From Ignavibacteriales bacterium (GTDB taxonomy: Bacteria > Bacteroidota > Ignavibacteria > Ignavibacteriales > Melioribacteraceae), in contig JACOUS010000030.1 in assembly GCA_016177735.1 (NCBI GenBank), forward strand, positions 1 to 64,000: 64,000 nucleotides of DNA, read 5' to 3'. Position numbers and translations under genes: made by a program. The notes beneath the pieces were generated by a model that worked only from the letters and a program-made list of their open reading frames with translations, made no database searches and was not told the DNA's origin. Shown one piece after another: positions 1 to 64,000 of the stretch. Each line of letters opens with the position of its first letter. Position 1 is the stretch's first letter.

Positions 1-1
1 C

Positions 2-91
2 CGCGATGATGCAATTTTCGGAAAAGATAAACTGCTTGTTCCGGTAGAAAAATTAAAAGACCGTCTCGAATTTTTGCGGAAGTTCAAATAG
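2..91 (+). CDS. C-terminal fragment of an unidentified protein
   Basis: An open frame enters from the left edge and ends at TAG (89-91), giving about 29 residues that finish ...EFLRKFK. It is charged and probably helical. The stop is followed closely by an intrinsic terminator, which fits the 3' end of a real transcription unit. Too little is visible to name a family. Confidence 0.5.
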   Translation, partial: RDDAIFGKDKLLVPVEKLKDRLEFLRKFK

Positions 92-110
92 AAATTTCCA
101 TTTGCAAATC

Positions 111-138
111 AGCCCCGAATTACCGGGGCTTTTTTGTT
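111..138 (+). terminator. Rho-independent terminator after the left-edge gene
   Basis: The arms AGCCCCG (111-117) and CGGGGCT (124-130) form a 7-bp GC-rich stem with a 6-nt loop. A T-rich run follows directly. It lies 20 bp after the stop of the left-edge gene. Confidence 0.85.
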
Positions 139-399
139 TTTAAACATCATCTGATACGTAAAGATGTTCTGAGAACATCTCAAAAAAAGTTACATACATA
201 ATTCATGTTGCAATAATGTAAAGACACGCCATCCCGCGTTTTTACAATTTTCTGATTTCTAACTCCGGACTTCTCCGTAGGGTTTCTTCGGGCAAGCACC
301 TAACATCCCGATTTGAAACTGTTTTTCTTCCACCTCTTTTTGTTTTAAATATTTTTTTATTAGGTTGAAGCCACAAACTTCCTCCGAGGGCTGCAATAC
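139..399. other. Non-coding spacer with a 19-bp perfect palindrome
   Basis: This stretch separates the terminator from the yifB-like gene. AGATGTTCT (162-170), one central base and AGAACATCT (172-180) make a perfect 19-bp dyad that could be an operator. No T-run follows it on the plus strand. I saw no convincing -35/-10 pair or conserved ORF in the rest. Confidence 0.4.
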
Positions 400-1938
400 A
401 TGTTTTCAAAAGTTTTTTCAGCTTCCACATTTGGAATTGATGCCTACAAAGTAGAAGTAGAAACACATTGCGAAAAACAACTTCCTTCGGTAACAATTGT
501 CGGCTTGCCCGATAATGCCGTAAAGGAAAGCAGAGAAAGAATTATTGCCGCACTAAAAAATTCCGGCATAGAACTCCCACACAGAAAAATTACAGTGAAT
601 CTTGCACCGGCTGATATTAAAAAAGAAGGAAGTGCATTCGATCTTCCGATTGCAGTGGGCATTCTTGCATCAAACGAAGTTGTGCAAACAGAAAAATTGG
701 AAGAAACTTTACTGCTCGGCGAACTCTCGCTCGATGGGACTCTCCGCAAAGTTAAAGGCGGCTTACCGATTGCAGTTGAAGTAAAAAAACTCGGAATAAA
801 AAATTTTATTATCCCGAAAGATTCTGCTAAAGAAGCATCCATTGTTGAAGGCGTTAACGTTTACGGTTTGGAAAATTTGAACGAAGTAGTAAAATTTCTG
901 AATAGCGAAAATCATTTTGAGCCGGTTTACACAGATAAAGATGAAGTATTCTCGCAAGTGAATACGTATCATCTCGATTTTTCCGATGTGAAAGGACAGG
1001 AAAATGTAAAACGTGCATTGGAAATTGCCGCCGCCGGAGGGCACAATATTCTGATGATCGGACCTCCCGGTTCCGGTAAAACTATGCTTGCAAAAAGACT
1101 ACCGGCGATCCTTCCTCCGTTAACATTTGATGAAGCACTCGAAACCACAAAAATTCATTCCGTTGCCGGCATACTTCAAAAAGAAAAAGCATTAATAACC
1201 GAACGCCCGTTCCGCAGCCCGCATCACACTGTAAGCGATGCGGCGCTTATCGGCGGCGGTAGTATTCCGAGACCGGGTGAAGTTTCTTTTGCACATCACG
1301 GAGTTTTATTTTTGGATGAACTTCCCGAATTCAAAAAAAATGTTTTGGAAGTTTTGCGTCAGCCGCTCGAAGATTATAAAGTAACAATCAGCCGCTCTAA
1401 AATGTCGTTGGAGTTTCCGGCTAACTTTATGCTTGCCGCCGCTATGAATCCGTGTCCGTGCGGATATTTTACCGATCCTACAAAGGAATGCACATGCAAC
1501 ACGGCGCAGATACAAAAATACATGGCTCGTATTTCCGGACCGCTGCTCGATCGAATTGATATTCACATCGAAGTACCCGCCGTAAAGTTTAAAGAGCTTG
1601 CCTCAAGTTCGACAGGCGAAAAATCCGAAGAGATAAGAAAGCGCGTTATTGCCGCGAGGAAAATTCAGCATCAAAGATTTGAAGAAATGAAACACATTTT
1701 CTGCAATGCCGATATGGCTACAAAAGAGATCAGAAAATTTTGCAAACTCGATTCCGCATCGGAAGAATTGTTGAAAATGGCGATGACACGTTTGGGTTTA
1801 TCTGCTCGGGCATATGATAGAATAATAAAAGTAAGCAGAACAATTGCCGACCTCGAAAACTCGGAGAACATTTTATCACAGCACATCAGCGAAGCCATTC
1901 AATACCGTACACTCGATAGGGAATTGTGGGGGCACTAA
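400..1938 (+). CDS. yifB: YifB/ComM-family Mg-chelatase-like AAA+ ATPase
   Basis: The 512-aa protein has the full three-part layout of the family. An N-terminal ribosomal-S5-like/LonC-type domain covers about residues 1-170. An AAA+ module follows, with Walker A GPPGSGKT near residue 222 and the Walker B-like segment FLDELPEF. A cysteine cluster (NPCPCGY...CTC) and a C-terminal chelatase-type helical domain complete it. The family hexamerises, and the proteobacterial homologue ComM drives branch migration during integration of transformed DNA. The start at 400 has only a weak upstream purine stretch. The gene stands alone between a terminator and a repeat array. Family assignment is firm; a role in natural transformation here is inference. 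Confidence 0.93.
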
Positions 1939-2280
1939 GTACAAGTACGAAATACGAAGTACGAGGGACGAAGATAAGTACGGAGTACGAAACAATAATT
2001 TTGGATTTACGAATTACGATTTTGGAATTGAAGAATACGAGACCTTTGCAAGTACGAGTTACGAAGTACGAGGGACGAAGATAAGTACGAGTTACGAGGG
2101 ACGAAAATTAATTTACGAATTACGATTTTGGAATTGAAGAATACGAGACCTTCGCAAGTACGAAATACGAAGTACGAGGGACGAAGATAAGTACGAGTTA
2201 CGTGGGACGAAAATTAATTTACGAATTACGATTTTGGAATTGAAGAATACGAAACCTTCGCAAGTACGAGTTACGAAGTA
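1939..2280 (+). repeat. 106-bp tandem repeat array, about 3.2 copies
   Basis: The block starting TTACGAATTACG recurs at 2007, 2113 and 2219, exactly 106 bp apart, and a diverged partial copy runs from 1939 to 2006. The two complete units differ at only a few positions. Each unit is itself built of short degenerate TACGA-containing pieces. The array begins immediately after the yifB stop codon. No CRISPR-like spacers are present and no protein-like ORF follows it. Confidence 0.85.
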
Positions 2281-2369
2281 GGAAAGGCGTGCTGAACACC
2301 CACTCTATAATATAGATAACAACCAATCAGTTACTTCCTCAATTGTAGGTAAAAAAATTTTGACGGTTC

Positions 2370-2400
2370 TTGCAACTAATAGGAATTAAAATTAGTTTTG
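2370..2400 (+). promoter_or_regulatory. Putative promoter of the sugar-utilisation operon
   Basis: TTGCAA (2370-2375) is followed after 17 bp by TAGTTT (2393-2398). The same position also reads as a Bacteroidota-type -7 element, TAGTTTTG (2393-2400, pattern TAnnTTTG). Both readings put the transcription start near 2405-2407, inside the dyad at 2403-2430. The elements are degenerate, so confidence is moderate. Confidence 0.4.
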
Positions 2401-2402
2401 CT

Positions 2403-2430
2403 ATGTCCATATGTCTGAACATATGAACAT
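2403..2430. promoter_or_regulatory. 28-bp dyad, likely GntR autoregulatory operator
   Basis: The half sites ATGTCCATATGTCT (2403-2416) and, on the other strand, ATGTTCATATGTTC match at 11 of 14 positions, and each contains CATATG. The dyad lies between the predicted -10 region and the start codon of the GntR gene at 2450. That is where a self-repressing GntR/HutC-type regulator would bind. Binding is inference from symmetry and position. Confidence 0.6.
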
Positions 2431-2449
2431 AATTAAGAGGTTAAAAAAA

Positions 2450-3190
2450 ATGACAAGTAAAATCGACCATCACAGTGCAATTCCGCTGCACGCGCAAGTA
2501 GAACAAATTCTCCGCGATCTGATCCACGAGCCTGACTATAGCGGTGGGAAATTTCTTCCGAACGAAGTTGATCTGGCAAAGAGACTCGGCATTTCAAGAA
2601 ATACAGTTCGGCAAGCAACAAATAAACTTGTACACGAAGGGTTAATTGTCCGCAAGAAAGGAATCGGTACAAAAGTAGCAGATATGAAAACAGTTACTAC
2701 CCGGCTTGATAGCTGGCTTAGCTTTACACAAGAAATGAACGAGAAGGGGATTCTTTTTCAGAACATTGATATTTCTGTTGAGTGGGTTGAGCCGCCTGAT
2801 GAAGTTGCCGAGTTCTTCAACATATCAAAAGAGAAGCTCGTTCTTAAAATGGACCGCTTGAGAGGAATGGAAGAAGGTCCGATAGTTTACTTCACTTCTT
2901 ATTTTCATCCGCGGATTGGATTAAAAGGAACAGAGGATTTTTCCAAACCGCTTTATCATACTTTGGAAGAAGATTATCACACTGTTGTTTCTCTTTCAAA
3001 AGAAGAAATCCGTGCGATGGTTGCCGATAAGCCAATCGCAAAAAAATTAAAAATAAATTCCGGCGACCCGATTTTGTTTAGGAAGAGATTTGTTTATGAC
3101 CCCGGCAAAAGACCCGTTGAATTTAATGTCGGCTACTACAATGCCGAAAGATTCACTTATTCTATAGAAATAGAACGAGCTAAAAAATAA
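2450..3190 (+). CDS. GntR-family transcriptional regulator, HutC/UTRA type
   Basis: The 246-aa protein has an N-terminal winged helix-turn-helix (about residues 8-75, with the typical PNEVDLAKRLGISRNTVRQA recognition region) and a C-terminal UTRA effector domain. Such regulators usually bind a sugar or sugar phosphate, which releases them from DNA. An upstream in-frame ATG at 2411 lies inside the dyad and lacks a Shine-Dalgarno. The ATG at 2450 is preceded by AAGAGG (2435-2440), so I use it. The gene leads a long co-oriented cluster of sugar import and hydrolysis genes. Family is certain; an alpha-mannoside-derived inducer is a guess from context. Confidence 0.9.
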   Translation: MTSKIDHHSAIPLHAQVEQILRDLIHEPDYSGGKFLPNEVDLAKRLGISRNTVRQATNKLVHEGLIVRKKGIGTKVADMKTVTTRLDSWLSFTQEMNEKGILFQNIDISVEWVEPPDEVAEFFNISKEKLVLKMDRLRGMEEGPIVYFTSYFHPRIGLKGTEDFSKPLYHTLEEDYHTVVSLSKEEIRAMVADKPIAKKLKINSGDPILFRKRFVYDPGKRPVEFNVGYYNAERFTYSIEIERAKK

Positions 3191-3218
3191 AAATATTCAT
3201 CATCCGTACATCGAATTG

Positions 3219-4550
3219 ATGAAACAAATCATAATAAAAATATCAGCCGGAATTTTTCTTCTGTTGGTTATTACAATGCTTTTGTTGCCGGGCACAACTG
3301 AAGAAAAAAAGAATGTTGTAAAATATTGGTACGTCGCCGGTGTAAATGATGCTATTCCTCCTTGTGTAAAATTATTCAATGAATCGCAAGACAGTATTTA
3401 TGTTGAGTGTACGCCGATTCCATGGAACGAGCACGAGAAGAAAGTGCTCACGGCAATATTAAGCGGGGATCCTCCGGATGTTGTAAATCTTGTTACGCCT
3501 GTTCCGAAGTGGGCAGCGCGCAAAGCCCTTGTTAATCTTGATGAAATAATTAACAAAGACCGGTTGGATACAAATCAGTTTTTTCCAGCACTCTGGCGCG
3601 AAATGAAATACCGCGGAAGTATTTACGCATTGCCGGCATATACGGGCGCATTTGCTTTGTTGTACAATAAGAAAATTTTCAAAGAAGCCGGGCTCGATCC
3701 CGATAAACCTCCGCGAACGTGGGATGAAGTAAAAGAATATTCGAAGAAAATTTTGAAAAGAGTAAACGGAAAAATTGTACGGATGGGATTCGTTCCGCAG
3801 TACGGTACAATTGAAACTCCGTTAATAATTGCATTTGAACTCGGCGCAAAATTTATAAACGATGACGGCACGAAAGTAAAATTATCCGAACCGGGAATCG
3901 AAAAAGCTTTCCAATGGGAACATGATTTTTTTGATGTGTATTCGGTTAACGAAGTTTCAGCATTTATGGGTGGATTCGGTTACGGTAATCAGCACGGATT
4001 TATTTCCGAAAGGGTTGCAATGATTGTTAACGATAACAGTTTCATCGATCAAATAAAAAAGTATAAACCCGATCTCGATTACGGTGTTGCAATGATTCCA
4101 ACTTTTGACGGTTTGCCTTCCGTATCATCTGCCGGAAGCTGGTGGCTTGCAATTCCAAGGGGAGCGAAAAATAAAAATACCGCATGGGAGTTCATGAAAT
4201 TTGTTGTAAGCCGCACTACGCAATTAAAAGAAAGTATGAGTAGAGCAGAAACTCTTTTTCCTGTTAATAAAGAAGCGGCAAATGATCCGGAATTTCTTTC
4301 TCAGAATAAATACATGAAAATTTTTTCCGCACAAATGGAACAAACGAGATCCAAATCAATTGTTCCTTTAGCACACGATATATTCTGGCGGGAATTTTCG
4401 CTGGCACGCGAACGGTCTCTGCGAAATATTATGACGCCGGAACGAGCTTTAAAACAAGCAGAGAAAACAATCCAATCTTTTTTGGATAGAGCTTTGGATT
4501 ATGACAATTATGTTAATTCCAAAATGGAAACCGAAGGATTCTTTGATTGA
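3219..4550 (+). CDS. Sugar ABC transporter substrate-binding protein (CUT1, UgpB/MalE-like)
   Basis: The 443-aa protein resembles family-1 extracellular solute-binding proteins: a hydrophobic N-terminal segment, then the two-lobed binding fold with typical stretches such as ALPAYTGAFALLYNKKIFKEAG. There is no lipobox cysteine after the hydrophobic segment, so it is either cleaved and periplasmic or held by an uncleaved anchor. TTG at 3216 directly precedes the ATG at 3219; neither has a strong Shine-Dalgarno. The next gene, a permease, overlaps its stop. It should deliver a glycoside to the inner-membrane permeases; the ligand is not evident from sequence. Confidence 0.88.
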   Translation: MKQIIIKISAGIFLLLVITMLLLPGTTEEKKNVVKYWYVAGVNDAIPPCVKLFNESQDSIYVECTPIPWNEHEKKVLTAILSGDPPDVVNLVTPVPKWAARKALVNLDEIINKDRLDTNQFFPALWREMKYRGSIYALPAYTGAFALLYNKKIFKEAGLDPDKPPRTWDEVKEYSKKILKRVNGKIVRMGFVPQYGTIETPLIIAFELGAKFINDDGTKVKLSEPGIEKAFQWEHDFFDVYSVNEVSAFMGGFGYGNQHGFISERVAMIVNDNSFIDQIKKYKPDLDYGVAMIPTFDGLPSVSSAGSWWLAIPRGAKNKNTAWEFMKFVVSRTTQLKESMSRAETLFPVNKEAANDPEFLSQNKYMKIFSAQMEQTRSKSIVPLAHDIFWREFSLARERSLRNIMTPERALKQAEKTIQSFLDRALDYDNYVNSKMETEGFFD

Positions 4551-5440
4551 AAGTGAACAATAAAAATACCTTTTGGGGATATCTGTTCGCATCTCCGTGG
4601 CTCGCCGGCTTTTCAATTTTCGGCTTGTACCCGATTATTGTTTCATTCTATTATAGTTTGTGTCAGTATGATGTGCTGCGCGTTCCGCAGTTTATCGGTT
4701 TCAGAAATTATCAAGAATTATTATTTGAGGATCAGTATTTCTACACAACAATTTGGAATACACTCTTTTATACATTTGTTAGAACGCCGTTTGTAATTAT
4801 CGGTTCTTTGATATTGGCAGTTATTGTCAGCAAAGCTGTTGCCGGCGTCAAATTTTTTAGAACAATTTATTTCATCCCATCGATAATATCCGGAGTAATT
4901 TTATCTGTTCTCTGGATGTGGTTGTTAAATCCCGAGTATGGATTAATAAACAACGCCCTTCAATTTTTCGGTATTCAAGGACCGTTGTGGCTGATCGATC
5001 CGGATTGGTCAAAGCCTTCAATTGTATTGATGAATATCTGGTCGCTCGGCGGCGGAAGAATGCTCGTCTTTCTTGCGGCAATTCAAAATGTGCCGAAACA
5101 ATTTTACGAAGCTGTTGAAATTGACGGCGGCGGATGGTGGGCGAAATTTAAAAATGTCACGGTTCCTTTCATATCGCCGGTTCTGTTTCTCTGGTTCATT
5201 TTGGAAATGATTTTTTCTTTGCAAGTCTTCGTTGAAGCATACATAATGACAAAAGGCGGACCCCTCAACTCTACATTGTTTTACAATTTATATCTCTACA
5301 ACAAAGCCTTCGATGATTTTGACATGGGCTATGCATCCGCGCTCGCATGGTTACTTTTCATTATTGCCGGCATCATCACGTTTGTTCAATTCAAGTTCAG
5401 CAAGAAATGGGTTTACTACAGCGGCGGAGTTGAGAAATGA
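4547..5440 (+). CDS. Sugar ABC transporter permease, MalF/UgpA type
   Basis: This 297-aa integral membrane protein has about six hydrophobic helices. The EAA loop (EAVEIDGGGWWAKFKNVTVP, about residues 188-207) contacts the ATPase in this family. It starts with TTG at 4547, overlapping the preceding stop by four bases, with GAAGGA just upstream, so the two are translationally coupled. It pairs with the next gene to form the CUT1 channel. Confidence 0.93.
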   Translation: MKVNNKNTFWGYLFASPWLAGFSIFGLYPIIVSFYYSLCQYDVLRVPQFIGFRNYQELLFEDQYFYTTIWNTLFYTFVRTPFVIIGSLILAVIVSKAVAGVKFFRTIYFIPSIISGVILSVLWMWLLNPEYGLINNALQFFGIQGPLWLIDPDWSKPSIVLMNIWSLGGGRMLVFLAAIQNVPKQFYEAVEIDGGGWWAKFKNVTVPFISPVLFLWFILEMIFSLQVFVEAYIMTKGGPLNSTLFYNLYLYNKAFDDFDMGYASALAWLLFIIAGIITFVQFKFSKKWVYYSGGVEK

Positions 5441-6261
5441 CAAATCACAAAAGAAATAATTATTTCATTTTTATTTTGATGGCTGCTATGGCTGTTTTTT
5501 TTCTTCTGCCGTTTTTATGGATTGTACTTACTTCCGTTAAACCAGAATCGGAAGTTTTCTCAACAAATTTTTTTCCCACTACAATTCAATTCGATAACTA
5601 CGTAAAGTTGTTCGATAAAATTCCTTTTCTGAGGTATCTGCAGAATTCGGTTTTTATTACAACTATTGCGGTGATCGGCGTTGTACTTTCAAGCTCACTT
5701 GTCGGATACGCATTCGGCTGTATTGAATGGAAAGGGCGGAACGCATTATTCTATATCGTAATTGCCTCGATGATGCTGCCTATTCAGGTAACAATGATTC
5801 CAATTTTCGTAATCTTCAAAGAGATAGGCTGGCTCAATTCGTTCAAGCCGTTAACCATTCCGATGTTTTTGGGCGGCGGTTCATTCAATATTTTTTTGAT
5901 GCGTCAATTTTTTATGACCGTTCCCAAAAGTCTTTTGGACGCAGCTCGAATTGACGGCTGTTCCGAAATTAAAATTTACTGGAAAATTGTTTTGCCGCTT
6001 GCGAAGCCTGCACTTGCAACAGTTGCAATCCTTACGTTCATGTTTGTGTGGAATGATTTCCTCGGTCCGCTGATTTATTTATCCGATAAAGCCAAAGGAA
6101 CGCTGGCTTTGGGATTGGGACAACTTGCCGGTCAGCAGCAGCCCGAGTGGGCAATATTAATGGCGGCATCGGTTTTAATGATGCTTCCGGTTATCGTAAT
6201 CTTTTTCTTCTTCCAGAAATATTTTATAAAAGGTTTTACGATGAGCGGAATTAAAGAATAA
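5437..6261 (+). CDS. Sugar ABC transporter permease, MalG/UgpE type
   Basis: The 274-aa protein has six predicted membrane helices and an EAA motif (DAARIDGCSEIKIYWKIVLP). It is the second half of the permease heterodimer. Its ATG overlaps the stop of the previous permease in an ATGA junction. The gene order binding protein, MalF-like, MalG-like is typical of the family. The partner ATPase gene is not adjacent; the only candidate in the window is at 23567, far downstream in the same cluster. Confidence 0.93.
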   Translation: MTNHKRNNYFIFILMAAMAVFFLLPFLWIVLTSVKPESEVFSTNFFPTTIQFDNYVKLFDKIPFLRYLQNSVFITTIAVIGVVLSSSLVGYAFGCIEWKGRNALFYIVIASMMLPIQVTMIPIFVIFKEIGWLNSFKPLTIPMFLGGGSFNIFLMRQFFMTVPKSLLDAARIDGCSEIKIYWKIVLPLAKPALATVAILTFMFVWNDFLGPLIYLSDKAKGTLALGLGQLAGQQQPEWAILMAASVLMMLPVIVIFFFFQKYFIKGFTMSGIKE

Positions 6262-6286
6262 AAAATGTTGATTGCGGGAGGCACAA

Positions 6287-9277
6287 TTGAGAAAGGCAAA
6301 TGCACTTACACTTTTTTTGATTATCTGTTTTTTATCCGGAACAAATATTTTGTTTGCCGGAACAACCGGAAAAATTAAAGGAATAGTGATCGATAAAAAT
6401 TCCGGCACACCTCTGCCGGGTGTTAATGTTATTATTGTTGGCACTCCGCTCGGTGCGGCGGCAGATTTAGACGGCGAGTTTATAATTCTGCAAATACAAC
6501 CCGGTACGTACACTCTCAAAGCATCGATGGTTGGTTATCAAACCGTGTTCATCGAAAATGTTGTTGTGAAAGTTGATCTAACCACAAGTGTAAATATTGA
6601 GATGATTGATGAATCAATTTCTTTGAACAAAGAAATTATCATTACCGCCGAAGCGCCGGTTATTCAGAAAGATGTTACTGCAAGCATTCAAAATATTGGT
6701 GTCAGAGAATTCGAGAGGCTTCCTTCGAGAGATGCAAAACAAAGTTTGATGGTTCAAGCCGGGGTGTTCTTCGATCCGATTCCGGTAGTTGGAGGTTTGG
6801 GATCTGCGGGAAAAGGAGAGAACCGTTACTCTGTGCGCGGCGGCAGCCAGGATGAAGTAAAATGGTTTATCGATGGAGCGCGTGTAAGTAATCTTTTGCT
6901 TGGCAGAGCGGATTGGGGCGGCTCGTTCACAAATATTAATTTGTATGCGATAAAAGAAGTACAGGTAATGACCGGCGGATTTACCGCTGAATACGGAGAA
7001 GCTGAATCCGGAATTGTAAGTATCGTAACAAAAGAAGGCGGCAATGATTTCCACGGCAATGCAGAAGTAATTTACGGACTTGCCGGTCAGCATCACTTCG
7101 GCAATTATTTATATGATCCGAAAACTCAAAAAGAATTTTTAGATAATACTTTGCCGGATGGTTCGCTCGATCCGAATTGGTGGACACCGCTGCGTCAATC
7201 TCAAATTTACGACTACAGAGAAATTCCCGATTACACTTACAACTTAAGTTTGGACGGACCTCTTTTCAATCTCGGCGGCTCCAAAATAAATTTCTTCACA
7301 ACAACGCAATTCAAACAGCAAGCATACACACTGCCGCATCCGCGCGATTCGCGAAATACGAAAAATGTTTTGTTCAATCTTTCGTACGGTCCCGAAAATA
7401 TTAAAATGAAACTCACCGGTTTCTATAATCACGATGCGCATTCAACCTTGCAAGAAAACGGCGACTTTACCAATCAAGCAAAATATTACAGAGGATGGGG
7501 CTCGCTTTTGGATACGTACACGTATTCGCTCAATTATAATTTTACACATGTTCTTAACGATAGATTATTCTATGAATTAAAACTGGGAACATACTGGTCT
7601 CGCTTTAAAGAGCGACCGAGCGAATATAATTTGGCTGGCGCAAGTAAGAATCCGACTATCTGGGGCTTCCACAGATTTGACGGATACGAGAGTGAACCTT
7701 TCGATAATTATTCGCCGGTGATCATCAATGATATTTTAACCGGAGATATTTCATTAACCGGAAATATCAACTGGCAGTTCGATAAAAATAATTTGTTGAA
7801 GGGCGGTTTCGAATTCCGCTACAACACGTACGATGAAAAAGAAAATTACAGACTTCCTTCTTTTACGCGCGATAAATCTTTGTGGCTCAACAGAGGTTTG
7901 ATGGAAACTTATCACCCGATTCAAGGCGCGCTGTACATTCAGGACAAAATGGAATTTGAAAGCATGATTTTGAATATCGGATTGCGTTACGATTATTTCG
8001 ATCCCAACTATGATTGGTTCGAAACAACTAATCTGTACAACCTTTCGATTAATCCAAATTATGATCCGGCTCTCGATACGGATAAAGATCAGATCGACAA
8101 CAACGGCAGTGTAAAATATTCTTTTGAAAATGTTTTGAACAAACCGAGAAAAGCCGCAAAAGTTTACCACATGATTAGTCCACGCTTTGGCGTTTCATTT
8201 CCGATCAGCGAGAATTCTTTGCTTCATTTTAATTACGGTCATTATTATCAAATGCCGCCGCTCGATCAAATGTTCGAACTTGGTTATTTCAGACCTGAAT
8301 ACATCGTTAAAAAAATTATTACGGAAGCCTCCGCTGCAGCAGCAGAAGGAAGAGAACCGAGACACATTGCTTCGAATGACGGCGACCCGGAAAGAGTTGT
8401 TGGTTTTACAAACCAAGCATTGAAACCGCAAAAGACAATTATGTTCGAAGCCGGCATCAAACAAAATTTTGAAGGAATCGCGGTGCTCGATGTAACGGCA
8501 TATTACAAAGATGTGTTCGATCAAACATCGGAACGAATTGGATTGTTCGATCATCACATTTACGGATGGGACCCGATAAATAACGTAACAACGCCGAACA
8601 GTTCGTATCAAACTTTTTTAGCCGGCGATTACGCCGATTCGCGCGGTTTCGAAATTTCTCTGCGAACACTTTTCAGCAGTATCATTTTCTTCGATATCAA
8701 TTATAGTTTTTCGAGAGCAACCGAAGGACGGGCAACGCCGGGCGTTATCCGCTACGATGAAGATGGAAATGTTAACTACACATGGGATTCGGATGTAAAC
8801 AAAAGAATACCGGTTGAAAAAAGTTATTCGCGTCCGCACGTTCTGCGTGTGAACACTTTTATAAAATACCCCGATAGTGATTCTCCCGGTCTGATCGATA
8901 ATATTTTTCACGGAACGAGTTTAAGTCTCCTCTTCAATTATTTCAGCGGACAGTCGTTCACATATCTTCAGCCAACTGATCCGCCGGACACGTACAACAA
9001 TTACCGCTTCCGGGCAATCAGAACAATTGATATGAAGATTGAAAAATTGATTGAGTTGTGGGATCACCACAGTGTATCGCTCTACATGCAAGTAACAAAC
9101 TTGTTGAATGAAAAAAATCTGAGATCATACGGCGATGCTTTGTTTGATGCCGAAGCAACAAAAAATTATATCGAGAAGGGAACAGTAACTCCGGTTGATG
9201 CCGACGGATACGACATCGGCTGGCAAAATTATTTTGAAACAAGAAAATTCTTTTTCGGAATGAGATACAGTTTTTAA
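6287..9277 (+). CDS. TonB-dependent outer-membrane receptor with carboxypeptidase-regulatory-like domain
   Basis: A signal peptide (to about residue 24) is followed by a beta-sandwich carboxypeptidase-D-regulatory-like domain (about 25-105), a plug (RYSVRGGSQDEVKWFIDGARV, then the EYGEAESGIVSIVTKEG segment) and a long C-terminal beta-barrel ending in aromatic MRYSF, as expected for outer-membrane insertion. A longer frame begins with TTG at 6272, but GGGAGG (6276-6281) sits five bases before the TTG at 6287, so I start there (996 aa). It probably imports an oligosaccharide using TonB energy. No SusD-like lipoprotein follows; a T9SS-sorted protein and a PorV-like protein take that position. 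Confidence 0.92.
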   Translation: MRKANALTLFLIICFLSGTNILFAGTTGKIKGIVIDKNSGTPLPGVNVIIVGTPLGAAADLDGEFIILQIQPGTYTLKASMVGYQTVFIENVVVKVDLTTSVNIEMIDESISLNKEIIITAEAPVIQKDVTASIQNIGVREFERLPSRDAKQSLMVQAGVFFDPIPVVGGLGSAGKGENRYSVRGGSQDEVKWFIDGARVSNLLLGRADWGGSFTNINLYAIKEVQVMTGGFTAEYGEAESGIVSIVTKEGGNDFHGNAEVIYGLAGQHHFGNYLYDPKTQKEFLDNTLPDGSLDPNWWTPLRQSQIYDYREIPDYTYNLSLDGPLFNLGGSKINFFTTTQFKQQAYTLPHPRDSRNTKNVLFNLSYGPENIKMKLTGFYNHDAHSTLQENGDFTNQAKYYRGWGSLLDTYTYSLNYNFTHVLNDRLFYELKLGTYWSRFKERPSEYNLAGASKNPTIWGFHRFDGYESEPFDNYSPVIINDILTGDISLTGNINWQFDKNNLLKGGFEFRYNTYDEKENYRLPSFTRDKSLWLNRGLMETYHPIQGALYIQDKMEFESMILNIGLRYDYFDPNYDWFETTNLYNLSINPNYDPALDTDKDQIDNNGSVKYSFENVLNKPRKAAKVYHMISPRFGVSFPISENSLLHFNYGHYYQMPPLDQMFELGYFRPEYIVKKIITEASAAAAEGREPRHIASNDGDPERVVGFTNQALKPQKTIMFEAGIKQNFEGIAVLDVTAYYKDVFDQTSERIGLFDHHIYGWDPINNVTTPNSSYQTFLAGDYADSRGFEISLRTLFSSIIFFDINYSFSRATEGRATPGVIRYDEDGNVNYTWDSDVNKRIPVEKSYSRPHVLRVNTFIKYPDSDSPGLIDNIFHGTSLSLLFNYFSGQSFTYLQPTDPPDTYNNYRFRAIRTIDMKIEKLIELWDHHSVSLYMQVTNLLNEKNLRSYGDALFDAEATKNYIEKGTVTPVDADGYDIGWQNYFETRKFFFGMRYSF

Positions 9278-9295
9278 AATAAAACAAAACAGACT

Positions 9296-11107
9296 ATGAA
9301 ATCGAAAACAATAATATTCTTATTTCTGCCTCTGCTGATTTTTGCACAAGCACGAAAAGCCGAATTCAAAATTCATGATAGAGGCGTGCTGTGGGAAACT
9401 ATGAAGGACGACGGCACAATTGGTGCGCCGGATCCGACAAACCGCTTTCAATATTATCCGGGTATGGATTGGCCCGGCGGACCAAACGAAATGTTGAAAG
9501 ACGATCAAAGATCATACATGGTCGGTGCCGGCTTGTGGATCGGCGGATATCATTCCGACGGAAGTTTATTCCTCACCGAAAACGGTCCGTTCCTGAATGT
9601 TGATAAAAGCACTTTCACTCTTCTTGAAAAAACAGACAACTTTATTGAAAGCAGCAGCTTCAATCCGAATGATGCTGAACAAATCATCAAAATGAATTTG
9701 ACTACTTCGGAAAATATTGAAGTGAAAAGAACAAGCAGAGTTTGGAGCTACCCCGGCAGTAACAATTTTATTTTGATTGAATACGAGTTCGTGAATAAAA
9801 ACAGTTCGCGTGTGAATGATATCTATTTTGGGTTTCCGTATTTGATACGACCGAGTTATCAGGATTTTGTTGTTCACAACGGATGGGGAGATGATTTCAA
9901 CCGCACAGATGAAATTGTGAAATATGATGCGGAGAATAAATTACTTTTTGCGTACGACGATACGCCGAATTTCAGCTTGCCGAACGATGTCGGAAATTAT
10001 CGGGACGATAAAAACGAATTGCGAACAACCGGTTATGCCGGATTTGCACTTGTTGACGCAGCTAACGCGAAAAATAATATTCCGCAGCCTTCAAATATTT
10101 TTTATGCACAACTTCTGAATAACGAAAAATATTTTACGCTCACCAGCAGTTCTGCGGCGAACATGTACAAAATTCTAAACGGCGAAGACAAAACTTTGCA
10201 AGCAAGCGGGACGGATAAACTTACACCGTTCACGATGATTTCTGCCGGACCATACGATATCGAAGCGAACGGCACAGTCAAAATTGTTTTAGCCGAAGCT
10301 GTTGCCGGTATTTCATTAACGGATGCTTTAAAAGGTTTGGCATCGCAAGCTCTGCTTCCTCAAGGAGAAAATTTGTTGAAGCAAAGTATCGCCAAAGCAA
10401 AAAATATTTATGCAAATAATTTTGTAGTGAATATTCTTCCGCCGCCTTCTCCCGAAATGGAAATTATTCCCGTGCCGGAGAATCAATCAATTACAATCAA
10501 CTGGAAACCGGTTGAAGATTCGTGGAACGATCCGTTCACAAACACAAATGATTTTCATGAATACAAACTTTACAGAAGCAGTCTTTCTTTTATCGGTCCG
10601 TATGAATTACTCAAAACAATTCGCCCGGGCAGAACAACGGACAGAGACCGTTATTACGATTCCGAGAAAAATAAATGGGTCTTCGAAGACAGAACAATCA
10701 GTCTCGGTGCCGGATATTTTTATGCGGTCACATCGGTTGATAAAGACGGAAACGAAAGCTGGATGACAAATCGAAACGAAGAACCGGTTCACGCAATCAG
10801 GAATCCGGCAGAGAACGCATTGAACGTAAAAGTTTTTCCGAATCCATTTAAAAAAGTTTCAGGCTTTCCGGTCAGCGGTTCGGAAAATTCTATCGTGTGG
10901 ACAAATCTTCCGGCTGAATGCAAAGTTAGAATCTATACAAGCAACGGCGAGTTGATCAAAACTATGGAACACAAAAGCCAGTTATCCGGCGAAGAGACGT
11001 GGGATCAATTAACAGATGCCCGTCAAAGAACATCGCCGGGAATTTATTTCTGGACAGTTGAATCTTCCGTCGGTAATGCCAAAGGAACATTATTAATAAT
11101 AAAGTAG
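9296..11107 (+). CDS. T9SS-sorted secreted protein with fibronectin-III-like domain
   Basis: The 603-aa protein has a signal peptide (cleavage likely after LLIFAQA). A large N-terminal region of unknown function is rich in Trp, Gly and Asp (YYPGMDWPGG, GAGLWIGGYHSDG). A fibronectin type III-like module follows at about 390-500, and the last 80 or so residues are a type A T9SS sorting domain (VKVFPNPFKKVSG ... GIYFWTVESS ... GTLLIIK). It should cross the outer membrane through T9SS and stay surface attached. It lies between the TonB receptor and a PorV-like gene, which suggests a surface glycan-binding role. That function is inference; the N-terminal region is unassigned. Confidence 0.75.
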   Translation: MKSKTIIFLFLPLLIFAQARKAEFKIHDRGVLWETMKDDGTIGAPDPTNRFQYYPGMDWPGGPNEMLKDDQRSYMVGAGLWIGGYHSDGSLFLTENGPFLNVDKSTFTLLEKTDNFIESSSFNPNDAEQIIKMNLTTSENIEVKRTSRVWSYPGSNNFILIEYEFVNKNSSRVNDIYFGFPYLIRPSYQDFVVHNGWGDDFNRTDEIVKYDAENKLLFAYDDTPNFSLPNDVGNYRDDKNELRTTGYAGFALVDAANAKNNIPQPSNIFYAQLLNNEKYFTLTSSSAANMYKILNGEDKTLQASGTDKLTPFTMISAGPYDIEANGTVKIVLAEAVAGISLTDALKGLASQALLPQGENLLKQSIAKAKNIYANNFVVNILPPPSPEMEIIPVPENQSITINWKPVEDSWNDPFTNTNDFHEYKLYRSSLSFIGPYELLKTIRPGRTTDRDRYYDSEKNKWVFEDRTISLGAGYFYAVTSVDKDGNESWMTNRNEEPVHAIRNPAENALNVKVFPNPFKKVSGFPVSGSENSIVWTNLPAECKVRIYTSNGELIKTMEHKSQLSGEETWDQLTDARQRTSPGIYFWTVESSVGNAKGTLLIIK

Positions 11108-11116
11108 AAAACAATT

Positions 11117-12058
11117 ATGAAAATAAAATTATCGATAGTTTTAGTGATGTTGTTATCGGGCGCACTCCGCGCTCAATATGATTACGGTTTCGATTTTGCA
11201 AAAACCGGTTCTGCCGGCTTGCAGTTTTTGAAGATCGGCGTTGGTGCAAGAGAAAGTGCGATGGGTGAAGCAGTGACCGCCGCAGTAAAAGATGTGAATG
11301 CAGTTTTCTGGAATCCAGCCGGGCTGGCTTACGTAACAAATTATCAAGCATCATTTTCACAAAACAATTGGCTTGTTGACAGCAAACAAATTTCTGCCGC
11401 TGTTGCGGTTCCATTCGGATATTTCAGCATTGCATTGAGCGCAGTTTCTTTTTCGATAAATGAATTTGAAGAAACCACCGTAACAAATCCGGAAGGCACC
11501 GGCAGAATGGTTAATGCCGGTGATGTGATGATCGGAATTTCCGCCGCACGAATGTTTACCGATCACTTGTCAATCGGCGGACAAATAAAATATGTTCACG
11601 AAAAACTTGACGACTACAGCATCGATAATGTGTTGTTTGATATAGGCGCGTTGTATTACACCGGTTTCAGAAATCTGCGGCTCGGTTTTGCATTGCAGCA
11701 TTTCGGTCCCGATATGAAAATGGTTGATCAAGAATTTAGAACACCGCTTCTTTTCCGTCTCAACGCAACCGATGAAGTGTTTGACTTGCAAGATATGAGT
11801 TTGACTGCTGCGCTAGAACTTGTTCACTCAACGGACAATGTTGAAGTAGTAAACGTTGGTACGGAATTAAAATTGTATGAATACTTTTTTCTTCGCGGCG
11901 GATACAGATTCAATACAGACGAAGGAAAAATTTCTTTCGGCTTTGGTGTAATATCTCCGCAAGTAACCGGTGTCAATCTCAAGTTCGATTATTCGTTTGT
12001 GAAGTCGGAAATCGTTTTTGAAGACATTCACCGGTTTACAGTAGGAATCTCTTTCTGA
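11117..12058 (+). CDS. PorV/PorQ-family outer-membrane beta-barrel protein
   Basis: The 313-aa protein has a signal peptide (to about residue 20) and the signature region of the PorV/PorQ family near the N-terminus: FLKIGVGARESAMGEA followed by NAVFWNPAGLA. Alternating beta-strands fill the rest and it ends in FTVGISF. PorV shuttles T9SS substrates from the translocon to the attachment complex in the outer membrane. This copy sits among three genes for proteins with T9SS sorting domains, so it may be a dedicated partner for them. It could also be a FadL-like porin paralogue without a sorting role. Confidence 0.82.
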   Translation: MKIKLSIVLVMLLSGALRAQYDYGFDFAKTGSAGLQFLKIGVGARESAMGEAVTAAVKDVNAVFWNPAGLAYVTNYQASFSQNNWLVDSKQISAAVAVPFGYFSIALSAVSFSINEFEETTVTNPEGTGRMVNAGDVMIGISAARMFTDHLSIGGQIKYVHEKLDDYSIDNVLFDIGALYYTGFRNLRLGFALQHFGPDMKMVDQEFRTPLLFRLNATDEVFDLQDMSLTAALELVHSTDNVEVVNVGTELKLYEYFFLRGGYRFNTDEGKISFGFGVISPQVTGVNLKFDYSFVKSEIVFEDIHRFTVGISF

Positions 12059-12059
12059 A

Positions 12060-14030
12060 ATGAAAGCATTTAAAAACTTATTGCTGATAATTATGCCGAT
12101 GTTAATAAGCGCGTGTAAAATAACAAACATAACACAACCGGGCTCTGCCGATAAAAATTCCGAGATAGTTGTGAACATCACGGTAACAGCAAGCGATGTT
12201 CCGGAAACAAATCCGCACAAAGGTTTGATTGGAATTTTATTGCCCGCCGATTGGGATGTTGTTGGCGGCAATTATTCTTGTTCGCTCGGATCCGGTTCGT
12301 TATCTATTAATAATGAATGGAAAGATTCGCTCGAAGCTTGTTATCCTTCTTCCGGCTTCGAAGGAAGTATGAAATGGATTTGTTTGCTTTCGGATAACGG
12401 CTACACTTACAATACACCGGTTGATGTTAATATCGAACTGCGATTGAAAACCGGGAACGCAGAGGGATGTTTTAAACTCGGCTACCTTGTAAGCAAAGCT
12501 TCATCCGGATTAATTTGTTCCGGCAATGACGGCTGGGCGCCGTTTTCGTACCCGAATAATATTTCTGTTCCGTACGGAACTACTTGCGAAGAAAAATTTA
12601 AAGTTGAGAAAGCCGATGAATGGGATTCGTTGTTCAACAGAAAATCCGGCTGGACGGGCGCGGATGGAATTTATTCGATCCCGATCAACTCAAGCGAAAA
12701 GCCGGAAGGTCAGGATCATTTAATTTTATTCAGCGATACTTTTATTGGAAATGTTGATGCGAGCGGAAAAAGAATCAGCACAACCATTGTCAACAACACT
12801 TTGGCATATTTGAAAAGCAGCGAACCGGTCGAAGACAGTATTGCATTTATGTGGAATAAAAACGGCACATCGCCAAAAGCAGTTTTTGTTCCCGAAACTT
12901 CTACTTCCGACGCAAAAGATTTTTATTGGTTGATGGATGGAATAAAAATCGCCGACACAATTCATGTATTTGCACTTCGTTTGAAAACTACCGGCACGGG
13001 CGCTTTTGATTTTGGCATAAATGGAACCGCGGTAATTTCTTTCACTTTGTCGGAAGAGAAATACCCGGTGAATGTGAAGCAGATTGATTTTCCATTCTTC
13101 AAAATTGACGGAAGCAAAACAACAGTTTTGGGACAGGCGATTCTTCCGAATACAAAAGAGAGCGGCAATAAAAATTATGACGGTTACATCTATGTGTATG
13201 GACCTCGCGACGGCGATTCGGGAAAAAAATTAATCGCAAGCAGAGTTCTGCCCGAAGATTTTATGAATTTCGACAAATGGCAATTCTGGAACGGGAACGA
13301 ATGGACAAATGATTTTTCATCTTGTGCACCAATCACTGATCAAATCTCGCAAGAATTCAGCATCTCGGAAATCAATGATAAATATTTGCTTGTCTGCCAG
13401 ATTGGTTCCTCTGTCGCGGTTCGTTTCGGTCAGTCGCCGGTTGGTCCGTTCGATTTTTACAACGAAGTTTACAAATGTCCCGAAGTAAATATTTCGGGAA
13501 ATGTTTTTGTGTACAATGCAAAAGCACATCCGTCTCTTTCGGATAATAATTCTTTATTGATAAGCTACAACGTGAACACGTTGAGCCTTTCTGAAAATAT
13601 TAACAATGCAGATATCTATCGTCCGCGTTTTATAAAATTAACAATCAATGAAAACGGAGCGGATGTGAAAGAGGAAGAAGAACTGCCAGCCGCTTTCAAG
13701 CTGTTCCAAAATTATCCGAACCCGTTTAATCCATCCACTACAATTGAGTACGTGATTCCCAGCGTAGAGACGGGATATATCCCGTCTCTACAACAGGTTA
13801 CGTTAAAAGTTTACGACATCCTCGGAAGAGAAGTTGCAACGCTTATTAATGAAGAACAAACAGCGGGGAAATATTTTGTACAATTTAATGCAGCGCAGAT
13901 TTCCAATTTGCGCCGCAATTTATCGAGCGGAGTATATTTCTACACATTAAGGGTAGGAGATTCTTCGTCCTCCGATAAATCGGAGTCCTCAGAATTTAAG
14001 GAAACAAAAAAGATGGTATTTGTGAAATGA
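12060..14030 (+). CDS. Lipobox-bearing T9SS protein with beta-propeller (DUF4185/DUF5005-like) domain
   Basis: Four parts are visible in 656 aa. A lipoprotein-type signal ends LISAC (Cys near residue 19). A domain of about 150 residues is shared with the protein encoded at 17455 (common motifs MKWI and LLSD). A central five-bladed-propeller-like region (about 190-540, GADGIYSIPIN ... LFSDTFIG) resembles DUF4185/DUF5005 proteins related in fold to GH43-type glycosidases. The C-terminus is a T9SS sorting domain with FQNYPNPFNPSTTIEY. Two palindromic DNA elements lie in frame within the sorting domain (13764-13791 and 13960-13995). The combination of lipobox and T9SS domain is unusual. The enzymatic activity is unknown. 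Confidence 0.72.
   Translation: MKAFKNLLLIIMPMLISACKITNITQPGSADKNSEIVVNITVTASDVPETNPHKGLIGILLPADWDVVGGNYSCSLGSGSLSINNEWKDSLEACYPSSGFEGSMKWICLLSDNGYTYNTPVDVNIELRLKTGNAEGCFKLGYLVSKASSGLICSGNDGWAPFSYPNNISVPYGTTCEEKFKVEKADEWDSLFNRKSGWTGADGIYSIPINSSEKPEGQDHLILFSDTFIGNVDASGKRISTTIVNNTLAYLKSSEPVEDSIAFMWNKNGTSPKAVFVPETSTSDAKDFYWLMDGIKIADTIHVFALRLKTTGTGAFDFGINGTAVISFTLSEEKYPVNVKQIDFPFFKIDGSKTTVLGQAILPNTKESGNKNYDGYIYVYGPRDGDSGKKLIASRVLPEDFMNFDKWQFWNGNEWTNDFSSCAPITDQISQEFSISEINDKYLLVCQIGSSVAVRFGQSPVGPFDFYNEVYKCPEVNISGNVFVYNAKAHPSLSDNNSLLISYNVNTLSLSENINNADIYRPRFIKLTINENGADVKEEEELPAAFKLFQNYPNPFNPSTTIEYVIPSVETGYIPSLQQVTLKVYDILGREVATLINEEQTAGKYFVQFNAAQISNLRRNLSSGVYFYTLRVGDSSSSDKSESSEFKETKKMVFVK
13764..13791. 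repeat. 28-bp perfect palindrome inserted in a T9SS sorting-domain coding region
   Basis: Each 14-nt arm reads GTAGAGACGGGATA. The element is in frame, begins exactly at a codon boundary and encodes VETGYIPSL. It falls between the first two strands of the sorting domain (after EYVIPS, before QQVTLKVYDILG). The equivalent loop in the protein encoded at 17455 is much shorter. It looks like a small mobile palindrome accepted in a loop. Confidence 0.8.
13960..13995. repeat. Interrupted palindrome, copy 1, in a T9SS sorting domain
   Basis: The core CTCCGAT-AA-ATCGGAG (13970-13985) is flanked by outer arms ATTCT (13960-13964) and AGAAT (13991-13995). It encodes the Ser/Asp/Lys/Glu-rich insert after RVGD near the C-terminus. 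A second copy lies at 18269-18304. Confidence 0.75.
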
Positions 14031-17000
14031 AAATCGTCCCGGTGAAAATATTTTTTGTTGTGCTGTTTGTTTGCGCATCAGCAATTATTGCACAAGAACA
14101 AATTAGTTTGAAAGCGGACGGTACAATTCCGGTGTGGCTGACAAACGGTCCGTTTGAAATTAAAACCGTAGGCTTTGGCGAACTTTCTGATGATCAACCG
14201 GTTGAAGAAGCAAACATCAATCCGGTTTATGGAAGGGCAGAAAAAAATCTTTCCGTGAAAGAAGAAAATACATTGTGGCTCTATTCAAGCACAAAAGAAA
14301 ACGGTTACATTGATTTCAACGAATACTACGGCTGGAAAATTTTTAATACGACGGAAAAAGTTTGGTATGCAAAAATAATTTATGCGTTTGCAAAACTTTA
14401 TTCTAACGAAGAGCAAACAGTTATAATAAAGTTCGGTGGAAACACAATAATCGGAATATCTTTCAACGGTGAAGTGGTTTACAAGTCTTTGAAAGAGACC
14501 AACTCTGTTAAAGATAATTTTTCCGACACGATCACATTGAAGAAAGGGGAAAACAATTTATTAATAAAAGCTGCCAACACACATAAAAATCATGCTGCGG
14601 CTTTTTACGATCCGTTAAAATATGAATGGGGTTTCTATTGCAGATTAACCGGCTTGAATGATGAAACGCTGCCGGGAGTTTCTGCTTTGATTGATAAAAA
14701 AAATGTTAAAACGGATTTCAAAGTTACCCCGACTTTCTTCTACAAAAAGATTAACGGCGAACTCGAACAGAAATATTTTGTAGAAATTAATTCAACGACT
14801 GAACAAAAAAGCAGTGCAGAGCTTTCGCTCAAATACAACAATAAAGAATACAAATTTTCATTTGATGAAATAGAGTTCGGGCTGAATCAAAAAGAAATTT
14901 ATTTGCCGGAACCAAGAGCACCGCAAACAATAAATGCAAAGTTAACTCAGCAAAATTCTTCGCTGGAAAAAGCAATCGCACTGCAAGCTCTGCCAAAGTA
15001 CGAACTTTATTTTATGCCGACTACACACATGGATATCGGTTACACAAATCCGCAGCCGGTAGTTGTTGAAAGACAATTGAATACACTCGATCAAGTTGTG
15101 GAAAAATGCGGGTCGGATAAAAATTTTAAATGGACAATCGAAACAATGTGGCTGCTCGATAATTACCGGCAGTCGAGATCAAAAGAAAAGTTCGATAAAC
15201 TTATCACACTGATTAAAAAAGGGAGAGTTGCAGTCTCACCGATATTTTCAAATCCATTCACGGGATGGATCAGTGAAGCGGAACTGGCGGAAAGTTTTAG
15301 AATTGCGGAAGAATACAAAAAGAAATACGGCATCGAATATTCCGGCGCACTTTACAATGATGTACCGGGGCAATCGTGGGCACTGCCGCAAGCTTTGAAA
15401 AAATCCGGCATAAAATTTCTTGTTGACGGCATCAACGAAATATTCGCCGATTACAAATTCCAAAAAAGTCTGCCGAAAATATTCAACTGGGTCGGTTCGA
15501 ACAACGATACGATTCCGGTTTATTTAACTGAAGCATACGTTGAAGGTTCTCGCTACGGACTTGAGCGGAATGTGAATGCGGCGGCTTACAGAATTTGGCA
15601 CCGCATCAACAATATTATTCAGCGTGAATATCCGTTCACAAAAATTTTGATCAACAGTGCTTTCTCCGATAACAGCGGGATTGCAATTAATCAGTACAAC
15701 AATGCAATAAAATGGAATGACGAATACGAGTACCCGAAGTTTGTCGTTGCAACGTTGAATGATTTTTGCAAAGAATTGAGCAAAGAAAAATTAAGCTCGC
15801 TTAAAAATGTGAAAGGAGATTGGACTTCCGATTGGGATATTCTTTATCAAGGCGAAACCAAAAGACAGTTGAAATACAGATGGATTCAAAATCATTTACC
15901 GCCGGCAGAAATTTTGTCCGTGTTTTCATCGATTGAAAATCTTCACGCAAATAATTTTGCAGCCGAGATCAATTCTATTTACAAAAGCTTATTGAATTAT
16001 TCCGGGCACGGCAGCGGACTCGAATACGGATTCGGCTCGGCGGAAGAAAATAAAATCACGGAAGAATTCAGGGAAGAGTTTGTTCATAAAGCGTATTTGA
16101 AAACCAACGAATTGCTCGAAAGAATTTTGTACCGATTAACAGCGCCGAAAGAAAGTTTCGATTCACACGGCGTTGTTGTTTACAACACTCTTTCATGGAG
16201 CCGTTCGATGCCGGTTCAGATAGAATTTCCGCAAACCGATTTTAACAATTATGAAGTGATTGATTTAGCGGCAAACCAAAAAATTGACTCGTACAAAAAA
16301 GGCGGTAAACTTTTCTTCATTGCAGAGGATGTACCGGGCATAGGTTACAAACAATTTCAGCTTGTGAATTCAACAGCAGTTTCACCCAATAGAATAGAGA
16401 GCGGCGGCACGGTTGAAAATAATTTCTATAAAATAATTTTTGATGGCAACGAACTTTCTATTATTGATAAATCTTCCGGCGAAAATATTTTGAATGTGCT
16501 TTCTCCCTTAAAATCATTTGTCCCGGTTCGGAAGAGATTTCAACTCGATGAAAAATTTTTACCGGCTGTTGAAAAATTCATGAAGCCGCAAGTAGAAAAA
16601 AATAATGTTTACGAAGAAATTGGGCTTGAATATCAAAACGAAATATTCAGCATAATAAAATTTAGACTCTGGAAAAATCTAAACAAGATTGATGTTGTAC
16701 TGCAGACAAATTTAAACGGGCTAAAAGAAACAAATTACACCGAGGAATATGGTTTGCCGTTCGCGTTTAATTCCGTGAAAGATAAAGTTTATTTCGAAAC
16801 TTTAGGCGGATTAACTTCAATCGAAGACCGCTTCAAAGCTGCCGGACATAATTTTATGTCAATACGAAGAGCGATTGGAATTGAAAACGAAAAAAGTTTT
16901 TTCATTGTTGCCTCTCCCGGCTGCCGGATTTTTGTCCTCGATACACTAAATAATCAAAATATCCTGATCGCAAATGTTTTGAACAATTTTCCCGAATCAT

Positions 17001-17428
17001 GGAATAGAAACGAGGATAGAAACGGCAGTCTGGAATTTAAATTCAGTATCGCAAAAGTAGATGCAAGCGATACAGACATTTCTACTTTTGGCTGGGAAGA
17101 GGCGGTCGAACCCGCAATTAGAAGAAGCTGGTATAAAAAAGATGAACCGGTTAAACAGTTTCTCACGGCTTCCAATTCCAAAGTGAAAATAGTTTCGATC
17201 CGTCCGATTGACGAATCAAAAAACAATTATGAATTGCTTTTACAAAACCCATTGCCGGGCAAACAAAAAATTACAATTACATCCGAACTCTTATTTGCGG
17301 GATCAAAAATTTCCGAGATCAATTTCCTCGGCGAAAAAATTGAGAACATCGCTATAAACAACAATTCAATTACGCTCGAGATTTCTTCAAACTCATTTAA
17401 AAAAATATTGGTACAAAAGTACCGGTGA
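14027..17428 (+). CDS. Exported GH38-type glycosidase (alpha-mannosidase-like)
   Basis: The 1133-aa protein has a signal peptide (to about residue 22) and an N-terminal beta-rich region (about 25-310). A GH38-like catalytic half follows, where His334-Met-Asp336 (THMDIGYT) matches the zinc-binding HxD motif and Asp445 (YNDVPGQSW) is the likely nucleophile. A later His in GHGSGLEYG could be the further zinc ligand. A beta-sandwich domain forms the C-terminal half. It has no T9SS sorting domain, so it is probably periplasmic. The start overlaps the previous stop (ATGA). Retaining alpha-mannosidase activity is the family expectation, but the motifs are divergent (DUF5054-like). Confidence 0.75.
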   Translation: MKIVPVKIFFVVLFVCASAIIAQEQISLKADGTIPVWLTNGPFEIKTVGFGELSDDQPVEEANINPVYGRAEKNLSVKEENTLWLYSSTKENGYIDFNEYYGWKIFNTTEKVWYAKIIYAFAKLYSNEEQTVIIKFGGNTIIGISFNGEVVYKSLKETNSVKDNFSDTITLKKGENNLLIKAANTHKNHAAAFYDPLKYEWGFYCRLTGLNDETLPGVSALIDKKNVKTDFKVTPTFFYKKINGELEQKYFVEINSTTEQKSSAELSLKYNNKEYKFSFDEIEFGLNQKEIYLPEPRAPQTINAKLTQQNSSLEKAIALQALPKYELYFMPTTHMDIGYTNPQPVVVERQLNTLDQVVEKCGSDKNFKWTIETMWLLDNYRQSRSKEKFDKLITLIKKGRVAVSPIFSNPFTGWISEAELAESFRIAEEYKKKYGIEYSGALYNDVPGQSWALPQALKKSGIKFLVDGINEIFADYKFQKSLPKIFNWVGSNNDTIPVYLTEAYVEGSRYGLERNVNAAAYRIWHRINNIIQREYPFTKILINSAFSDNSGIAINQYNNAIKWNDEYEYPKFVVATLNDFCKELSKEKLSSLKNVKGDWTSDWDILYQGETKRQLKYRWIQNHLPPAEILSVFSSIENLHANNFAAEINSIYKSLLNYSGHGSGLEYGFGSAEENKITEEFREEFVHKAYLKTNELLERILYRLTAPKESFDSHGVVVYNTLSWSRSMPVQIEFPQTDFNNYEVIDLAANQKIDSYKKGGKLFFIAEDVPGIGYKQFQLVNSTAVSPNRIESGGTVENNFYKIIFDGNELSIIDKSSGENILNVLSPLKSFVPVRKRFQLDEKFLPAVEKFMKPQVEKNNVYEEIGLEYQNEIFSIIKFRLWKNLNKIDVVLQTNLNGLKETNYTEEYGLPFAFNSVKDKVYFETLGGLTSIEDRFKAAGHNFMSIRRAIGIENEKSFFIVASPGCRIFVLDTLNNQNILIANVLNNFPESWNRNEDRNGSLEFKFSIAKVDASDTDISTFGWEEAVEPAIRRSWYKKDEPVKQFLTASNSKVKIVSIRPIDESKNNYELLLQNPLPGKQKITITSELLFAGSKISEINFLGEKIENIAINNNSITLEISSNSFKKILVQKYR

Positions 17429-17454
17429 AAAAACAAAAACAGAGGAGGCAGTTT

Positions 17455-18339
17455 ATGAAGAAAATTACAAATGCATTTAGATTAACCCTTTCGTTGATTC
17501 TGATAGCGGTTGTGTTCAGCGGTTGTTTGATTCGTGAGGTCGAACAACCGGCAACCGTTAAAACCGGCGGAGAGTTTCAAGTTAAACTTACCATTACCGA
17601 TAAAACCGCCGATGCAAATGCTCATTACGGTGCGGTGTGCGTATTGGCTCCGGACGATTGGGAGTTTGTTTCAGGCAGTTACGATTCTCAAGTTGGCACC
17701 GGAATATTTTTATTTGATTCGTCCGCCAAACCGGTTTACGGAAATATCGATTCGGTACTCGCTCCGCCGGCTGGCATGAAATGGATTAAACTGCTTTCCG
17801 ATGCCGCTTTTACAAACCCGGCAGATGTTATTCATGAAGCAACTATTAATTTAAAAGTCGGACAGAAAACCGGTGATTACAATATCGGTTACTTTACAAC
17901 AAAAAATTCTGCTGACTTGCTCGGCAGTTTAAATATGTCAGATGAAGATAACGATAATGCGTGGTCGGATACTTCAATGAATCATAAAGTTACTGTTGAG
18001 CTTGCGGTAGGAGTTGAAGATGAAAAAGTTGTTCCTACAAAATTTTCTCTCGATCAAAATTACCCGAATCCGTTCAATCCGGAAACAACTATTCGTTACT
18101 CACTTCCGGTTTCAGGTTACACAACTTTGAAAGTATATGATATTCTCGGCAAAGAAATTGCGGTGCTTGTGAATGGAAGTAAACAAGCCGGACAACATTC
18201 CGTACAATTTTCAGCAAATAATTTACAGCTTACAAGCGGGATTTATTTTTACGAATTGAGGGTAGGAGATTCTTCGGCCTCCGATAAATCGGAGTTTTCA
18301 GAATTTAAGGAAACAAAAAAAATGATACTCACGAAGTAA
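17455..18339 (+). CDS. Lipobox-bearing T9SS protein of unknown function
   Basis: The reading frame is open from a GTG at 17425, but the ATG at 17455 follows a strong Shine-Dalgarno (AGAGGAGG, 17441-17448), giving 294 aa. The signal peptide ends VVFSGC, a good lipobox. The next ~170 residues share the domain found in the protein encoded at 12060 (ADANAHYGAVCVLAPDDW, MKWIKLLSD). The C-terminus is a T9SS sorting domain (LDQNYPNPFNPETTIRYS ... GIYFYELRVGDS ... KKMILTK). It is effectively the 12060 protein without the propeller. It may be a surface glycan-binding subunit, which is inference. Confidence 0.75.
   Translation: MKKITNAFRLTLSLILIAVVFSGCLIREVEQPATVKTGGEFQVKLTITDKTADANAHYGAVCVLAPDDWEFVSGSYDSQVGTGIFLFDSSAKPVYGNIDSVLAPPAGMKWIKLLSDAAFTNPADVIHEATINLKVGQKTGDYNIGYFTTKNSADLLGSLNMSDEDNDNAWSDTSMNHKVTVELAVGVEDEKVVPTKFSLDQNYPNPFNPETTIRYSLPVSGYTTLKVYDILGKEIAVLVNGSKQAGQHSVQFSANNLQLTSGIYFYELRVGDSSASDKSEFSEFKETKKMILTK
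18269..18304. repeat. Interrupted palindrome, copy 2, in a T9SS sorting domain
   Basis: The same core CTCCGAT-AA-ATCGGAG (18279-18294) and outer arms ATTCT (18269-18273) / AGAAT (18300-18304) as at 13960, in the same place of a second sorting domain and in the same reading frame. Flanking sequence is also conserved between the two copies. Confidence 0.75.
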
Positions 18340-18343
18340 AACC

Positions 18344-18410
18344 GGACGACTCTTTAGGAGACCTAACAAGCTGCGGAGCGTGTTATAAAAATCTCTTTAT
18401 CGAGTCGTCC
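18344..18410 (+). other. Nested stem-loop element between two operon genes
   Basis: The outer arms GGACGACTC (18344-18352) and GAGTCGTCC (18402-18410) are perfect 9-bp complements. Inside, GAGA (18358-18361) can pair with TCTC (18392-18395) and AACAAGCT (18365-18372) with AGCGTGTT (18377-18384, one mismatch). The 93-bp spacer is the longest between regulator and cytoplasmic glycosidase genes. It could be a processing or partial termination site, or an inserted repeat; no strong T-run follows. Confidence 0.55.
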
Positions 18411-18432
18411 ATTCAATTTTCTTTGGAAGACG

Positions 18433-19500
18433 ATGAAAGTAAAATCAGTTAAAAATTTTGGAATACAATTTAAAACTAACCGTCATAAAATGATAGGACA
18501 GGACGGCGCGTTTACAATTCCGATTAACAACGGTCTTCTCTGGTATTTTGGCGATACATTGATCGGAAAAAGAATTCCCGGCGAAAGTCTTTGGTATCCC
18601 GGCGGCAAACCCGTTGGACCAAAAGACATGAGCGGAATGGACGGCATAGAAAAAATGTTGAACAACACCGGACTTATCAGTACTAAGAATGTTGATGAAT
18701 CCGGTGCTGCCGATTTCAATTACATACTTGATGCTCAAGGAAATATTAAACAGTTAATTCCGCTTGGAAAAAATGAAGACCCGGATAGAGATCGAATCTG
18801 GTGTTTGCACGGCATCGTGCTGGATTCAAAAATCTATCTTTTCTTTATAAAGGTGGAAACGATAGAAGAAGGAATTTTCCCGGTTAATTTTAAAATCATC
18901 GGTTCGGGAATCGCAGTTGGAAATTCAGGAGACTGGAATTTTAAGAGAGTTACTTTTAACGGAAGCGATCTATTTTGGGGAGCAGAGCAGCCTCATTTCG
19001 CTTCCGCTGTTTTAAATATGGAAGGAGAGTATTTATATCTGTATGGGGTTTTGCAAGGCGAAGATAAAATTCAGCGCTGTTATCTTGCGCGGGTTAAGAA
19101 AGATGAAATTGTTCAACTCAATCGGTATGAATACCTTTCCGGTTTTAGCCCAACTTGGTCGAAACATATTGAAGATGCAATCCCGATTTTCGACGGGATG
19201 CCGAACGAGCAATCTGTTTCATTCAATAAATACTTGGGCAAATTTCTCGCGGTTCATTCGTATGATTTAAGCGGCAAAATTGTTGCACGCACTTCAGATA
19301 ATCCGTGGGGACAGTGGAGTGACTCAACAGAACTTTATCACGTAAAAATTAATCACCCGGCAGAACTGCCGTACCCGCAATTAATCTATGCCGGCAAAGA
19401 GCATCCGGCGTTATCCAAAAACAACGGACAAACTATTTACATAACTTTTGTCGAATTCGAGGAATACTATCCTCATTTAATTGAAGTTACGTTTGAATAA
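18433..19500 (+). CDS. Beta-propeller DUF4185/DUF5005-like protein without signal peptide
   Basis: The 355-aa protein resembles the propeller region of the protein encoded at 12060: QDGAFTIPINNGLLWYFGDTLIG here against GADGIYSIPIN...LFSDTFIG there, and similar C-terminal HPALSKNNGQTIYITF against HPSLSDNNSLLISY. No signal peptide or lipobox is present, so it should be cytoplasmic. GGAAGA lies close before the ATG. The fold suggests a relative of GH43/GH117 glycosidases or a phosphorylase-like enzyme acting on imported sugar; catalytic residues cannot be assigned by eye. Confidence 0.6.
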   Translation: MKVKSVKNFGIQFKTNRHKMIGQDGAFTIPINNGLLWYFGDTLIGKRIPGESLWYPGGKPVGPKDMSGMDGIEKMLNNTGLISTKNVDESGAADFNYILDAQGNIKQLIPLGKNEDPDRDRIWCLHGIVLDSKIYLFFIKVETIEEGIFPVNFKIIGSGIAVGNSGDWNFKRVTFNGSDLFWGAEQPHFASAVLNMEGEYLYLYGVLQGEDKIQRCYLARVKKDEIVQLNRYEYLSGFSPTWSKHIEDAIPIFDGMPNEQSVSFNKYLGKFLAVHSYDLSGKIVARTSDNPWGQWSDSTELYHVKINHPAELPYPQLIYAGKEHPALSKNNGQTIYITFVEFEEYYPHLIEVTFE

Positions 19501-19517
19501 AAATAAATACGAAAAAA

Positions 19518-20774
19518 ATGAAAAACTATTCTTCGATCATAATAATTTTTTTAATAATGATTTTTCCAACAGCCGGTTATATGCAAGAAAAAATAACAAG
19601 CACGGTGTTCGATGATTTTCTCGAAAGTATCAGCAAGACTGCCGATCAAAAACAAAAGACGGAATTAGCGGATGAGTTCTATAAAAAAATTTTCTCTTCG
19701 CAGTACCCGGTTTTTGAAAACGACACAACATACATTCTCTTTTATAAAGGGGACAAAGATTCGGTTGGCATTCTCGGTGACATGAACAATTGGACGGAAA
19801 CAAAATGGATGAAAAAAATTGAAGGCACTGATCTGTTTTATCTAAAAGGGAATGCGCCGGCAGATGCACGGTTCGAATACTGGCTCATGTTCGGCAAAAA
19901 CAGTATGTGGTCGGTAGATCCGCTAAATCCTTTTAAATCACTCAACGGTTTCGGCGAACTTTCGGAGCTTGCAATGCCCGGCTACAAAAGGCATCCGTAC
20001 TTCGATGAATATTTATACGGCAAAAAGGGAAGTGTTGAAAATTTGAAAGTGCATGAAATCGATTCAAAATTTTTGGGCTATGCACACACAATTCATGTTT
20101 ATCTTCCACCGGGTTATAATTCACAAAAAAAATATCCCGTTCTCTATCTTCAAGACGGAATCGATTATGTAGAATTTGCACAAGTGCCCTCAACGCTGAA
20201 TCAATTGCTACACGATAATAAAATCGAGCCGATGATTGCAGTGTTTGTAACTCCGCCGAATAGATTGAAGCCGGACACTCCAAGCAGAATGACGGAGTAC
20301 GGTTTGAACGGCAGCTACGTAAAATTTTTTACAGAAGAGTTGGTGCAGTTCATCGATAAAAATTACAGCACCATAAACGATAACAAAGCACGTCTCGCTG
20401 CCGGAGATTCTTTCGGCGGACTCATCTCTGCATATATTCCTTTTGCAAGTCCCGATGTTTTTGCCAACGGTTACAGCCAATCTGGTTATCAATCTTTTCA
20501 TAAAGATAAATTGATCAATTTCTACAAATCAGAAAAGAAGAAAGAGATAAAACTTTATATCGATATTGGAATTTATGAAGAAGTAGTCGGTGCATCTTTT
20601 CTGCCGAAAGACGAAACAAATTTTCTTGAAGCAAACAGACGCTTTAAAAAAGTTTTGGAAGAGAAAGGTTACGATTTCGTTTACAAAGAATATTCCGAAG
20701 GACATACGTGGGGCAATTGGAAAAGGCACTTGATAGATGCGTTAATTTATTTTTTCCCGAAGGATGAACGATGA
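19518..20774 (+). CDS. Secreted alpha/beta-hydrolase esterase (CE1/enterochelin-esterase-like)
   Basis: The 418-aa protein has a signal peptide (about 1-20), an N-terminal E-set/CBM48-like domain (about 55-160, GILGDMNNWTE) and a putative-esterase (PF00756-type) domain. The likely nucleophile is Ser298 in AAGDSFGG, with the catalytic His probably in EGHTWGNWKRH near residue 400. Relatives include feruloyl and acetyl-xylan esterases and siderophore esterases. In this cluster, removal of ester decorations from the glycan is the most natural role. Its stop overlaps the next start (ATGA). Confidence 0.82.
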   Translation: MKNYSSIIIIFLIMIFPTAGYMQEKITSTVFDDFLESISKTADQKQKTELADEFYKKIFSSQYPVFENDTTYILFYKGDKDSVGILGDMNNWTETKWMKKIEGTDLFYLKGNAPADARFEYWLMFGKNSMWSVDPLNPFKSLNGFGELSELAMPGYKRHPYFDEYLYGKKGSVENLKVHEIDSKFLGYAHTIHVYLPPGYNSQKKYPVLYLQDGIDYVEFAQVPSTLNQLLHDNKIEPMIAVFVTPPNRLKPDTPSRMTEYGLNGSYVKFFTEELVQFIDKNYSTINDNKARLAAGDSFGGLISAYIPFASPDVFANGYSQSGYQSFHKDKLINFYKSEKKKEIKLYIDIGIYEEVVGASFLPKDETNFLEANRRFKKVLEEKGYDFVYKEYSEGHTWGNWKRHLIDALIYFFPKDER

Positions 20775-21709
20775 GAATCGGAATTGATTTCGGCGGCACG
20801 AATGTGAAGTTCGGTTTGTTCGAAGAGAACGGAACGACGAACAAATTTTCGGTGAAGAAACTTGTCGAGTTAAAAAGCTCCAATAATTTGTTGCTGTTCA
20901 ATCTGCTTGAAGAAACAAAAAAGTTTATAGGCGATGAAAAGATTTCATGTGGAGGATTATCAATAAAAGGCTTGGTTAACCGCAAAACCGGCGCGTTGAT
21001 AAATGATATTGGAGCTGCAAACGAATTTGCCGGAGTGAATCTTCAAAAAATATTTTCGGAAAAATTAAGCACTCCGTTTGTAATTGATAACGATGCGCGT
21101 GCGTATGCATTCGGCGAATGGAGATTCGGTACCGGAAGAAATTTTGATTCTGTAATTGTAATGACACTCGGCACCGGTGTCGGTTGTGCCGCTGTGATCG
21201 ATGGGAAATTATTCGGCTCGGAAAATCCAACGAGCGGCGTTCTCGGCGGGCATATCAGCATTGATCGGAACGGTGATGAATGCGCGTGCGGCAGCAGAGG
21301 CTGTTTGGAATTGTACTGCTCTGCTTCGGCTTTCGAGAAAAAAGTATTAAACACATTTCCTGAACTGAACGAAAAAGAAACTCCTTTAAAAATATTTTTT
21401 GATGAGTCGGAAAAAAATTCGGAGTACAAAATATTATTGGAAGAATTTCGCGAGAATCTCGCAATTGGAATTATCAATATTATTCATGCTTACGGAATAG
21501 ATAAAATAATTTTGGGCGGAGGATTGATGAAAAGTCACGAAAAAATAATTCCCGGTTTGATAGAAATTGTTCGAAGAAGAGCATGGACGGTTCCGAAAGG
21601 AAACGTAGAAATTTTACCGGCACAATTGGAAGACAAAGCCGCGTGTATCGGTGCGGCATTTTTAGATAGATCATCATTCACATATTCAAGGAATATTAAT
21701 GAAAGGTAA
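20771..21709 (+). CDS. ROK-family sugar kinase
   Basis: The 312-aa protein starts with the ATP-binding DFGGTN motif. It carries the catalytic-Asp region VIDNDARAYAFGEW, the GTGVGC phosphate loop and the ROK zinc motif CACGSRGCLE. Cytoplasmic ROK kinases phosphorylate glucose, mannose, fructose or amino sugars at the expense of ATP. Its place directly before a mannose-6-phosphate-isomerase-like gene favours mannose or a related hexose. No HTH domain is present, so it is a kinase rather than a ROK repressor. Confidence 0.9.
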   Translation: MRIGIDFGGTNVKFGLFEENGTTNKFSVKKLVELKSSNNLLLFNLLEETKKFIGDEKISCGGLSIKGLVNRKTGALINDIGAANEFAGVNLQKIFSEKLSTPFVIDNDARAYAFGEWRFGTGRNFDSVIVMTLGTGVGCAAVIDGKLFGSENPTSGVLGGHISIDRNGDECACGSRGCLELYCSASAFEKKVLNTFPELNEKETPLKIFFDESEKNSEYKILLEEFRENLAIGIINIIHAYGIDKIILGGGLMKSHEKIIPGLIEIVRRRAWTVPKGNVEILPAQLEDKAACIGAAFLDRSSFTYSRNINER

Positions 21710-23549
21710 CGACATAATGGCTGCGAGCCCTTTTCAAGCACCTCTACCAAAGGAACACGATGTGTACCCGAAAGGACTTTATGAAGTATTGCCAGCTTTC
21801 AGCATCGAAGCAGAAAAAATTGAAAAAGGTTACGATAAACTGACCGAACACATTGTTTCTAATATCAATAATGGTTTACGCGTTTTAGTTATCGATGGTT
21901 TTCCCGGAGTGAATTGGAACAATCTAATCACCGGCGTCCGGAATAAATTGATAGAGAAGAAAATTGATGCAGAAATTATCCGCTTCGAAAAATGTTTGCG
22001 CACGGCAGATGAAATCAATAAAGATCTCGAACCTTTTCTCGGCGGCGATGATAGAATTTTCGGGACACATTATCCGTTCGGTCCGGAAGTTTTTTTCGAT
22101 ACAAAAAAAGCTGCTGATTTAAGAATTGAATCTGCAATCAAACGCGGCGATAAATCCGGCAAACTTACAATCATTGCCGGCACCGGCGCATCGTTGATCG
22201 AATTGCGGGATGAGTTGTGGTACGTTGATATCCCGAAAGATACTGTTCAGGATATGTTCCGTGACGGAAAAGCAAACAACACCGGTTATACAACAAATGA
22301 CTTCGAAGAATTTTATAAACGATCTTATTTTATTGAATGGCCCGCATTCAATCGTCAGAAAAAAAGAATTCTAAATGACATTTCATTATTTATCGACGGA
22401 CAGAATGACGACAACCCGGCGTTTATCGGCGGCGGTGAATTTAGAAATGCTTTGAATGAATTATCTCGATCACCGTTCAGAGTTCGACCGTGGTTTTTCC
22501 CCGGTCCGTGGGGCGGGCAATATATGAAATGGCATATGAACCTCGACAAAGAGAAACCGAATTATGCATGGTCGTTCGAATTGATTGTGCCGGAGAACGG
22601 AGTGATATTCCAAAGCGGCGGTGAATTTCTCGAATGTTCGTTCGACTTTGTGATGTTTGCGAACAACAAAAATATTCTCGGTGAACAAGCAGCAAGCCAG
22701 TTCAAGTATGAATGGCCCATTCGTTTCGATTATCTTGATACAATTGACGGCGGCAGTTTATCAACACAAGTTCATCCGCGCCCGGATTACATCAAAAAAG
22801 AATTCGGCGAAACTTACACGCAAGATGAAACTTACTACATCGTTAATTCAAAACCGGATTCGAGAGTTTACATCGGACTTCAGGAAGACTGCAATGTTGA
22901 TGAATTCAAAAAAGTATTACTGAAATCTGCCGAAGAAGAAAAGGAAGTTAATATCGAAAAATATGTGAACAGCGAACCGAGCAAGCCGCACGATCTATTC
23001 TGCGTTCCGAACGGAACAGTTCATTGCAGCGGCGCCGGAAATTTAGTTCTTGAAATCAGTGCAACTCCGTACATCTTTACTTTTAAAATTTATGATTATT
23101 TGAGAAGAGACCTCGAAGGGAAATTGCGGCCTATAAACATAGAACGCGGTTTTGCAAACATTCGCGGCGAAAGAAAAAGCAAATGGGTGAAAGAAAATTT
23201 ACTTGCCAAACCAAAACTTGTTGATTCGGGAAGCGATTGGAAACTCTTTGAACTGTACGATAAGCCGTTTACGTTTTACAAAATTCTGCGGGTAGAATTT
23301 GAAACGAGTTACACGTTAAACACTAACGGCAAAGGTTATGCGATTAATCTTGTTGAAGGAGAAACGATTGATATTGTTTCGGCAAAAGGAAGAAAGACTT
23401 CGCTGGCATATATCGAAACGATGTTGATTCCGTCTGCGGCAGAACAAGTTACGTTTATCAATACCGGCAAAAAATCTTGCAAGCTTGTTCTTGTTCATGT
23501 AAAACCTGAAGTAGGAATTTCACTGCCGGTAAACGACCCGAACGATTAA
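21699..23549 (+). CDS. Mannose-6-phosphate isomerase-like protein fused to a degenerate kinase-like domain
   Basis: Of 616 aa, the C-terminal half resembles class I (cupin) phosphomannose isomerase, with metal-site elements STQVHPRPDY and PNGTVHCSGAGNLVLEIS. The N-terminal ~270 residues look like a uridine-kinase/P-loop fold (VLVIDGFPGVNWNN, later GTHYPFGPEVFF), but the Walker A lysine and serine/threonine are missing, so phosphate binding is doubtful. The ATG at 21699 overlaps the kinase gene by 11 bp and has AAGGA upstream; a second ATG at 21717 is also possible. Expected role: mannose-6-P to fructose-6-P, completing the pathway begun by the ROK kinase. Confidence 0.75.
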   Translation: MKGNDIMAASPFQAPLPKEHDVYPKGLYEVLPAFSIEAEKIEKGYDKLTEHIVSNINNGLRVLVIDGFPGVNWNNLITGVRNKLIEKKIDAEIIRFEKCLRTADEINKDLEPFLGGDDRIFGTHYPFGPEVFFDTKKAADLRIESAIKRGDKSGKLTIIAGTGASLIELRDELWYVDIPKDTVQDMFRDGKANNTGYTTNDFEEFYKRSYFIEWPAFNRQKKRILNDISLFIDGQNDDNPAFIGGGEFRNALNELSRSPFRVRPWFFPGPWGGQYMKWHMNLDKEKPNYAWSFELIVPENGVIFQSGGEFLECSFDFVMFANNKNILGEQAASQFKYEWPIRFDYLDTIDGGSLSTQVHPRPDYIKKEFGETYTQDETYYIVNSKPDSRVYIGLQEDCNVDEFKKVLLKSAEEEKEVNIEKYVNSEPSKPHDLFCVPNGTVHCSGAGNLVLEISATPYIFTFKIYDYLRRDLEGKLRPINIERGFANIRGERKSKWVKENLLAKPKLVDSGSDWKLFELYDKPFTFYKILRVEFETSYTLNTNGKGYAINLVEGETIDIVSAKGRKTSLAYIETMLIPSAAEQVTFINTGKKSCKLVLVHVKPEVGISLPVNDPND

Positions 23550-23566
23550 TAAAAGAGAATTCAATA

Positions 23567-24655
23567 ATGGCTGAAATAATTTTTAAAAATGTATGTAAAT
23601 CATACGACGGGAAAACAAAAGTTGTTGATGATTTTTCTCTAACAATAGGCGATAAAGAGTTTGTAGTTTTTGTCGGACCTTCGGGATGCGGCAAATCAAC
23701 AACATTGAGAATGATTGCCGGCTTAGAAGAAATTAACGGCGGAGAAATTTTTATCGACGGAAAACTTGTGAATGATGTTCCGCCGAAAGACCGCGACATC
23801 GCAATGGTCTTTCAAAATTATGCTCTTTATCCGCACATGTCTGTTTTTGAAAATCTTGCTTTTGGTTTGAAGCTCAGAAAATTTGAAAAAGAAGAAATTA
23901 GAAGAAGAGTAAACGAAGCGGCGGCAATTCTCGGTATCGAAGGAATGCTCGGGCGCAAACCGAAAGAACTTTCGGGCGGACAGAAACAGCGTGTTGCGCT
24001 CGGTCGTGCAATTGTCCGCAATCCCAAAGTTTTCCTTTTCGATGAACCGCTCAGTAATCTCGATGCCAAATTGCGCGTGCAGATGCGTACAGAAATTTCG
24101 AAGCTTCACAAAAATCTTAATACAACGATGATTTATGTTACACACGATCAAGTTGAGGCGATGACGATGGCAGATAGAATCGTTTTGATGAAAGACGGAA
24201 TAATTCAACAAGTTGATACGCCGATGAGCATTTACCGCAATCCGGTAAACAAATTTGTTGCCGGGTTTATAGGAAGCCCGGCAATGAATTTTATCGAAGG
24301 GAAACTGATCGAAAAAAATATTTTTGTTTCGAACGATGAAAAGATAAAAATAGAATTGAAAAATAAAATTGATACATCCGTTGATAAAAATATTATGCTT
24401 GGTATCAGACCCGAAGATATCAAAATAACATCTGCACAAAAATCCGACGGAGATCTAACAGCGAATGTGGAATTGTTTGAACCGCTTGGCAGTGAAGCGC
24501 TGATTCATTTTGTAATCGGCAATAATAAACTTGTCGGCAGATCTTTTTCGAGTGAAAATTTTAAATACAATCAAACGGTAAATATTTTTTTAGAGATGGA
24601 TAAAATTCACTTATTCAACAGCACAAACGGCAAGACACTTTCACAAAACAAATAA
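23567..24655 (+). CDS. Sugar ABC transporter ATP-binding protein, MalK/UgpC type
   Basis: The 362-aa protein has Walker A GPSGCGKST, Q-loop, signature LSGGQKQRVALGRA, Walker B VFLFDEPLSNLDA and the switch His in YVTHDQ. A C-terminal TOBE/OB regulatory domain (about 240-355) is typical of MalK-like ATPases. It should energise the permeases encoded at 4547 and 5437. The gene is ~17 kb from them but in the same co-directional cluster. MalK-type ATPases may also serve several transporters. Confidence 0.93.
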   Translation: MAEIIFKNVCKSYDGKTKVVDDFSLTIGDKEFVVFVGPSGCGKSTTLRMIAGLEEINGGEIFIDGKLVNDVPPKDRDIAMVFQNYALYPHMSVFENLAFGLKLRKFEKEEIRRRVNEAAAILGIEGMLGRKPKELSGGQKQRVALGRAIVRNPKVFLFDEPLSNLDAKLRVQMRTEISKLHKNLNTTMIYVTHDQVEAMTMADRIVLMKDGIIQQVDTPMSIYRNPVNKFVAGFIGSPAMNFIEGKLIEKNIFVSNDEKIKIELKNKIDTSVDKNIMLGIRPEDIKITSAQKSDGDLTANVELFEPLGSEALIHFVIGNNKLVGRSFSSENFKYNQTVNIFLEMDKIHLFNSTNGKTLSQNK

Positions 24656-24663
24656 GAATTAAC

Positions 24664-27312
24664 ATGGATATAAAAGAAATATTGGTTCTTCACCACAGCC
24701 ATCTCGATGTTGGCTATACACACACTCAGCCGATTGTTTGGGAATTGCAGCGCGAATTTATCGATCATGCACTCGAACTTTTGGATGAAACAAAAGACTG
24801 GGGCAATTATGCCGCGCCGAAATGGACGATTGAAGTTACTGCGCAAGTTATGAAGTGGCTTGAAACCGCCGGCGAAGAAAAAATTAATAAGCTGAAATCT
24901 TACATCGTGAAAAAGAGAATTGGAATTTCCGGATTTGAATTTAACACAACTCCTTTGTGCAGTGCCGAGCAATTGATAAAGCATGTTGAAAAAGTTAAAC
25001 GGCTCGGGGAAATTTTTGACGTAGAAATAAAAACCGTGAACCAGCACGATGTAAACGGAATTCCGTGGAGCGCGGTTGATATTTTACTTGATGCCGGTAT
25101 CGAATTGCTAATCATGGCGGTTAATATTCATCTCGGCGGACCTATTGAAAAACGTCCATCGGTTTTTAGATGGAAGGGACCATCCGGCAGAGAAATTTTT
25201 GTGATGAACGGTGCGCATTACACAATGTTCGATCAGCTTCTTTACACGTGGGAAAATAGTATCGATAGAATGAAAGAAGGATTGGATAAATATCTTGAGC
25301 ATCTCCGAAGTATGAATTACAAACATGATTTTATTTATCTCACAACTGCCGCCGCACCGGTATGCTGGGACAATTCTCCGCCGAGTATCGATGCTGCAAA
25401 ACTTATTGGCGAATGGAATGACCGCGGGTTGGAGCCGGTTATTCGTTACATCACTCCGAATGAACTATTGGAAAAAATTAAATCATGTCCGGTTGATGAA
25501 TATGAAATACGCACCGGCGATTGGACGGACTACTGGAATTTCGGATGTGCGAGTACGGCAGAAGTTACAAAAATAAATACCGCGGCAAAGCAGAAACTTT
25601 TTAAAGCCGATATGCTGAATGCTTTTTCCGGCATAGTTAAAAAATATTATTTCGATCTCGCAGAAAAAACTTGGCGGCACATCAACTTGTTCGATGAACA
25701 CACGTGGGGTTCGTTCAACTCGATGGATGCCGATAATATTTTTTCGAAAACTCAATTCAATATCAAAGACAACGATGCATTTGTTGCCAACGAGACGGCA
25801 GAATATCTTTTGGTCGATCAACTTGAAGAATTTACTGGGAACCCGAAATCTGCAGAGAGCCAGCAAGGGATTGCGGTAATAAATATGAGCGGTATGCCGA
25901 AGAAAGAATTTGTACGTATTCCCGATTGGTGGAAACTTGACGGCAAACGTTTGCGTACTTCTCGTTTCGGATGGGACACACGGTACAATCAAACTGCAAA
26001 TGCGCCTTTGTGCGGACCGGTTGAAGTTGATCCGTACTCGTATAAATTTATTCGCTTTAATGAATTGCCCGAAGGCGTACCGATTGATTCGCTGCAAGAC
26101 GGAGAAATCTCTTCGGAAAAATCTGCAAGAAGATTAAACACGCTCGAAAAAACTCAAGAAGTGACTGCAACAAAATTTATCGAGTCGGATTTTTATAGAA
26201 TTGAATTCAACCCGGACAATTGTAGAATCGTACGCGTGTTTGATAAAATCAACAAACGTGAATTGCTCGATGCAAAAAGCGATTATACTTTTTTCCAATT
26301 TGTCCGCGAGCGAACCGATCCTTTGTTCAAAGAAGAGAGACGCGCTTACTATGCACGCGAACTTGAAAAAGAACAGTATGATATTTCATGCTGGAACACC
26401 GAATGGGAAAAAATTATTGAAACAGCCTCGCGTCCGCTCGGTTATGAAATAGAGAAGACTGCAGAAGGAATTTCGTTAACACTTTCTTTTGAAGCGCCGG
26501 GAGTAAAAAGTTTCAAGCAGAAAATTCTTCTGCACGCTTTCAAACCCTTGATTTCGTTGAAGACTTCATTTTATAAAGAAGAAATCAGAACTCCCGAATC
26601 GATCTATTTTGTTTTTCCGCTCAAGCTTGAAAAAAAATGGGAATGTAATTTTGATACAGCCGGCATTCCAACCGAACTCGATACCGAACAATTGAGCGGT
26701 GCGAGCAGAGATTGGTTCACTGTTGAATCGTATGCTTCTCTTTATAATGATAATTACGGTGCTGTGTTATTTTGTCCCGATGCACCGATGATTCAAGCCG
26801 GTGATTTTAATTTTGGAAAGAGAAGCAAACGGATTGAAAGAAACGAAAACCCGCTTCTGCTTGCGTGGGCAATGAATAATTATTGGGACACAAATTTTCG
26901 TCCGGCACAACCGGGATTTATCGAACTCGAATATCATCTCACAACATTTCATGAATTCAATTCTGCTTCGATAAAAAAAGAAGCGGATTCGATGAAAGTA
27001 AAAACAGAAGTTCATCCGGCTATTTCGATTCCGGCATCTCGGCAAGGAAAATTTTTCGAACTCGATAATGATTCGGTTCACGTGCTTCATGTTAAAAAAT
27101 CCGTTGTTGATGAAGCGGTTATATTCAGGCTTATTAATTATTCCGAAAAAAATATCACGGCTGCGCTTTCTCTTTACAATAAAAATTTTATAAAAGCAGA
27201 AAAGATCGATGTGCTTGAAGAACCGCAGAACGAGTTATCGATAGTGAATAACAAAGTAAAGCTAAATCTTGCAAGCCGGAAGATTGAATCAATAAAACTA
27301 TATTATAGTTGA
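24664..27312 (+). CDS. Cytoplasmic GH38-type glycosidase (alpha-mannosidase-like)
   Basis: The 882-aa protein has no signal peptide. The motif His13-Leu-Asp15 (HSHLDVGYTH) matches the GH38 zinc site. Asp129 (NQHDVNGIPW) is the candidate nucleophile and a later His in DEHTWGSFNSM the further zinc ligand. The C-terminal half is the expected beta-sandwich. It resembles the exported enzyme encoded at 14027 but lacks its N-terminal domain and export signal. It probably cleaves imported oligosaccharides to hexoses for the ROK kinase. The family also contains divergent DUF5054-like members, so substrate is uncertain. It is the last gene of the cluster. Confidence 0.78.
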   Translation: MDIKEILVLHHSHLDVGYTHTQPIVWELQREFIDHALELLDETKDWGNYAAPKWTIEVTAQVMKWLETAGEEKINKLKSYIVKKRIGISGFEFNTTPLCSAEQLIKHVEKVKRLGEIFDVEIKTVNQHDVNGIPWSAVDILLDAGIELLIMAVNIHLGGPIEKRPSVFRWKGPSGREIFVMNGAHYTMFDQLLYTWENSIDRMKEGLDKYLEHLRSMNYKHDFIYLTTAAAPVCWDNSPPSIDAAKLIGEWNDRGLEPVIRYITPNELLEKIKSCPVDEYEIRTGDWTDYWNFGCASTAEVTKINTAAKQKLFKADMLNAFSGIVKKYYFDLAEKTWRHINLFDEHTWGSFNSMDADNIFSKTQFNIKDNDAFVANETAEYLLVDQLEEFTGNPKSAESQQGIAVINMSGMPKKEFVRIPDWWKLDGKRLRTSRFGWDTRYNQTANAPLCGPVEVDPYSYKFIRFNELPEGVPIDSLQDGEISSEKSARRLNTLEKTQEVTATKFIESDFYRIEFNPDNCRIVRVFDKINKRELLDAKSDYTFFQFVRERTDPLFKEERRAYYARELEKEQYDISCWNTEWEKIIETASRPLGYEIEKTAEGISLTLSFEAPGVKSFKQKILLHAFKPLISLKTSFYKEEIRTPESIYFVFPLKLEKKWECNFDTAGIPTELDTEQLSGASRDWFTVESYASLYNDNYGAVLFCPDAPMIQAGDFNFGKRSKRIERNENPLLLAWAMNNYWDTNFRPAQPGFIELEYHLTTFHEFNSASIKKEADSMKVKTEVHPAISIPASRQGKFFELDNDSVHVLHVKKSVVDEAVIFRLINYSEKNITAALSLYNKNFIKAEKIDVLEEPQNELSIVNNKVKLNLASRKIESIKLYYS

Positions 27313-27351
27313 TTTGAATAGCCGCGCAATTTTTAATAGAAAGGTATAAAC

Positions 27352-27380
27352 TTGCTTGTGTTTTCTCAAAGATTTATGTT
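27352..27380 (+). promoter_or_regulatory. Possible promoter of the Mut7-C gene
   Basis: TTGCTT (27352-27357), 17 bp, TATGTT (27375-27380). The predicted start near 27387 would leave a very short leader. The match is partial, and the spacing is the same as at the other promoters in the window. Confidence 0.3.
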
Positions 27381-27397
27381 GAAGCGGAAAGAAATCT

Positions 27398-28150
27398 TTG
27401 AGCACTAAAATGAAAACGGCGCATATTAGGTTCTATGAAGAACTAAATGATTTTCTGCCGCCGCCGCAAAGGAAACAAAGATTTGATATTCACTTCAACG
27501 GCACTCCTTCAATAAAAGATGTTATCGAATCGCAAGGTGTACCCCACACAGAAATTGATTTGATTCTTGTTAACGGAACATCGGTGCGTTTCAATTATAA
27601 ATTGAAAAACGAAGATGATGTTTCCGTCTATCCGCTCTTTGAATCGTTCGATATTTCATCTTTGCAAAGACTTCGTGCAAAACCTTTGCGGCATCCAAAA
27701 TTTGTTCTCGATGTTCATCTCGGAGCGCTTGCAAAATATATGCGCATGCTCGGCTTCGACACGAAATATCAAAATGATTTTTTAGACGAACAAATAATTG
27801 AAATCTCTCTCAAAGAAAAACGCACCGCGTTGACGCGCGATGTGGGGATTCTCAAACAGAAAAAATTAACGCATGGTTACTATGTTCGAAATACAAAACC
27901 GGTTAAACAGATCGAAGAGATAATTATAAGATTCGATTTGAAGAACGAGATTAACGAATTCAGCAGATGTGTAAGATGTAACACGATATTAAGTTCTATC
28001 GAAAAAGAAAAAGTGATAAATGAAATTCCGCCGAAAGTAAGAATTGCACAATCGGAATTTTTTTATTGCTCTGTGTGTGATAAAATTTATTGGAAGGGGA
28101 CACACTACGAAAAAATGAAAGTGATGATTGAAAAAATGAAAGCGTTGTGA
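27398..28150 (+). CDS. Mut7-C RNase (PIN-like) protein with ubiquitin-like N-terminal domain
   Basis: In 250 aa, the first ~95 residues match the Mut7-C-associated ubiquitin-like domain. The rest is a Mut7-C PIN-fold nuclease with acidic residues in FVLDVHLGALAKYMRMLGFD and RTALTRDVGIL, then a zinc-finger-like CVRC ... CSVC near the C-terminus. The family is predicted to be an RNA nuclease; its substrate is not established. TTG at 27398 has GGAAAG six bases upstream; an ATG at 27410 is an alternative without Shine-Dalgarno. It is unrelated in function to the flanking operons as far as can be seen. Confidence 0.82.
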   Translation: MSTKMKTAHIRFYEELNDFLPPPQRKQRFDIHFNGTPSIKDVIESQGVPHTEIDLILVNGTSVRFNYKLKNEDDVSVYPLFESFDISSLQRLRAKPLRHPKFVLDVHLGALAKYMRMLGFDTKYQNDFLDEQIIEISLKEKRTALTRDVGILKQKKLTHGYYVRNTKPVKQIEEIIIRFDLKNEINEFSRCVRCNTILSSIEKEKVINEIPPKVRIAQSEFFYCSVCDKIYWKGTHYEKMKVMIEKMKAL

Positions 28151-28412
28151 ACGAGAAAACGAAACATCATTAAAGCAATTCAATATTATTTATTTGAGAA
28201 TGAATAATTATGCAAAAATTTTACTACCGTCCCAAACTTTATTGACATGATTAAAACTCTTGCAAGATCGATACTTCCTAATGATTTATATGCTTTACAA
28301 ACAAATTTGACCCAGATAATTTTTTTGCAGTAACAACAACTTACAATACTTGATTTAATCGGATTGCAAAGAAAAGTTTGGGGCAGCTATAAAAAATTTC
28401 TATAAATAAGGC

Positions 28413-28441
28413 TTGACATCGCAAATGCAAAGCAGTATAAT
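28413..28441 (+). promoter_or_regulatory. Perfect sigma70-type consensus promoter of the ilv-leu operon
   Basis: TTGACA (28413-28418), a 17-bp spacer, TATAAT (28436-28441): all twelve consensus bases are present. Transcription should start near 28448-28450. This is the only exact match I noticed in the window, and it stands 306 bp before ilvD, leaving room for the leader ORF and RNA structures. Confidence 0.85.
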
Positions 28442-28455
28442 TGCACCTAACAATC

Positions 28456-28629
28456 ATGGTCAACAATAAAAAACATATCGTCACAATCCAAAAGATTTCA
28501 GGGCGAAAAGTGTCCGTTGAAGTTGACCGCTCAAATTTACTTAATATCACCTCTTTAGATAACCTTCTATTAGGGATTATTATTCTAACTATTATTAGCA
28601 TTATTAACCTAGTCATTATTCTAGGCTAA
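28456..28629 (+). CDS. Putative branched-chain leader peptide ORF (ilv attenuator)
   Basis: This 57-codon ORF ends in a run of regulatory codons: 16 of the 21 codons from 28564 to 28626 are Ile (9), Leu (6) or Val (1), the products of the operon that follows. Four in-frame stops (TAA TAA TAA TAG, 28627-28638) end it. ATG 28456 lies only about 7 nt after the predicted transcription start. An in-frame GTG at 28510 has AGGG six bases upstream and would give a 39-residue peptide. The hydrophobic tail would also read as one membrane helix, so a small membrane protein is the alternative. Stalling of the ribosome here when Ile/Leu/Val-tRNA is scarce is the proposed role. Confidence 0.65.
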   Translation: MVNNKKHIVTIQKISGRKVSVEVDRSNLLNITSLDNLLLGIIILTIISIINLVIILG

Positions 28630-28705
28630 TAATAATAGTCAATCCCTAAACCAACATAACATTACACAACGCATATTAAAACTTAGGGATTGGCTAAAGC
28701 CCTAA
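28570..28705 (+). promoter_or_regulatory. Candidate transcription attenuator with alternative RNA pairings
   Basis: Four segments can pair exclusively. Segment 1 (28570-28584, TTAGGGATTATTATT, inside the leader ORF) pairs with segment 2 (28631-28649, bulged). Segment 2 (28636-28649) pairs with segment 3 (28683-28696) over 14 bp including one wobble. The start of segment 3 (TTAGGG, 28683-28688) pairs with segment 4 (CCCTAA, 28700-28705). This is the 1:2, 2:3, 3:4 layout of ribosome-mediated attenuators. The 3:4 hairpin is short and its following sequence (TTGTATATCT) is only weakly T-rich, so termination efficiency is uncertain. Confidence 0.6.
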
Positions 28706-28747
28706 TTGTATATCTGAAGTTATGTGTAAAAATAATTCAGAGGAAAA

Positions 28748-30430
28748 ATGCGTTCCGATCTTGTAAAAAAAGGATTTGATAAAGCGCCGCATAGAAGCTT
28801 GTTAAAAGCAACCGGTGTTATAAAATCGGATGAAGATTTTAACAAACCTTTCATCGGTGTTTGCAATTCGTACATCGATTTAATCCCCGGTCATGTGCAT
28901 CTTCAAGAGTTCGGCAAAATTGTAAAAGAGGAAATACGCAAAGCCGGCGGTGTTCCGTTCGAGTTCAACACAATTGGTGTTGATGACGGAATTGCAATGG
29001 GACACATCGGAATGCGCTTCTCGCTTGCAAGCAGAGAATTGATTGCCGATAGTTTGGAAACTGTTGTTGAAGCTCATCGTTTGGACGGATTAGTCTGCAT
29101 TCCCAACTGCGATAAAATTGTGCCCGGTATGTTGATGGGCGCAGTGCGCGTAAACGTTCCAACAATTTTTATTTCCGGCGGACCGATGAAAGCCGGGTAC
29201 ACTCCTTCGGGTGAAGTGGTTGATTTGATTTCGGTATTCGAAGGAGTAGGAAAATTTTCTGCCGGACAGATTGATGAAAAAAAATTAAAAGAGCTTGAAG
29301 ATTTCGGATGCCCTACTTGCGGTTCATGTTCGGGAATGTTTACGGCAAATTCGATGAACTGTTTGATGGAAGCCCTCGGAATGGCATTGCCGGGCAACGG
29401 CTCAATTTTAGCCGTTGATCCGAAAAGACATGAACTTGCCAAGCAAGCTGCGCGGCAAATTCTTGATGTTTTAAAATCGGATTTAAAACCCCGCGACATT
29501 ATCACGCGCGAATCAATATTGAATGCCTTTGCACTTGATATGGCAATGGGCGGAAGTACAAACACTGTTCTTCACACACTTGCAATTGCACACGAAGCCG
29601 GAATCGATTTTGATCTCGAAGAGATAAATGAATTATCGAAAAAGACTCCGTACATCTGCAAAGTTTCCCCGGCAGTAAAAAATGTTCATATGGAAGATGT
29701 TGACCGAGCCGGCGGAATTTCTGCGATACTCAATGAGCTTTCCAAAGTTGACGGCGTTTTGGATTTATCACGACCAACCGTAACCGGCAAATCGATCGGA
29801 GAAAATATTAAAGCGGCAGAAGTGAAAGACAGAGCAGTTATAAAATCTATTGATGAACCGTACAGAAAAACCGGCGGGCTCTCGGTTCTCTTCGGAAATC
29901 TTGCACCGAAAGGATCGATTGTAAAAACCGGTGCGGTTGAAGAAAAAATGCTTGTGCATAAAGGTCCGGCTGTTATTTTCAATTCTCAAGACGAAGCGAT
30001 TGCCGGAATTAGAAACGGGAAAGTAATACCGGGCAGCGTTGTTGTTATTCGTTACGAAGGACCGAAAGGCGGACCGGGCATGCCCGAAATGCTTGCACCA
30101 ACAAGTGAAATTATGGGAATGGGAATCGGTGATAAAGTTGCTTTGATAACGGACGGAAGATTTTCCGGCGGAACACGCGGTGCTTGTATCGGTCACGTTT
30201 CTCCGGAAGCTGCTGTCAAAGGTCCGATTGCAGCTTTGAAAGACGGAGATATTATTTCAATTGATATTCCGAACAACTTACTAAATGTAGAATTGAGCGA
30301 AGAAGAAATAGAAAAAAGATTGAATGAACTACCGGTGTTCAAACCAAAAATTACAAACGGTTATTTAGGCAGATACGCAAAGATGGTTACATCTGCAAAC
30401 ACCGGTGCAGTATTAAGTTTACCAGATTAA
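28748..30430 (+). CDS. ilvD: Dihydroxy-acid dehydratase
   Basis: The 560-aa enzyme dehydrates 2,3-dihydroxy-isovalerate and -methylvalerate to the keto acids of valine and isoleucine. The iron-sulfur cysteine motifs CIPNCDK and [11 protein letters not shown] are present, as is the active-site region [19 protein letters not shown]. Length is normal. The ATG is preceded by AGAGGA (28739-28744). It is the first structural gene after the leader region and is likely controlled by it. Confidence 0.97.
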
Positions 30431-30448
30431 AATAAAAGGAACAATTAT

Positions 30449-32167
30449 ATGCATACCAAGAAAAAGAATATGTCCGGAGCCGACATATTTTTCGAATGCT
30501 TAAAACGGGAGAATGTTGAATACGTTTTCGGATATCCCGGCGGCGCAGTATTAAAAATTTACGAACATCTTCACGATGTCGATTTTCTTAAGCATATTTT
30601 GGTTCGGCATGAGCAAGGTGCAACACACATGGCTGAAGGATACGCCAAAGCAACCGGAAAAGTCGGGGTTGTATTGGTTACTTCGGGTCCCGGTGCAACA
30701 AATACTGTTACGGGAATTGCAGATGCATATATGGATTCCGTTCCGATTGTTGTTTTCACCGGACAAGTTGCAACACATCTTATCGGCAACGATGCATTTC
30801 AAGAAGCAGATATTGTCGGCATAACACGACCGATCACCAAGCACAATTTTTTGGTGCGAGACGTAAACGAACTTGCATCCATAATTAAAAAAGCTTTTTA
30901 CATTGCATCAACCGGAAGACCCGGACCGGTGCTTGTTGATCTTCCCAAAAATGTAATTAACAGCGTTTGTGAATTTAATTATCCCGAAGAAGTAGAACTG
31001 CGCGGATATAAATTGAGAACACACGGTCATCAAAACCAAATTAAAAAAGCGGCAACGATGATTCAGAAAGCAAAGAGACCGTTGTTGTATGTCGGCGGCG
31101 GCGTAATTATGTCCGGCGGCAATCGTGAATTATATCTGCTTGCAAAAGAAAATAATCTTCCGGTAACGATGACACTTCAAGGACTCGGTGCGTTTCCCGG
31201 AACAGAACCGCAATCACTCGGAATGCTTGGAATGCACGGAACGTACTGGGCAAATCAAGCTGTGAATAATTGTGATCTTCTTGTTTCGCTGGGTGCTCGT
31301 TTCGATGACAGAGTAACCGGCAAGATTGAAACATTTGCAACAAAAGCATACAAGATTCACGTTGATATCGATCCTACTTGCATCGATAAAAATGTTATTG
31401 TTGATCTTCCAATAGTTGGCGATGTAAAACATGTTATGGCGGAACTCGCTTCCGAGCTCAACACGAAACCGGATGTTGAAGAGTGGTGGGCGCAGATTGA
31501 ACAATGGAAAGAAGAATGTCCGCTCGATTATGAAACGAACGACGGCAGACTTCGCTCGCAGTATGTTGTATCAAAACTTTCCGAATTAACAAAAGGCGAA
31601 GCAGTTGTTGTAACCGATGTCGGACAAAATCAAATGTGGACTGCACAGTATTACAAATTCAATCATCCGCGTTCACACATAACAAGCGGAGGTTTGGGAA
31701 CGATGGGCTTCTCGCTTCCGGCTTCAATAGGCGCTGCATTCGGCGTAAAAGACAGACCGATAATTTCTATCAACGGCGACGGCGGTTTTCAAATGAACAT
31801 TCAGGAACTTGTAACCGCAGTCTATCACAAACTCCCGATCAAATTTATAATCCTCAATAACAGTTTTCTCGGAATGGTAAGACAATGGCAAGAATTATTT
31901 CATGCAGAGAAGTACAGCTTCACCGAACTTTCCGAGAGCAATCCGAATTTTGTAAAAGTTGCAGAAGCATTCGGGCTCAAAGCTTTTTCAACGGATAAAC
32001 CGGCTGATGTTGTGCCGTTATTAAAAGAAGCACTCGATTATAACGATGGTCCGGTTCTGCTCGAATTCAAAGTTGTGAAAGAAGATATGGTATTTCCGAT
32101 AATCCCTTCCGGTGCTTCAATAAGCGATATGATCACACGAAGGTTAGACCCCAAGGAGATGATGTAA
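30449..32167 (+). CDS. ilvB: Acetolactate synthase, large (catalytic) subunit
   Basis: The 572-aa TPP-dependent enzyme condenses two pyruvates, or pyruvate with 2-ketobutyrate. Visible are the catalytic Glu in VRHEQGATHMAEGYA, the central FAD-binding region and the TPP/Mg motif INGDGGFQMNIQEL. AAAAGGA precedes the ATG. The gene for the regulatory subunit follows after one base. Confidence 0.97.
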   Translation: MHTKKKNMSGADIFFECLKRENVEYVFGYPGGAVLKIYEHLHDVDFLKHILVRHEQGATHMAEGYAKATGKVGVVLVTSGPGATNTVTGIADAYMDSVPIVVFTGQVATHLIGNDAFQEADIVGITRPITKHNFLVRDVNELASIIKKAFYIASTGRPGPVLVDLPKNVINSVCEFNYPEEVELRGYKLRTHGHQNQIKKAATMIQKAKRPLLYVGGGVIMSGGNRELYLLAKENNLPVTMTLQGLGAFPGTEPQSLGMLGMHGTYWANQAVNNCDLLVSLGARFDDRVTGKIETFATKAYKIHVDIDPTCIDKNVIVDLPIVGDVKHVMAELASELNTKPDVEEWWAQIEQWKEECPLDYETNDGRLRSQYVVSKLSELTKGEAVVVTDVGQNQMWTAQYYKFNHPRSHITSGGLGTMGFSLPASIGAAFGVKDRPIISINGDGGFQMNIQELVTAVYHKLPIKFIILNNSFLGMVRQWQELFHAEKYSFTELSESNPNFVKVAEAFGLKAFSTDKPADVVPLLKEALDYNDGPVLLEFKVVKEDMVFPIIPSGASISDMITRRLDPKEMM

Positions 32168-32168
32168 T

Positions 32169-32675
32169 ATGCAGCATATTATTTCTGTTCTTTGCGAAAA
32201 TCAATTCGGTGCGTTCAACCGCATCGTTACTATGTTCAGCGGAAAAGGATTTAATGTTCACTCGATGTCTATCGGAGAAACAGAGAATCCGGAAATTTCC
32301 AGAATGACGATTGTTACAGAAGGCGATGATAAAATTATCGAACAAGTTGTTAAGCAATTGAATCGTTTGATCGATACGATAAAAATTGTTGACTTGACTG
32401 AGCAGGCAATTGTTCAAAGAGAACTTGCACTTCTTACCGTGTTCTATCAAAAAGGGAATCGCGGAGAAATAATTGATATCTGCGAAATCTTCCGCGGCAA
32501 TATTGTTGATATCAATAATAAAAATCTAATGCTCGAAATTACCGGTCCGCCGGATAAAATAGACGCGGCAATAAATGTGCTCATGCCGTACGGCATTAAA
32601 GAAATTGCACGCTCCGGAAATGTTGTTCTTAAAAGAGGAGAGCAAGCGGCAAAAGTTGTTCACGAAAAAGAATAA
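32169..32675 (+). CDS. ilvN: Acetolactate synthase, small (regulatory) subunit
   Basis: This 168-aa protein has an N-terminal ACT domain (ENQFGAFNRIVTMFSGKGFNV, about residues 1-78) and the C-terminal acetolactate-synthase small-subunit domain. The ACT domain binds valine for feedback inhibition in the family. It begins two bases after the ilvB stop, with AAGGAG inside the end of ilvB, so the subunits are probably made in step. Confidence 0.96.
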   Translation: MQHIISVLCENQFGAFNRIVTMFSGKGFNVHSMSIGETENPEISRMTIVTEGDDKIIEQVVKQLNRLIDTIKIVDLTEQAIVQRELALLTVFYQKGNRGEIIDICEIFRGNIVDINNKNLMLEITGPPDKIDAAINVLMPYGIKEIARSGNVVLKRGEQAAKVVHEKE

Positions 32676-32680
32676 AGAAT

Positions 32681-32742
32681 AGCACACAATCGAACTGGGT
32701 TAAGCAGATGCAAACTGATTAACCTTTTTGAGATTGTGTGTT
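32681..32742. repeat. Inverted-repeat element in the ilvN-ilvC spacer
   Basis: The outer arms CACACAATC (32683-32691) / GATTGTGTG (32732-32740) enclose GGTTAA (32698-32703) / TTAACC (32719-32724). The outer stem is followed by TTAAAAAAATTTTT, so it could also slow or terminate transcription. It resembles the element at 33784-33823. Confidence 0.6.
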
Positions 32743-32777
32743 AAAAAAATTTTTAATCAACGAGGAGACAAATAACA

Positions 32778-33770
32778 ATGAAAGTTTATTACGATTCAGA
32801 TGCGAACTTAGATTTATTAAAAGGTAAAAAACTGGCAGTGATCGGATTCGGAAGTCAAGGACATGCACACGCGCTTAATTTGAAAGACAGCGGAATGGAA
32901 GTTGGAGTTGGTTTGAGAAAAAACAGCGCACGCTGGAAAGAAGCTGAAGAAGCCGGCGTAAAAGTTATGACCGTTGATGAAGTTTCCGAATGGGGCGATG
33001 TGATAATGATTCTTCTGCCCGATCAAACGCAAAAAGAAGTTTATGAAAATGAAATCAAGCAGCATTTGAAAGCCGGAAAAACTTTGGCATTCGCACACGG
33101 GTTCAATATTCTTTACAAACAAGTTGTTCCGCCGAAGGATGTTGACGTTATTATGATTGCACCGAAAAGCCCGGGACATTTGGTGAGAAGAACTTATCAA
33201 GGCGGAAGCGGCACGCCGTGTTTAATCGCAATTGAACAAGATGCAACCGGCAAAGCAAAAGAGACTGCACTTGCGTGGGCAAAGGGAATTGGTGGTACGC
33301 GCGCCGGTGTCATCGAAACAACTTTTAAGAATGAAACCGAGACTGATTTATTCGGCGAGCAAGCTGTACTATGCGGCGGCTCTGCAGAACTTATCAAAGC
33401 CGGTTTTGAAACTTTGGTTGAAGGCGGCTACGATCCCGAACTCGCTTACTTTGAATGTATGCACGAATTAAAATTGATTGTTGATCTCTACTATGAAGGC
33501 GGACTTTCGAGAATGAATTACTCCGTGAGCGATACTGCCGAATACGGCGGAATGACACGCGGCAGTAGAGTTGTTACTCAGGAAAGTAAAAAAGAAATGA
33601 AAAAAATCCTGAATGAAATTCAAACCGGAAAATTTGCCGAAGAATGGATCAACGAAAATAAAAATGGTCTGCCTCTTTTGAGCAAACTTAGAGAAGAAAA
33701 TAAAAATCACCCGGTGGAAAAAGTTGGTGCTCAATTAAGAAGTATGATGAGCTGGTTAATCAAAAAATAA
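32778..33770 (+). CDS. ilvC: Ketol-acid reductoisomerase, class I
   Basis: The 330-aa NADPH-dependent enzyme isomerises and reduces acetolactate or acetohydroxybutyrate. It has an N-terminal Rossmann domain ([17 protein letters not shown]) and the knotted helical C-terminal domain with metal-binding acidic residues ([19 protein letters not shown]). The length is that of the short class I form. CGAGGAGA stands before the ATG. Confidence 0.97.
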
Positions 33771-33783
33771 TAATAAAAAAACA

Positions 33784-33823
33784 GCACACAGATTTAGCTG
33801 ATAAATCTGTTTAATCTGTGTGC
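33784..33823. repeat. Inverted-repeat element in the ilvC-leuB spacer
   Basis: GCACACAGATT (33784-33794) and AATCTGTGTGC (33813-33823) are perfect 11-bp complements around an 18-nt loop. It has the same outer theme (AGCACACA.AT) as the element in the preceding spacer and probably belongs to one repeat family. Confidence 0.65.
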
Positions 33824-33850
33824 CATATGATTTAATATTTGGAGAAAGCG

Positions 33851-34945
33851 ATGTTTAAAATTACACTCTTGCCCGGAGACGGAATTGGTCCAGAGGTAGT
33901 TGATGCGGCGGTAAAAATTTTGAAACATGTCGGTGAAAGATTCAACACAGAATTTGAATTGAACACATGTTTGATGGGCGGTTCATCGTATGATGTTCAC
34001 GGCACTCCATTAACCGATGAAGTGATAAGTGAATGTTACAGTTCCGATGCAGTATTTCTCGGTGCAGTCGGCGGACCGAAATGGGAAGACCTTCCGCATC
34101 ACTTAAAACCGGAAGCGGCATTGTTGAAAATTAGAAAGGCACTTGGATTGTATGCGAATCTTCGTCCGGCAAAAGTTTACACACCGATGCTTTCATATTC
34201 ATCATTGAAAGACGAAGTATTGAAAGGAACCGACGTGATGATTGTCCGCGAACTTACCGGCGGAATTTATTTCGGTCAGCCGCGCGGCTACGATGATGAA
34301 AAAGGTTTCAACACGATGATATACACAAAAGAAGAAGTTGAACGGATTGCACGCACTGCATTTAATCTTGCACGTGTTCGCGGCAAAAGAGTAACATCGG
34401 TTGATAAAGCAAACGTGCTCGAAGTATCGCAGTTTTGGCGTAAGGTGATTATCGAAGTTCATAAAGATTATCCCGATGTAGAATTAAATCACATGTACGT
34501 AGATAATGCAGCGATGCAGATTGTGCGCGATCCGAAACAGTTTGATGTTTTGGTTACGTCAAATTTGTTCGGAGATATTTTGAGCGACATCGCAGCGATG
34601 ATAACCGGAAGTTTGGGAATGCTGCCTTCTGCAAGTCTCGGTGCAAAGTATGCCTTGTACGAACCGGTTCACGGAAGCGCACCCGATATTGCCGGAAAAA
34701 ATATTGCAAATCCGATTGCCGCTGTTTCTTCTCTTGCAATGATGCTCAAATATTCTTTTGAAATGGATAAAGCTGCAGAAATAATTGAAGAAGCAATCGA
34801 AGCTGTTTTGAACAAAGGTTACAGAACAAAAGATATTTATAAAGAAGGCGATAAACTTGTTTCGACCGATCAAATGACGGATAAAATTATCGATGAGTTC
34901 GAAAGAATTTTTTACAACCAAGCTATAAACGTGTTTACTCTTTGA
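33851..34945 (+). CDS. leuB: 3-isopropylmalate dehydrogenase
   Basis: The 364-aa enzyme oxidatively decarboxylates 3-isopropylmalate in leucine synthesis, and also methylmalate in the citramalate route. N-terminal LLPGDGIGPEV and the substrate/metal region YVDNAAMQIVRDP...VTSNLFGDILSD are diagnostic. A TTG at 33839 opens the frame, but GGAG (33841-33844) lies six bases before the ATG at 33851, which also gives the normal N-terminus MFKITLLPGDG. Confidence 0.96.
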   Translation: MFKITLLPGDGIGPEVVDAAVKILKHVGERFNTEFELNTCLMGGSSYDVHGTPLTDEVISECYSSDAVFLGAVGGPKWEDLPHHLKPEAALLKIRKALGLYANLRPAKVYTPMLSYSSLKDEVLKGTDVMIVRELTGGIYFGQPRGYDDEKGFNTMIYTKEEVERIARTAFNLARVRGKRVTSVDKANVLEVSQFWRKVIIEVHKDYPDVELNHMYVDNAAMQIVRDPKQFDVLVTSNLFGDILSDIAAMITGSLGMLPSASLGAKYALYEPVHGSAPDIAGKNIANPIAAVSSLAMMLKYSFEMDKAAEIIEEAIEAVLNKGYRTKDIYKEGDKLVSTDQMTDKIIDEFERIFYNQAINVFTL

Positions 34946-34950
34946 GTAAA

Positions 34951-35024
34951 AACAAATAACAAATTACAAGCATTTACAAAAGATCGAAAAGGTAAATAGA
35001 TGGTTTTGGAATTAGTTATTTGTT
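34951..35024. repeat. Inverted-repeat element in the leuB-leuA spacer
   Basis: AACAAATAAC (34951-34960) is complementary to GTTATTTGTT (35015-35024). The left side contains AAATAACAAATTACAA, identical over 16 bases to the left side of the element at 38646, so these are two copies of one family. Confidence 0.6.
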
Positions 35025-35073
35025 GATTGGAATTTTAGAGAAGAATAAAAACGAGGAATAAACGAGGTAGGCA

Positions 35074-36657
35074 ATGTCATCAAACAGAATATTAATATTC
35101 GATACAACTTTGCGGGACGGCGAACAATCCCCGGGTGCATCTTTAAATGTTCACGAAAAATTAGAGATCGCACACCAGCTTGCAAAGTTAAAAGTGGATG
35201 TTATAGAAGCCGGCTTCCCGGTTTCATCACCGGCACAATTCGAAGCAGTGAAAAGAATAGCTGATGAAGTTGATGCAATCATTGCCGGTCTATCGAGAGC
35301 AAATGAAAAAGATATTAAAGCCGCCGCCGATTCGCTTTATTCAGCACCGCGAAAAAGAATTCATACTTTTTCAAGCACATCGGATTATCACATACTCGGC
35401 AAGTTTGGACACGAGCGTTACGGTTCGACACTTCAGGAAAAAAGAAAAACAATTTTGAAGATGTCGTACGATGCAGTTGCTTATGCAAAAACATTTACCG
35501 ATGATGTAGAATTTTCTGCCGAAGATGCCGGGCGCACAGATATCGGTTACCTCGCTGAAGTTATCGAAACTGCAATTGAAGCCGGTGCAGCAACCGTGAA
35601 TATTCCGGATACAACCGGTTACACGCTTCCGTTTGAGTATGGTGAAAAAATTGCCGAATTGAAAAGACGTGTTAAAAATATTGATAAAGCAATTATCAGC
35701 GTTCACTGCCACAATGATTTGGGACTCGCAGTTGCAAATTCAATTTCGGCTGTTCAAAACGGAGCGCGCCAAGTTGAATGTACAATTAACGGAATCGGCG
35801 AGCGTGCCGGCAATGCTTCGCTCGAAGAATTTGTAATGGCGCTCAATGTTCGAAAAGATTTGTTGAATTATTATGCAAACATTAACACGCATGAAATTTA
35901 TAACACAAGCAAAATGGTTTCTGCTTTTACCGGGATGCTTGTTCAACGAAACAAAGCAATTGTCGGCGAGAATGCTTTTTCACACGAATCGGGAATTCAT
36001 CAAGACGGGGTTTTGAAGAACCGCGAGACTTACGAAATAATGACGCCTGAATCGGTCGGTATTATAAATAATAAAATTGTTCTCGGTCGTCATTCGGGCA
36101 GACACGGATTAAAATCGAGACTCGAACAACTCGGTTACAAAGTGAGCGAAGAAGAACTCCAGCATATTTATGATGCGTTCACGGAACTCGCCGATAAAAA
36201 GAAAGAAGTTTTTGATGATGACCTCCGCATGTTGATGGGCGACGAAATCCAAAAGAAAGATGAAATTTATGAACTCGTTTATCTTCAAGTTCATACCGGA
36301 ACTAATTCAATTCCGAATGCAGTAGTGAGAATTAAAATTGGCGATCGTGTTATCGAAGAAGCTGCAACCGGTGACGGTTCTGTTGATGCTGTGTTTAATT
36401 CAATCGAAAGAGCACTTGGAATCAAATCCGAAGTTGAATCATATCAAGTTAGATCCGTTACATCGGGAAGAGAAGCTATGGGCGAAGTGTTGGTTCGAAT
36501 TAGAAGCGGCGGAAAATCTTTTACCGGAAGAGGAATCTCGACAGATATAATTGAAGCGAGTGCGAAATCATATTTGAGCGCGCTCAATCAAAAAGAACAA
36601 TATGCGAAAGAAGTTGAAACACTAAATCAAAACGAAAAATTATCTGAAGTAATATAA
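35074..36657 (+). CDS. leuA: 2-isopropylmalate synthase
   Basis: The 527-aa protein has the HMGL-like TIM barrel with FDTTLRDGEQSPGASLN and the metal ligands in HCHNDLGLAVANS. A C-terminal LeuA dimerisation/regulatory domain (about 390-520) normally binds leucine for feedback inhibition. It condenses acetyl-CoA with 2-ketoisovalerate. Its position after leuB differs from the common leuABCD order. The paralogous condensing enzyme at 38757 handles pyruvate instead. Confidence 0.95.
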   Translation: MSSNRILIFDTTLRDGEQSPGASLNVHEKLEIAHQLAKLKVDVIEAGFPVSSPAQFEAVKRIADEVDAIIAGLSRANEKDIKAAADSLYSAPRKRIHTFSSTSDYHILGKFGHERYGSTLQEKRKTILKMSYDAVAYAKTFTDDVEFSAEDAGRTDIGYLAEVIETAIEAGAATVNIPDTTGYTLPFEYGEKIAELKRRVKNIDKAIISVHCHNDLGLAVANSISAVQNGARQVECTINGIGERAGNASLEEFVMALNVRKDLLNYYANINTHEIYNTSKMVSAFTGMLVQRNKAIVGENAFSHESGIHQDGVLKNRETYEIMTPESVGIINNKIVLGRHSGRHGLKSRLEQLGYKVSEEELQHIYDAFTELADKKKEVFDDDLRMLMGDEIQKKDEIYELVYLQVHTGTNSIPNAVVRIKIGDRVIEEAATGDGSVDAVFNSIERALGIKSEVESYQVRSVTSGREAMGEVLVRIRSGGKSFTGRGISTDIIEASAKSYLSALNQKEQYAKEVETLNQNEKLSEVI

Positions 36658-36669
36658 AGGATTATTTAG

Positions 36670-37965
36670 ATGGGAATGACGATCACAGAAAAAATTTTGG
36701 CGAAAGCTTCGGGAAGAGACAGAGTTGTGCCCGGAGAAAATATCTGGCTCAATGTTGATGTGCTGATGACTCACGATGTTTGCGGACCGCCGACAATCGG
36801 AATATGGAAAAGAGAATTCGGTGAGAAAGCAAAAATTTGGGATAAGCAGAAGCTTGTAGTTTTTCCCGATCATTACATTTTTACAGCCAATGCGCAAGCA
36901 AATAGAAATGTAAATATTCTCCGTGAGTTCGCGAAAGAATTCGATATCCCGAATTACTACGATGTTGGAACGGAAAGATATAAAGGCGTGTGCCACATTG
37001 CGCTTGCGGAAGAAGGATACAATATTCCCGGAACAGTTTTGTTCGGCACAGATTCGCACACGTGTACATCGGGCGCGTTTGGAATGTTCTCGACGGGAGT
37101 CGGCAACACAGATGCGGCTTTCATTCTCGGCACCGGAAAAATTTGGGAAAAAGTTCCTGAGTCTTTGAAATTTATTTTTGATGGAGAACTTCCGAATTAT
37201 TTGACGGCGAAAGATTTGATACTTCAGGTGCTCGGCGATATTACAACGGACGGCGGAACTTACCGCGCACTCGAATTTGACGGCTCTACTGTTTTTGCAA
37301 TGCAGATGGATGAAAGAATGACTTTGACAAATATGGCAATTGAAGCCGGCGCTATGAACGGAATTATCAAAGCAGACGAAGTAACTGAAAAGTATGTGAA
37401 GGAAAGAACAAAGGCAGAGTACGAAATTTTTGAAAGCGATGCCGATGCAAAATACAGATCGGTTTACAAATACGATACATCAAAAATAGAACCGCTTGTT
37501 GCAAAACCGCACAGTCCAGATAACCGCGACACAGTAAGAAATGTTCGGGGAACAAAACTTACAAAATGTTATATCGGTTCGTGCACCGGTGGAAAACTTT
37601 CCGATTTTATGAATGCGGCAAAAATAATTTTTGGAAATACGGTAAAGGTTCCGACCTTCATTGTACCGGCAAGTACGTTTGTTGCGCGCCAGCTTGAAGA
37701 AGAAACGATCAGCGGCGTTTCGCTCAAACAAATTTTTGAAAATGCCGGATGCGTAATTGCACAATCATCTTGTGCGGCTTGCCTCGGCGGACCTTCCGAC
37801 ACAATCGGAAGAGCTGCCGATGGTGAAGTTGTTATTTCAACAACAAACAGAAATTTCCCGGGCAGAATGGGAAGCAAAAAATCCGAAGTCTATCTCGCTT
37901 CTCCGTACACGGTCGCTTCTTCTGCATTAACCGGCGTAATTACCGATCCGAGAGAATTTTTATAA
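36670..37965 (+). CDS. leuC: 3-isopropylmalate dehydratase, large subunit
   Basis: The 431-aa aconitase-family subunit carries the [4Fe-4S] cysteines in CYIGSCTGGKLSDF and SSCAACLGG, and the GTDSHTCTSGAFGMFSTGVG active-site region. It is of the shorter (archaeal/HacA-like) type rather than the longer proteobacterial LeuC. It acts with the leuD product, encoded after a repeat-filled spacer. Citramalate is a likely second substrate, given cimA. Confidence 0.94.
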   Translation: MGMTITEKILAKASGRDRVVPGENIWLNVDVLMTHDVCGPPTIGIWKREFGEKAKIWDKQKLVVFPDHYIFTANAQANRNVNILREFAKEFDIPNYYDVGTERYKGVCHIALAEEGYNIPGTVLFGTDSHTCTSGAFGMFSTGVGNTDAAFILGTGKIWEKVPESLKFIFDGELPNYLTAKDLILQVLGDITTDGGTYRALEFDGSTVFAMQMDERMTLTNMAIEAGAMNGIIKADEVTEKYVKERTKAEYEIFESDADAKYRSVYKYDTSKIEPLVAKPHSPDNRDTVRNVRGTKLTKCYIGSCTGGKLSDFMNAAKIIFGNTVKVPTFIVPASTFVARQLEEETISGVSLKQIFENAGCVIAQSSCAACLGGPSDTIGRAADGEVVISTTNRNFPGRMGSKKSEVYLASPYTVASSALTGVITDPREFL

Positions 37966-37969
37966 AAGA

Positions 37970-38043
37970 CTTAGTGGCTTTGTGTCTTAGTGGCGATTTA
38001 TACTTAGAACATTTTTTTGCCACAAAGGCACGAAGACACAGAG
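37970..38043. repeat. Imperfect inverted-repeat element in the leuC-leuD spacer
   Basis: The left arm (37970-37994, CTTAGTGGCTTTGTGTC...) and right arm (38019-38043, GCCACAAAGGCACGAAGACA...) are mostly complementary around a 24-nt loop. Each arm is itself a run of AAG/CAC triplet-like steps. This motif type differs from the other two families in the operon. Confidence 0.6.
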
Positions 38044-38086
38044 ATTCACAAAGAACGACTGTGAAAAATTTTAAGGAGTGAGCTTA

Positions 38087-38644
38087 ATGGAAAAAATTAT
38101 AAAAGGAAAAGCATTTGTCCTTGGTGATAATATAGATACAGACCAAATTATTCCGGCAGAACATTTGGTTTACAGTTTAACAGATCCGGGCGAATTGAAA
38201 AATTATGGAAAGTATGCACTCTCCGGCGTACCACTTGGAGGTGCCGGTCTGCCGAACGGCGGAACATCTTTTGTTGATGAAGGGAATTACGAATCAAAGT
38301 TTAACATAATTATCGGCGGTGCAAATTTCGGATGCGGCTCGTCGCGCGAACATGCACCGTTTGCGTTGCAAGTTGCCGGTGCAAAAGTAATTGTTGCCGA
38401 ATCGTATGCGAGAATTTTTTTCAGAAATTCCGTTGACGGAGGATTTGTAATCCCATTCGATACTCCGCAGAAATTGAACGACAAAATTAAAACCGGCGAT
38501 GAACTTGAAATTGATTTAGCCGCAAACAAACTAAAGAATTACACGAGCGAAGAAGAATATCAATTAAATCCGCTCGGAGATATTCTTCCGATAATCGAAG
38601 CCGGAAATATTTTTGAATATGCCCGACAAAACAATATGATCTGA
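38087..38644 (+). CDS. leuD: 3-isopropylmalate dehydratase, small subunit
   Basis: The 185-aa swivel-domain subunit has LGDNIDTDQIIPAEHL and the substrate-binding ANFGCGSSREHAPFAL. A GTG at 38078 opens the frame, but AAGGAG (38073-38078) is eight bases before the ATG at 38087, so I start there. It pairs with LeuC. Confidence 0.95.
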   Translation: MEKIIKGKAFVLGDNIDTDQIIPAEHLVYSLTDPGELKNYGKYALSGVPLGGAGLPNGGTSFVDEGNYESKFNIIIGGANFGCGSSREHAPFALQVAGAKVIVAESYARIFFRNSVDGGFVIPFDTPQKLNDKIKTGDELEIDLAANKLKNYTSEEEYQLNPLGDILPIIEAGNIFEYARQNNMI

Positions 38645-38645
38645 T

Positions 38646-38709
38646 AAATAACAAATTACAAATACAAAATAACAATAAATGTCGGCAAAGGATTTGGGAT
38701 TTGTTATTT
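38646..38709. repeat. Inverted-repeat element in the leuD-cimA spacer
   Basis: AAATAACAAAT (38646-38656) pairs perfectly with ATTTGTTATTT (38699-38709). It shares the block AAATAACAAATTACAA with the element at 34951. The reading frame of cimA happens to stay open through it, which falsely lengthens the ORF upstream. Confidence 0.6.
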
Positions 38710-38756
38710 GTGTTTTTGGAAATTTAAAAGGCGATAGCCTGAAAACGAGGCTCAAA

Positions 38757-40343
38757 ATGTTTATAGAAGTATTTGATACAACTCTACGCGATGGGACACA
38801 AGGAGAGGGCGTAAATCTATCCGTTCAGGATAAATTGTTGATCGGCAAAAAACTTGATGAGTTTGGTATCGATATTATTGAAGGCGGCTGGCCCGGAAGT
38901 AATCCGAAGGACGAGGAATTTTTTAATCAGGCAAAATCACTAAAACTGCATCATGCAAAACTTTGTTCGTTTGGTTCTACTGCACGTTCGGTTGCGGATG
39001 TTGAGGGCGATTTCAATCTTAATGCACTGTTAAAATCGGAAACCCCCGTTATTACAATTTTTGGAAAAACGTGGCAGCTGCACTCACAAAAAGGATTGGG
39101 ATTAACCGATGATGAAAATGCCGAGTTGATATTCAAGTCCGTAAAATATTTAAGTTCGCACGGAAGAAGAGTAATTTTTGATGCAGAACATTTTTTTGAC
39201 GGATACAAACACAACAAAGATTTTGCTGTGCGAATGCTGCAATCAGCAGTGAAAGGAGGCGCAGATACACTTGTACTTTGCGATACAAACGGCGGCTCAT
39301 TACCAAATGAAGTTTTTAAAATCGTTACGGAAATAAAAAGTAAGTTCACAACAAAGATTGGAATACACACTCACAACGATGGAGAGCTTGCTGTTGCAAA
39401 TTCCATTGCTGCAATTCAAGCCGGGGCAGAACATGTTCAAGGAACAATCAACGGAGTAGGAGAAAGATGCGGCAACGCAAACTTGAGCAGTATAATTCCC
39501 AACATAATCCTAAAACTAAAATTTAATACCAGCCAGAAAGAAAATTTGAATCATCTCACTTCGATTGCGAATTATGTTTATGAATTGATGAACATTCATC
39601 CGAATACGCGGGCAGCGTACACTGGCAAATCTGCATTCGCTCACAAAGGTGGTGTTCATGTAAGTGCTGTTATGAAAGAAAGCAGAATGTACGAGCATGT
39701 TGAACCGGAAGTTGTGGGCAACAAGCAAAGAGTTTTGGTTTCTGATTTATCAGGGCAAAGCAATGTAAAATATAAAGCGAAGGAAGTGGGTATTGATTTA
39801 TCCGAGCACAAAGAATTAAGTAAACGAGTAGTTGAAAATATTAAGTCGCTCGAATTCAATGGTTACCAATTTGACGGCGCAGAAGCATCGTTCGAATTAA
39901 TTCTTCGTTCCGAGATGAATGAGTTTTCGCCGTTCTTCAAACTAATCGATTCCAAAGTAAATGTTTTTTATGACGATGCCGGGCATTCAACTGCAGAAAC
40001 AGTTTTGAAAATAGAAGTGAACGGAGAAATAGAACACACTGCATCCGATGGTGACGGACCGGTTAACGCTCTCGATAAAGCGTTGAGAAAAGCTTTGCTA
40101 AGATTTTATCCTGAAGTTGCGCAAATAAAATTAGTTGATTACAAAGTTCGCGTGCTCGATGAAAAAGACGGCACAGCCGCAAAAGTTCGTGTTATGATTG
40201 AATCGAGCGACGGCAGCGATACATGGGGTACTGTGGGTGTTTCAACAAATATTATCGAAGCAAGTTTCAAGGCTCTGAGCGACAGCATCAATTATAAACT
40301 TTTCCAAAATTACAAAGCACAACAAGAAACAGTTGTTAAGTAA
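38757..40343 (+). CDS. cimA: (R)-citramalate synthase
   Basis: The 528-aa LeuA-like enzyme has FDTTLRDGTQGEGVNLSVQDK and IEGGWPGSNPKDEEFF, which mark citramalate synthases rather than isopropylmalate synthases, and a C-terminal regulatory domain. It condenses pyruvate with acetyl-CoA, and with leuC, leuD and leuB gives 2-ketobutyrate for isoleucine without threonine deaminase. The frame is open from 38679, but ACGAGG (38745-38750) precedes the ATG at 38757. It is the last gene of the operon. Confidence 0.92.
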   Translation: MFIEVFDTTLRDGTQGEGVNLSVQDKLLIGKKLDEFGIDIIEGGWPGSNPKDEEFFNQAKSLKLHHAKLCSFGSTARSVADVEGDFNLNALLKSETPVITIFGKTWQLHSQKGLGLTDDENAELIFKSVKYLSSHGRRVIFDAEHFFDGYKHNKDFAVRMLQSAVKGGADTLVLCDTNGGSLPNEVFKIVTEIKSKFTTKIGIHTHNDGELAVANSIAAIQAGAEHVQGTINGVGERCGNANLSSIIPNIILKLKFNTSQKENLNHLTSIANYVYELMNIHPNTRAAYTGKSAFAHKGGVHVSAVMKESRMYEHVEPEVVGNKQRVLVSDLSGQSNVKYKAKEVGIDLSEHKELSKRVVENIKSLEFNGYQFDGAEASFELILRSEMNEFSPFFKLIDSKVNVFYDDAGHSTAETVLKIEVNGEIEHTASDGDGPVNALDKALRKALLRFYPEVAQIKLVDYKVRVLDEKDGTAAKVRVMIESSDGSDTWGTVGVSTNIIEASFKALSDSINYKLFQNYKAQQETVVK

Positions 40344-40375
40344 TCCGGCAAAATTAATTGCCGGATAATTCTTTT
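40343..40375. terminator. Shared terminator between convergent cimA and proC
   Basis: ATCCGGCAA (40343-40351) and TTGCCGGAT (40358-40366) form a 9-bp stem with a 6-nt loop, followed on the plus strand by AATTCTTTT. The proC stop codon lies in the loop and the cimA stop at its left base, so it serves both genes. Confidence 0.75.
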
Positions 40376-41157
40376 GATCTTGCCTCGGCGCGTAAAATTG
40401 CAGAAGAAAAAATATCGGCAAAATTATTTTTTTTGAGTACTTCGAGTGCCGCTTCGGTAGTTCCTCCTTTCGATGCTACTTTTTTAATCAACATACCGAG
40501 ATCCAAATCCGAATTGTTGATAACGTGATAAGAACCGTGCATTGTTTGAAGCACCAAAAGTTCTGCAAGACTTTCTTCAAAGCCCATGTTCTTTGCCGTT
40601 TCGATCATCGCTTGAACAAAATAATAAAAGTATGCCGGACCGCTTCCGCTGACGGCAGTAACACCATCCATCAAGTTCTCGTCTTCTATCATAAAAGTTC
40701 GTCCGGTTGTACTGAGTAAATTTTCCACAGTTGAAATGTGATGAATATTTACTTTGTCGGAAGCTGTATAAACAGTAATTCCCATTCCGTATTGTGCCGG
40801 CATATTCGGCATTGCACGCACAATGTATTCATGTTGAAGCGAGTTTTTCAAGCGTTCAATTTTAATTCCGGCTAAAATGGAAATTACCAAAGCGTCGTGT
40901 TTTATTTTGCCGTTTAAAATTGGTGTTATTGTGTTTAAATCTTGCGGTTTGATAGCGAGTATTAAAACATCGCAGTGTAACGATTTTTCATCAATACCAA
41001 TTGTAACTGCACCGATATTGAGTTCAGCCAATTTTTTTGCATGTTCTTCATTTTTTGCCACAAGTATTAAATCATTTTTATTTGATTTATGGTATTGTGT
41101 AAAAGAGCGGGCATACGTTAAGCCCATATTTCCACAACCTATAATAGATATTTTCAT
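40354..41157 (-). CDS. proC: Pyrroline-5-carboxylate reductase
   Basis: The 267-aa NAD(P)H enzyme makes the last step of proline synthesis. The N-terminal Rossmann motif MKISIIGCGNMG and the C-terminal signature GVTAVSGSGPAYFYYFVQAMIE...GMLIKKVASKGGTTEAAL are clear. The open frame extends 12 codons further upstream, but the ATG at 41157 gives the family N-terminus. It is the only gene on the minus strand in the window. Confidence 0.94.
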   Translation of the reverse strand: MKISIIGCGNMGLTYARSFTQYHKSNKNDLILVAKNEEHAKKLAELNIGAVTIGIDEKSLHCDVLILAIKPQDLNTITPILNGKIKHDALVISILAGIKIERLKNSLQHEYIVRAMPNMPAQYGMGITVYTASDKVNIHHISTVENLLSTTGRTFMIEDENLMDGVTAVSGSGPAYFYYFVQAMIETAKNMGFEESLAELLVLQTMHGSYHVINNSDLDLGMLIKKVASKGGTTEAALEVLKKNNFADIFSSAILRAEARSKELSGN

Positions 41158-41321
41158 AAGTAGTCCGTTGTTTGTTCTAAAAATCAGATGCAAAATATGC
41201 TTTTTATCCCTTTTTTAGAAGATGCTTCTAAATAGAGAGAAACGGAAGCGGCGAAAGTTAGCACAAGATGTCCTTTTTACTTTATAATGTTAAAAAAGAG
41301 GAAATATTTATTAACAGTTTC

Positions 41322-41350
41322 TTGCTTTTTTTTGCATGAGAATCTATATT
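41322..41350 (+). promoter_or_regulatory. Putative promoter of the tRNA cluster
   Basis: TTGCTT (41322-41327), 17 bp, TATATT (41345-41350), about 38 bp before tRNA-Tyr. The -10 matches five of six consensus positions and the -35 only its TTG. Confidence 0.45.
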
Positions 41351-41388
41351 TGTTGCTCGCTTTTTGACTTAGAAGGTGAAATACGTCT

Positions 41389-41472
41389 GGGCGGACGCCG
41401 GAGTTGGAGAGCCGGGGCGGACTGTAAATCCGTTGGCTGATGCCTTTGGGGGTTCGAATCCCTCGCCGCCCA
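41389..41472 (+). tRNA. tRNA-Tyr (GTA)
   Basis: Class II tRNA with anticodon GTA in the loop CTGTAAA, D-stem CCGG/CCGG, a long variable arm and T-arm GGGGG-TTCGAAT-CCCTC. The acceptor GGGCGG pairs with CCGCCC; the seventh pair is a mismatch (A-G). CCA is not encoded. Confidence 0.93.
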
Positions 41473-41546
41473 CAAGTTCTTTTATTAATGATTAACCTGA
41501 TTTTTCCTTGGTTTGTTTTGTATCTCTTTAGAGAAAAATTTGATAG

Positions 41547-41619
41547 GCGGGAGTAACTCAGTTGGTAGAGTCACAGCCTTCCAAGCTGTTGGTCGCGGGT
41601 TCGAGTCCCGTCTCCCGCT
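41547..41619 (+). tRNA. tRNA-Gly (TCC)
   Basis: Acceptor GCGGGAG/CTCCCGC, anticodon loop CTTCCAA with anticodon TCC on the stem ACAGC/GCTGT, T-loop TTCGAGT. CCA is not encoded. It lies 74 bp after tRNA-Tyr. Confidence 0.95.
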
Positions 41620-41629
41620 CACTCTATAA

Positions 41630-41702
<73 letters not shown>

Positions 41703-41805
41703 CAACAGAAAAGAAAAGGAAGAGGTCATCCCGATAAAATCGGGGGCATCATTGCAACTGAAAAAAAATGCATTATGCTTTTTTGCAGATGATGAAAGAA
41801 CAGTT

Positions 41806-41834
41806 TTGAAAGAAGAAATTTTTTGTTTTAGAAT
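41806..41834 (+). promoter_or_regulatory. Promoter upstream of rpmG
   Basis: TTGAAA (41806-41811), 17 bp, TAGAAT (41829-41834): five of six consensus bases in each box. It would start transcription near 41841, ahead of rpmG, tRNA-Trp, secE and nusG. Confidence 0.6.
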
Positions 41835-41895
41835 TTCTGCACAAAAATAGTTTGATAATATAACGTAGTAAGACAAAGTTATTTCGGGAAGTAAA

Positions 41896-42063
41896 ATGGC
41901 AAAATCAAAAAACATAAGACAAATTATAACGTTAGAAAGCACTGCCGGTACCGGTTACCGCTATTCAACAAAAAAGAATAAAAGAAATCACCCGAACAGA
42001 GTTGAATACAAAAAGTACGACCCCGTAGCTCGTAAACACGTAATATTTAAAGAGACAAAATAA
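41896..42063 (+). CDS. rpmG: Ribosomal protein L33
   Basis: A 55-aa basic protein reading [20 protein letters not shown] and ending [14 protein letters not shown], the L33 pattern. L33 sits near the E site of the 50S subunit. This form lacks the zinc-binding cysteine pairs of the C+ type. GGGAAG lies just before the ATG. It occupies the position between tRNA-Thr and tRNA-Trp where many bacteria have a tuf gene. Confidence 0.93.
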
Positions 42064-42064
42064 T

Positions 42065-42137
42065 ACGTCAGTAGCTCAACTGGCAGAGCAGCGGTCTCCA
42101 AAACCGCAGGCTGGGGGTTCGAATCCCTCCTGACGTG
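42065..42137 (+). tRNA. tRNA-Trp (CCA)
   Basis: Acceptor ACGTCAG/CTGACGT, anticodon loop CTCCAAA with anticodon CCA on the stem GCGGT/ACCGC, T-loop TTCGAAT. It starts two bases after the rpmG stop. The 3' CCA is not encoded. Confidence 0.95.
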
Positions 42138-42163
42138 CATTGGATAAAATCGGCGCTAAAAAT

Positions 42164-42346
42164 ATGAAAGAAAAAATAATCAATTTTGTAAACGACGTGG
42201 TCAAGGAAATGAAAAAAGTTACCTGGCCCTCGAGAGATGAATTAAAAGAATCTACAACAATTGTAATAGCTGTATGTTTAATTCTCGCCGCCTTCACGTA
42301 TGTAATCGATATGGCTATTTCTCAATTATTTAAAGGAATATTTTAG
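42164..42346 (+). CDS. secE: Preprotein translocase subunit SecE
   Basis: The 60-aa protein has the SecE signature FVNDVVKEMKKVTWPSRDEL followed by a single membrane helix. It clamps SecY in the inner membrane. A TTG at 42140 opens the frame three bases after tRNA-Trp, but the ATG at 42164 gives the usual short single-helix form. It is followed directly by nusG. Confidence 0.93.
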   Translation: MKEKIINFVNDVVKEMKKVTWPSRDELKESTTIVIAVCLILAAFTYVIDMAISQLFKGIF

Positions 42347-42892
42347 TTGGATAGCGAAAACGCAAAATGGTACGTCGTACGTACTTTTTCCGGTCACGAG
42401 AATAAAGTTAAATCTCTGATCGAAAATGAATTGAAAGACAGCGAGGAACTGCGTGCAAGAATTTTTGAAGTTCTTGTTCCAAGCGAAAAAGTTTTTGAAG
42501 TAAAGGATGGGAAGAAAAAAACCAAAAAGAAAAATTTCTTTCCCGGTTATATTTTAGTTTGTGCCGATCTCGATATTAAAGCGAAAGATTTTATTATCAA
42601 CACACCTTCTGTTATGGGATTTCTCGGTTCGCAAAATAATCCTATTCCGTTGCAGCACGACGAAGTAAAAAGAATAGTCGGCAGAATTACACAAGGCGAT
42701 GAAACAGAGAGAACCGAAACTGTTTTCAGAACCGGCGACTTTGTTAAAATTATTGATGGTCCATTCAATAATTTTTCCGGTGTAATTCAGGAAGTAAACG
42801 AAGAAAAAATGAAAATTAAAGTTATGGTTTCAATTTTCGGCAGAAAGACACCGGTCGAAATTGATTTCGTACAGGCAGAATTAGAGAAATAA
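42347..42892 (+). CDS. nusG: Transcription termination/antitermination protein NusG
   Basis: The 181-aa protein has an N-terminal NGN domain ([15 protein letters not shown]...FFPGYILV) and a C-terminal KOW domain ([16 protein letters not shown]). NusG binds RNA polymerase and links it to Rho and ribosomes. It starts with TTG immediately after the secE stop, with AAGGA about ten bases upstream. Confidence 0.96.
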
Positions 42893-42908
42893 ATTATTAG
42901 GTATCAAA

Positions 42909-43334
42909 ATGGCAAAGAAAGTAGACGGATTCATTAAGTTACAGATTCCAGCCGGTCAAGCAAACCCCTCTCCGCCAGTCGGTCCGGCGCTCGGTCAAAA
43001 AGGTGTAAACATTATGGAGTTCTGCAAACAATTCAACGCGAGAACTTCCGAGAAACAAGGTTTGATTATACCCGTTGTTATTACAGTATATTCAGATAAA
43101 TCATTTACGTTTGTAACGAAAACACCTCCGGCAGCAGTGTTGTTAAAAAAAGCTGTGAAAGTTGAAAAAGGATCTGCCGAACCGAACAAAACAAAAGTTG
43201 CAAAAGTTACAAAAGCACAACTTCGTGAAATTGCTCAATTGAAAATGCCCGATCTTAACGCACACGATGTTGAACATGCCGTAAGTATGGTTGCCGGTAC
43301 TGCACGCAGTATGGGTATTACCGTAGAAGAATAA
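42909..43334 (+). CDS. rplK: Ribosomal protein L11
   Basis: The 141-aa protein has the N-terminal proline-rich motif [32 protein letters not shown] and C-terminal rRNA-binding domain. It forms the GTPase-associated stalk base with 23S rRNA. First ribosomal gene after nusG. Confidence 0.97.
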
Positions 43335-43364
43335 TTGATAAAAATTATTTGTGTGGAATACAAA

Positions 43365-44066
43365 ATGAAAGTTTCAAAACGAATTAAAGCAATTAATAAA
43401 AATGTGAATGCTTCAAAAGATTATACGGTTGAAGAAGCCGTAAAACTTTTGAAAGAAAATTCCAAAGTTAAATTTAACGAGTCACTTGACTGTGCAATTA
43501 GATTGGGGGTAGACCCCCGTCATGCAGATCAAATGGTGAGAGGTACAGTATCGCTTCCGCACGGAACCGGCAAAAAAGTAACTGTGCTGGTTGTTGCCAA
43601 AGGTGCTCTTGCAGAAGAAGCTTTAAAAGCCGGTGCAGAATATGCCGGATTCGAAGAGTACATCGAAAAAATTAAAGGCGGATGGTCTGATATTGATGTC
43701 ATTATTGCAACCCCGGATGTTATGGGCGAACTCGGTAAATTAGGTCGTGTACTCGGTCCAAAAGGTTTGATGCCGAATCCCAAAAGCGGAACGGTTACTC
43801 AAGATGTTGTAAAAGCTGTGAAGGAAGTTAAAGCCGGTAAAATAGAATTCAGAGTTGAAAAAGCCGGTATTGTTCATACTTCGCTTGGTAAATTAAATTT
43901 CTCTGCAGAGCAGCTGGTAGATAATACAAGAGCTTTCTTGCTGACTATAATAAAAATGAAACCCGCTTCTGCAAAAGGACAATATGTTAAGAGTGTTTTC
44001 CTCTCTTCTACAATGGGTCCGGGTTTGAAAATTACTAAAGACGAAGCATCTTTGTCATTAAAATAA
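43365..44066 (+). CDS. rplA: Ribosomal protein L1
   Basis: The 233-aa L1 stalk protein contains GTVSLPHGTGK and GKLGRVLGPKGLMPNPK. The frame is open from a TTG at 43335, right after rplK, but the ATG at 43365 gives the normal MKVSKRIKAIN start. L1 often represses its own operon; no clear L1-binding mimic was recognised here. Confidence 0.95.
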   Translation: MKVSKRIKAINKNVNASKDYTVEEAVKLLKENSKVKFNESLDCAIRLGVDPRHADQMVRGTVSLPHGTGKKVTVLVVAKGALAEEALKAGAEYAGFEEYIEKIKGGWSDIDVIIATPDVMGELGKLGRVLGPKGLMPNPKSGTVTQDVVKAVKEVKAGKIEFRVEKAGIVHTSLGKLNFSAEQLVDNTRAFLLTIIKMKPASAKGQYVKSVFLSSTMGPGLKITKDEASLSLK

Positions 44067-44150
44067 AAATTACGCACTCATCCCGATTGTGAACGGGATA
44101 TATAAACGCTTCAAGCCGATTGGTTGATTAAAAACTGATTTGGGAGTAAG
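44067..44150 (+). promoter_or_regulatory. Possible rplJ (L10) leader
   Basis: This 84-nt spacer includes the hairpin ATCCCG (44080-44085) / CGGGAT (44094-44099). L10 leaders that bind the L10-L7/L12 complex are common before rplJ. I could not match the known kink-turn core by eye, so this is a positional suggestion. Confidence 0.3.
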
Positions 44151-44672
44151 ATGAATAAAGCAGAAAAAGCTGAGATAATTGAGCAGATTAAAGAATTGGT
44201 AGGTAAGTCTTCGGCAGTATTCCTTGTAGATTACAAAGGAGTTAACGTTGAAGATATCAATAAACTTCGTTCCGGCTTCAGGAAGGAAGGCGTAACTTAC
44301 AAAGTCTTTAAAAATACTCTTTTCAAAAAAGCAATTGAACAAGTTAACGGCTACGAAAAATTCAATGACCAGCTTGTTGGAATGATAGGCGTTGCTTTTA
44401 CCGGCGAGAATTTTGTAGCACCGGCAAAGATCATCAAAAAATATTTTGATGAAAAAGGAAAGCTTGTTTTCAAAGGCTGTTATATCGAATCGGCGTTTTA
44501 CGGTTCCGATCAATTGAACACAATTGCATCAATGCCTACAAAAGAAGAGATCATTGCCGGTATTATCGGCAGTGTTGCTTCCCCGGCTTCGGGAATTGTT
44601 GGTGCAATCAATGCAGTTATACGCGATCTCGTCTCGGTTATTGACGAAGTTTCAAAGAAAAAAGCTGCATAA
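44151..44672 (+). CDS. rplJ: Ribosomal protein L10
   Basis: The 173-aa protein has the N-terminal rRNA-binding region (NKAEKAEIIEQIKELVGKSS...VTYKVFKNTLFKKA) and a C-terminal helix for binding L7/L12 dimers. TGGGAG precedes the ATG. Confidence 0.96.
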   Translation: MNKAEKAEIIEQIKELVGKSSAVFLVDYKGVNVEDINKLRSGFRKEGVTYKVFKNTLFKKAIEQVNGYEKFNDQLVGMIGVAFTGENFVAPAKIIKKYFDEKGKLVFKGCYIESAFYGSDQLNTIASMPTKEEIIAGIIGSVASPASGIVGAINAVIRDLVSVIDEVSKKKAA

Positions 44673-44707
44673 GTTTTTGAAATAATTAAATAAAGGAGAA
44701 ATAAAAA

Positions 44708-45082
44708 ATGTCTGAGAAAATTGCTGAAATTGTAGAGAAGATTAAAGCGCTTACGTTGGTAGAAGCTGCTGAATTGAAGAAAGCATTAGAAGATGAATTT
44801 GGAGTAACAGCAGCAGCACCGGTAATGATGGCCGGCGCCCCGGCAGTAGCAGCCGCTCCGGTTGAAGAAAAAACCGAATTTGATGTTATCCTCCAAAGCG
44901 GCGGAGCTACAAAGATCAACGTTATTAAAGTTGTTCGTGCTCATACCGGACTTGGGTTGAAAGAAGCTAAAGATTTGGTAGATAGCGCGCCGAAACCGGT
45001 TAAAGAAGGTGTTTCTAAAGACGAAGCTGAAAAAGTTAGGAAAGAATTAGAAGAAGCGGGCGCTACTGTTCAAGTTAAGTAA
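44708..45082 (+). CDS. rplL: Ribosomal protein L7/L12
   Basis: The 124-aa stalk protein has an N-terminal dimerisation domain, an Ala/Pro hinge ([18 protein letters not shown]) and the C-terminal factor-binding domain ([26 protein letters not shown], in two parts). AAAGGAG precedes the ATG. A strong hairpin follows before rpoB. Confidence 0.97.
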
Positions 45083-45090
45083 TTCCTATT

Positions 45091-45158
45091 CTACCACTGT
45101 TTATAACATAAAATTAAAGTGGTAAGATGGTTAATTCCGTCTTACCACTTTCTTTCAT
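45091..45158 (+). terminator. Hairpin in the rplL-rpoB spacer, probable partial terminator/attenuator
   Basis: A 15-bp stem (45116-45130 with 45137-45151, one wobble) has a 6-nt loop and is followed by CTTTCATT. Upstream, TACCACT (45092-45098) can pair instead with AGTGGTA (45118-45124) and would block the stem. This suits partial read-through, to balance L7/L12 against RNA polymerase subunits, or RNA processing. Confidence 0.65.
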
Positions 45159-45202
45159 TATATAAAATGAAAGAGACCTAATAAAATCATCGGAGGTTAG
45201 GT

Positions 45203-48200
45203 TTGGAAAAAACAAAAATTAACAAAAGCACAGGTCGTATAACCTTTGCTTCGATTACTTCTGCGATTAAGGTTCCTGATCTTTTGAATATACAATTGGA
45301 GTCTTTCGAAGACTTCTTGCAGTTAAAAGTTGATCCAAAGGAAAGAGAAAGCAAAGGTTTGCATGCAGTATTCAATCAAAACTTTCCGATACTGGACAAC
45401 AAAGAATTTTATAGATTGGATTTCATTGAGTACTACATTGAAAAACCGCGTTTCTCTATTCCAGAATGTGAAGAAAGAGGTTTAACTTTTTCTGCACCGC
45501 TGAAAGCAAAGCTTCGTCTTTCGACGAAAGATGACGAAACCGGTGAATATGTAAATACGGTTGAACAAGAAGTTTATCTCGGCAACTTACCGTTTATGAC
45601 CGGTCGCGGTACATTTATTATTAACGGCGCCGAAAGAGTTATTGTAAGTCAGCTGCACCGTTCGCCCGGTGTTGCTTTTGCACAAACTCTTCATCCGAAC
45701 GGTACTCCAATCTATTCTGCCCGTATTATTCCGTTCCGCGGTTCATGGGTAGAATTTGCTACCGATATTAATAATGTACTTTACGTTTATATTGACCGCA
45801 GAAAGAAATTTCCATCCACAACTCTACTAAGAGCTTTAGGTTACGAAACCGACGATCAGATTTTGAATCTGTTCAATCTTATCGAAGAAATTTCTATTAA
45901 ACAATTGCATGCAGAAAAGCACATCGGAAGAGTTGTTGCAAACGATATTATTGATACGGAAACCGGTGAAATTTACGCCGCAAAAGATGCAGAACTCGAT
46001 GAAGAAATGATTGATAATATTAAATCTTCCAACGTGCAAAAAGTTCAGCTCATCAGCCCCGAGACATCGACAGAACAAGATCTGGTTATTAATACGCTTA
46101 AAAAAGATACATCAAAAACAAAAGAAGAAGCTCTGTTTGCAATTTACCGTCAGCTCCGTTCGGGCGAAGCACCGGATGCCGAAACAGCGCTCGGGTTGAT
46201 TGATAAATTATTCTTCAACGAAAAACGTTACGACCTCGGCGATGTAGGACGTTTCAGAATGAATGACAAACTTGATTTGAGTGTTCCAGAGAATGTGAGA
46301 GTGCTAACCGTTGAAGATATTGTTGCAATCATGGAAAATATCATCATGCTAAAAAACGGAAACGTAAATGTTGATGATATCGACCATCTTGGCAACAGAA
46401 GAGTTAGAACCGTTGGCGAACAATTGATGCAGCAATACAATGTTGGTCTTGCAAGAATGTCGCGCACAATTAAAGAAAGAATGAACATGCGCGATAACGA
46501 AAACATGCAGCCGCAAGATCTTGTTAATGCAAGAACTATCAGCAGCGTTATTAATGCTTTCTTCGGAACGAACCAGCTTTCGCAGTTCATGGATCAAACA
46601 AATCCTCTTTCCGAATTAACACACAAGCGCAGAGTATCGGCATTGGGACCGGGCGGATTAACACGCGAACGCGCCGGATTCGAAGTGCGCGACGTTCATC
46701 ATTCGCATTACGGAAGATTGTGCCCGATCGAAACGCCCGAAGGACCGAACATCGGTCTTATTTCCTCGTTAACAATTTTTGCGAGAGTAAATCATTACGG
46801 ATTTTTGGAAACGCCGTATCGAAAAGTTAAAGAAGGAAGAGTAACAAGCAGCATAGATTATTTAAGTGCAGATCAAGAAGACGAATTTACAATTGCACAA
46901 GCAAATATACCGCTTGACGAACAAGGTAAATTTGTCCTTTCGAGAATTAAATCAAGATTGAAAGGTGAGTTCCCGGTTGTACATCCCGGTGAAGTTCATT
47001 ACATGGATGTTGCACCGGCTCAAATAGTTAGTGCCGCTGCGGCATTAATTCCGTTTCTTGAACATGATGATGCCAACAGAGCACTCATGGGTTCGAACAT
47101 GCAGCGCCAGGCAGTTCCTCTTTTGAGACCCGAAGCGCCACTCGTTGGTACCGGAATGGAAGCTAAAATTGCACGCGATTCACGTTCGATAATTGTTGCC
47201 GAAGACAGCGGTGTTGTTGAGTATTCAGATTCCAAAAAAATTATTGTTAAGTACGATGTTGATGAAAGCAGTCCGGAATCGCTTGTAAGTTTTGATGACG
47301 AAAGAAGAGTTGAATACCGACTCACTAAATTTTCCGGAACAAATCAGGAAACATGCTTCACGCAAAAACCGATTGTTGTTACCGGGCAAAAACTTAAGAA
47401 GGGCGATGTTCTTGCCGATGGACCGGCAATTGATAAAGGAGAACTTGCTCTCGGAAGAAACGTATCTGTTGCGTTCATGCCGTGGAGAGGTTACAACTTT
47501 GAAGATGCTATTGTTTTAAGCGAAAAATTAGTTGCAGATGATACATTCACATCAATTCATATCGAAGAATTTGAACTGCAAGTTCGCGAAACAAAACGAG
47601 GCGAAGAAGAATTAACACGCGACATTCCTAACGTTAGCGAAGAAGCAACAAAAGACCTCGATGAAAACGGTATTGTTCGCGAAGGTGCCGAAGTTAAAGA
47701 AGGCGATATCCTGATCGGTAAAATTACTCCTAAAGGTGAAACCGATCCGACTCCCGAAGAAAAATTGCTCAAAGCAATATTCGGAGATAAAGCCGGTGAT
47801 GTGAAAGATGCTTCGTTAAAGGCGCCTCCAGGGTTAAAGGGAGTCGTAATCAAAACAAGATTGTTCAGCAGAAAAAAGAAAGATATTGAATCCAAAAAGA
47901 TTGAGAAGAAACAGCTTGATAATCTTGAAACAGAATTTAGAAAGAGAAGAGAAAATCATTACAGCAAGTTGGTTCGTAAACTTACAAGAATTACCGAAGG
48001 CAAGACTACAAGCGGTATCCGTGATTTGGACGGCTCGGTTGTTTTGAGAAGCGGTACTTCTATTAAAGAAGATACTTTTGAAGAAATTGAAGACATAACA
48101 AAATTAGATTACACTAAAGATTGGTTCGAAAGAAAACATGCGAACGAAATGATCAAACAGTTGTATTCTAATTATTTCAAGATTCTTGCCGATATTGAAG

Positions 48201-48982
48201 AAGATAACAAACGCGAAAAGTTGAAAATACAAAGCGGCGATGAACTTTCTCCGGGAATTACACAACTTGCGAAAGTATATATAGCAAAGAAAAGAAAAGT
48301 TTCTGTCGGCGATAAAATGGCTGGTCGCCACGGTAACAAAGGTGTTGTTGCTAAAGTTGTTCCGGTTGAAGATATGCCGTATCACGAAGACGGAACACCG
48401 GTTGATATTGTACTCAATCCTCTCGGTGTACCATCTCGTATGAATCTCGGCCAGCTTTACGAAACAGCACTCGGCTGGGTCGGTAAAAAAATCGGAGTAA
48501 AATTTGAAACTCCGATATTCGACGGCGCCGGGTTCAAAGATGTTGAAGAATGGCTGAACAAAGCCGAACTGAGCGAAGGAAGCAAAACATGGCTTTGCGA
48601 TGGAAGAAGTGGTGAGAAGTTCCATCAAAAAGTTACATGCGGATATATATACATGATGAAACTCGGTCACATGGTTGATGATAAGATTCACGCACGTTCT
48701 ATTGGACCATACTCTTTAATTACACAACAGCCTCTCGGCGGTAAAGCACAATTCGGAGGTCAAAGATTCGGAGAAATGGAAGTTTGGGCGCTTGAAGGTT
48801 ACGGCGCAGCCCACGTGCTTCAGGAAATTCTCACAGTTAAAAGCGACGACGTTACCGGAAGAGCTAAAACTTATGAAGCAATTGTGAAAGGCGAAAATAT
48901 TCCGGAGCCGAATGTGCCCGAAGCTTTCAATGTTATGATTAAAGAGCTGCAAGGTCTCGGTCTTGATATTAAAATTAACTAG
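45203..48982 (+). CDS. rpoB: RNA polymerase beta subunit
   Basis: The 1259-aa core subunit shows the rifampicin-region sequence FGTNQLSQFMDQTNPLSELTHKRR, GRLCPIETPEGPNIGLI, KGEFPVVHPGEVHYMD and the C-terminal GGKAQFGGQRFGEMEVWALE. It starts with TTG at 45203, six bases after GGAGG (45192-45196). Rifampicin-contact residues look wild type as far as I can judge by eye. Confidence 0.98.
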   Translation: MEKTKINKSTGRITFASITSAIKVPDLLNIQLESFEDFLQLKVDPKERESKGLHAVFNQNFPILDNKEFYRLDFIEYYIEKPRFSIPECEERGLTFSAPLKAKLRLSTKDDETGEYVNTVEQEVYLGNLPFMTGRGTFIINGAERVIVSQLHRSPGVAFAQTLHPNGTPIYSARIIPFRGSWVEFATDINNVLYVYIDRRKKFPSTTLLRALGYETDDQILNLFNLIEEISIKQLHAEKHIGRVVANDIIDTETGEIYAAKDAELDEEMIDNIKSSNVQKVQLISPETSTEQDLVINTLKKDTSKTKEEALFAIYRQLRSGEAPDAETALGLIDKLFFNEKRYDLGDVGRFRMNDKLDLSVPENVRVLTVEDIVAIMENIIMLKNGNVNVDDIDHLGNRRVRTVGEQLMQQYNVGLARMSRTIKERMNMRDNENMQPQDLVNARTISSVINAFFGTNQLSQFMDQTNPLSELTHKRRVSALGPGGLTRERAGFEVRDVHHSHYGRLCPIETPEGPNIGLISSLTIFARVNHYGFLETPYRKVKEGRVTSSIDYLSADQEDEFTIAQANIPLDEQGKFVLSRIKSRLKGEFPVVHPGEVHYMDVAPAQIVSAAAALIPFLEHDDANRALMGSNMQRQAVPLLRPEAPLVGTGMEAKIARDSRSIIVAEDSGVVEYSDSKKIIVKYDVDESSPESLVSFDDERRVEYRLTKFSGTNQETCFTQKPIVVTGQKLKKGDVLADGPAIDKGELALGRNVSVAFMPWRGYNFEDAIVLSEKLVADDTFTSIHIEEFELQVRETKRGEEELTRDIPNVSEEATKDLDENGIVREGAEVKEGDILIGKITPKGETDPTPEEKLLKAIFGDKAGDVKDASLKAPPGLKGVVIKTRLFSRKKKDIESKKIEKKQLDNLETEFRKRRENHYSKLVRKLTRITEGKTTSGIRDLDGSVVLRSGTSIKEDTFEEIEDITKLDYTKDWFERKHANEMIKQLYSNYFKILADIEEDNKREKLKIQSGDELSPGITQLAKVYIAKKRKVSVGDKMAGRHGNKGVVAKVVPVEDMPYHEDGTPVDIVLNPLGVPSRMNLGQLYETALGWVGKKIGVKFETPIFDGAGFKDVEEWLNKAELSEGSKTWLCDGRSGEKFHQKVTCGYIYMMKLGHMVDDKIHARSIGPYSLITQQPLGGKAQFGGQRFGEMEVWALEGYGAAHVLQEILTVKSDDVTGRAKTYEAIVKGENIPEPNVPEAFNVMIKELQGLGLDIKIN

Positions 48983-49012
48983 TTAGCCTTAAGATTTTAA
49001 GGAGAAATTTCT

Positions 49013-52000
49013 ATGCGGTTCAAAACCCAAGAAACCAAAATTAAACAGATAGAAAAATTAACAATTAGTCTCGCGAGCCCTGATGATATTCTTTCGAGAT
49101 CTCACGGCGAGGTTACAAAACCTGAGACTATCAATTATAGATCTTTCAGACCGGAAAAGGACGGACTTTTTTGCGAAAAGATTTTTGGACCGGTAAAAGA
49201 TTGGGAATGCGCTTGCGGTAAATATAAAGGAATACGTTACAAAGGAATTGTGTGCGACCGCTGCGGCGTTGAAGTTACTTTAAAAAGTGTACGCCGCGAA
49301 AGAATGGGACACATTTCACTTGCTGTTCCGGTTGTTCACATTTGGTTTTTCAAAGCATTGCCGTCTAAAATCGGTAACATCATCGGAATGACAACAAAAG
49401 AATTGGAAAAGATTGTTTACTACGAGTCTTATGTTGTTATTAATCCGGGTCCGACCGGCTTGAACAGAAAAGATTTGATTTCCGAAGATCAGTACTACGA
49501 AATTGTTTCTTCGCTTCCGCACGATAATGATGCGCTTGAAGATGACGATCCGAAAAAATTTGTTGCACGCATCGGCGGTGATGCTGTTAAAGAACTTCTG
49601 AAACAAACGGAGATCGAAACAACATTTCAGGGATTAAAAGCACAGCTCGCAGTAGAAACATCACAGCAAAAACGCAGTGATGTTTTAAAAAGATTGAGAG
49701 TGCTCGAAGCATTCCGCGAATACGAAGGCAAAGTTCCGAACAAACCCGAATGGATGGTGCTCAGTGTAATTCCAGTTATTCCTCCGGAATTAAGACCGCT
49801 CGTTCCGCTTGAAGGTGGACGCTTTGCAACAAGCGATCTTAACGATTTATACAGAAGAGTAATCATTCGTAACAATCGTTTAAAAAGATTAATTGATATA
49901 AAAGCCCCCGAAGTAATTTTAAGAAACGAAAAAAGAATGCTTCAGGAAGCTGTTGATGCTCTGTTTGATAATTCAAGAAGAGCCAGTGCAGTTAGAAGCG
50001 ACGGCAACCGCCCGTTAAAATCTTTGAGCGATATGTTGAAAGGGAAGCAAGGACGCTTCCGCCAGAACTTGCTTGGTAAGCGTGTGGATTATTCAGGTCG
50101 TTCGGTAATAGTTGTTGGTCCGGAATTAAAACTGCATCAATGCGGTCTTCCGAAAGATATGGCTGTTGAATTGTTCAAGCCGTTCATCATCAGAAAACTT
50201 ATTGAACGCGGACATTTCAAAACTGTAAAGAGTGCACGCAAAGCTGTTGATAGAAAAGATGCAATCATTTGGGAGATACTCGAAAAATTAATCGATGGAC
50301 ATCCGATAATGTTGAACAGAGCACCCACTTTACACCGTCTCGGTATTCAAGCATTCCAGCCGACACTAATTGACGGCAAAGCTATTCAATTGCATCCGAT
50401 GGTTTGTACAGCATTCAACGCTGACTTTGACGGCGACCAAATGGCTGTTCACGTTCCTATTTCATACGAAGCGCAACTCGAAGCATCTGTTTTGATGTTG
50501 AGTAGTCACAATATTCTTTCTCCACAAAACGGAATGCCGATTGTAATTCCTACACAAGATATAGTTTTGGGCTGTTACTATTTAACAAAAGTTAGAGTCG
50601 GCGCTCAAGGCGAGGGAAAAATTTTCAGCTCGATGGATGAAGTTATCATTGCTTATAATTCCAGAGCAGCCGATCTTCACGCAAAAATAAAAGTTAAGAT
50701 AAACAACGAGATGATCGAAACAACTGTCGGACGTGTAATTTTCAATCAGATTGTTCCGAGAGAATTTGGTTACATAAACGAACTGCTCATAAAAAAGATT
50801 TTCAGCGGATTGATTTATAAAATGTTCATCAAACTTGGCAACGTTGTTACCGCGAAGTTTCTTGATGATGTGAAAGATATCGGATACCGCTATGCAACTG
50901 CAGCCGGAATTTCAATCAGCTTCAGCGACATGATTGTTCCCGATGAAAAAACAAAATTGATAGAAGATTCCAACAAGAAAGTAAACGGAATTCTTAACGA
51001 ACACGAACAAGGTTTGATCACCGATGCCGAAAGATATAATAAGATTATAGACGTTTGGACATTTACAACGAACAACGTTGCAAAATCTTTGATGGATCGT
51101 TTGAAAACAGATCAGGGCGGTTTCAATTCGTTGCACATGATGGTTGACTCCGGTGCGAGAGGTTCGCAAGAACAAGTACGCCAGCTTGCCGGTATGCGTG
51201 GTTTGATGCAGAAGCCGCAAAAAAGTTTAACCGGTCAATCGGGCGAAATTATTGAGAACCCGATTGTAGCTAACTTCAAAGAAGGTCTTTCGGTTCTCGA
51301 ATATTTTATTTCAACACACGGTGCTCGTAAAGGTCTTGCCGATACTGCTTTGAAAACAGCAGATGCCGGTTATCTAACAAGAAGATTGTGCGACGTAGCT
51401 CAGGATGTTATTATTTCCGAAGTTGACTGCGGTACAATCCGCGGTGTTTATGTTACCGCATTAAAAGATGTTGAACTTGAAAGAGAACCGCTTGCAGAAA
51501 GAATAACCGGTCGTGTTGCTCAGGAAGATGTTTACGATCCGCGCAACGATGAATTGTTTATTGAAGCCGGTGAGTTGATCGCGGAAGATATCGCAGAAAA
51601 AATTGACGAAGCAAATATTGATCAAGTATATATTAGAACAGTATTAACATGCGAATCGAAACGCGGTGTCTGTGCAAAATGTTACGGACGTAATTTAACA
51701 ACCGGCTCGCTTGTTGAAATTGGCGAAGCAGTTGGTATTATTGCCGCTCAGTCAATCGGTGAACCCGGTACACAGTTGACACTTCGTACATTCCACTTCG
51801 GCGGTACTTCGTCACGTATTGCAAGTCAATCGCAAGTGGAAACAAACATTGGCGGTACGGTAAAATTTGATAGAATTACTTATGTAGAAAAAATGGATGT
51901 GTTTGGAAAAGTAAAAATTGTTATCGGACGCAGAGGCGCAATAGGAATTTATGATGTTGATAATCGCCAGATAAAGAAATTTGAAATTCCTTACGGTGCA

Positions 52001-53254
52001 GAATTGATTGTTGAAGACAATCAAAAAGTTCCGAAAGGACAAGCATTATACAATCACGATCCTTACAACTCGGTTATCGTTTCCGATGTCAGTGGAAAAG
52101 TTACATTTGTTGATTTGGTTGATAACGTTACGTACCAGCAAATCGCCGATGAACAAACCGGTCACGTTCAGAAAGTAGTTATTGAATCGAAAGATAAAAA
52201 TCTTACGCCGAGTATTTCGATACGTGATGAAAAAGGAAACGAGAAAGTATTTAACATTCCAACGCGAGCGTATTTATCTGCAGAAGAAGGCGAAACAATT
52301 CAAGCAGGAACAATCCTGGCTAAAATTTCTAAAGCTACTGCAAAAACACGAGATATCACCGGCGGTCTTCCGAGAGTAACGGAATTGTTTGAAGCACGCA
52401 GCCCGCACGACCCGGCAGTAGTTGCCGAAATTGAAGGAAGAGTAAAATTCGGTGCTCGCAAAAAAGGTTCTCGTGAAATTATTATTGAATCGCTCGACGG
52501 GTCTCTGCAGAAAGTTTACTCCGTAGCTTACGGAAAACACATACTTGTTCAGGAAGGTGATGAAATTCCGGCTGGCGAAAAAATTACAGATGGACCGATT
52601 GATCCTCACGATATCCTAAAAATAAAAGGTACTAACGCAGTACAAGAATATCTCGTTAATGAAATTCAAGATGTTTACAGACTGCAAGGTGTGAAGATTA
52701 ATGATAAACACATCGAAGTAATTGTTCGTCAGATGTTGCAGAAATTACAAATCATTTCTGCCGGTGATACGAACTTCATTGAAGAAGACCTCGTTGATAG
52801 AAATAGATTACTCGAAGAGAATGAAAAAATTAAAAATATGGTCAGTGTAACTGACATAGGTCAATCTAAATTTAAGCCTATGCAGCTTGTAGCGCGTAAT
52901 AAATTTAGGGAAATTAATTCTGAACTTACTCGCAAAGGTAAGAAAATAATGAAATCCCGTGATGGCGAACCGGCTACGTTTGACAATATTTTGCTCGGTA
53001 TTACTCATGCAGCGTTATCAACCGAAAGCTTTATTTCCGCTGCATCATTCCAGGAAACAACCAAAGTTCTTACTAACGCTGCCACTGAGGCAAGAGTTGA
53101 TACTTTGATTGGTCTAAAAGAAAATGTTGTTATGGGACATTTAATTCCGGCTGGAACCGGTTTAAAGAAATATAAAAATATCATTTTAACAGAAGAAGAA
53201 ATTCAAGCTCAACAACCGAAAGTTGAAGAGGAAGTAGAAAAAGAAACAGTTTGA
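49013..53254 (+). CDS. rpoC: RNA polymerase beta' subunit
   Basis: The 1413-aa catalytic subunit has the N-terminal zinc site [23 protein letters not shown], the active-site [14 protein letters not shown] and the bridge-helix region [18 protein letters not shown] second zinc site is seen in [19 protein letters not shown] precedes the ATG. The rpoB-rpoC gap is 30 bp. Confidence 0.98.
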
Positions 53255-53287
53255 TATGTTTTTTTATTAAATATGTTGCTGGTTTTC

Positions 53288-53316
53288 TTGACAATTGAAA
53301 TCACTTTCGATAAATT
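53288..53316 (+). promoter_or_regulatory. Promoter of the str operon
   Basis: TTGACA (53288-53293), 17 bp, TAAATT (53311-53316): exact -35 and five of six -10 bases. Transcription would start near 53323, giving a leader of about 40 nt to rpsL. Confidence 0.7.
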
Positions 53317-53362
53317 AAAAGTCTGAATTTTTATCTGTTTGTACAAATTTGGAGGAAATTAC

Positions 53363-53740
53363 GTGCCAACGATCAATCAGTTGGTTAGAAAAGGAAGAGT
53401 AGTTATTAAGTCTAAAAATAAAGCACCAGCTTTAGATGCTTGTCCTCAGAAGCGCGGTGTTTGTACTAGAGTTTATACAACTACACCTAAAAAACCTAAC
53501 TCCGCACTTAGAAAAGTTGCGAGAGTTAGATTATCGCATGGTATTGAAGTTACTGCTTATATACCCGGTGAAGGACACAATCTTCAAGAACACTCGATAG
53601 TTTTAATTAGAGGAGGAAGAGTGAAAGATTTACCCGGTGTTCGTTATCATATTATTAGAGGTACGCTTGATACAAGCGGTGTTGAAGATAGAAAAAAAAG
53701 CAGATCTAAATACGGAGCTAAAAAACCAAAAGCTAAATAA
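53363..53740 (+). CDS. rpsL: Ribosomal protein S12
   Basis: The 125-aa decoding-site protein contains [19 protein letters not shown] and [28 protein letters not shown]. The frame opens earlier (TTG, 53339), but GTG at 53363 after GGAGG (53351-53355) gives the canonical [11 protein letters not shown] start. The lysine of PKKPNS associated with streptomycin sensitivity is present. Confidence 0.97.
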
Positions 53741-53742
53741 TT

Positions 53743-54210
53743 ATGAGAAAGAAAAGAGCAGAAAAGAAATTTATTAAACCGGATCCTAAGTACAACGATT
53801 TGACCGTTGCCAAATTGATAAATTACATTATGTGGAACGGCAAAAAATCTGTTGCGCGCAAAACAGTTTATGACTGTTTGGACCTGATTGAACAGAAAAC
53901 TAAAAAACCGGCTCTCGAGGTTTTCAAAAAGGCGATTCAAAATGTGCAGCCTTTGGTGGAAGTAAGAAGTAGAAGAGTAGGCGGTGCTACTTATCAGGTT
54001 CCAATGGAAGTCCGTTATGAAAGAAGAATGGCTTTAGCTCTAAGATGGATTAGAGTTTATTCCAGAGACAGAAAAGATAAATCAATGGCTTCTAAACTTG
54101 CCGCCGAATTATTAGCAGCTGCTAATGGTGAAGGAAATGCTGTTAAGAAGAAAGACGATACACACAGAATGGCTGAAGCTAACAAAGCTTTCGCCCACTT
54201 TAAGTGGTAA
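53743..54210 (+). CDS. rpsG: Ribosomal protein S7
   Basis: The 155-aa 30S head protein starts [19 protein letters not shown] and contains [18 protein letters not shown]. It begins two bases after the rpsL stop. In E. coli S7 represses this operon; no obvious target structure can be seen in the two-base gap. Confidence 0.97.
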
Positions 54211-54232
54211 TAGGAAGGAGTTTTTCGTTTAG

Positions 54233-56335
54233 ATGTCGAATAAGCGTGTTGACATAAATAAAGTAAGAAATATCGGTATCATGGCTCATATCGATGCTGG
54301 TAAAACAACGACTACGGAAAGAATTTTATTCTATACGGGTAAAGTGCATCGTATCGGCGAAGTTCATGATGGTGCCGCTACAATGGACTGGATGGAACAG
54401 GAAAAAGAACGCGGTATTACAATTACAAGTGCTGCTACAACAACTTCGTGGAGAGAGCATCAAATTAATATTATTGATACTCCTGGCCACGTTGATTTCA
54501 CTGTGGAAGTAGAAAGATCGCTGAGAGTTTTAGACGGCGCTGTAGCGCTCTTCTGCGCAGTCGGCGGTGTCGAGCCTCAATCCGAAACTGTTTGGAGACA
54601 AGCGGATAAGTATGGTGTTCCAAGAATTGCGTTTGTGAATAAGATGGACCGGATCGGTGCCGATTTTTATAATGCGGTACAGATGATGAAAGATAAGCTT
54701 GGCGCCAATGCAGTGCCGATTACTCTTCCGGTTGGTGACGGCGATTTGTTTGCCGGTTTCATCGATCTTATGACGATGAAAGCGCGCATGTTTCACGATG
54801 ACACCTTGGGTACCACTTTCGAAGATGTTGAAATACCTACGGATCTTTTATCTACTGCACAGAAGCACCGTACTCAAATGCTTGAAGCTGTTTCCGATGT
54901 CGATGATACATTGCTCGAAAAATATCTTGAAGGAAAAGAAATTTCCGTTGAAGAGATTAAAAAAGTTTTAAGACAAGCTACGATCGAATTAAAAATTATT
55001 CCGGTACTTTGCGGGTCGTCTTTCAAGAATAAAGGTGTGCAAAAATTGCTTGATGCAGTTGTAGATTTCTTGCCGTCTCCTACGGATATAGGAAGTCTCA
55101 CTGCTCACCATGTTCATAAAAATGATCATGTTGAAAGGAAGATTGATCCTAAAGAAGAATTTGCGGCGCTTGCTTTTAAGATTATGACTGATCCGTATGT
55201 AGGTAAATTAACTTTCGTAAGAGTTTATACCGGAACATTAGAAGCCGGTTCATATATATATAATTCTGTTAGTGATAGAAAAGAAAGAGTGGGACGTGTT
55301 CTTCAAATGCATGCAAATCACAGAGAAGATATGGATGAAATTCGTACTGGCGATATTGCAGCTATTGTTGGTTTGAAACATACACGAACAGGCGATACTC
55401 TTTGCACGGAAGATGATCCTATTATTCTTGAGCGGATGGCTTTCCCAGAACCGGTTATTCAAATTGCTATCGAACCGAAGACGAAAGCAGATCAAGACAA
55501 ATTATCTGATGCGCTTGCAAAACTTTCTGATGAGGATCCGACATTCAAAGTTAAAGTTGATGATGAGACCGGACAGACATTAATTAGTGGTATGGGTGAA
55601 CTTCATCTTGAAATTCTTGTCGATAGAATGAAAAGAGAATTCAAAGTAGAAGCAAATGTAGGCAAGCCTCAAGTTGCATACAGAGAAACAATTACAAAAA
55701 CAGTTCAAGCAGAAGGTAAGTTTATTAAACAATCCGGTGGACGCGGTAAATACGGACACGTTTGGATTGAGTTTTCCCCGAATGAAGTCGGTAAAGGTTT
55801 CGAATTTGAAAATGGTATTGTTGGCGGTGTTGTGCCGAAAGAATATATTAATCCGGTAATGCATGGTTTGGAAGATGCGATGAGAAATGGTGTGCTTGCC
55901 GGTTATCCTGTAGTTGATGTTAAAGCTAAATTATACGATGGTTCTTATCATGATGTTGATTCCGATGAAATCTCATTTAAGGTTGCTGCTTCGATGGCGT
56001 TCAAGCATGGCGCTTTGAAAGCAAATCCAGTACTTCTTGAGCCGATGATGAGTGTAGAAGTTATTACGCCCGAAGAATATTTGGGTGATGTAATGGGCGA
56101 TCTGAATTCGAGAAGAGGAAAGATTGAAGGATTTACATCAAGAAAAGATGCTCAGGTGATTAAAGCAATGGTTCCGCTTGCTCAAATGTTCGGATATGCA
56201 ACTACATTGCGTTCAATGACTCAGGGTCGCGCAATCTTCTCGATGCAGTTTTCTCATTACTCGGAAGTACCAAAATCTGTAGCTGAAGAGATAACGGAAA
56301 AATCTCAAGCTAAGAAATCTGTTGAATCTAATTAA
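54233..56335 (+). CDS. fusA: Elongation factor G
   Basis: The 700-aa translocase GTPase has G1 [15 protein letters not shown], the switch region [13 protein letters not shown]3 [21 protein letters not shown] and G4 NKMDR, followed by the five-domain layout. The Shine-Dalgarno AAGGAG is unusually far (about 12 bases) from the ATG. Confidence 0.97.
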
Positions 56336-56385
56336 AAAATAAATTCATAATAATAAGAAAATAAAAAAACAAGGAGAGTAACTCG

Positions 56386-57591
56386 ATGGCAAAAGAAAAA
56401 TTTGATCGTAGTAAACCTCACGTCAATATAGGTACTATCGGACACGTAGACCATGGAAAAACTACTCTTACAGCTGCCATCACCATGGCATTAGCTCAAA
56501 AAGGTTTATCCCAAGTTAGAACCTTTGATAGTATCGATAACGCTCCTGAAGAAAGAGAAAGAGGTATTACAATTGCTACAGCACACGTTGAATATTCAAC
56601 TGCTAACAGACACTATGCGCATGTTGACTGCCCAGGCCACGCTGACTATGTTAAAAACATGATCACCGGTGCGGCTCAGATGGACGGTGCTATTCTCGTA
56701 GTTGCTGCAACAGACGGTCCGATGCCGCAAACAAGAGAACACATTCTTTTAGCTCGTCAGGTAGGTGTACCCAGAATAGTTGTGTTCCTAAATAAAGTTG
56801 ATATGATGGATGATCAAGAATTGATTGATCTTGTTGAAATGGAAATGAGAGAATTGTTAAGCAAATATGAATTCCCCGGAAATGATATTCCGATTATACG
56901 TGGCTCAGCATTGAAAGCTTTGGAAGCCGGTACATCAGGCGCTCCGACTACAGATGAAAGATATAATTGTGTTTGGGAGCTTATGGCTGCTGTTGACAGC
57001 TACGTTCCGATTCCGGAAAGAAGCGTTGACAAACCGTTCTTGATGCCGGTTGAAGACGTATTTTCAATTACCGGTCGTGGTACAGTTGCTACCGGTAGAG
57101 TTGAAAGAGGCACTTGCAAATTGAACGAAGAAGTTGAATTGATTGGTCTCGGTGCTCACAAGAAAACAGTTATCACCGGTATCGAAATGTTCCGTAAAGA
57201 ATTAGACAGCGCAATGGCTGGCGACAATGCCGGTTTGCTTTTAAGAGGCGTTGATAAAACTGAAATTGAAAGAGGAATGGTTCTTGCAAAAACCGGTTCC
57301 ATTACTCCTCACAAAGTATTCGAAGCAAAAGTATATATTCTTTCAAAAGAAGAAGGCGGACGCCATACACCGTTCTTCAACGGTTACAGACCGCAGTTCT
57401 ACTTCAGAACAACAGACGTTACCGGCGTTGCTACTTTACCGGAAGGTACAGAAATGGTTATGCCCGGCGACAGCGTTCAACTAAAAGTAGATTTGATTTC
57501 CGAAATCGCTATGGAAGAAGGTTTGAAATTTGCTATTCGCGAAGGCGGTAGAACAGTAGGTGCCGGTTTCGTAACTAAGATTATTGAATAA
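56386..57591 (+). CDS. tuf: Elongation factor Tu
   Basis: The 401-aa GTPase has [52 protein letters not shown] and NKVDM. AAGGAG precedes the ATG. This is the only tuf in the window; none lies at the tRNA-secE locus. A terminator follows it. Confidence 0.98.
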
Positions 57592-57602
57592 TAAATTTAA
57601 TT

Positions 57603-57637
57603 GAAGGGAATCGTAAAAGGGTTCCCTTCTTTTTGTC
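57603..57637 (+). terminator. Rho-independent terminator after tuf
   Basis: GAAGGGAA (57603-57610) and TTCCCTTC (57622-57629) form an 8-bp stem with an 11-nt loop, followed by TTTTTG. It separates the str genes from the S10 cluster. I see no clear promoter between it and rpsJ, so some read-through is likely. Confidence 0.8.
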
Positions 57638-57658
57638 TGAACAAGGAGATTAGGAAAA

Positions 57659-57967
57659 GTGCCCGGTCAAAAAATTAGAATTAAGCTGAAATCTTACGAT
57701 CATATTCTGATTGATAAATCAACAGAAAAAATTATTAAAACTGTTAAAAGTACAGGAGCAGTTGTTTCAGGACCAATACCACTGCCCACAAAAAGAACAG
57801 TGTTTACGGTACTGAGATCTCCACACGTTGATAAAAAATCAAGAGAGCAATTCGAAATCAGAGCTCATAAAAGAATTATCGACATTCATAACTCAAACAA
57901 CAAAACAGTTGACGCCTTGAGCAAATTGGAAATACCTGCCGGCGTTGATATTGAGATAAAGTTATAG
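57659..57967 (+). CDS. rpsJ: Ribosomal protein S10
   Basis: The 102-aa protein (also NusE in antitermination) has [14 protein letters not shown] and [20 protein letters not shown]. It starts with GTG at 57659, ten bases after AAGGAG. First gene of the S10 cluster. Confidence 0.97.
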
Positions 57968-57977
57968 GAATAAAGAA

Positions 57978-58598
57978 ATGCCTGGACTGTTAGCTAAAAA
58001 ATTAGGAATGACTAACATATATTCTGAAGACGGCCAAATAATTCCGGTTACAATTCTCGAAGCTGGTCCGTGTAAAGTTTACGCAGTTAAGTCTAAAGAG
58101 AAAGACGGTTACGAATCGATTCAGATCGGTTTCAGCGAAAAGAAAGAAAAGAAAGTTAATAAAGCTCAGTTGGAAGTTTATAAAAAAGCCGGTTTAACTC
58201 CGCCCCGTTTGTTGAAAGAGTTCAGAAATTTTGAATCAGGTGCTTTCAAAGTTGGTGATGATATTAAAGTGGATATTTTTCAAACCGGCGATAAAGTTAA
58301 AGTATCTGGCAAGAGCAAAGGAAAAGGTTTTCAGGGCGTTGTTAAGAGACACGGCTTTAGCGGAGTTGGCGGTTCTACTCACGGTCAGAGCGATAGACAG
58401 AGAGCTCCCGGATCAATCGGCGCAAGCTCGTATCCTTCAAGAGTTTTTAAAGGTCAAAGAATGGCTGGTAGAAAAGGATATGAAAGCGTTACCGTTCGTA
58501 ATCTCAAAGTTGTAAAAATTCTTGCTGATAAAAATATTATTATGGTTAAAGGAGCTGTTCCCGGTTCCATAAATTCAATTGTTGCTATCAATAAATAA
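57978..58598 (+). CDS. rplC: Ribosomal protein L3
   Basis: The 206-aa 50S assembly protein starts MPGLLAKKLGMTNIYSEDG and has the rRNA-binding HGFSGVGGSTHGQSDRQRAP loop. It is followed without gap by rplD. Confidence 0.97.
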   Translation: MPGLLAKKLGMTNIYSEDGQIIPVTILEAGPCKVYAVKSKEKDGYESIQIGFSEKKEKKVNKAQLEVYKKAGLTPPRLLKEFRNFESGAFKVGDDIKVDIFQTGDKVKVSGKSKGKGFQGVVKRHGFSGVGGSTHGQSDRQRAPGSIGASSYPSRVFKGQRMAGRKGYESVTVRNLKVVKILADKNIIMVKGAVPGSINSIVAINK

Positions 58599-59236
58599 TG
58601 CTATCGAAAATGAAATTAGAAGTTTATAAAACAGACGGTTCAAAATCTGGCGAGCAAGTGGATCTTTCAAAAAATATTTTTGAAATAGAACCAAACGATC
58701 ATGTGCTTTATCTTGCTGTCAAAGCTTATTTGGCAAATCAACGTCAGGGAACACACAAAGCAAAAGAAAGAAACGAAGTAAGAGGCGGCGGTAAAAAACC
58801 CTGGAGACAAAAAGGGCGCGGCGGTGCAAGAGCCGGTTCTACTAGATCTCCTTTATGGGTTGGCGGCGGCTCCATTTTTGGTCCCAAGCCGAGAGATTAC
58901 AGACAAAAATTGAATAAGAAAGTTGTTTCGCTTGCAAGAAAATCTGCTTTGTCTTACAAAGCAAAAGCTAACCAAATTGTTGTTGTGGAAGATTTCAATT
59001 TTGATTCCCCGAAGTCAAAAAATTTTGTGAAAATACTTTCCGCTTTGCAGTTGAAAGGGAAAAAGACTCTGCTTCTTACAAGCGGCACACTGGAAAATGT
59101 TTATAAATCCGGAAGAAATGTTGAAAGAATAAATATACTTGAAGCCAACAAAGCATCTGCATATGATTTGTTGAACAATCAAGTTTTGTTAGTGCAGAAA
59201 AGCGCAGTTAATCTTTTAGAAAGTACATTCAATTAA
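58598..59236 (+). CDS. rplD: Ribosomal protein L4
   Basis: A 212-aa protein with the exit-tunnel loop GGGKKPWRQKGRGGARAGSTRSPLWVGGG, seen in parts. The ATG at 58598 shares its A with the rplC stop; an ATG four codons later (58610, MKLEVYK) is the more usual N-terminus. Neither has a clear Shine-Dalgarno. L4 can regulate S10 operons, but no leader was recognised. Confidence 0.95.
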   Translation: MLSKMKLEVYKTDGSKSGEQVDLSKNIFEIEPNDHVLYLAVKAYLANQRQGTHKAKERNEVRGGGKKPWRQKGRGGARAGSTRSPLWVGGGSIFGPKPRDYRQKLNKKVVSLARKSALSYKAKANQIVVVEDFNFDSPKSKNFVKILSALQLKGKKTLLLTSGTLENVYKSGRNVERINILEANKASAYDLLNNQVLLVQKSAVNLLESTFN

Positions 59237-59249
59237 TACGGTTTAGAAA

Positions 59250-59546
59250 ATGAAAAGTGTTTTAATACGACCTTTAGTAACAGAAAAGATGACCGGCATC
59301 AGCGGGAAATATCCGAAGAAATTTGGTTTTGTTGTAGCTGTTGATGCTAATAAAATTCAAATAGCAAATGCCATTAAAGAAAAATTTAACGTTGATGTTG
59401 TTGATGTAAATACAATTAGAAGCAAAGGTAAAGCAAAAACCCAGTTTACGAAAAAGGGTCGTTTTACCGGAAGAACACCAAAATCTAAAAAAGCAATCGT
59501 AACTTTAAAAGAAGGTCAAACGATAGATATTTTCGGTCAAGCATAA
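59250..59546 (+). CDS. rplW: Ribosomal protein L23
   Basis: A 98-aa protein at the polypeptide exit: SVLIRPLVTEKMTGI, FVVAVDANKIQIANAIKEKF, KRGR-like basic loop and C-terminal GQTIDIFG. Docking site for trigger factor and SRP in the family. Confidence 0.96.
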   Translation: MKSVLIRPLVTEKMTGISGKYPKKFGFVVAVDANKIQIANAIKEKFNVDVVDVNTIRSKGKAKTQFTKKGRFTGRTPKSKKAIVTLKEGQTIDIFGQA

Positions 59547-59569
59547 GACCGTTTGTGGAGCTGAATTAA

Positions 59570-60394
59570 ATGGCAATTAGAAAGTTAAAACCAAATACGC
59601 CCGGAACAAGATTTATGTCAATCTCTTCTTATGGAGAGATTACAAAAACTACTCCGGAAAAATCTTTAACCGATGTAATTAAAAAATCCGGCGGTAGAAA
59701 TAATTTAGGAAGAGTTACTTCACGGCACAGAGGCGGCGGACACAAAAGAAAATATAGAATCATCGATTTCAAGAGAAACAAGTTTGGCGTACCGGCAAAA
59801 GTTTTTTCGATTGAATATGATCCGAATAGAACATCCAGAATTGCTTTGCTTCATTATGCAGACGGCGAGAAGAGATATATACTTGCACCCGACGGCTTGA
59901 AAGTGGGCGAACAATTAATGTCCGGTTCGGGAGTAGAAATAAAAGTCGGCAACGCACTCCCGTTGAAAGAAATTCCGCTCGGTAGTTTTATACACAACGT
60001 AGAAATGAGACCCGGAAAAGGCGGGCAGCTTGGTCGCTCTGCCGGAACATCTCTGCAATTGATGGCGCGCGAAGGAAAATTTGCACAGCTTAAAATGCCC
60101 TCGGGCGAAGTTAGAAATGTTAGTGTTGATTGTTTGGCTACATACGGCGTAGTGGGCAACACTGATTACGAGAATATCAGTCTCGGCAAAGCCGGAAGAA
60201 GCAGATGGCTTGGAATTCGTCCTCATGTAAGAGGTGTTGCGATGAACCCGATAGATCACCCGATGGGTGGCGGCGAAGGTAAAACTTCGGGCGGCGGTCA
60301 TCCGGTTTCTCCGTGGGGTCAGAAATCTAAAGGTCTTAAAACAAGAAAGAGAAAGAATCCTTCTAATAAATACATTGTTAAAAGAAGAAAATAG
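59570..60394 (+). CDS. rplB: Ribosomal protein L2
   Basis: A 274-aa protein near the peptidyl-transferase centre, with [21 protein letters not shown], the [15 protein letters not shown] loop and the conserved [16 protein letters not shown] containing the functionally important histidine. Confidence 0.97.
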
Positions 60395-60406
60395 ACAGAG
60401 TAATCT

Positions 60407-60694
60407 ATGCCAAGATCAGTCAAAAAAGGTCCTTTTATTGAAGTAAAGCTTTTGAGAAAAGTTAGAAAGCTCAACGATGCCAATCAGAAAAAAATTATTA
60501 AAACTTGGTCTCGTGCTAGTACAATTTCTCCGGAGTTTGTTGGTCACACAATTGCAGTTCACAATGGGAATAAAATGATTCCGGTTTACATCTCGGAAAA
60601 CATGGTGGGTCATAAACTCGGTGAATTTGCGCCTACAAGAATTTTTAGAGGTCATCCGGGAACAAAAGCAGAAAAAGCAACAAAAGTAAAGTAA
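60407..60694 (+). CDS. rpsS: Ribosomal protein S19
   Basis: The 95-aa 30S head protein starts [15 protein letters not shown] and has [24 protein letters not shown], seen in parts, and [16 protein letters not shown]. It is followed by a 73-bp spacer with the hairpin CCGCAC (60705-60710) / GTGCGG (60731-60736). Confidence 0.97.
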
Positions 60695-60767
60695 TAAAAA
60701 GTTACCGCACTATATTCGTTGAAAATTTCTGTGCGGCACAACGTGATAAAATTGAGGTAATTTAGAA

Positions 60768-61115
60768 ATGGAAGCAAAAGCGACACACAGATACATCGGT
60801 TCATCGCCGCGAAAAATGAGATTGGTAATCGATTTGATTAGAGGAAAATCTGTTGATAAAGCAATTGAGATTCTCCACTTCTCGCCGAAACATGCTTCTA
60901 AACCGGCAGAAAAAGTTTTAAGATCGGCTGTTTCCAATTTGATGAACAAAGATGATAATGCTAAACATGAAGTTTCCGGTCTCTTTGTGAAAGAAGTTTT
61001 TGTAAATCAAGGTCCAACAATTAAAAGAATTTCTGCCGCACCAATGGGCAGAGCTTTCAGAATCAGAAAAAGATCTAATCATTTAACAGTTGTAGTTGCA
61101 ACAAAACAAAAGTAA
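60768..61115 (+). CDS. rplV: Ribosomal protein L22
   Basis: A 115-aa protein lining the exit tunnel: RYIGSSPRKMRLVIDLIRGK, the extended loop with GPTIKRISAAPMGRAFRIRKR and the C-terminal HLTVVV strand. Confidence 0.97.
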   Translation: MEAKATHRYIGSSPRKMRLVIDLIRGKSVDKAIEILHFSPKHASKPAEKVLRSAVSNLMNKDDNAKHEVSGLFVKEVFVNQGPTIKRISAAPMGRAFRIRKRSNHLTVVVATKQK

Positions 61116-61127
61116 TCGGAGGAAGTT

Positions 61128-61769
61128 TTGGGTCAGAAGACTAATCCAATCGGTCTAAGAGTAGGAGTTATTAAAGGGTGGGAATCGAACTGGTACGAAA
61201 ACAAAAGTTACGCGCCTAAACTCATCGAAGATAAAAAGCTTAGAACTTATCTTAGAAAAAGATTGCAGAATGCCGGCATTGCCTCGATTAAGATTGATCG
61301 TACTTCTAAGAATATTATCTTAACTATTCATACTTCCAGACCCGGAGTTGTGATAGGCAAAAGCGGAAAAGAAATTGCACAGATTGAAGAAGAATTGAAA
61401 AAATTAACCGATAAAGAAGTTAAAGTACAGATCACGGAAATTAAAAGACCGGAATTAGATGCTTATCTTGTTGCCGAAAATATTGCAAAGCAAATTGAAG
61501 GCAGAGTATCGTTCCGCCGTGCAATGAAAGGTGCTATTACATCTGCAATGAGAATGGGTGCCGAAGGAATTAGAATAATGTGTGCCGGACGACTCGGCGG
61601 CGCAGAAATGGCACGTAGAGAACAATACAAAGAAGGCAGAATACCATTGCACACTTTACGTGCAGATATAGATTATGCACATGGTACTGCGCATACAATT
61701 TACGGTTCAATCGGAATTAAAGTTTGGATTTGCCGCGGAGAAATTTTAGGTAAACGTTCAACCGAATAA
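61128..61769 (+). CDS. rpsC: Ribosomal protein S3
   Basis: A 213-aa protein starting [20 protein letters not shown], with a KH domain ([16 protein letters not shown]) and the C-terminal [23 protein letters not shown] region. It starts with TTG after CGGAGGA. Forms the mRNA entry site. Confidence 0.97.
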
Positions 61770-61814
61770 AGTAGTCTGCCGAAATAGGCAGCAAGTTTGA
61801 GGAGAGTAGTTCTC

Positions 61815-62234
61815 ATGTTAATGCCCAAAAGAGTAAAATATCGTAAAGCACATAGAGGTAGAAGAACCGGAAAGGCTACAAGGGGTCATCTTGTTAACTT
61901 CGGAGATTTCGGTTTGAAAGCTTTGGAGCCAGCTTGGATTACAAGCAGACAAATTGAAGCTTGCCGTGTTGCTCTTACAAGACAAATGAAAAGAGACGGA
62001 AAAGTTTGGATCAGAATTTTCCCTGATAAACCGGTTACTAAAAAACCTCTTGAAACAAGAATGGGTAAAGGAAAAGGAGCGCCGGAATTTTGGGTTGCTG
62101 TTGTTCTGCCCGGTAGAATTATGTTCGAAGTTGGCGGCGTTGATAAAACAACTGCGCTCGAAGCATTAAAGCTCGCTTCGCACAAATTACCTATTAAAAC
62201 AAAAGCTGTTCAAAGACCCGATTACGAATCATAA
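61815..62234 (+). CDS. rplP: Ribosomal protein L16
   Basis: A 139-aa protein starting [19 protein letters not shown]. The frame opens six codons earlier (TTG, 61797), but GAGGAG (61799-61804) favours the ATG at 61815, which gives the family N-terminus. L16 helps position aminoacyl-tRNA at the A site. Confidence 0.96.
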
Positions 62235-62248
62235 AAGGATCTGCCGAA

Positions 62249-62467
62249 ATGAAGATATTTGAAATTCGTGAAATGTCCACAGATGAAATCAAGAAAAGAA
62301 TTGTAGAAGATCAAAAAAATCTTGTGGATTTAAGATTTCAACAAGAATTAAAAAACCTAACTAACACTGCAAAACTGTATCTCGTTAGAAGAGATATCGC
62401 AAGAATGAAAACAATTCTTAAAGAACGCGAGATTCAGGAAGCAAAGAATCAAAAGGCAAATAAATAA
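62249..62467 (+). CDS. rpmC: Ribosomal protein L29
   Basis: A 72-aa helical protein with [31 protein letters not shown] seen in parts. It sits at the tunnel exit beside L23. A somewhat extended lysine/glutamine-rich tail is present. Confidence 0.95.
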
Positions 62468-62484
62468 GGAGCAATTGTTTTTCC

Positions 62485-62742
62485 ATGCAGACAAGAAATT
62501 TAAGAAAAGTTAGGGTCGGTACGGTAGTTAGCAATAAAATGAAAAAAAGTATAATTGTTGCAATTGAAAGACGTGTTGCGCACCCAATCTATAAAAAATA
62601 TTTTAAGAAGACTACAAAGCTGATGGCGCATGATGAAGACAATCAGTGCGGATTGGGAGACGTTGTAAAAATTATGGAAACACGTCCGTTGAGCAAAAGA
62701 AAAAAATGGCGCTTGGTTGAAATAGTAGAAAAAGCCAAGTAA
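62485..62742 (+). CDS. rpsQ: Ribosomal protein S17
   Basis: An 85-aa OB-fold protein with [24 protein letters not shown] and [24 protein letters not shown], typical of S17. It binds 16S rRNA early in assembly. Confidence 0.96.
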
Positions 62743-62767
62743 AAAGTTTGACGAGGAGCTGTTAATC

Positions 62768-63136
62768 ATGATACAAGAAGAAACAAATTTAGTCGTTGCG
62801 GATAATTCGGGTGCCAAAAAAGTACGCTGCATCCGCGTACTTGGCGGAAGCAACAGACGCTATGCAAGTGTTGGAGATATAATTGTTGTTAGCGTTAAAA
62901 CAGCAATACCCGGCGGCGGCGTTAAAAAAGGTGAAGTTTCGAGAGCTGTTATTGTGAGAACTAAAAAAGAAGTTAGACGCAACGATGGTTCGTATATCCG
63001 CTTCGATGAAAACGCGGCTGTTCTTTTGAATAATCAAGGTGAACCGAGAGGTACTCGTATCTTCGGTCCAGTTGCAAGAGAACTTAGAGATAAAAAATTC
63101 ATGAAAATTATTTCTCTGGCTCCAGAGGTTCTATAA
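62768..63136 (+). CDS. rplN: Ribosomal protein L14
   Basis: A 122-aa protein with [22 protein letters not shown] and the signature region around [37 protein letters not shown] (in parts). It lies at the subunit interface. TGACGAGGAG is upstream of the ATG. Confidence 0.97.
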
Positions 63137-63146
63137 GAGGATTGAA

Positions 63147-63473
63147 ATGAAGATTAAAAAGAACGATACAGTTAAAGTTATTGCCGGAAACTCAAAAGGA
63201 AAAACCGGAAAAGTTCTAAAAATTTTTAAGGCAGAAAGCAGAGTAATTGTTGAAGGTGTTAACCTTCGCAAGCGCCACACAAAGCCGAATCAGAAAAATC
63301 CGCAAGGCGGAATTTTGGAAAAGGAAGCTCCGATTCATATTTCCAATGTTATGATTCTTGACCCGAAAACTAACGAAGCTACGAGAATCGGTGCAAAAAT
63401 TATTATCGATGATAAATCCGGTAAAAAGAAAAGTGTAAGAGTAAGCAAAGTAAGCGGCGAAATGCTTGCATAA
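63147..63473 (+). CDS. rplX: Ribosomal protein L24
   Basis: A 108-aa KOW-domain protein: [22 protein letters not shown], then [31 protein letters not shown] in parts. An early 50S assembly initiator in the family. Confidence 0.97.
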
Positions 63474-63494
63474 AATTAAGGACGCATAATTACG

Positions 63495-64000
63495 ATGGCA
63501 AAGCAAAAAGAACAACAACCAAAAGAACAAAAAGAAAAGAAAGCCAAAGCTGTTGAAGAACCAAAGCCAAAAGTTGCTGAAGAAAAAATTCCGGCGCGGC
63601 TCAAAGAAAAGTATATTAAAGAAATTGTTCCAAAACTTAAAGAACAATTCTCTTATAAAAGTGTAATGCAAGTTCCAAAACTCGATAGGATTGTAGTTAA
63701 TATGGGTGTTGGAGCGGCTGTTCAAGATCCGAAAATTTTGGAAGAAGCTGTTAAAGATATTGAAACAATCACTGGTCAAAAAGCTTCTATTAGAATAGCA
63801 AAGAAATCGATCTCGAATTTCAAACTTCGCGAAGGAATGAAGATTGGTGCAAAAGTTACTTTGAGAAGAGAAAACATGTACGAATTTTTAGACCGCTTTA
63901 TTTCGATTGCACTGCCGAGAGTTAGAGATTTTAGAGGCGTATCGGATAAATCGTTCGACGGAAGAGGAAACTATACACTCGGTTTGAAAGAGCAGATTAT
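63495..64000 (+). CDS. rplE: Ribosomal protein L5 (truncated by the window edge), with N-terminal extension
   Basis: The frame runs from ATG 63495 off the right edge (about 168 codons visible). The normal L5 core begins around residue 33 ([19 protein letters not shown]) and includes [20 protein letters not shown] and the [13 protein letters not shown] region. The first ~32 residues are an added low-complexity Lys/Glu/Gln/Pro tract absent from typical L5. No internal ATG or GTG directly before the core is evident, so the extension is probably translated. The C-terminus is not in the window. Confidence 0.93.

Follow-up and report, generated by a model that had tools for sequence, protein, structure and literature searches.

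The window, the whole 64,000-nt stretch of DNA that was analysed, comes from a genome of 3.87 Mb; the named relatives closest to it are Ignavibacteria, Melioribacter sp. among them. The window carries a branched-chain amino acid (BCAA) operon, ilvD-ilvBNC-leuBACD-cimA, in which ilvD is the first structural gene and all genes lie on the same strand. A consensus promoter and a short leader ORF precede ilvD, and 118 nt separate the end of this ORF from the ilvD start. The features of the region are as follows:

28413..28441, forward strand: leader promoter, TTGACA-17-TATAAT, 12 of 12 consensus matches
28456..28629, forward strand: leader ORF, 57 codons, MVNNKKHIVTIQKISGRKVSVEVDRSNLLNITSLDNLLLGIIILTIISIINLVIILG, with homologous ORFs in 46 loci
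28458..28464, forward strand: P0 5' arm, GGTCAAC, just inside the leader start
28522..28528, forward strand: P0 3' arm, GTTGACC, partner of the 5' arm
28553..28561, forward strand: segment 0, CTTTAGATA, codons S-L-D, partner of segment 5
28564..28626, forward strand: control codons, 16 of 21 Ile/Leu/Val, four of the Leu codons being CTA
28569..28578, forward strand: segment 1, ATTAGGGATT, codons L-G-I, partner of segment 2 or 4
28600..28633, forward strand: control-codon hairpin (28600-28612 with 28621-28633), reaching past the stop, present in the centroid fold
28636..28649, forward strand: segment 2, TAGTCAATCCCTAA, partner of segment 1 or 3
28683..28696, forward strand: segment 3, TTAGGGATTGGCTA, partner of segment 2 (14 bp)
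28700..28706, forward strand: segment 4, CCCTAAT, candidate partner of segment 3 (weak) or 1 (better)
28711..28719, forward strand: segment 5, TATCTGAAG, partner of segment 0 or 6
28736..28743, forward strand: segment 6, TTCAGAGG, with the ilvD Shine-Dalgarno AGAGG
28748..30430, forward strand: ilvD (TIGR00110)
30449..40343, forward strand: ilvB, ilvN, ilvC, leuB, leuA, leuC, leuD and cimA (citramalate synthase)

The promoter ends at 28441, 14 nt ahead of the leader ATG at 28456, and transcription probably starts at about 28448, which would give a 5' UTR of about 8 nt without a Shine-Dalgarno sequence. Most relatives carry TTGAC about 23 nt upstream of TAnnnTTG, 41-51 nt before the leader ATG. 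Since the promoter lies close to the leader start both in the window and in its relatives, the leader is probably translated nearly from the transcript 5' end, without a Shine-Dalgarno sequence. Gene order suggests that any switch in this leader would govern the whole operon from ilvD to cimA.

Reading the letters directly bears out the initial annotation on the leader ORF: 16 of its last 21 codons specify Ile, Leu or Val, and they are followed by four successive in-frame stops, the first TAA at 28627-28629 and then TAA TAA TAG (28630-28638). Given the codon usage of the window, such a composition would arise by chance with a probability of 3e-7 in a single fixed stretch, a value that makes no correction for how the stretch was chosen. 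A short leader ORF in which codons for the products of the pathway are clustered is what would be expected of a ribosome-mediated attenuator in the broad sense. Among Leu codons, the share of CTA is 5.2% across 15 genes of the window and 48% across the control regions of 35 leaders after dereplication; among Ile codons, the share of ATT goes from 53% to 88% in the same comparison. This bias falls partly within pairing segments and is thus not fully independent of structure. The segment 1 motif stands in frame 0 in all 43 of its 43 occurrences. The frame, intact in all leaders, the placement of segment 1 within it and the codon bias together call for translation of the leader, which we infer from these sequence features.

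A BCAA-rich ORF ends about 95-140 nt before ilvD in 46 of 50 comparable loci from the class and the named relatives, so that the Ile/Leu/Val codon run is kept in relatives, as the initial annotation had anticipated for an attenuator. The N-terminal peptide diverges, and what recurs is S-L-D, P-S or S-S-E, then L-G-I, then a G before the stop. No leader ORF was found at the other four of these loci, namely L031 and three loci of family f10 (L126-L128); L031 is a close relative by its ilvD (86% identity), and the absence of the leader there counts against the attenuator reading. One further locus (L026) has the ORF without a clear segment 1, which left 45 related loci for the pairing tests, and in these the ORF, the segment 1 motif in frame 0, and segments 2 and 3 all recur. 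Eight loci of family f5 (L129, L130, L132-L137) show the same plan in unrelated sequence, with a BCAA-rich ORF and GCCAGAGGC...GCCTCTGGC before ilvD.

The 312-nt leader folds better than 100 of 100 shuffled sequences (z = -4.2), and the segments named in the initial annotation are present: 1 can pair with 2, 2 with 3 over 14 bp, and 3 with 4 over a short stretch. RNAalifold on the full alignment recovered 2:3 alone, and the long-range helices emerged from a partner-swap test, in which the fit of a segment to its own partner was compared with its fit to the partners of other species (ten position-defined windows, 45 combinations, 35 leaders). The order was 2:3 (z = -8.1), 0:5 (-6.3), the control-codon hairpin (-5.2), 1:2 (-4.5) and then 1:4 (-3.6); 3:4 was weak (-2.3), and combinations without a proposed role scored around zero or above. 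Adding the ilvB and leuB leaders described below did not change the order, and in that extended run the P0 helix scored -9.4. Because kinship inflates these scores, the test was rerun on 20 sister pairs that are phylogenetically independent in an ilvD tree, with the P0 windows added to give 55 window pairs. The top four of the 55 were 1:2 (p = 0.010), P0 (0.012), 0:5 (0.013) and 2:3 (0.014), followed at lower ranks by 5:6 (0.044), the control-codon hairpin (0.084), 1:4 (0.094) and 3:4 (0.43), although no single p value survives correction for 55 tests, and segments 0 and 5 and P0 had first been spotted by eye in the sequences that were tested. The claim of pairing therefore draws on the agreement of the two tests and on counts of compensatory change, with changes on both sides in 17 cells for 0:5, 13 cells for 1:2 and 5 pairs for 2:3. 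Covariation, which the initial annotation had named as the check on its three pairings, was found for 1:2 and 2:3 and is missing for 3:4, where compensatory changes are absent.

P0 and 0:5 had escaped the initial annotation and are, on these comparisons, as well supported as 1:2 and 2:3. P0 pairs leader codons 2-8 with a stretch some 40-60 nt downstream; where P0 is strong (25 leaders), the end of the 3' arm falls in frame 0 in 8, in frame 1 in 9 and in frame 2 in 8 cases, which indicates that the RNA rather than the peptide is conserved. The 0:5 helix links the leader codons immediately preceding segment 1 with TCTGAAG close to the ilvD ribosome site, and this pairing explains the S-L-D type residues of the peptide. 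Segment 5 can also form a hairpin with segment 6 (TCTGAA at 28713-28718 with TTCAGA at 28736-28741); the local hairpin has -6.8 kcal/mol and z = -3.1 in the window, and in the partner-swap test with extra loci 5:6 scored z = -2.6. Since 1:2 and 2:3 share segment 2, they are mutually exclusive, and the retention of both with compensatory change points to a switch. The control codons are located between segment 1 and the stop.

We consider it very likely that the leader is a ribosome-mediated attenuator of the ilvD-ilvBNC-leuBACD-cimA operon that responds to charged Ile, Leu and Val tRNA, with a readout likely at ilvD initiation. The leader ORF would be translated almost from the transcript 5' end. 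When Ile, Leu or Val is short, a ribosome would stall on the control codons and 2:3 would form, leaving segments 0 and 1 free to close onto 5 and 4. When translation is not slowed, 1:2 would form, segment 3 would be free and segment 5 could pair with the Shine-Dalgarno flank; the result would most likely be lower ilvD initiation, possibly with polarity on the downstream genes. Stalling as the trigger is taken over from established attenuation systems, and the direction of the switch and a readout at the ribosome site rather than in transcription are our preferred interpretation.

As to the output, the initial annotation had assigned it to hairpin 3:4, while conceding that this hairpin is short and lacks a clear T-run. 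We found no terminator-like site in 28300-28900 and no U-tract after 3:4, so that no intrinsic terminator of the classical trp/ilv type, 3:4 plus U-tract, is demonstrated; the lack of compensatory change in 3:4 likewise speaks against it. Of the attenuator as first described, the leader peptide, the 1:2/2:3 switch and the link to BCAA operons stand, also at ilvB and leuB loci, and the 3:4 output is not supported. By calculation, opening the ilvD site costs less with 2:3 formed, as on stalling, than with 1:2 formed in 30 of 50 leaders, against 6. The mean difference was 1.4 kcal/mol versus 0.5 kcal/mol with the 3' part shuffled (p = 0.002), although 1.0 of the 1.4 kcal/mol remains when the 5' part is shuffled, so that the effect on readout is small and partly generic. 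In the window itself, the energy difference is 1.7 kcal/mol, with 5:6 formed in both states. In a model without forced pairings, where ribosomes merely occlude stretches of the leader, the ilvD site did not open and, at heavy occupancy, closed somewhat; this model gave no support to simple masking of the ribosome site by the free leader. Segment 5 pairs with the Shine-Dalgarno flank in many leaders, strikingly in L202 and L193. Taken together, the absence of a terminator, the lack of conservation of 3:4 and the energy calculations favour a translational readout over termination, though only moderately.

Two other routes to the ribosome site were considered and set aside. Pairing of the leader with the ilvD Shine-Dalgarno was rejected as a general feature (z of about 0 in the upstream leader window and 0.2 in window 0), and pairing of segment 3 with the Shine-Dalgarno (GAGGUCAA) is suggestive in L011, L032 and L113 and lacks general support. 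In these three leaders and in L053, the sequence around the Shine-Dalgarno, GAGGUCAA, repeats a portion of segment 2, so that it might pair with segment 3; GGTCAA occurs in the Shine-Dalgarno context of 1 of 247 background genes.

The same leader-peptide sensing might instead end in premature termination, either through the 0:5 helix and a U-run in place of 3:4 or through Rho, a possibility that we take seriously while thinking it rather doubtful. Termination is the output of most described branched-chain attenuators (PMC10272879, PMC11857589), Rho is encoded in the source genome, and canonical hairpin-plus-T terminators are found elsewhere in it. Runs of T6-T8 directly follow segment 5 in L012, L024, L025, L035, L114-L117 and L119, against a background of 2.8% of 141 genes of those genomes with T6 or longer at the corresponding place, and they could be a termination signal in several sublineages. 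However, these runs can also be read as Shine-Dalgarno partners, as in the L025 fold, neither 3:4 nor 0:5 has a U-run behind it in the window or its near relatives, and 3:4 does not co-evolve.

The link to branched-chain genes extends beyond ilvD. A covariance model that was trained on ilvD leaders alone and spans the leader stop through segment 5 gave 51 matches in 48 of 391 genomes of the class (E 0.01). It placed the element ahead of ilvB-ilvN-ilvC-leuB in L190-L195 and ahead of leuB-leuA-leuC in L199, with a BCAA-rich leader in every case; the element thus recurs before genes for the amino acids that it would sense, at ilvD, ilvB and leuB loci. Two more matches away from ilvD (L197 and L198) also have BCAA-rich leaders. 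In L190-L195, the few hundred bases ahead of ilvB-ilvN-ilvC-leuB begin like ilvD (MRS...), and ilvD seems to have been lost or replaced there while the leader was retained. Comparison across these loci establishes the ORF with its frame and codon run, the P0, 0:5, 1:2 and 2:3 pairings and the association with branched-chain operons as conserved traits of the sequence. Two further copies precede glutamate synthase genes: L200 (G036, about 150-560) keeps GGGATT, GGC-TAA and segments 2 and 3 while its Ile/Leu/Val run is replaced (NVQPTILKPGITKPTAAESITILKG), and L201 (G016) retains a fragment of the ilvD start. These copies are possibly re-aimed or decaying attenuators. In the source genome, the covariance model found no second credible copy, the matches L204 and L205 being without such an ORF, and of two His-codon runs elsewhere in this genome neither stands before a his operon. 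One match (L203, in G168) was discarded as false, the leader ORF being absent. At L196 (G111), the ilvD behind the leader is split into two ORFs of 250 and 340 codons, through a frameshift or an assembly error.

A broader reading, which we put forward tentatively as quite possible, is that this is a terminator-free attenuator in which the position of the ribosome on a coding sequence folded into several conserved helices, with one of these extending to the ilvD ribosome site, would set ilvD initiation, ancestral in Ignavibacteria and moved from there to ilvB, leuB and glutamate synthase genes.

We regard direct sensing of a metabolite or protein by a structured RNA, with a bystander ORF, as very unlikely. 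Such a reading would accommodate P0, which is the most strongly supported helix and lies far from the control codons; it sits poorly with the frame kept intact in all leaders, the constant frame of segment 1 and the codon bias, and Rfam covariance models (T-box, riboswitches and known leaders) gave no match to the window leader. That the ORF encodes a small hydrophobic membrane protein with incidental RNA pairings is scarcely credible: its C-terminus is hydrophobic and S-L-D, L-G-I and the G before the stop are conserved, the kind of peptide-level conservation that the initial annotation had named as pointing to a membrane protein, yet these residues fall on pairing segments and so give no such pointer, the P0 arm is kept at the RNA level in all three frames, N-termini diverge, Leu codon choice is extreme, L200 has lost the hydrophobic run while retaining the RNA segments, and no Pfam family matches the ORF.

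The enterobacterial ilv and leu operons follow the logic of ribosome-mediated attenuation, and most experimentally known cases of leader-peptide attenuation are from Proteobacteria, Actinobacteria and Firmicutes. Like the enterobacterial ilvGMEDA, leu and thr attenuators, the element in the window combines a leader of cognate codons, exclusive 1:2 and 2:3 pairings and a biosynthetic operon downstream, and it shares rare Leu CUA codons with leuL. In contrast to these systems, the Ignavibacteria leaders have an ORF of about 50-59 codons near the 5' end with pairing segments inside the codons, possess the additional helices P0 and 0:5, and show no demonstrable 3:4 terminator. Vitreschak et al. 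(2004) and Lopatovskaya et al. (2010) may have predicted leader-peptide attenuators in Bacteroidetes/Chlorobi, which makes novelty at the level of the larger group uncertain. No description combining leader peptide, attenuation and Ignavibacteria was found in the open-licence literature. What appears new, against the literature searched, is the Ignavibacteria lineage and the architecture; leader-peptide attenuation as such is known. In Ignavibacteria, BCAA attenuation would then be a regular feature, found alongside 5' leaders that are very short and in a coding sequence that also serves as a multi-helix RNA. Should translation prove to be the output, amino acid attenuation would be possible without a terminator for RNA polymerase, and the many natural variants of the leader offer a means to test the role of each helix.

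That ilv and leu genes can be under leader-peptide attenuation is well established (PMC10272879, PMC1262725, PMC5794164). For leader-peptide attenuation in general, a 2010 survey knew of no experimentally established case outside Proteobacteria and Actinobacteria (PMC2965389). The ilvB-II, ilvB-OMG and Leptospira ilvB motifs likewise place a conserved RNA and a BCAA-rich uORF before ilv genes, and the C. glutamicum leader also lacks a ribosome site; unlike the window leader, ilvB-II has an ORF of 15-17 aa and a terminator stem with a U stretch (PMC10272879). BCAA leader peptides are also found upstream of ilvB in Corynebacterium, Mycobacterium and Streptomyces and in the leuA LEU element, but these ilvB leaders overlap poly-U terminators, and the LEU element is a pseudoknot whose leader translation is unproven (PMC1262725). 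The S. aureus ilv-leu attenuator peptide, as far as its description goes, resembles the window leader in its BCAA-rich leader and ilvD-first operon and differs in belonging to Firmicutes and in being combined with CodY (PMC5794164).

BCAA-rich ORFs also occur before ilvD in Neomarinimicrobiota, Chlorobiaceae, Calditrichia, KSB1, CSSED10-310 and Chloroflexi, including Anaerolineae (L037, L038, L040; L042-L052; L044, L053; L045, L055; L085; L088; L058 and others). In some Chloroflexi, a hairpin with a T-run stands behind the BCAA-rich ORF that precedes ilvD.
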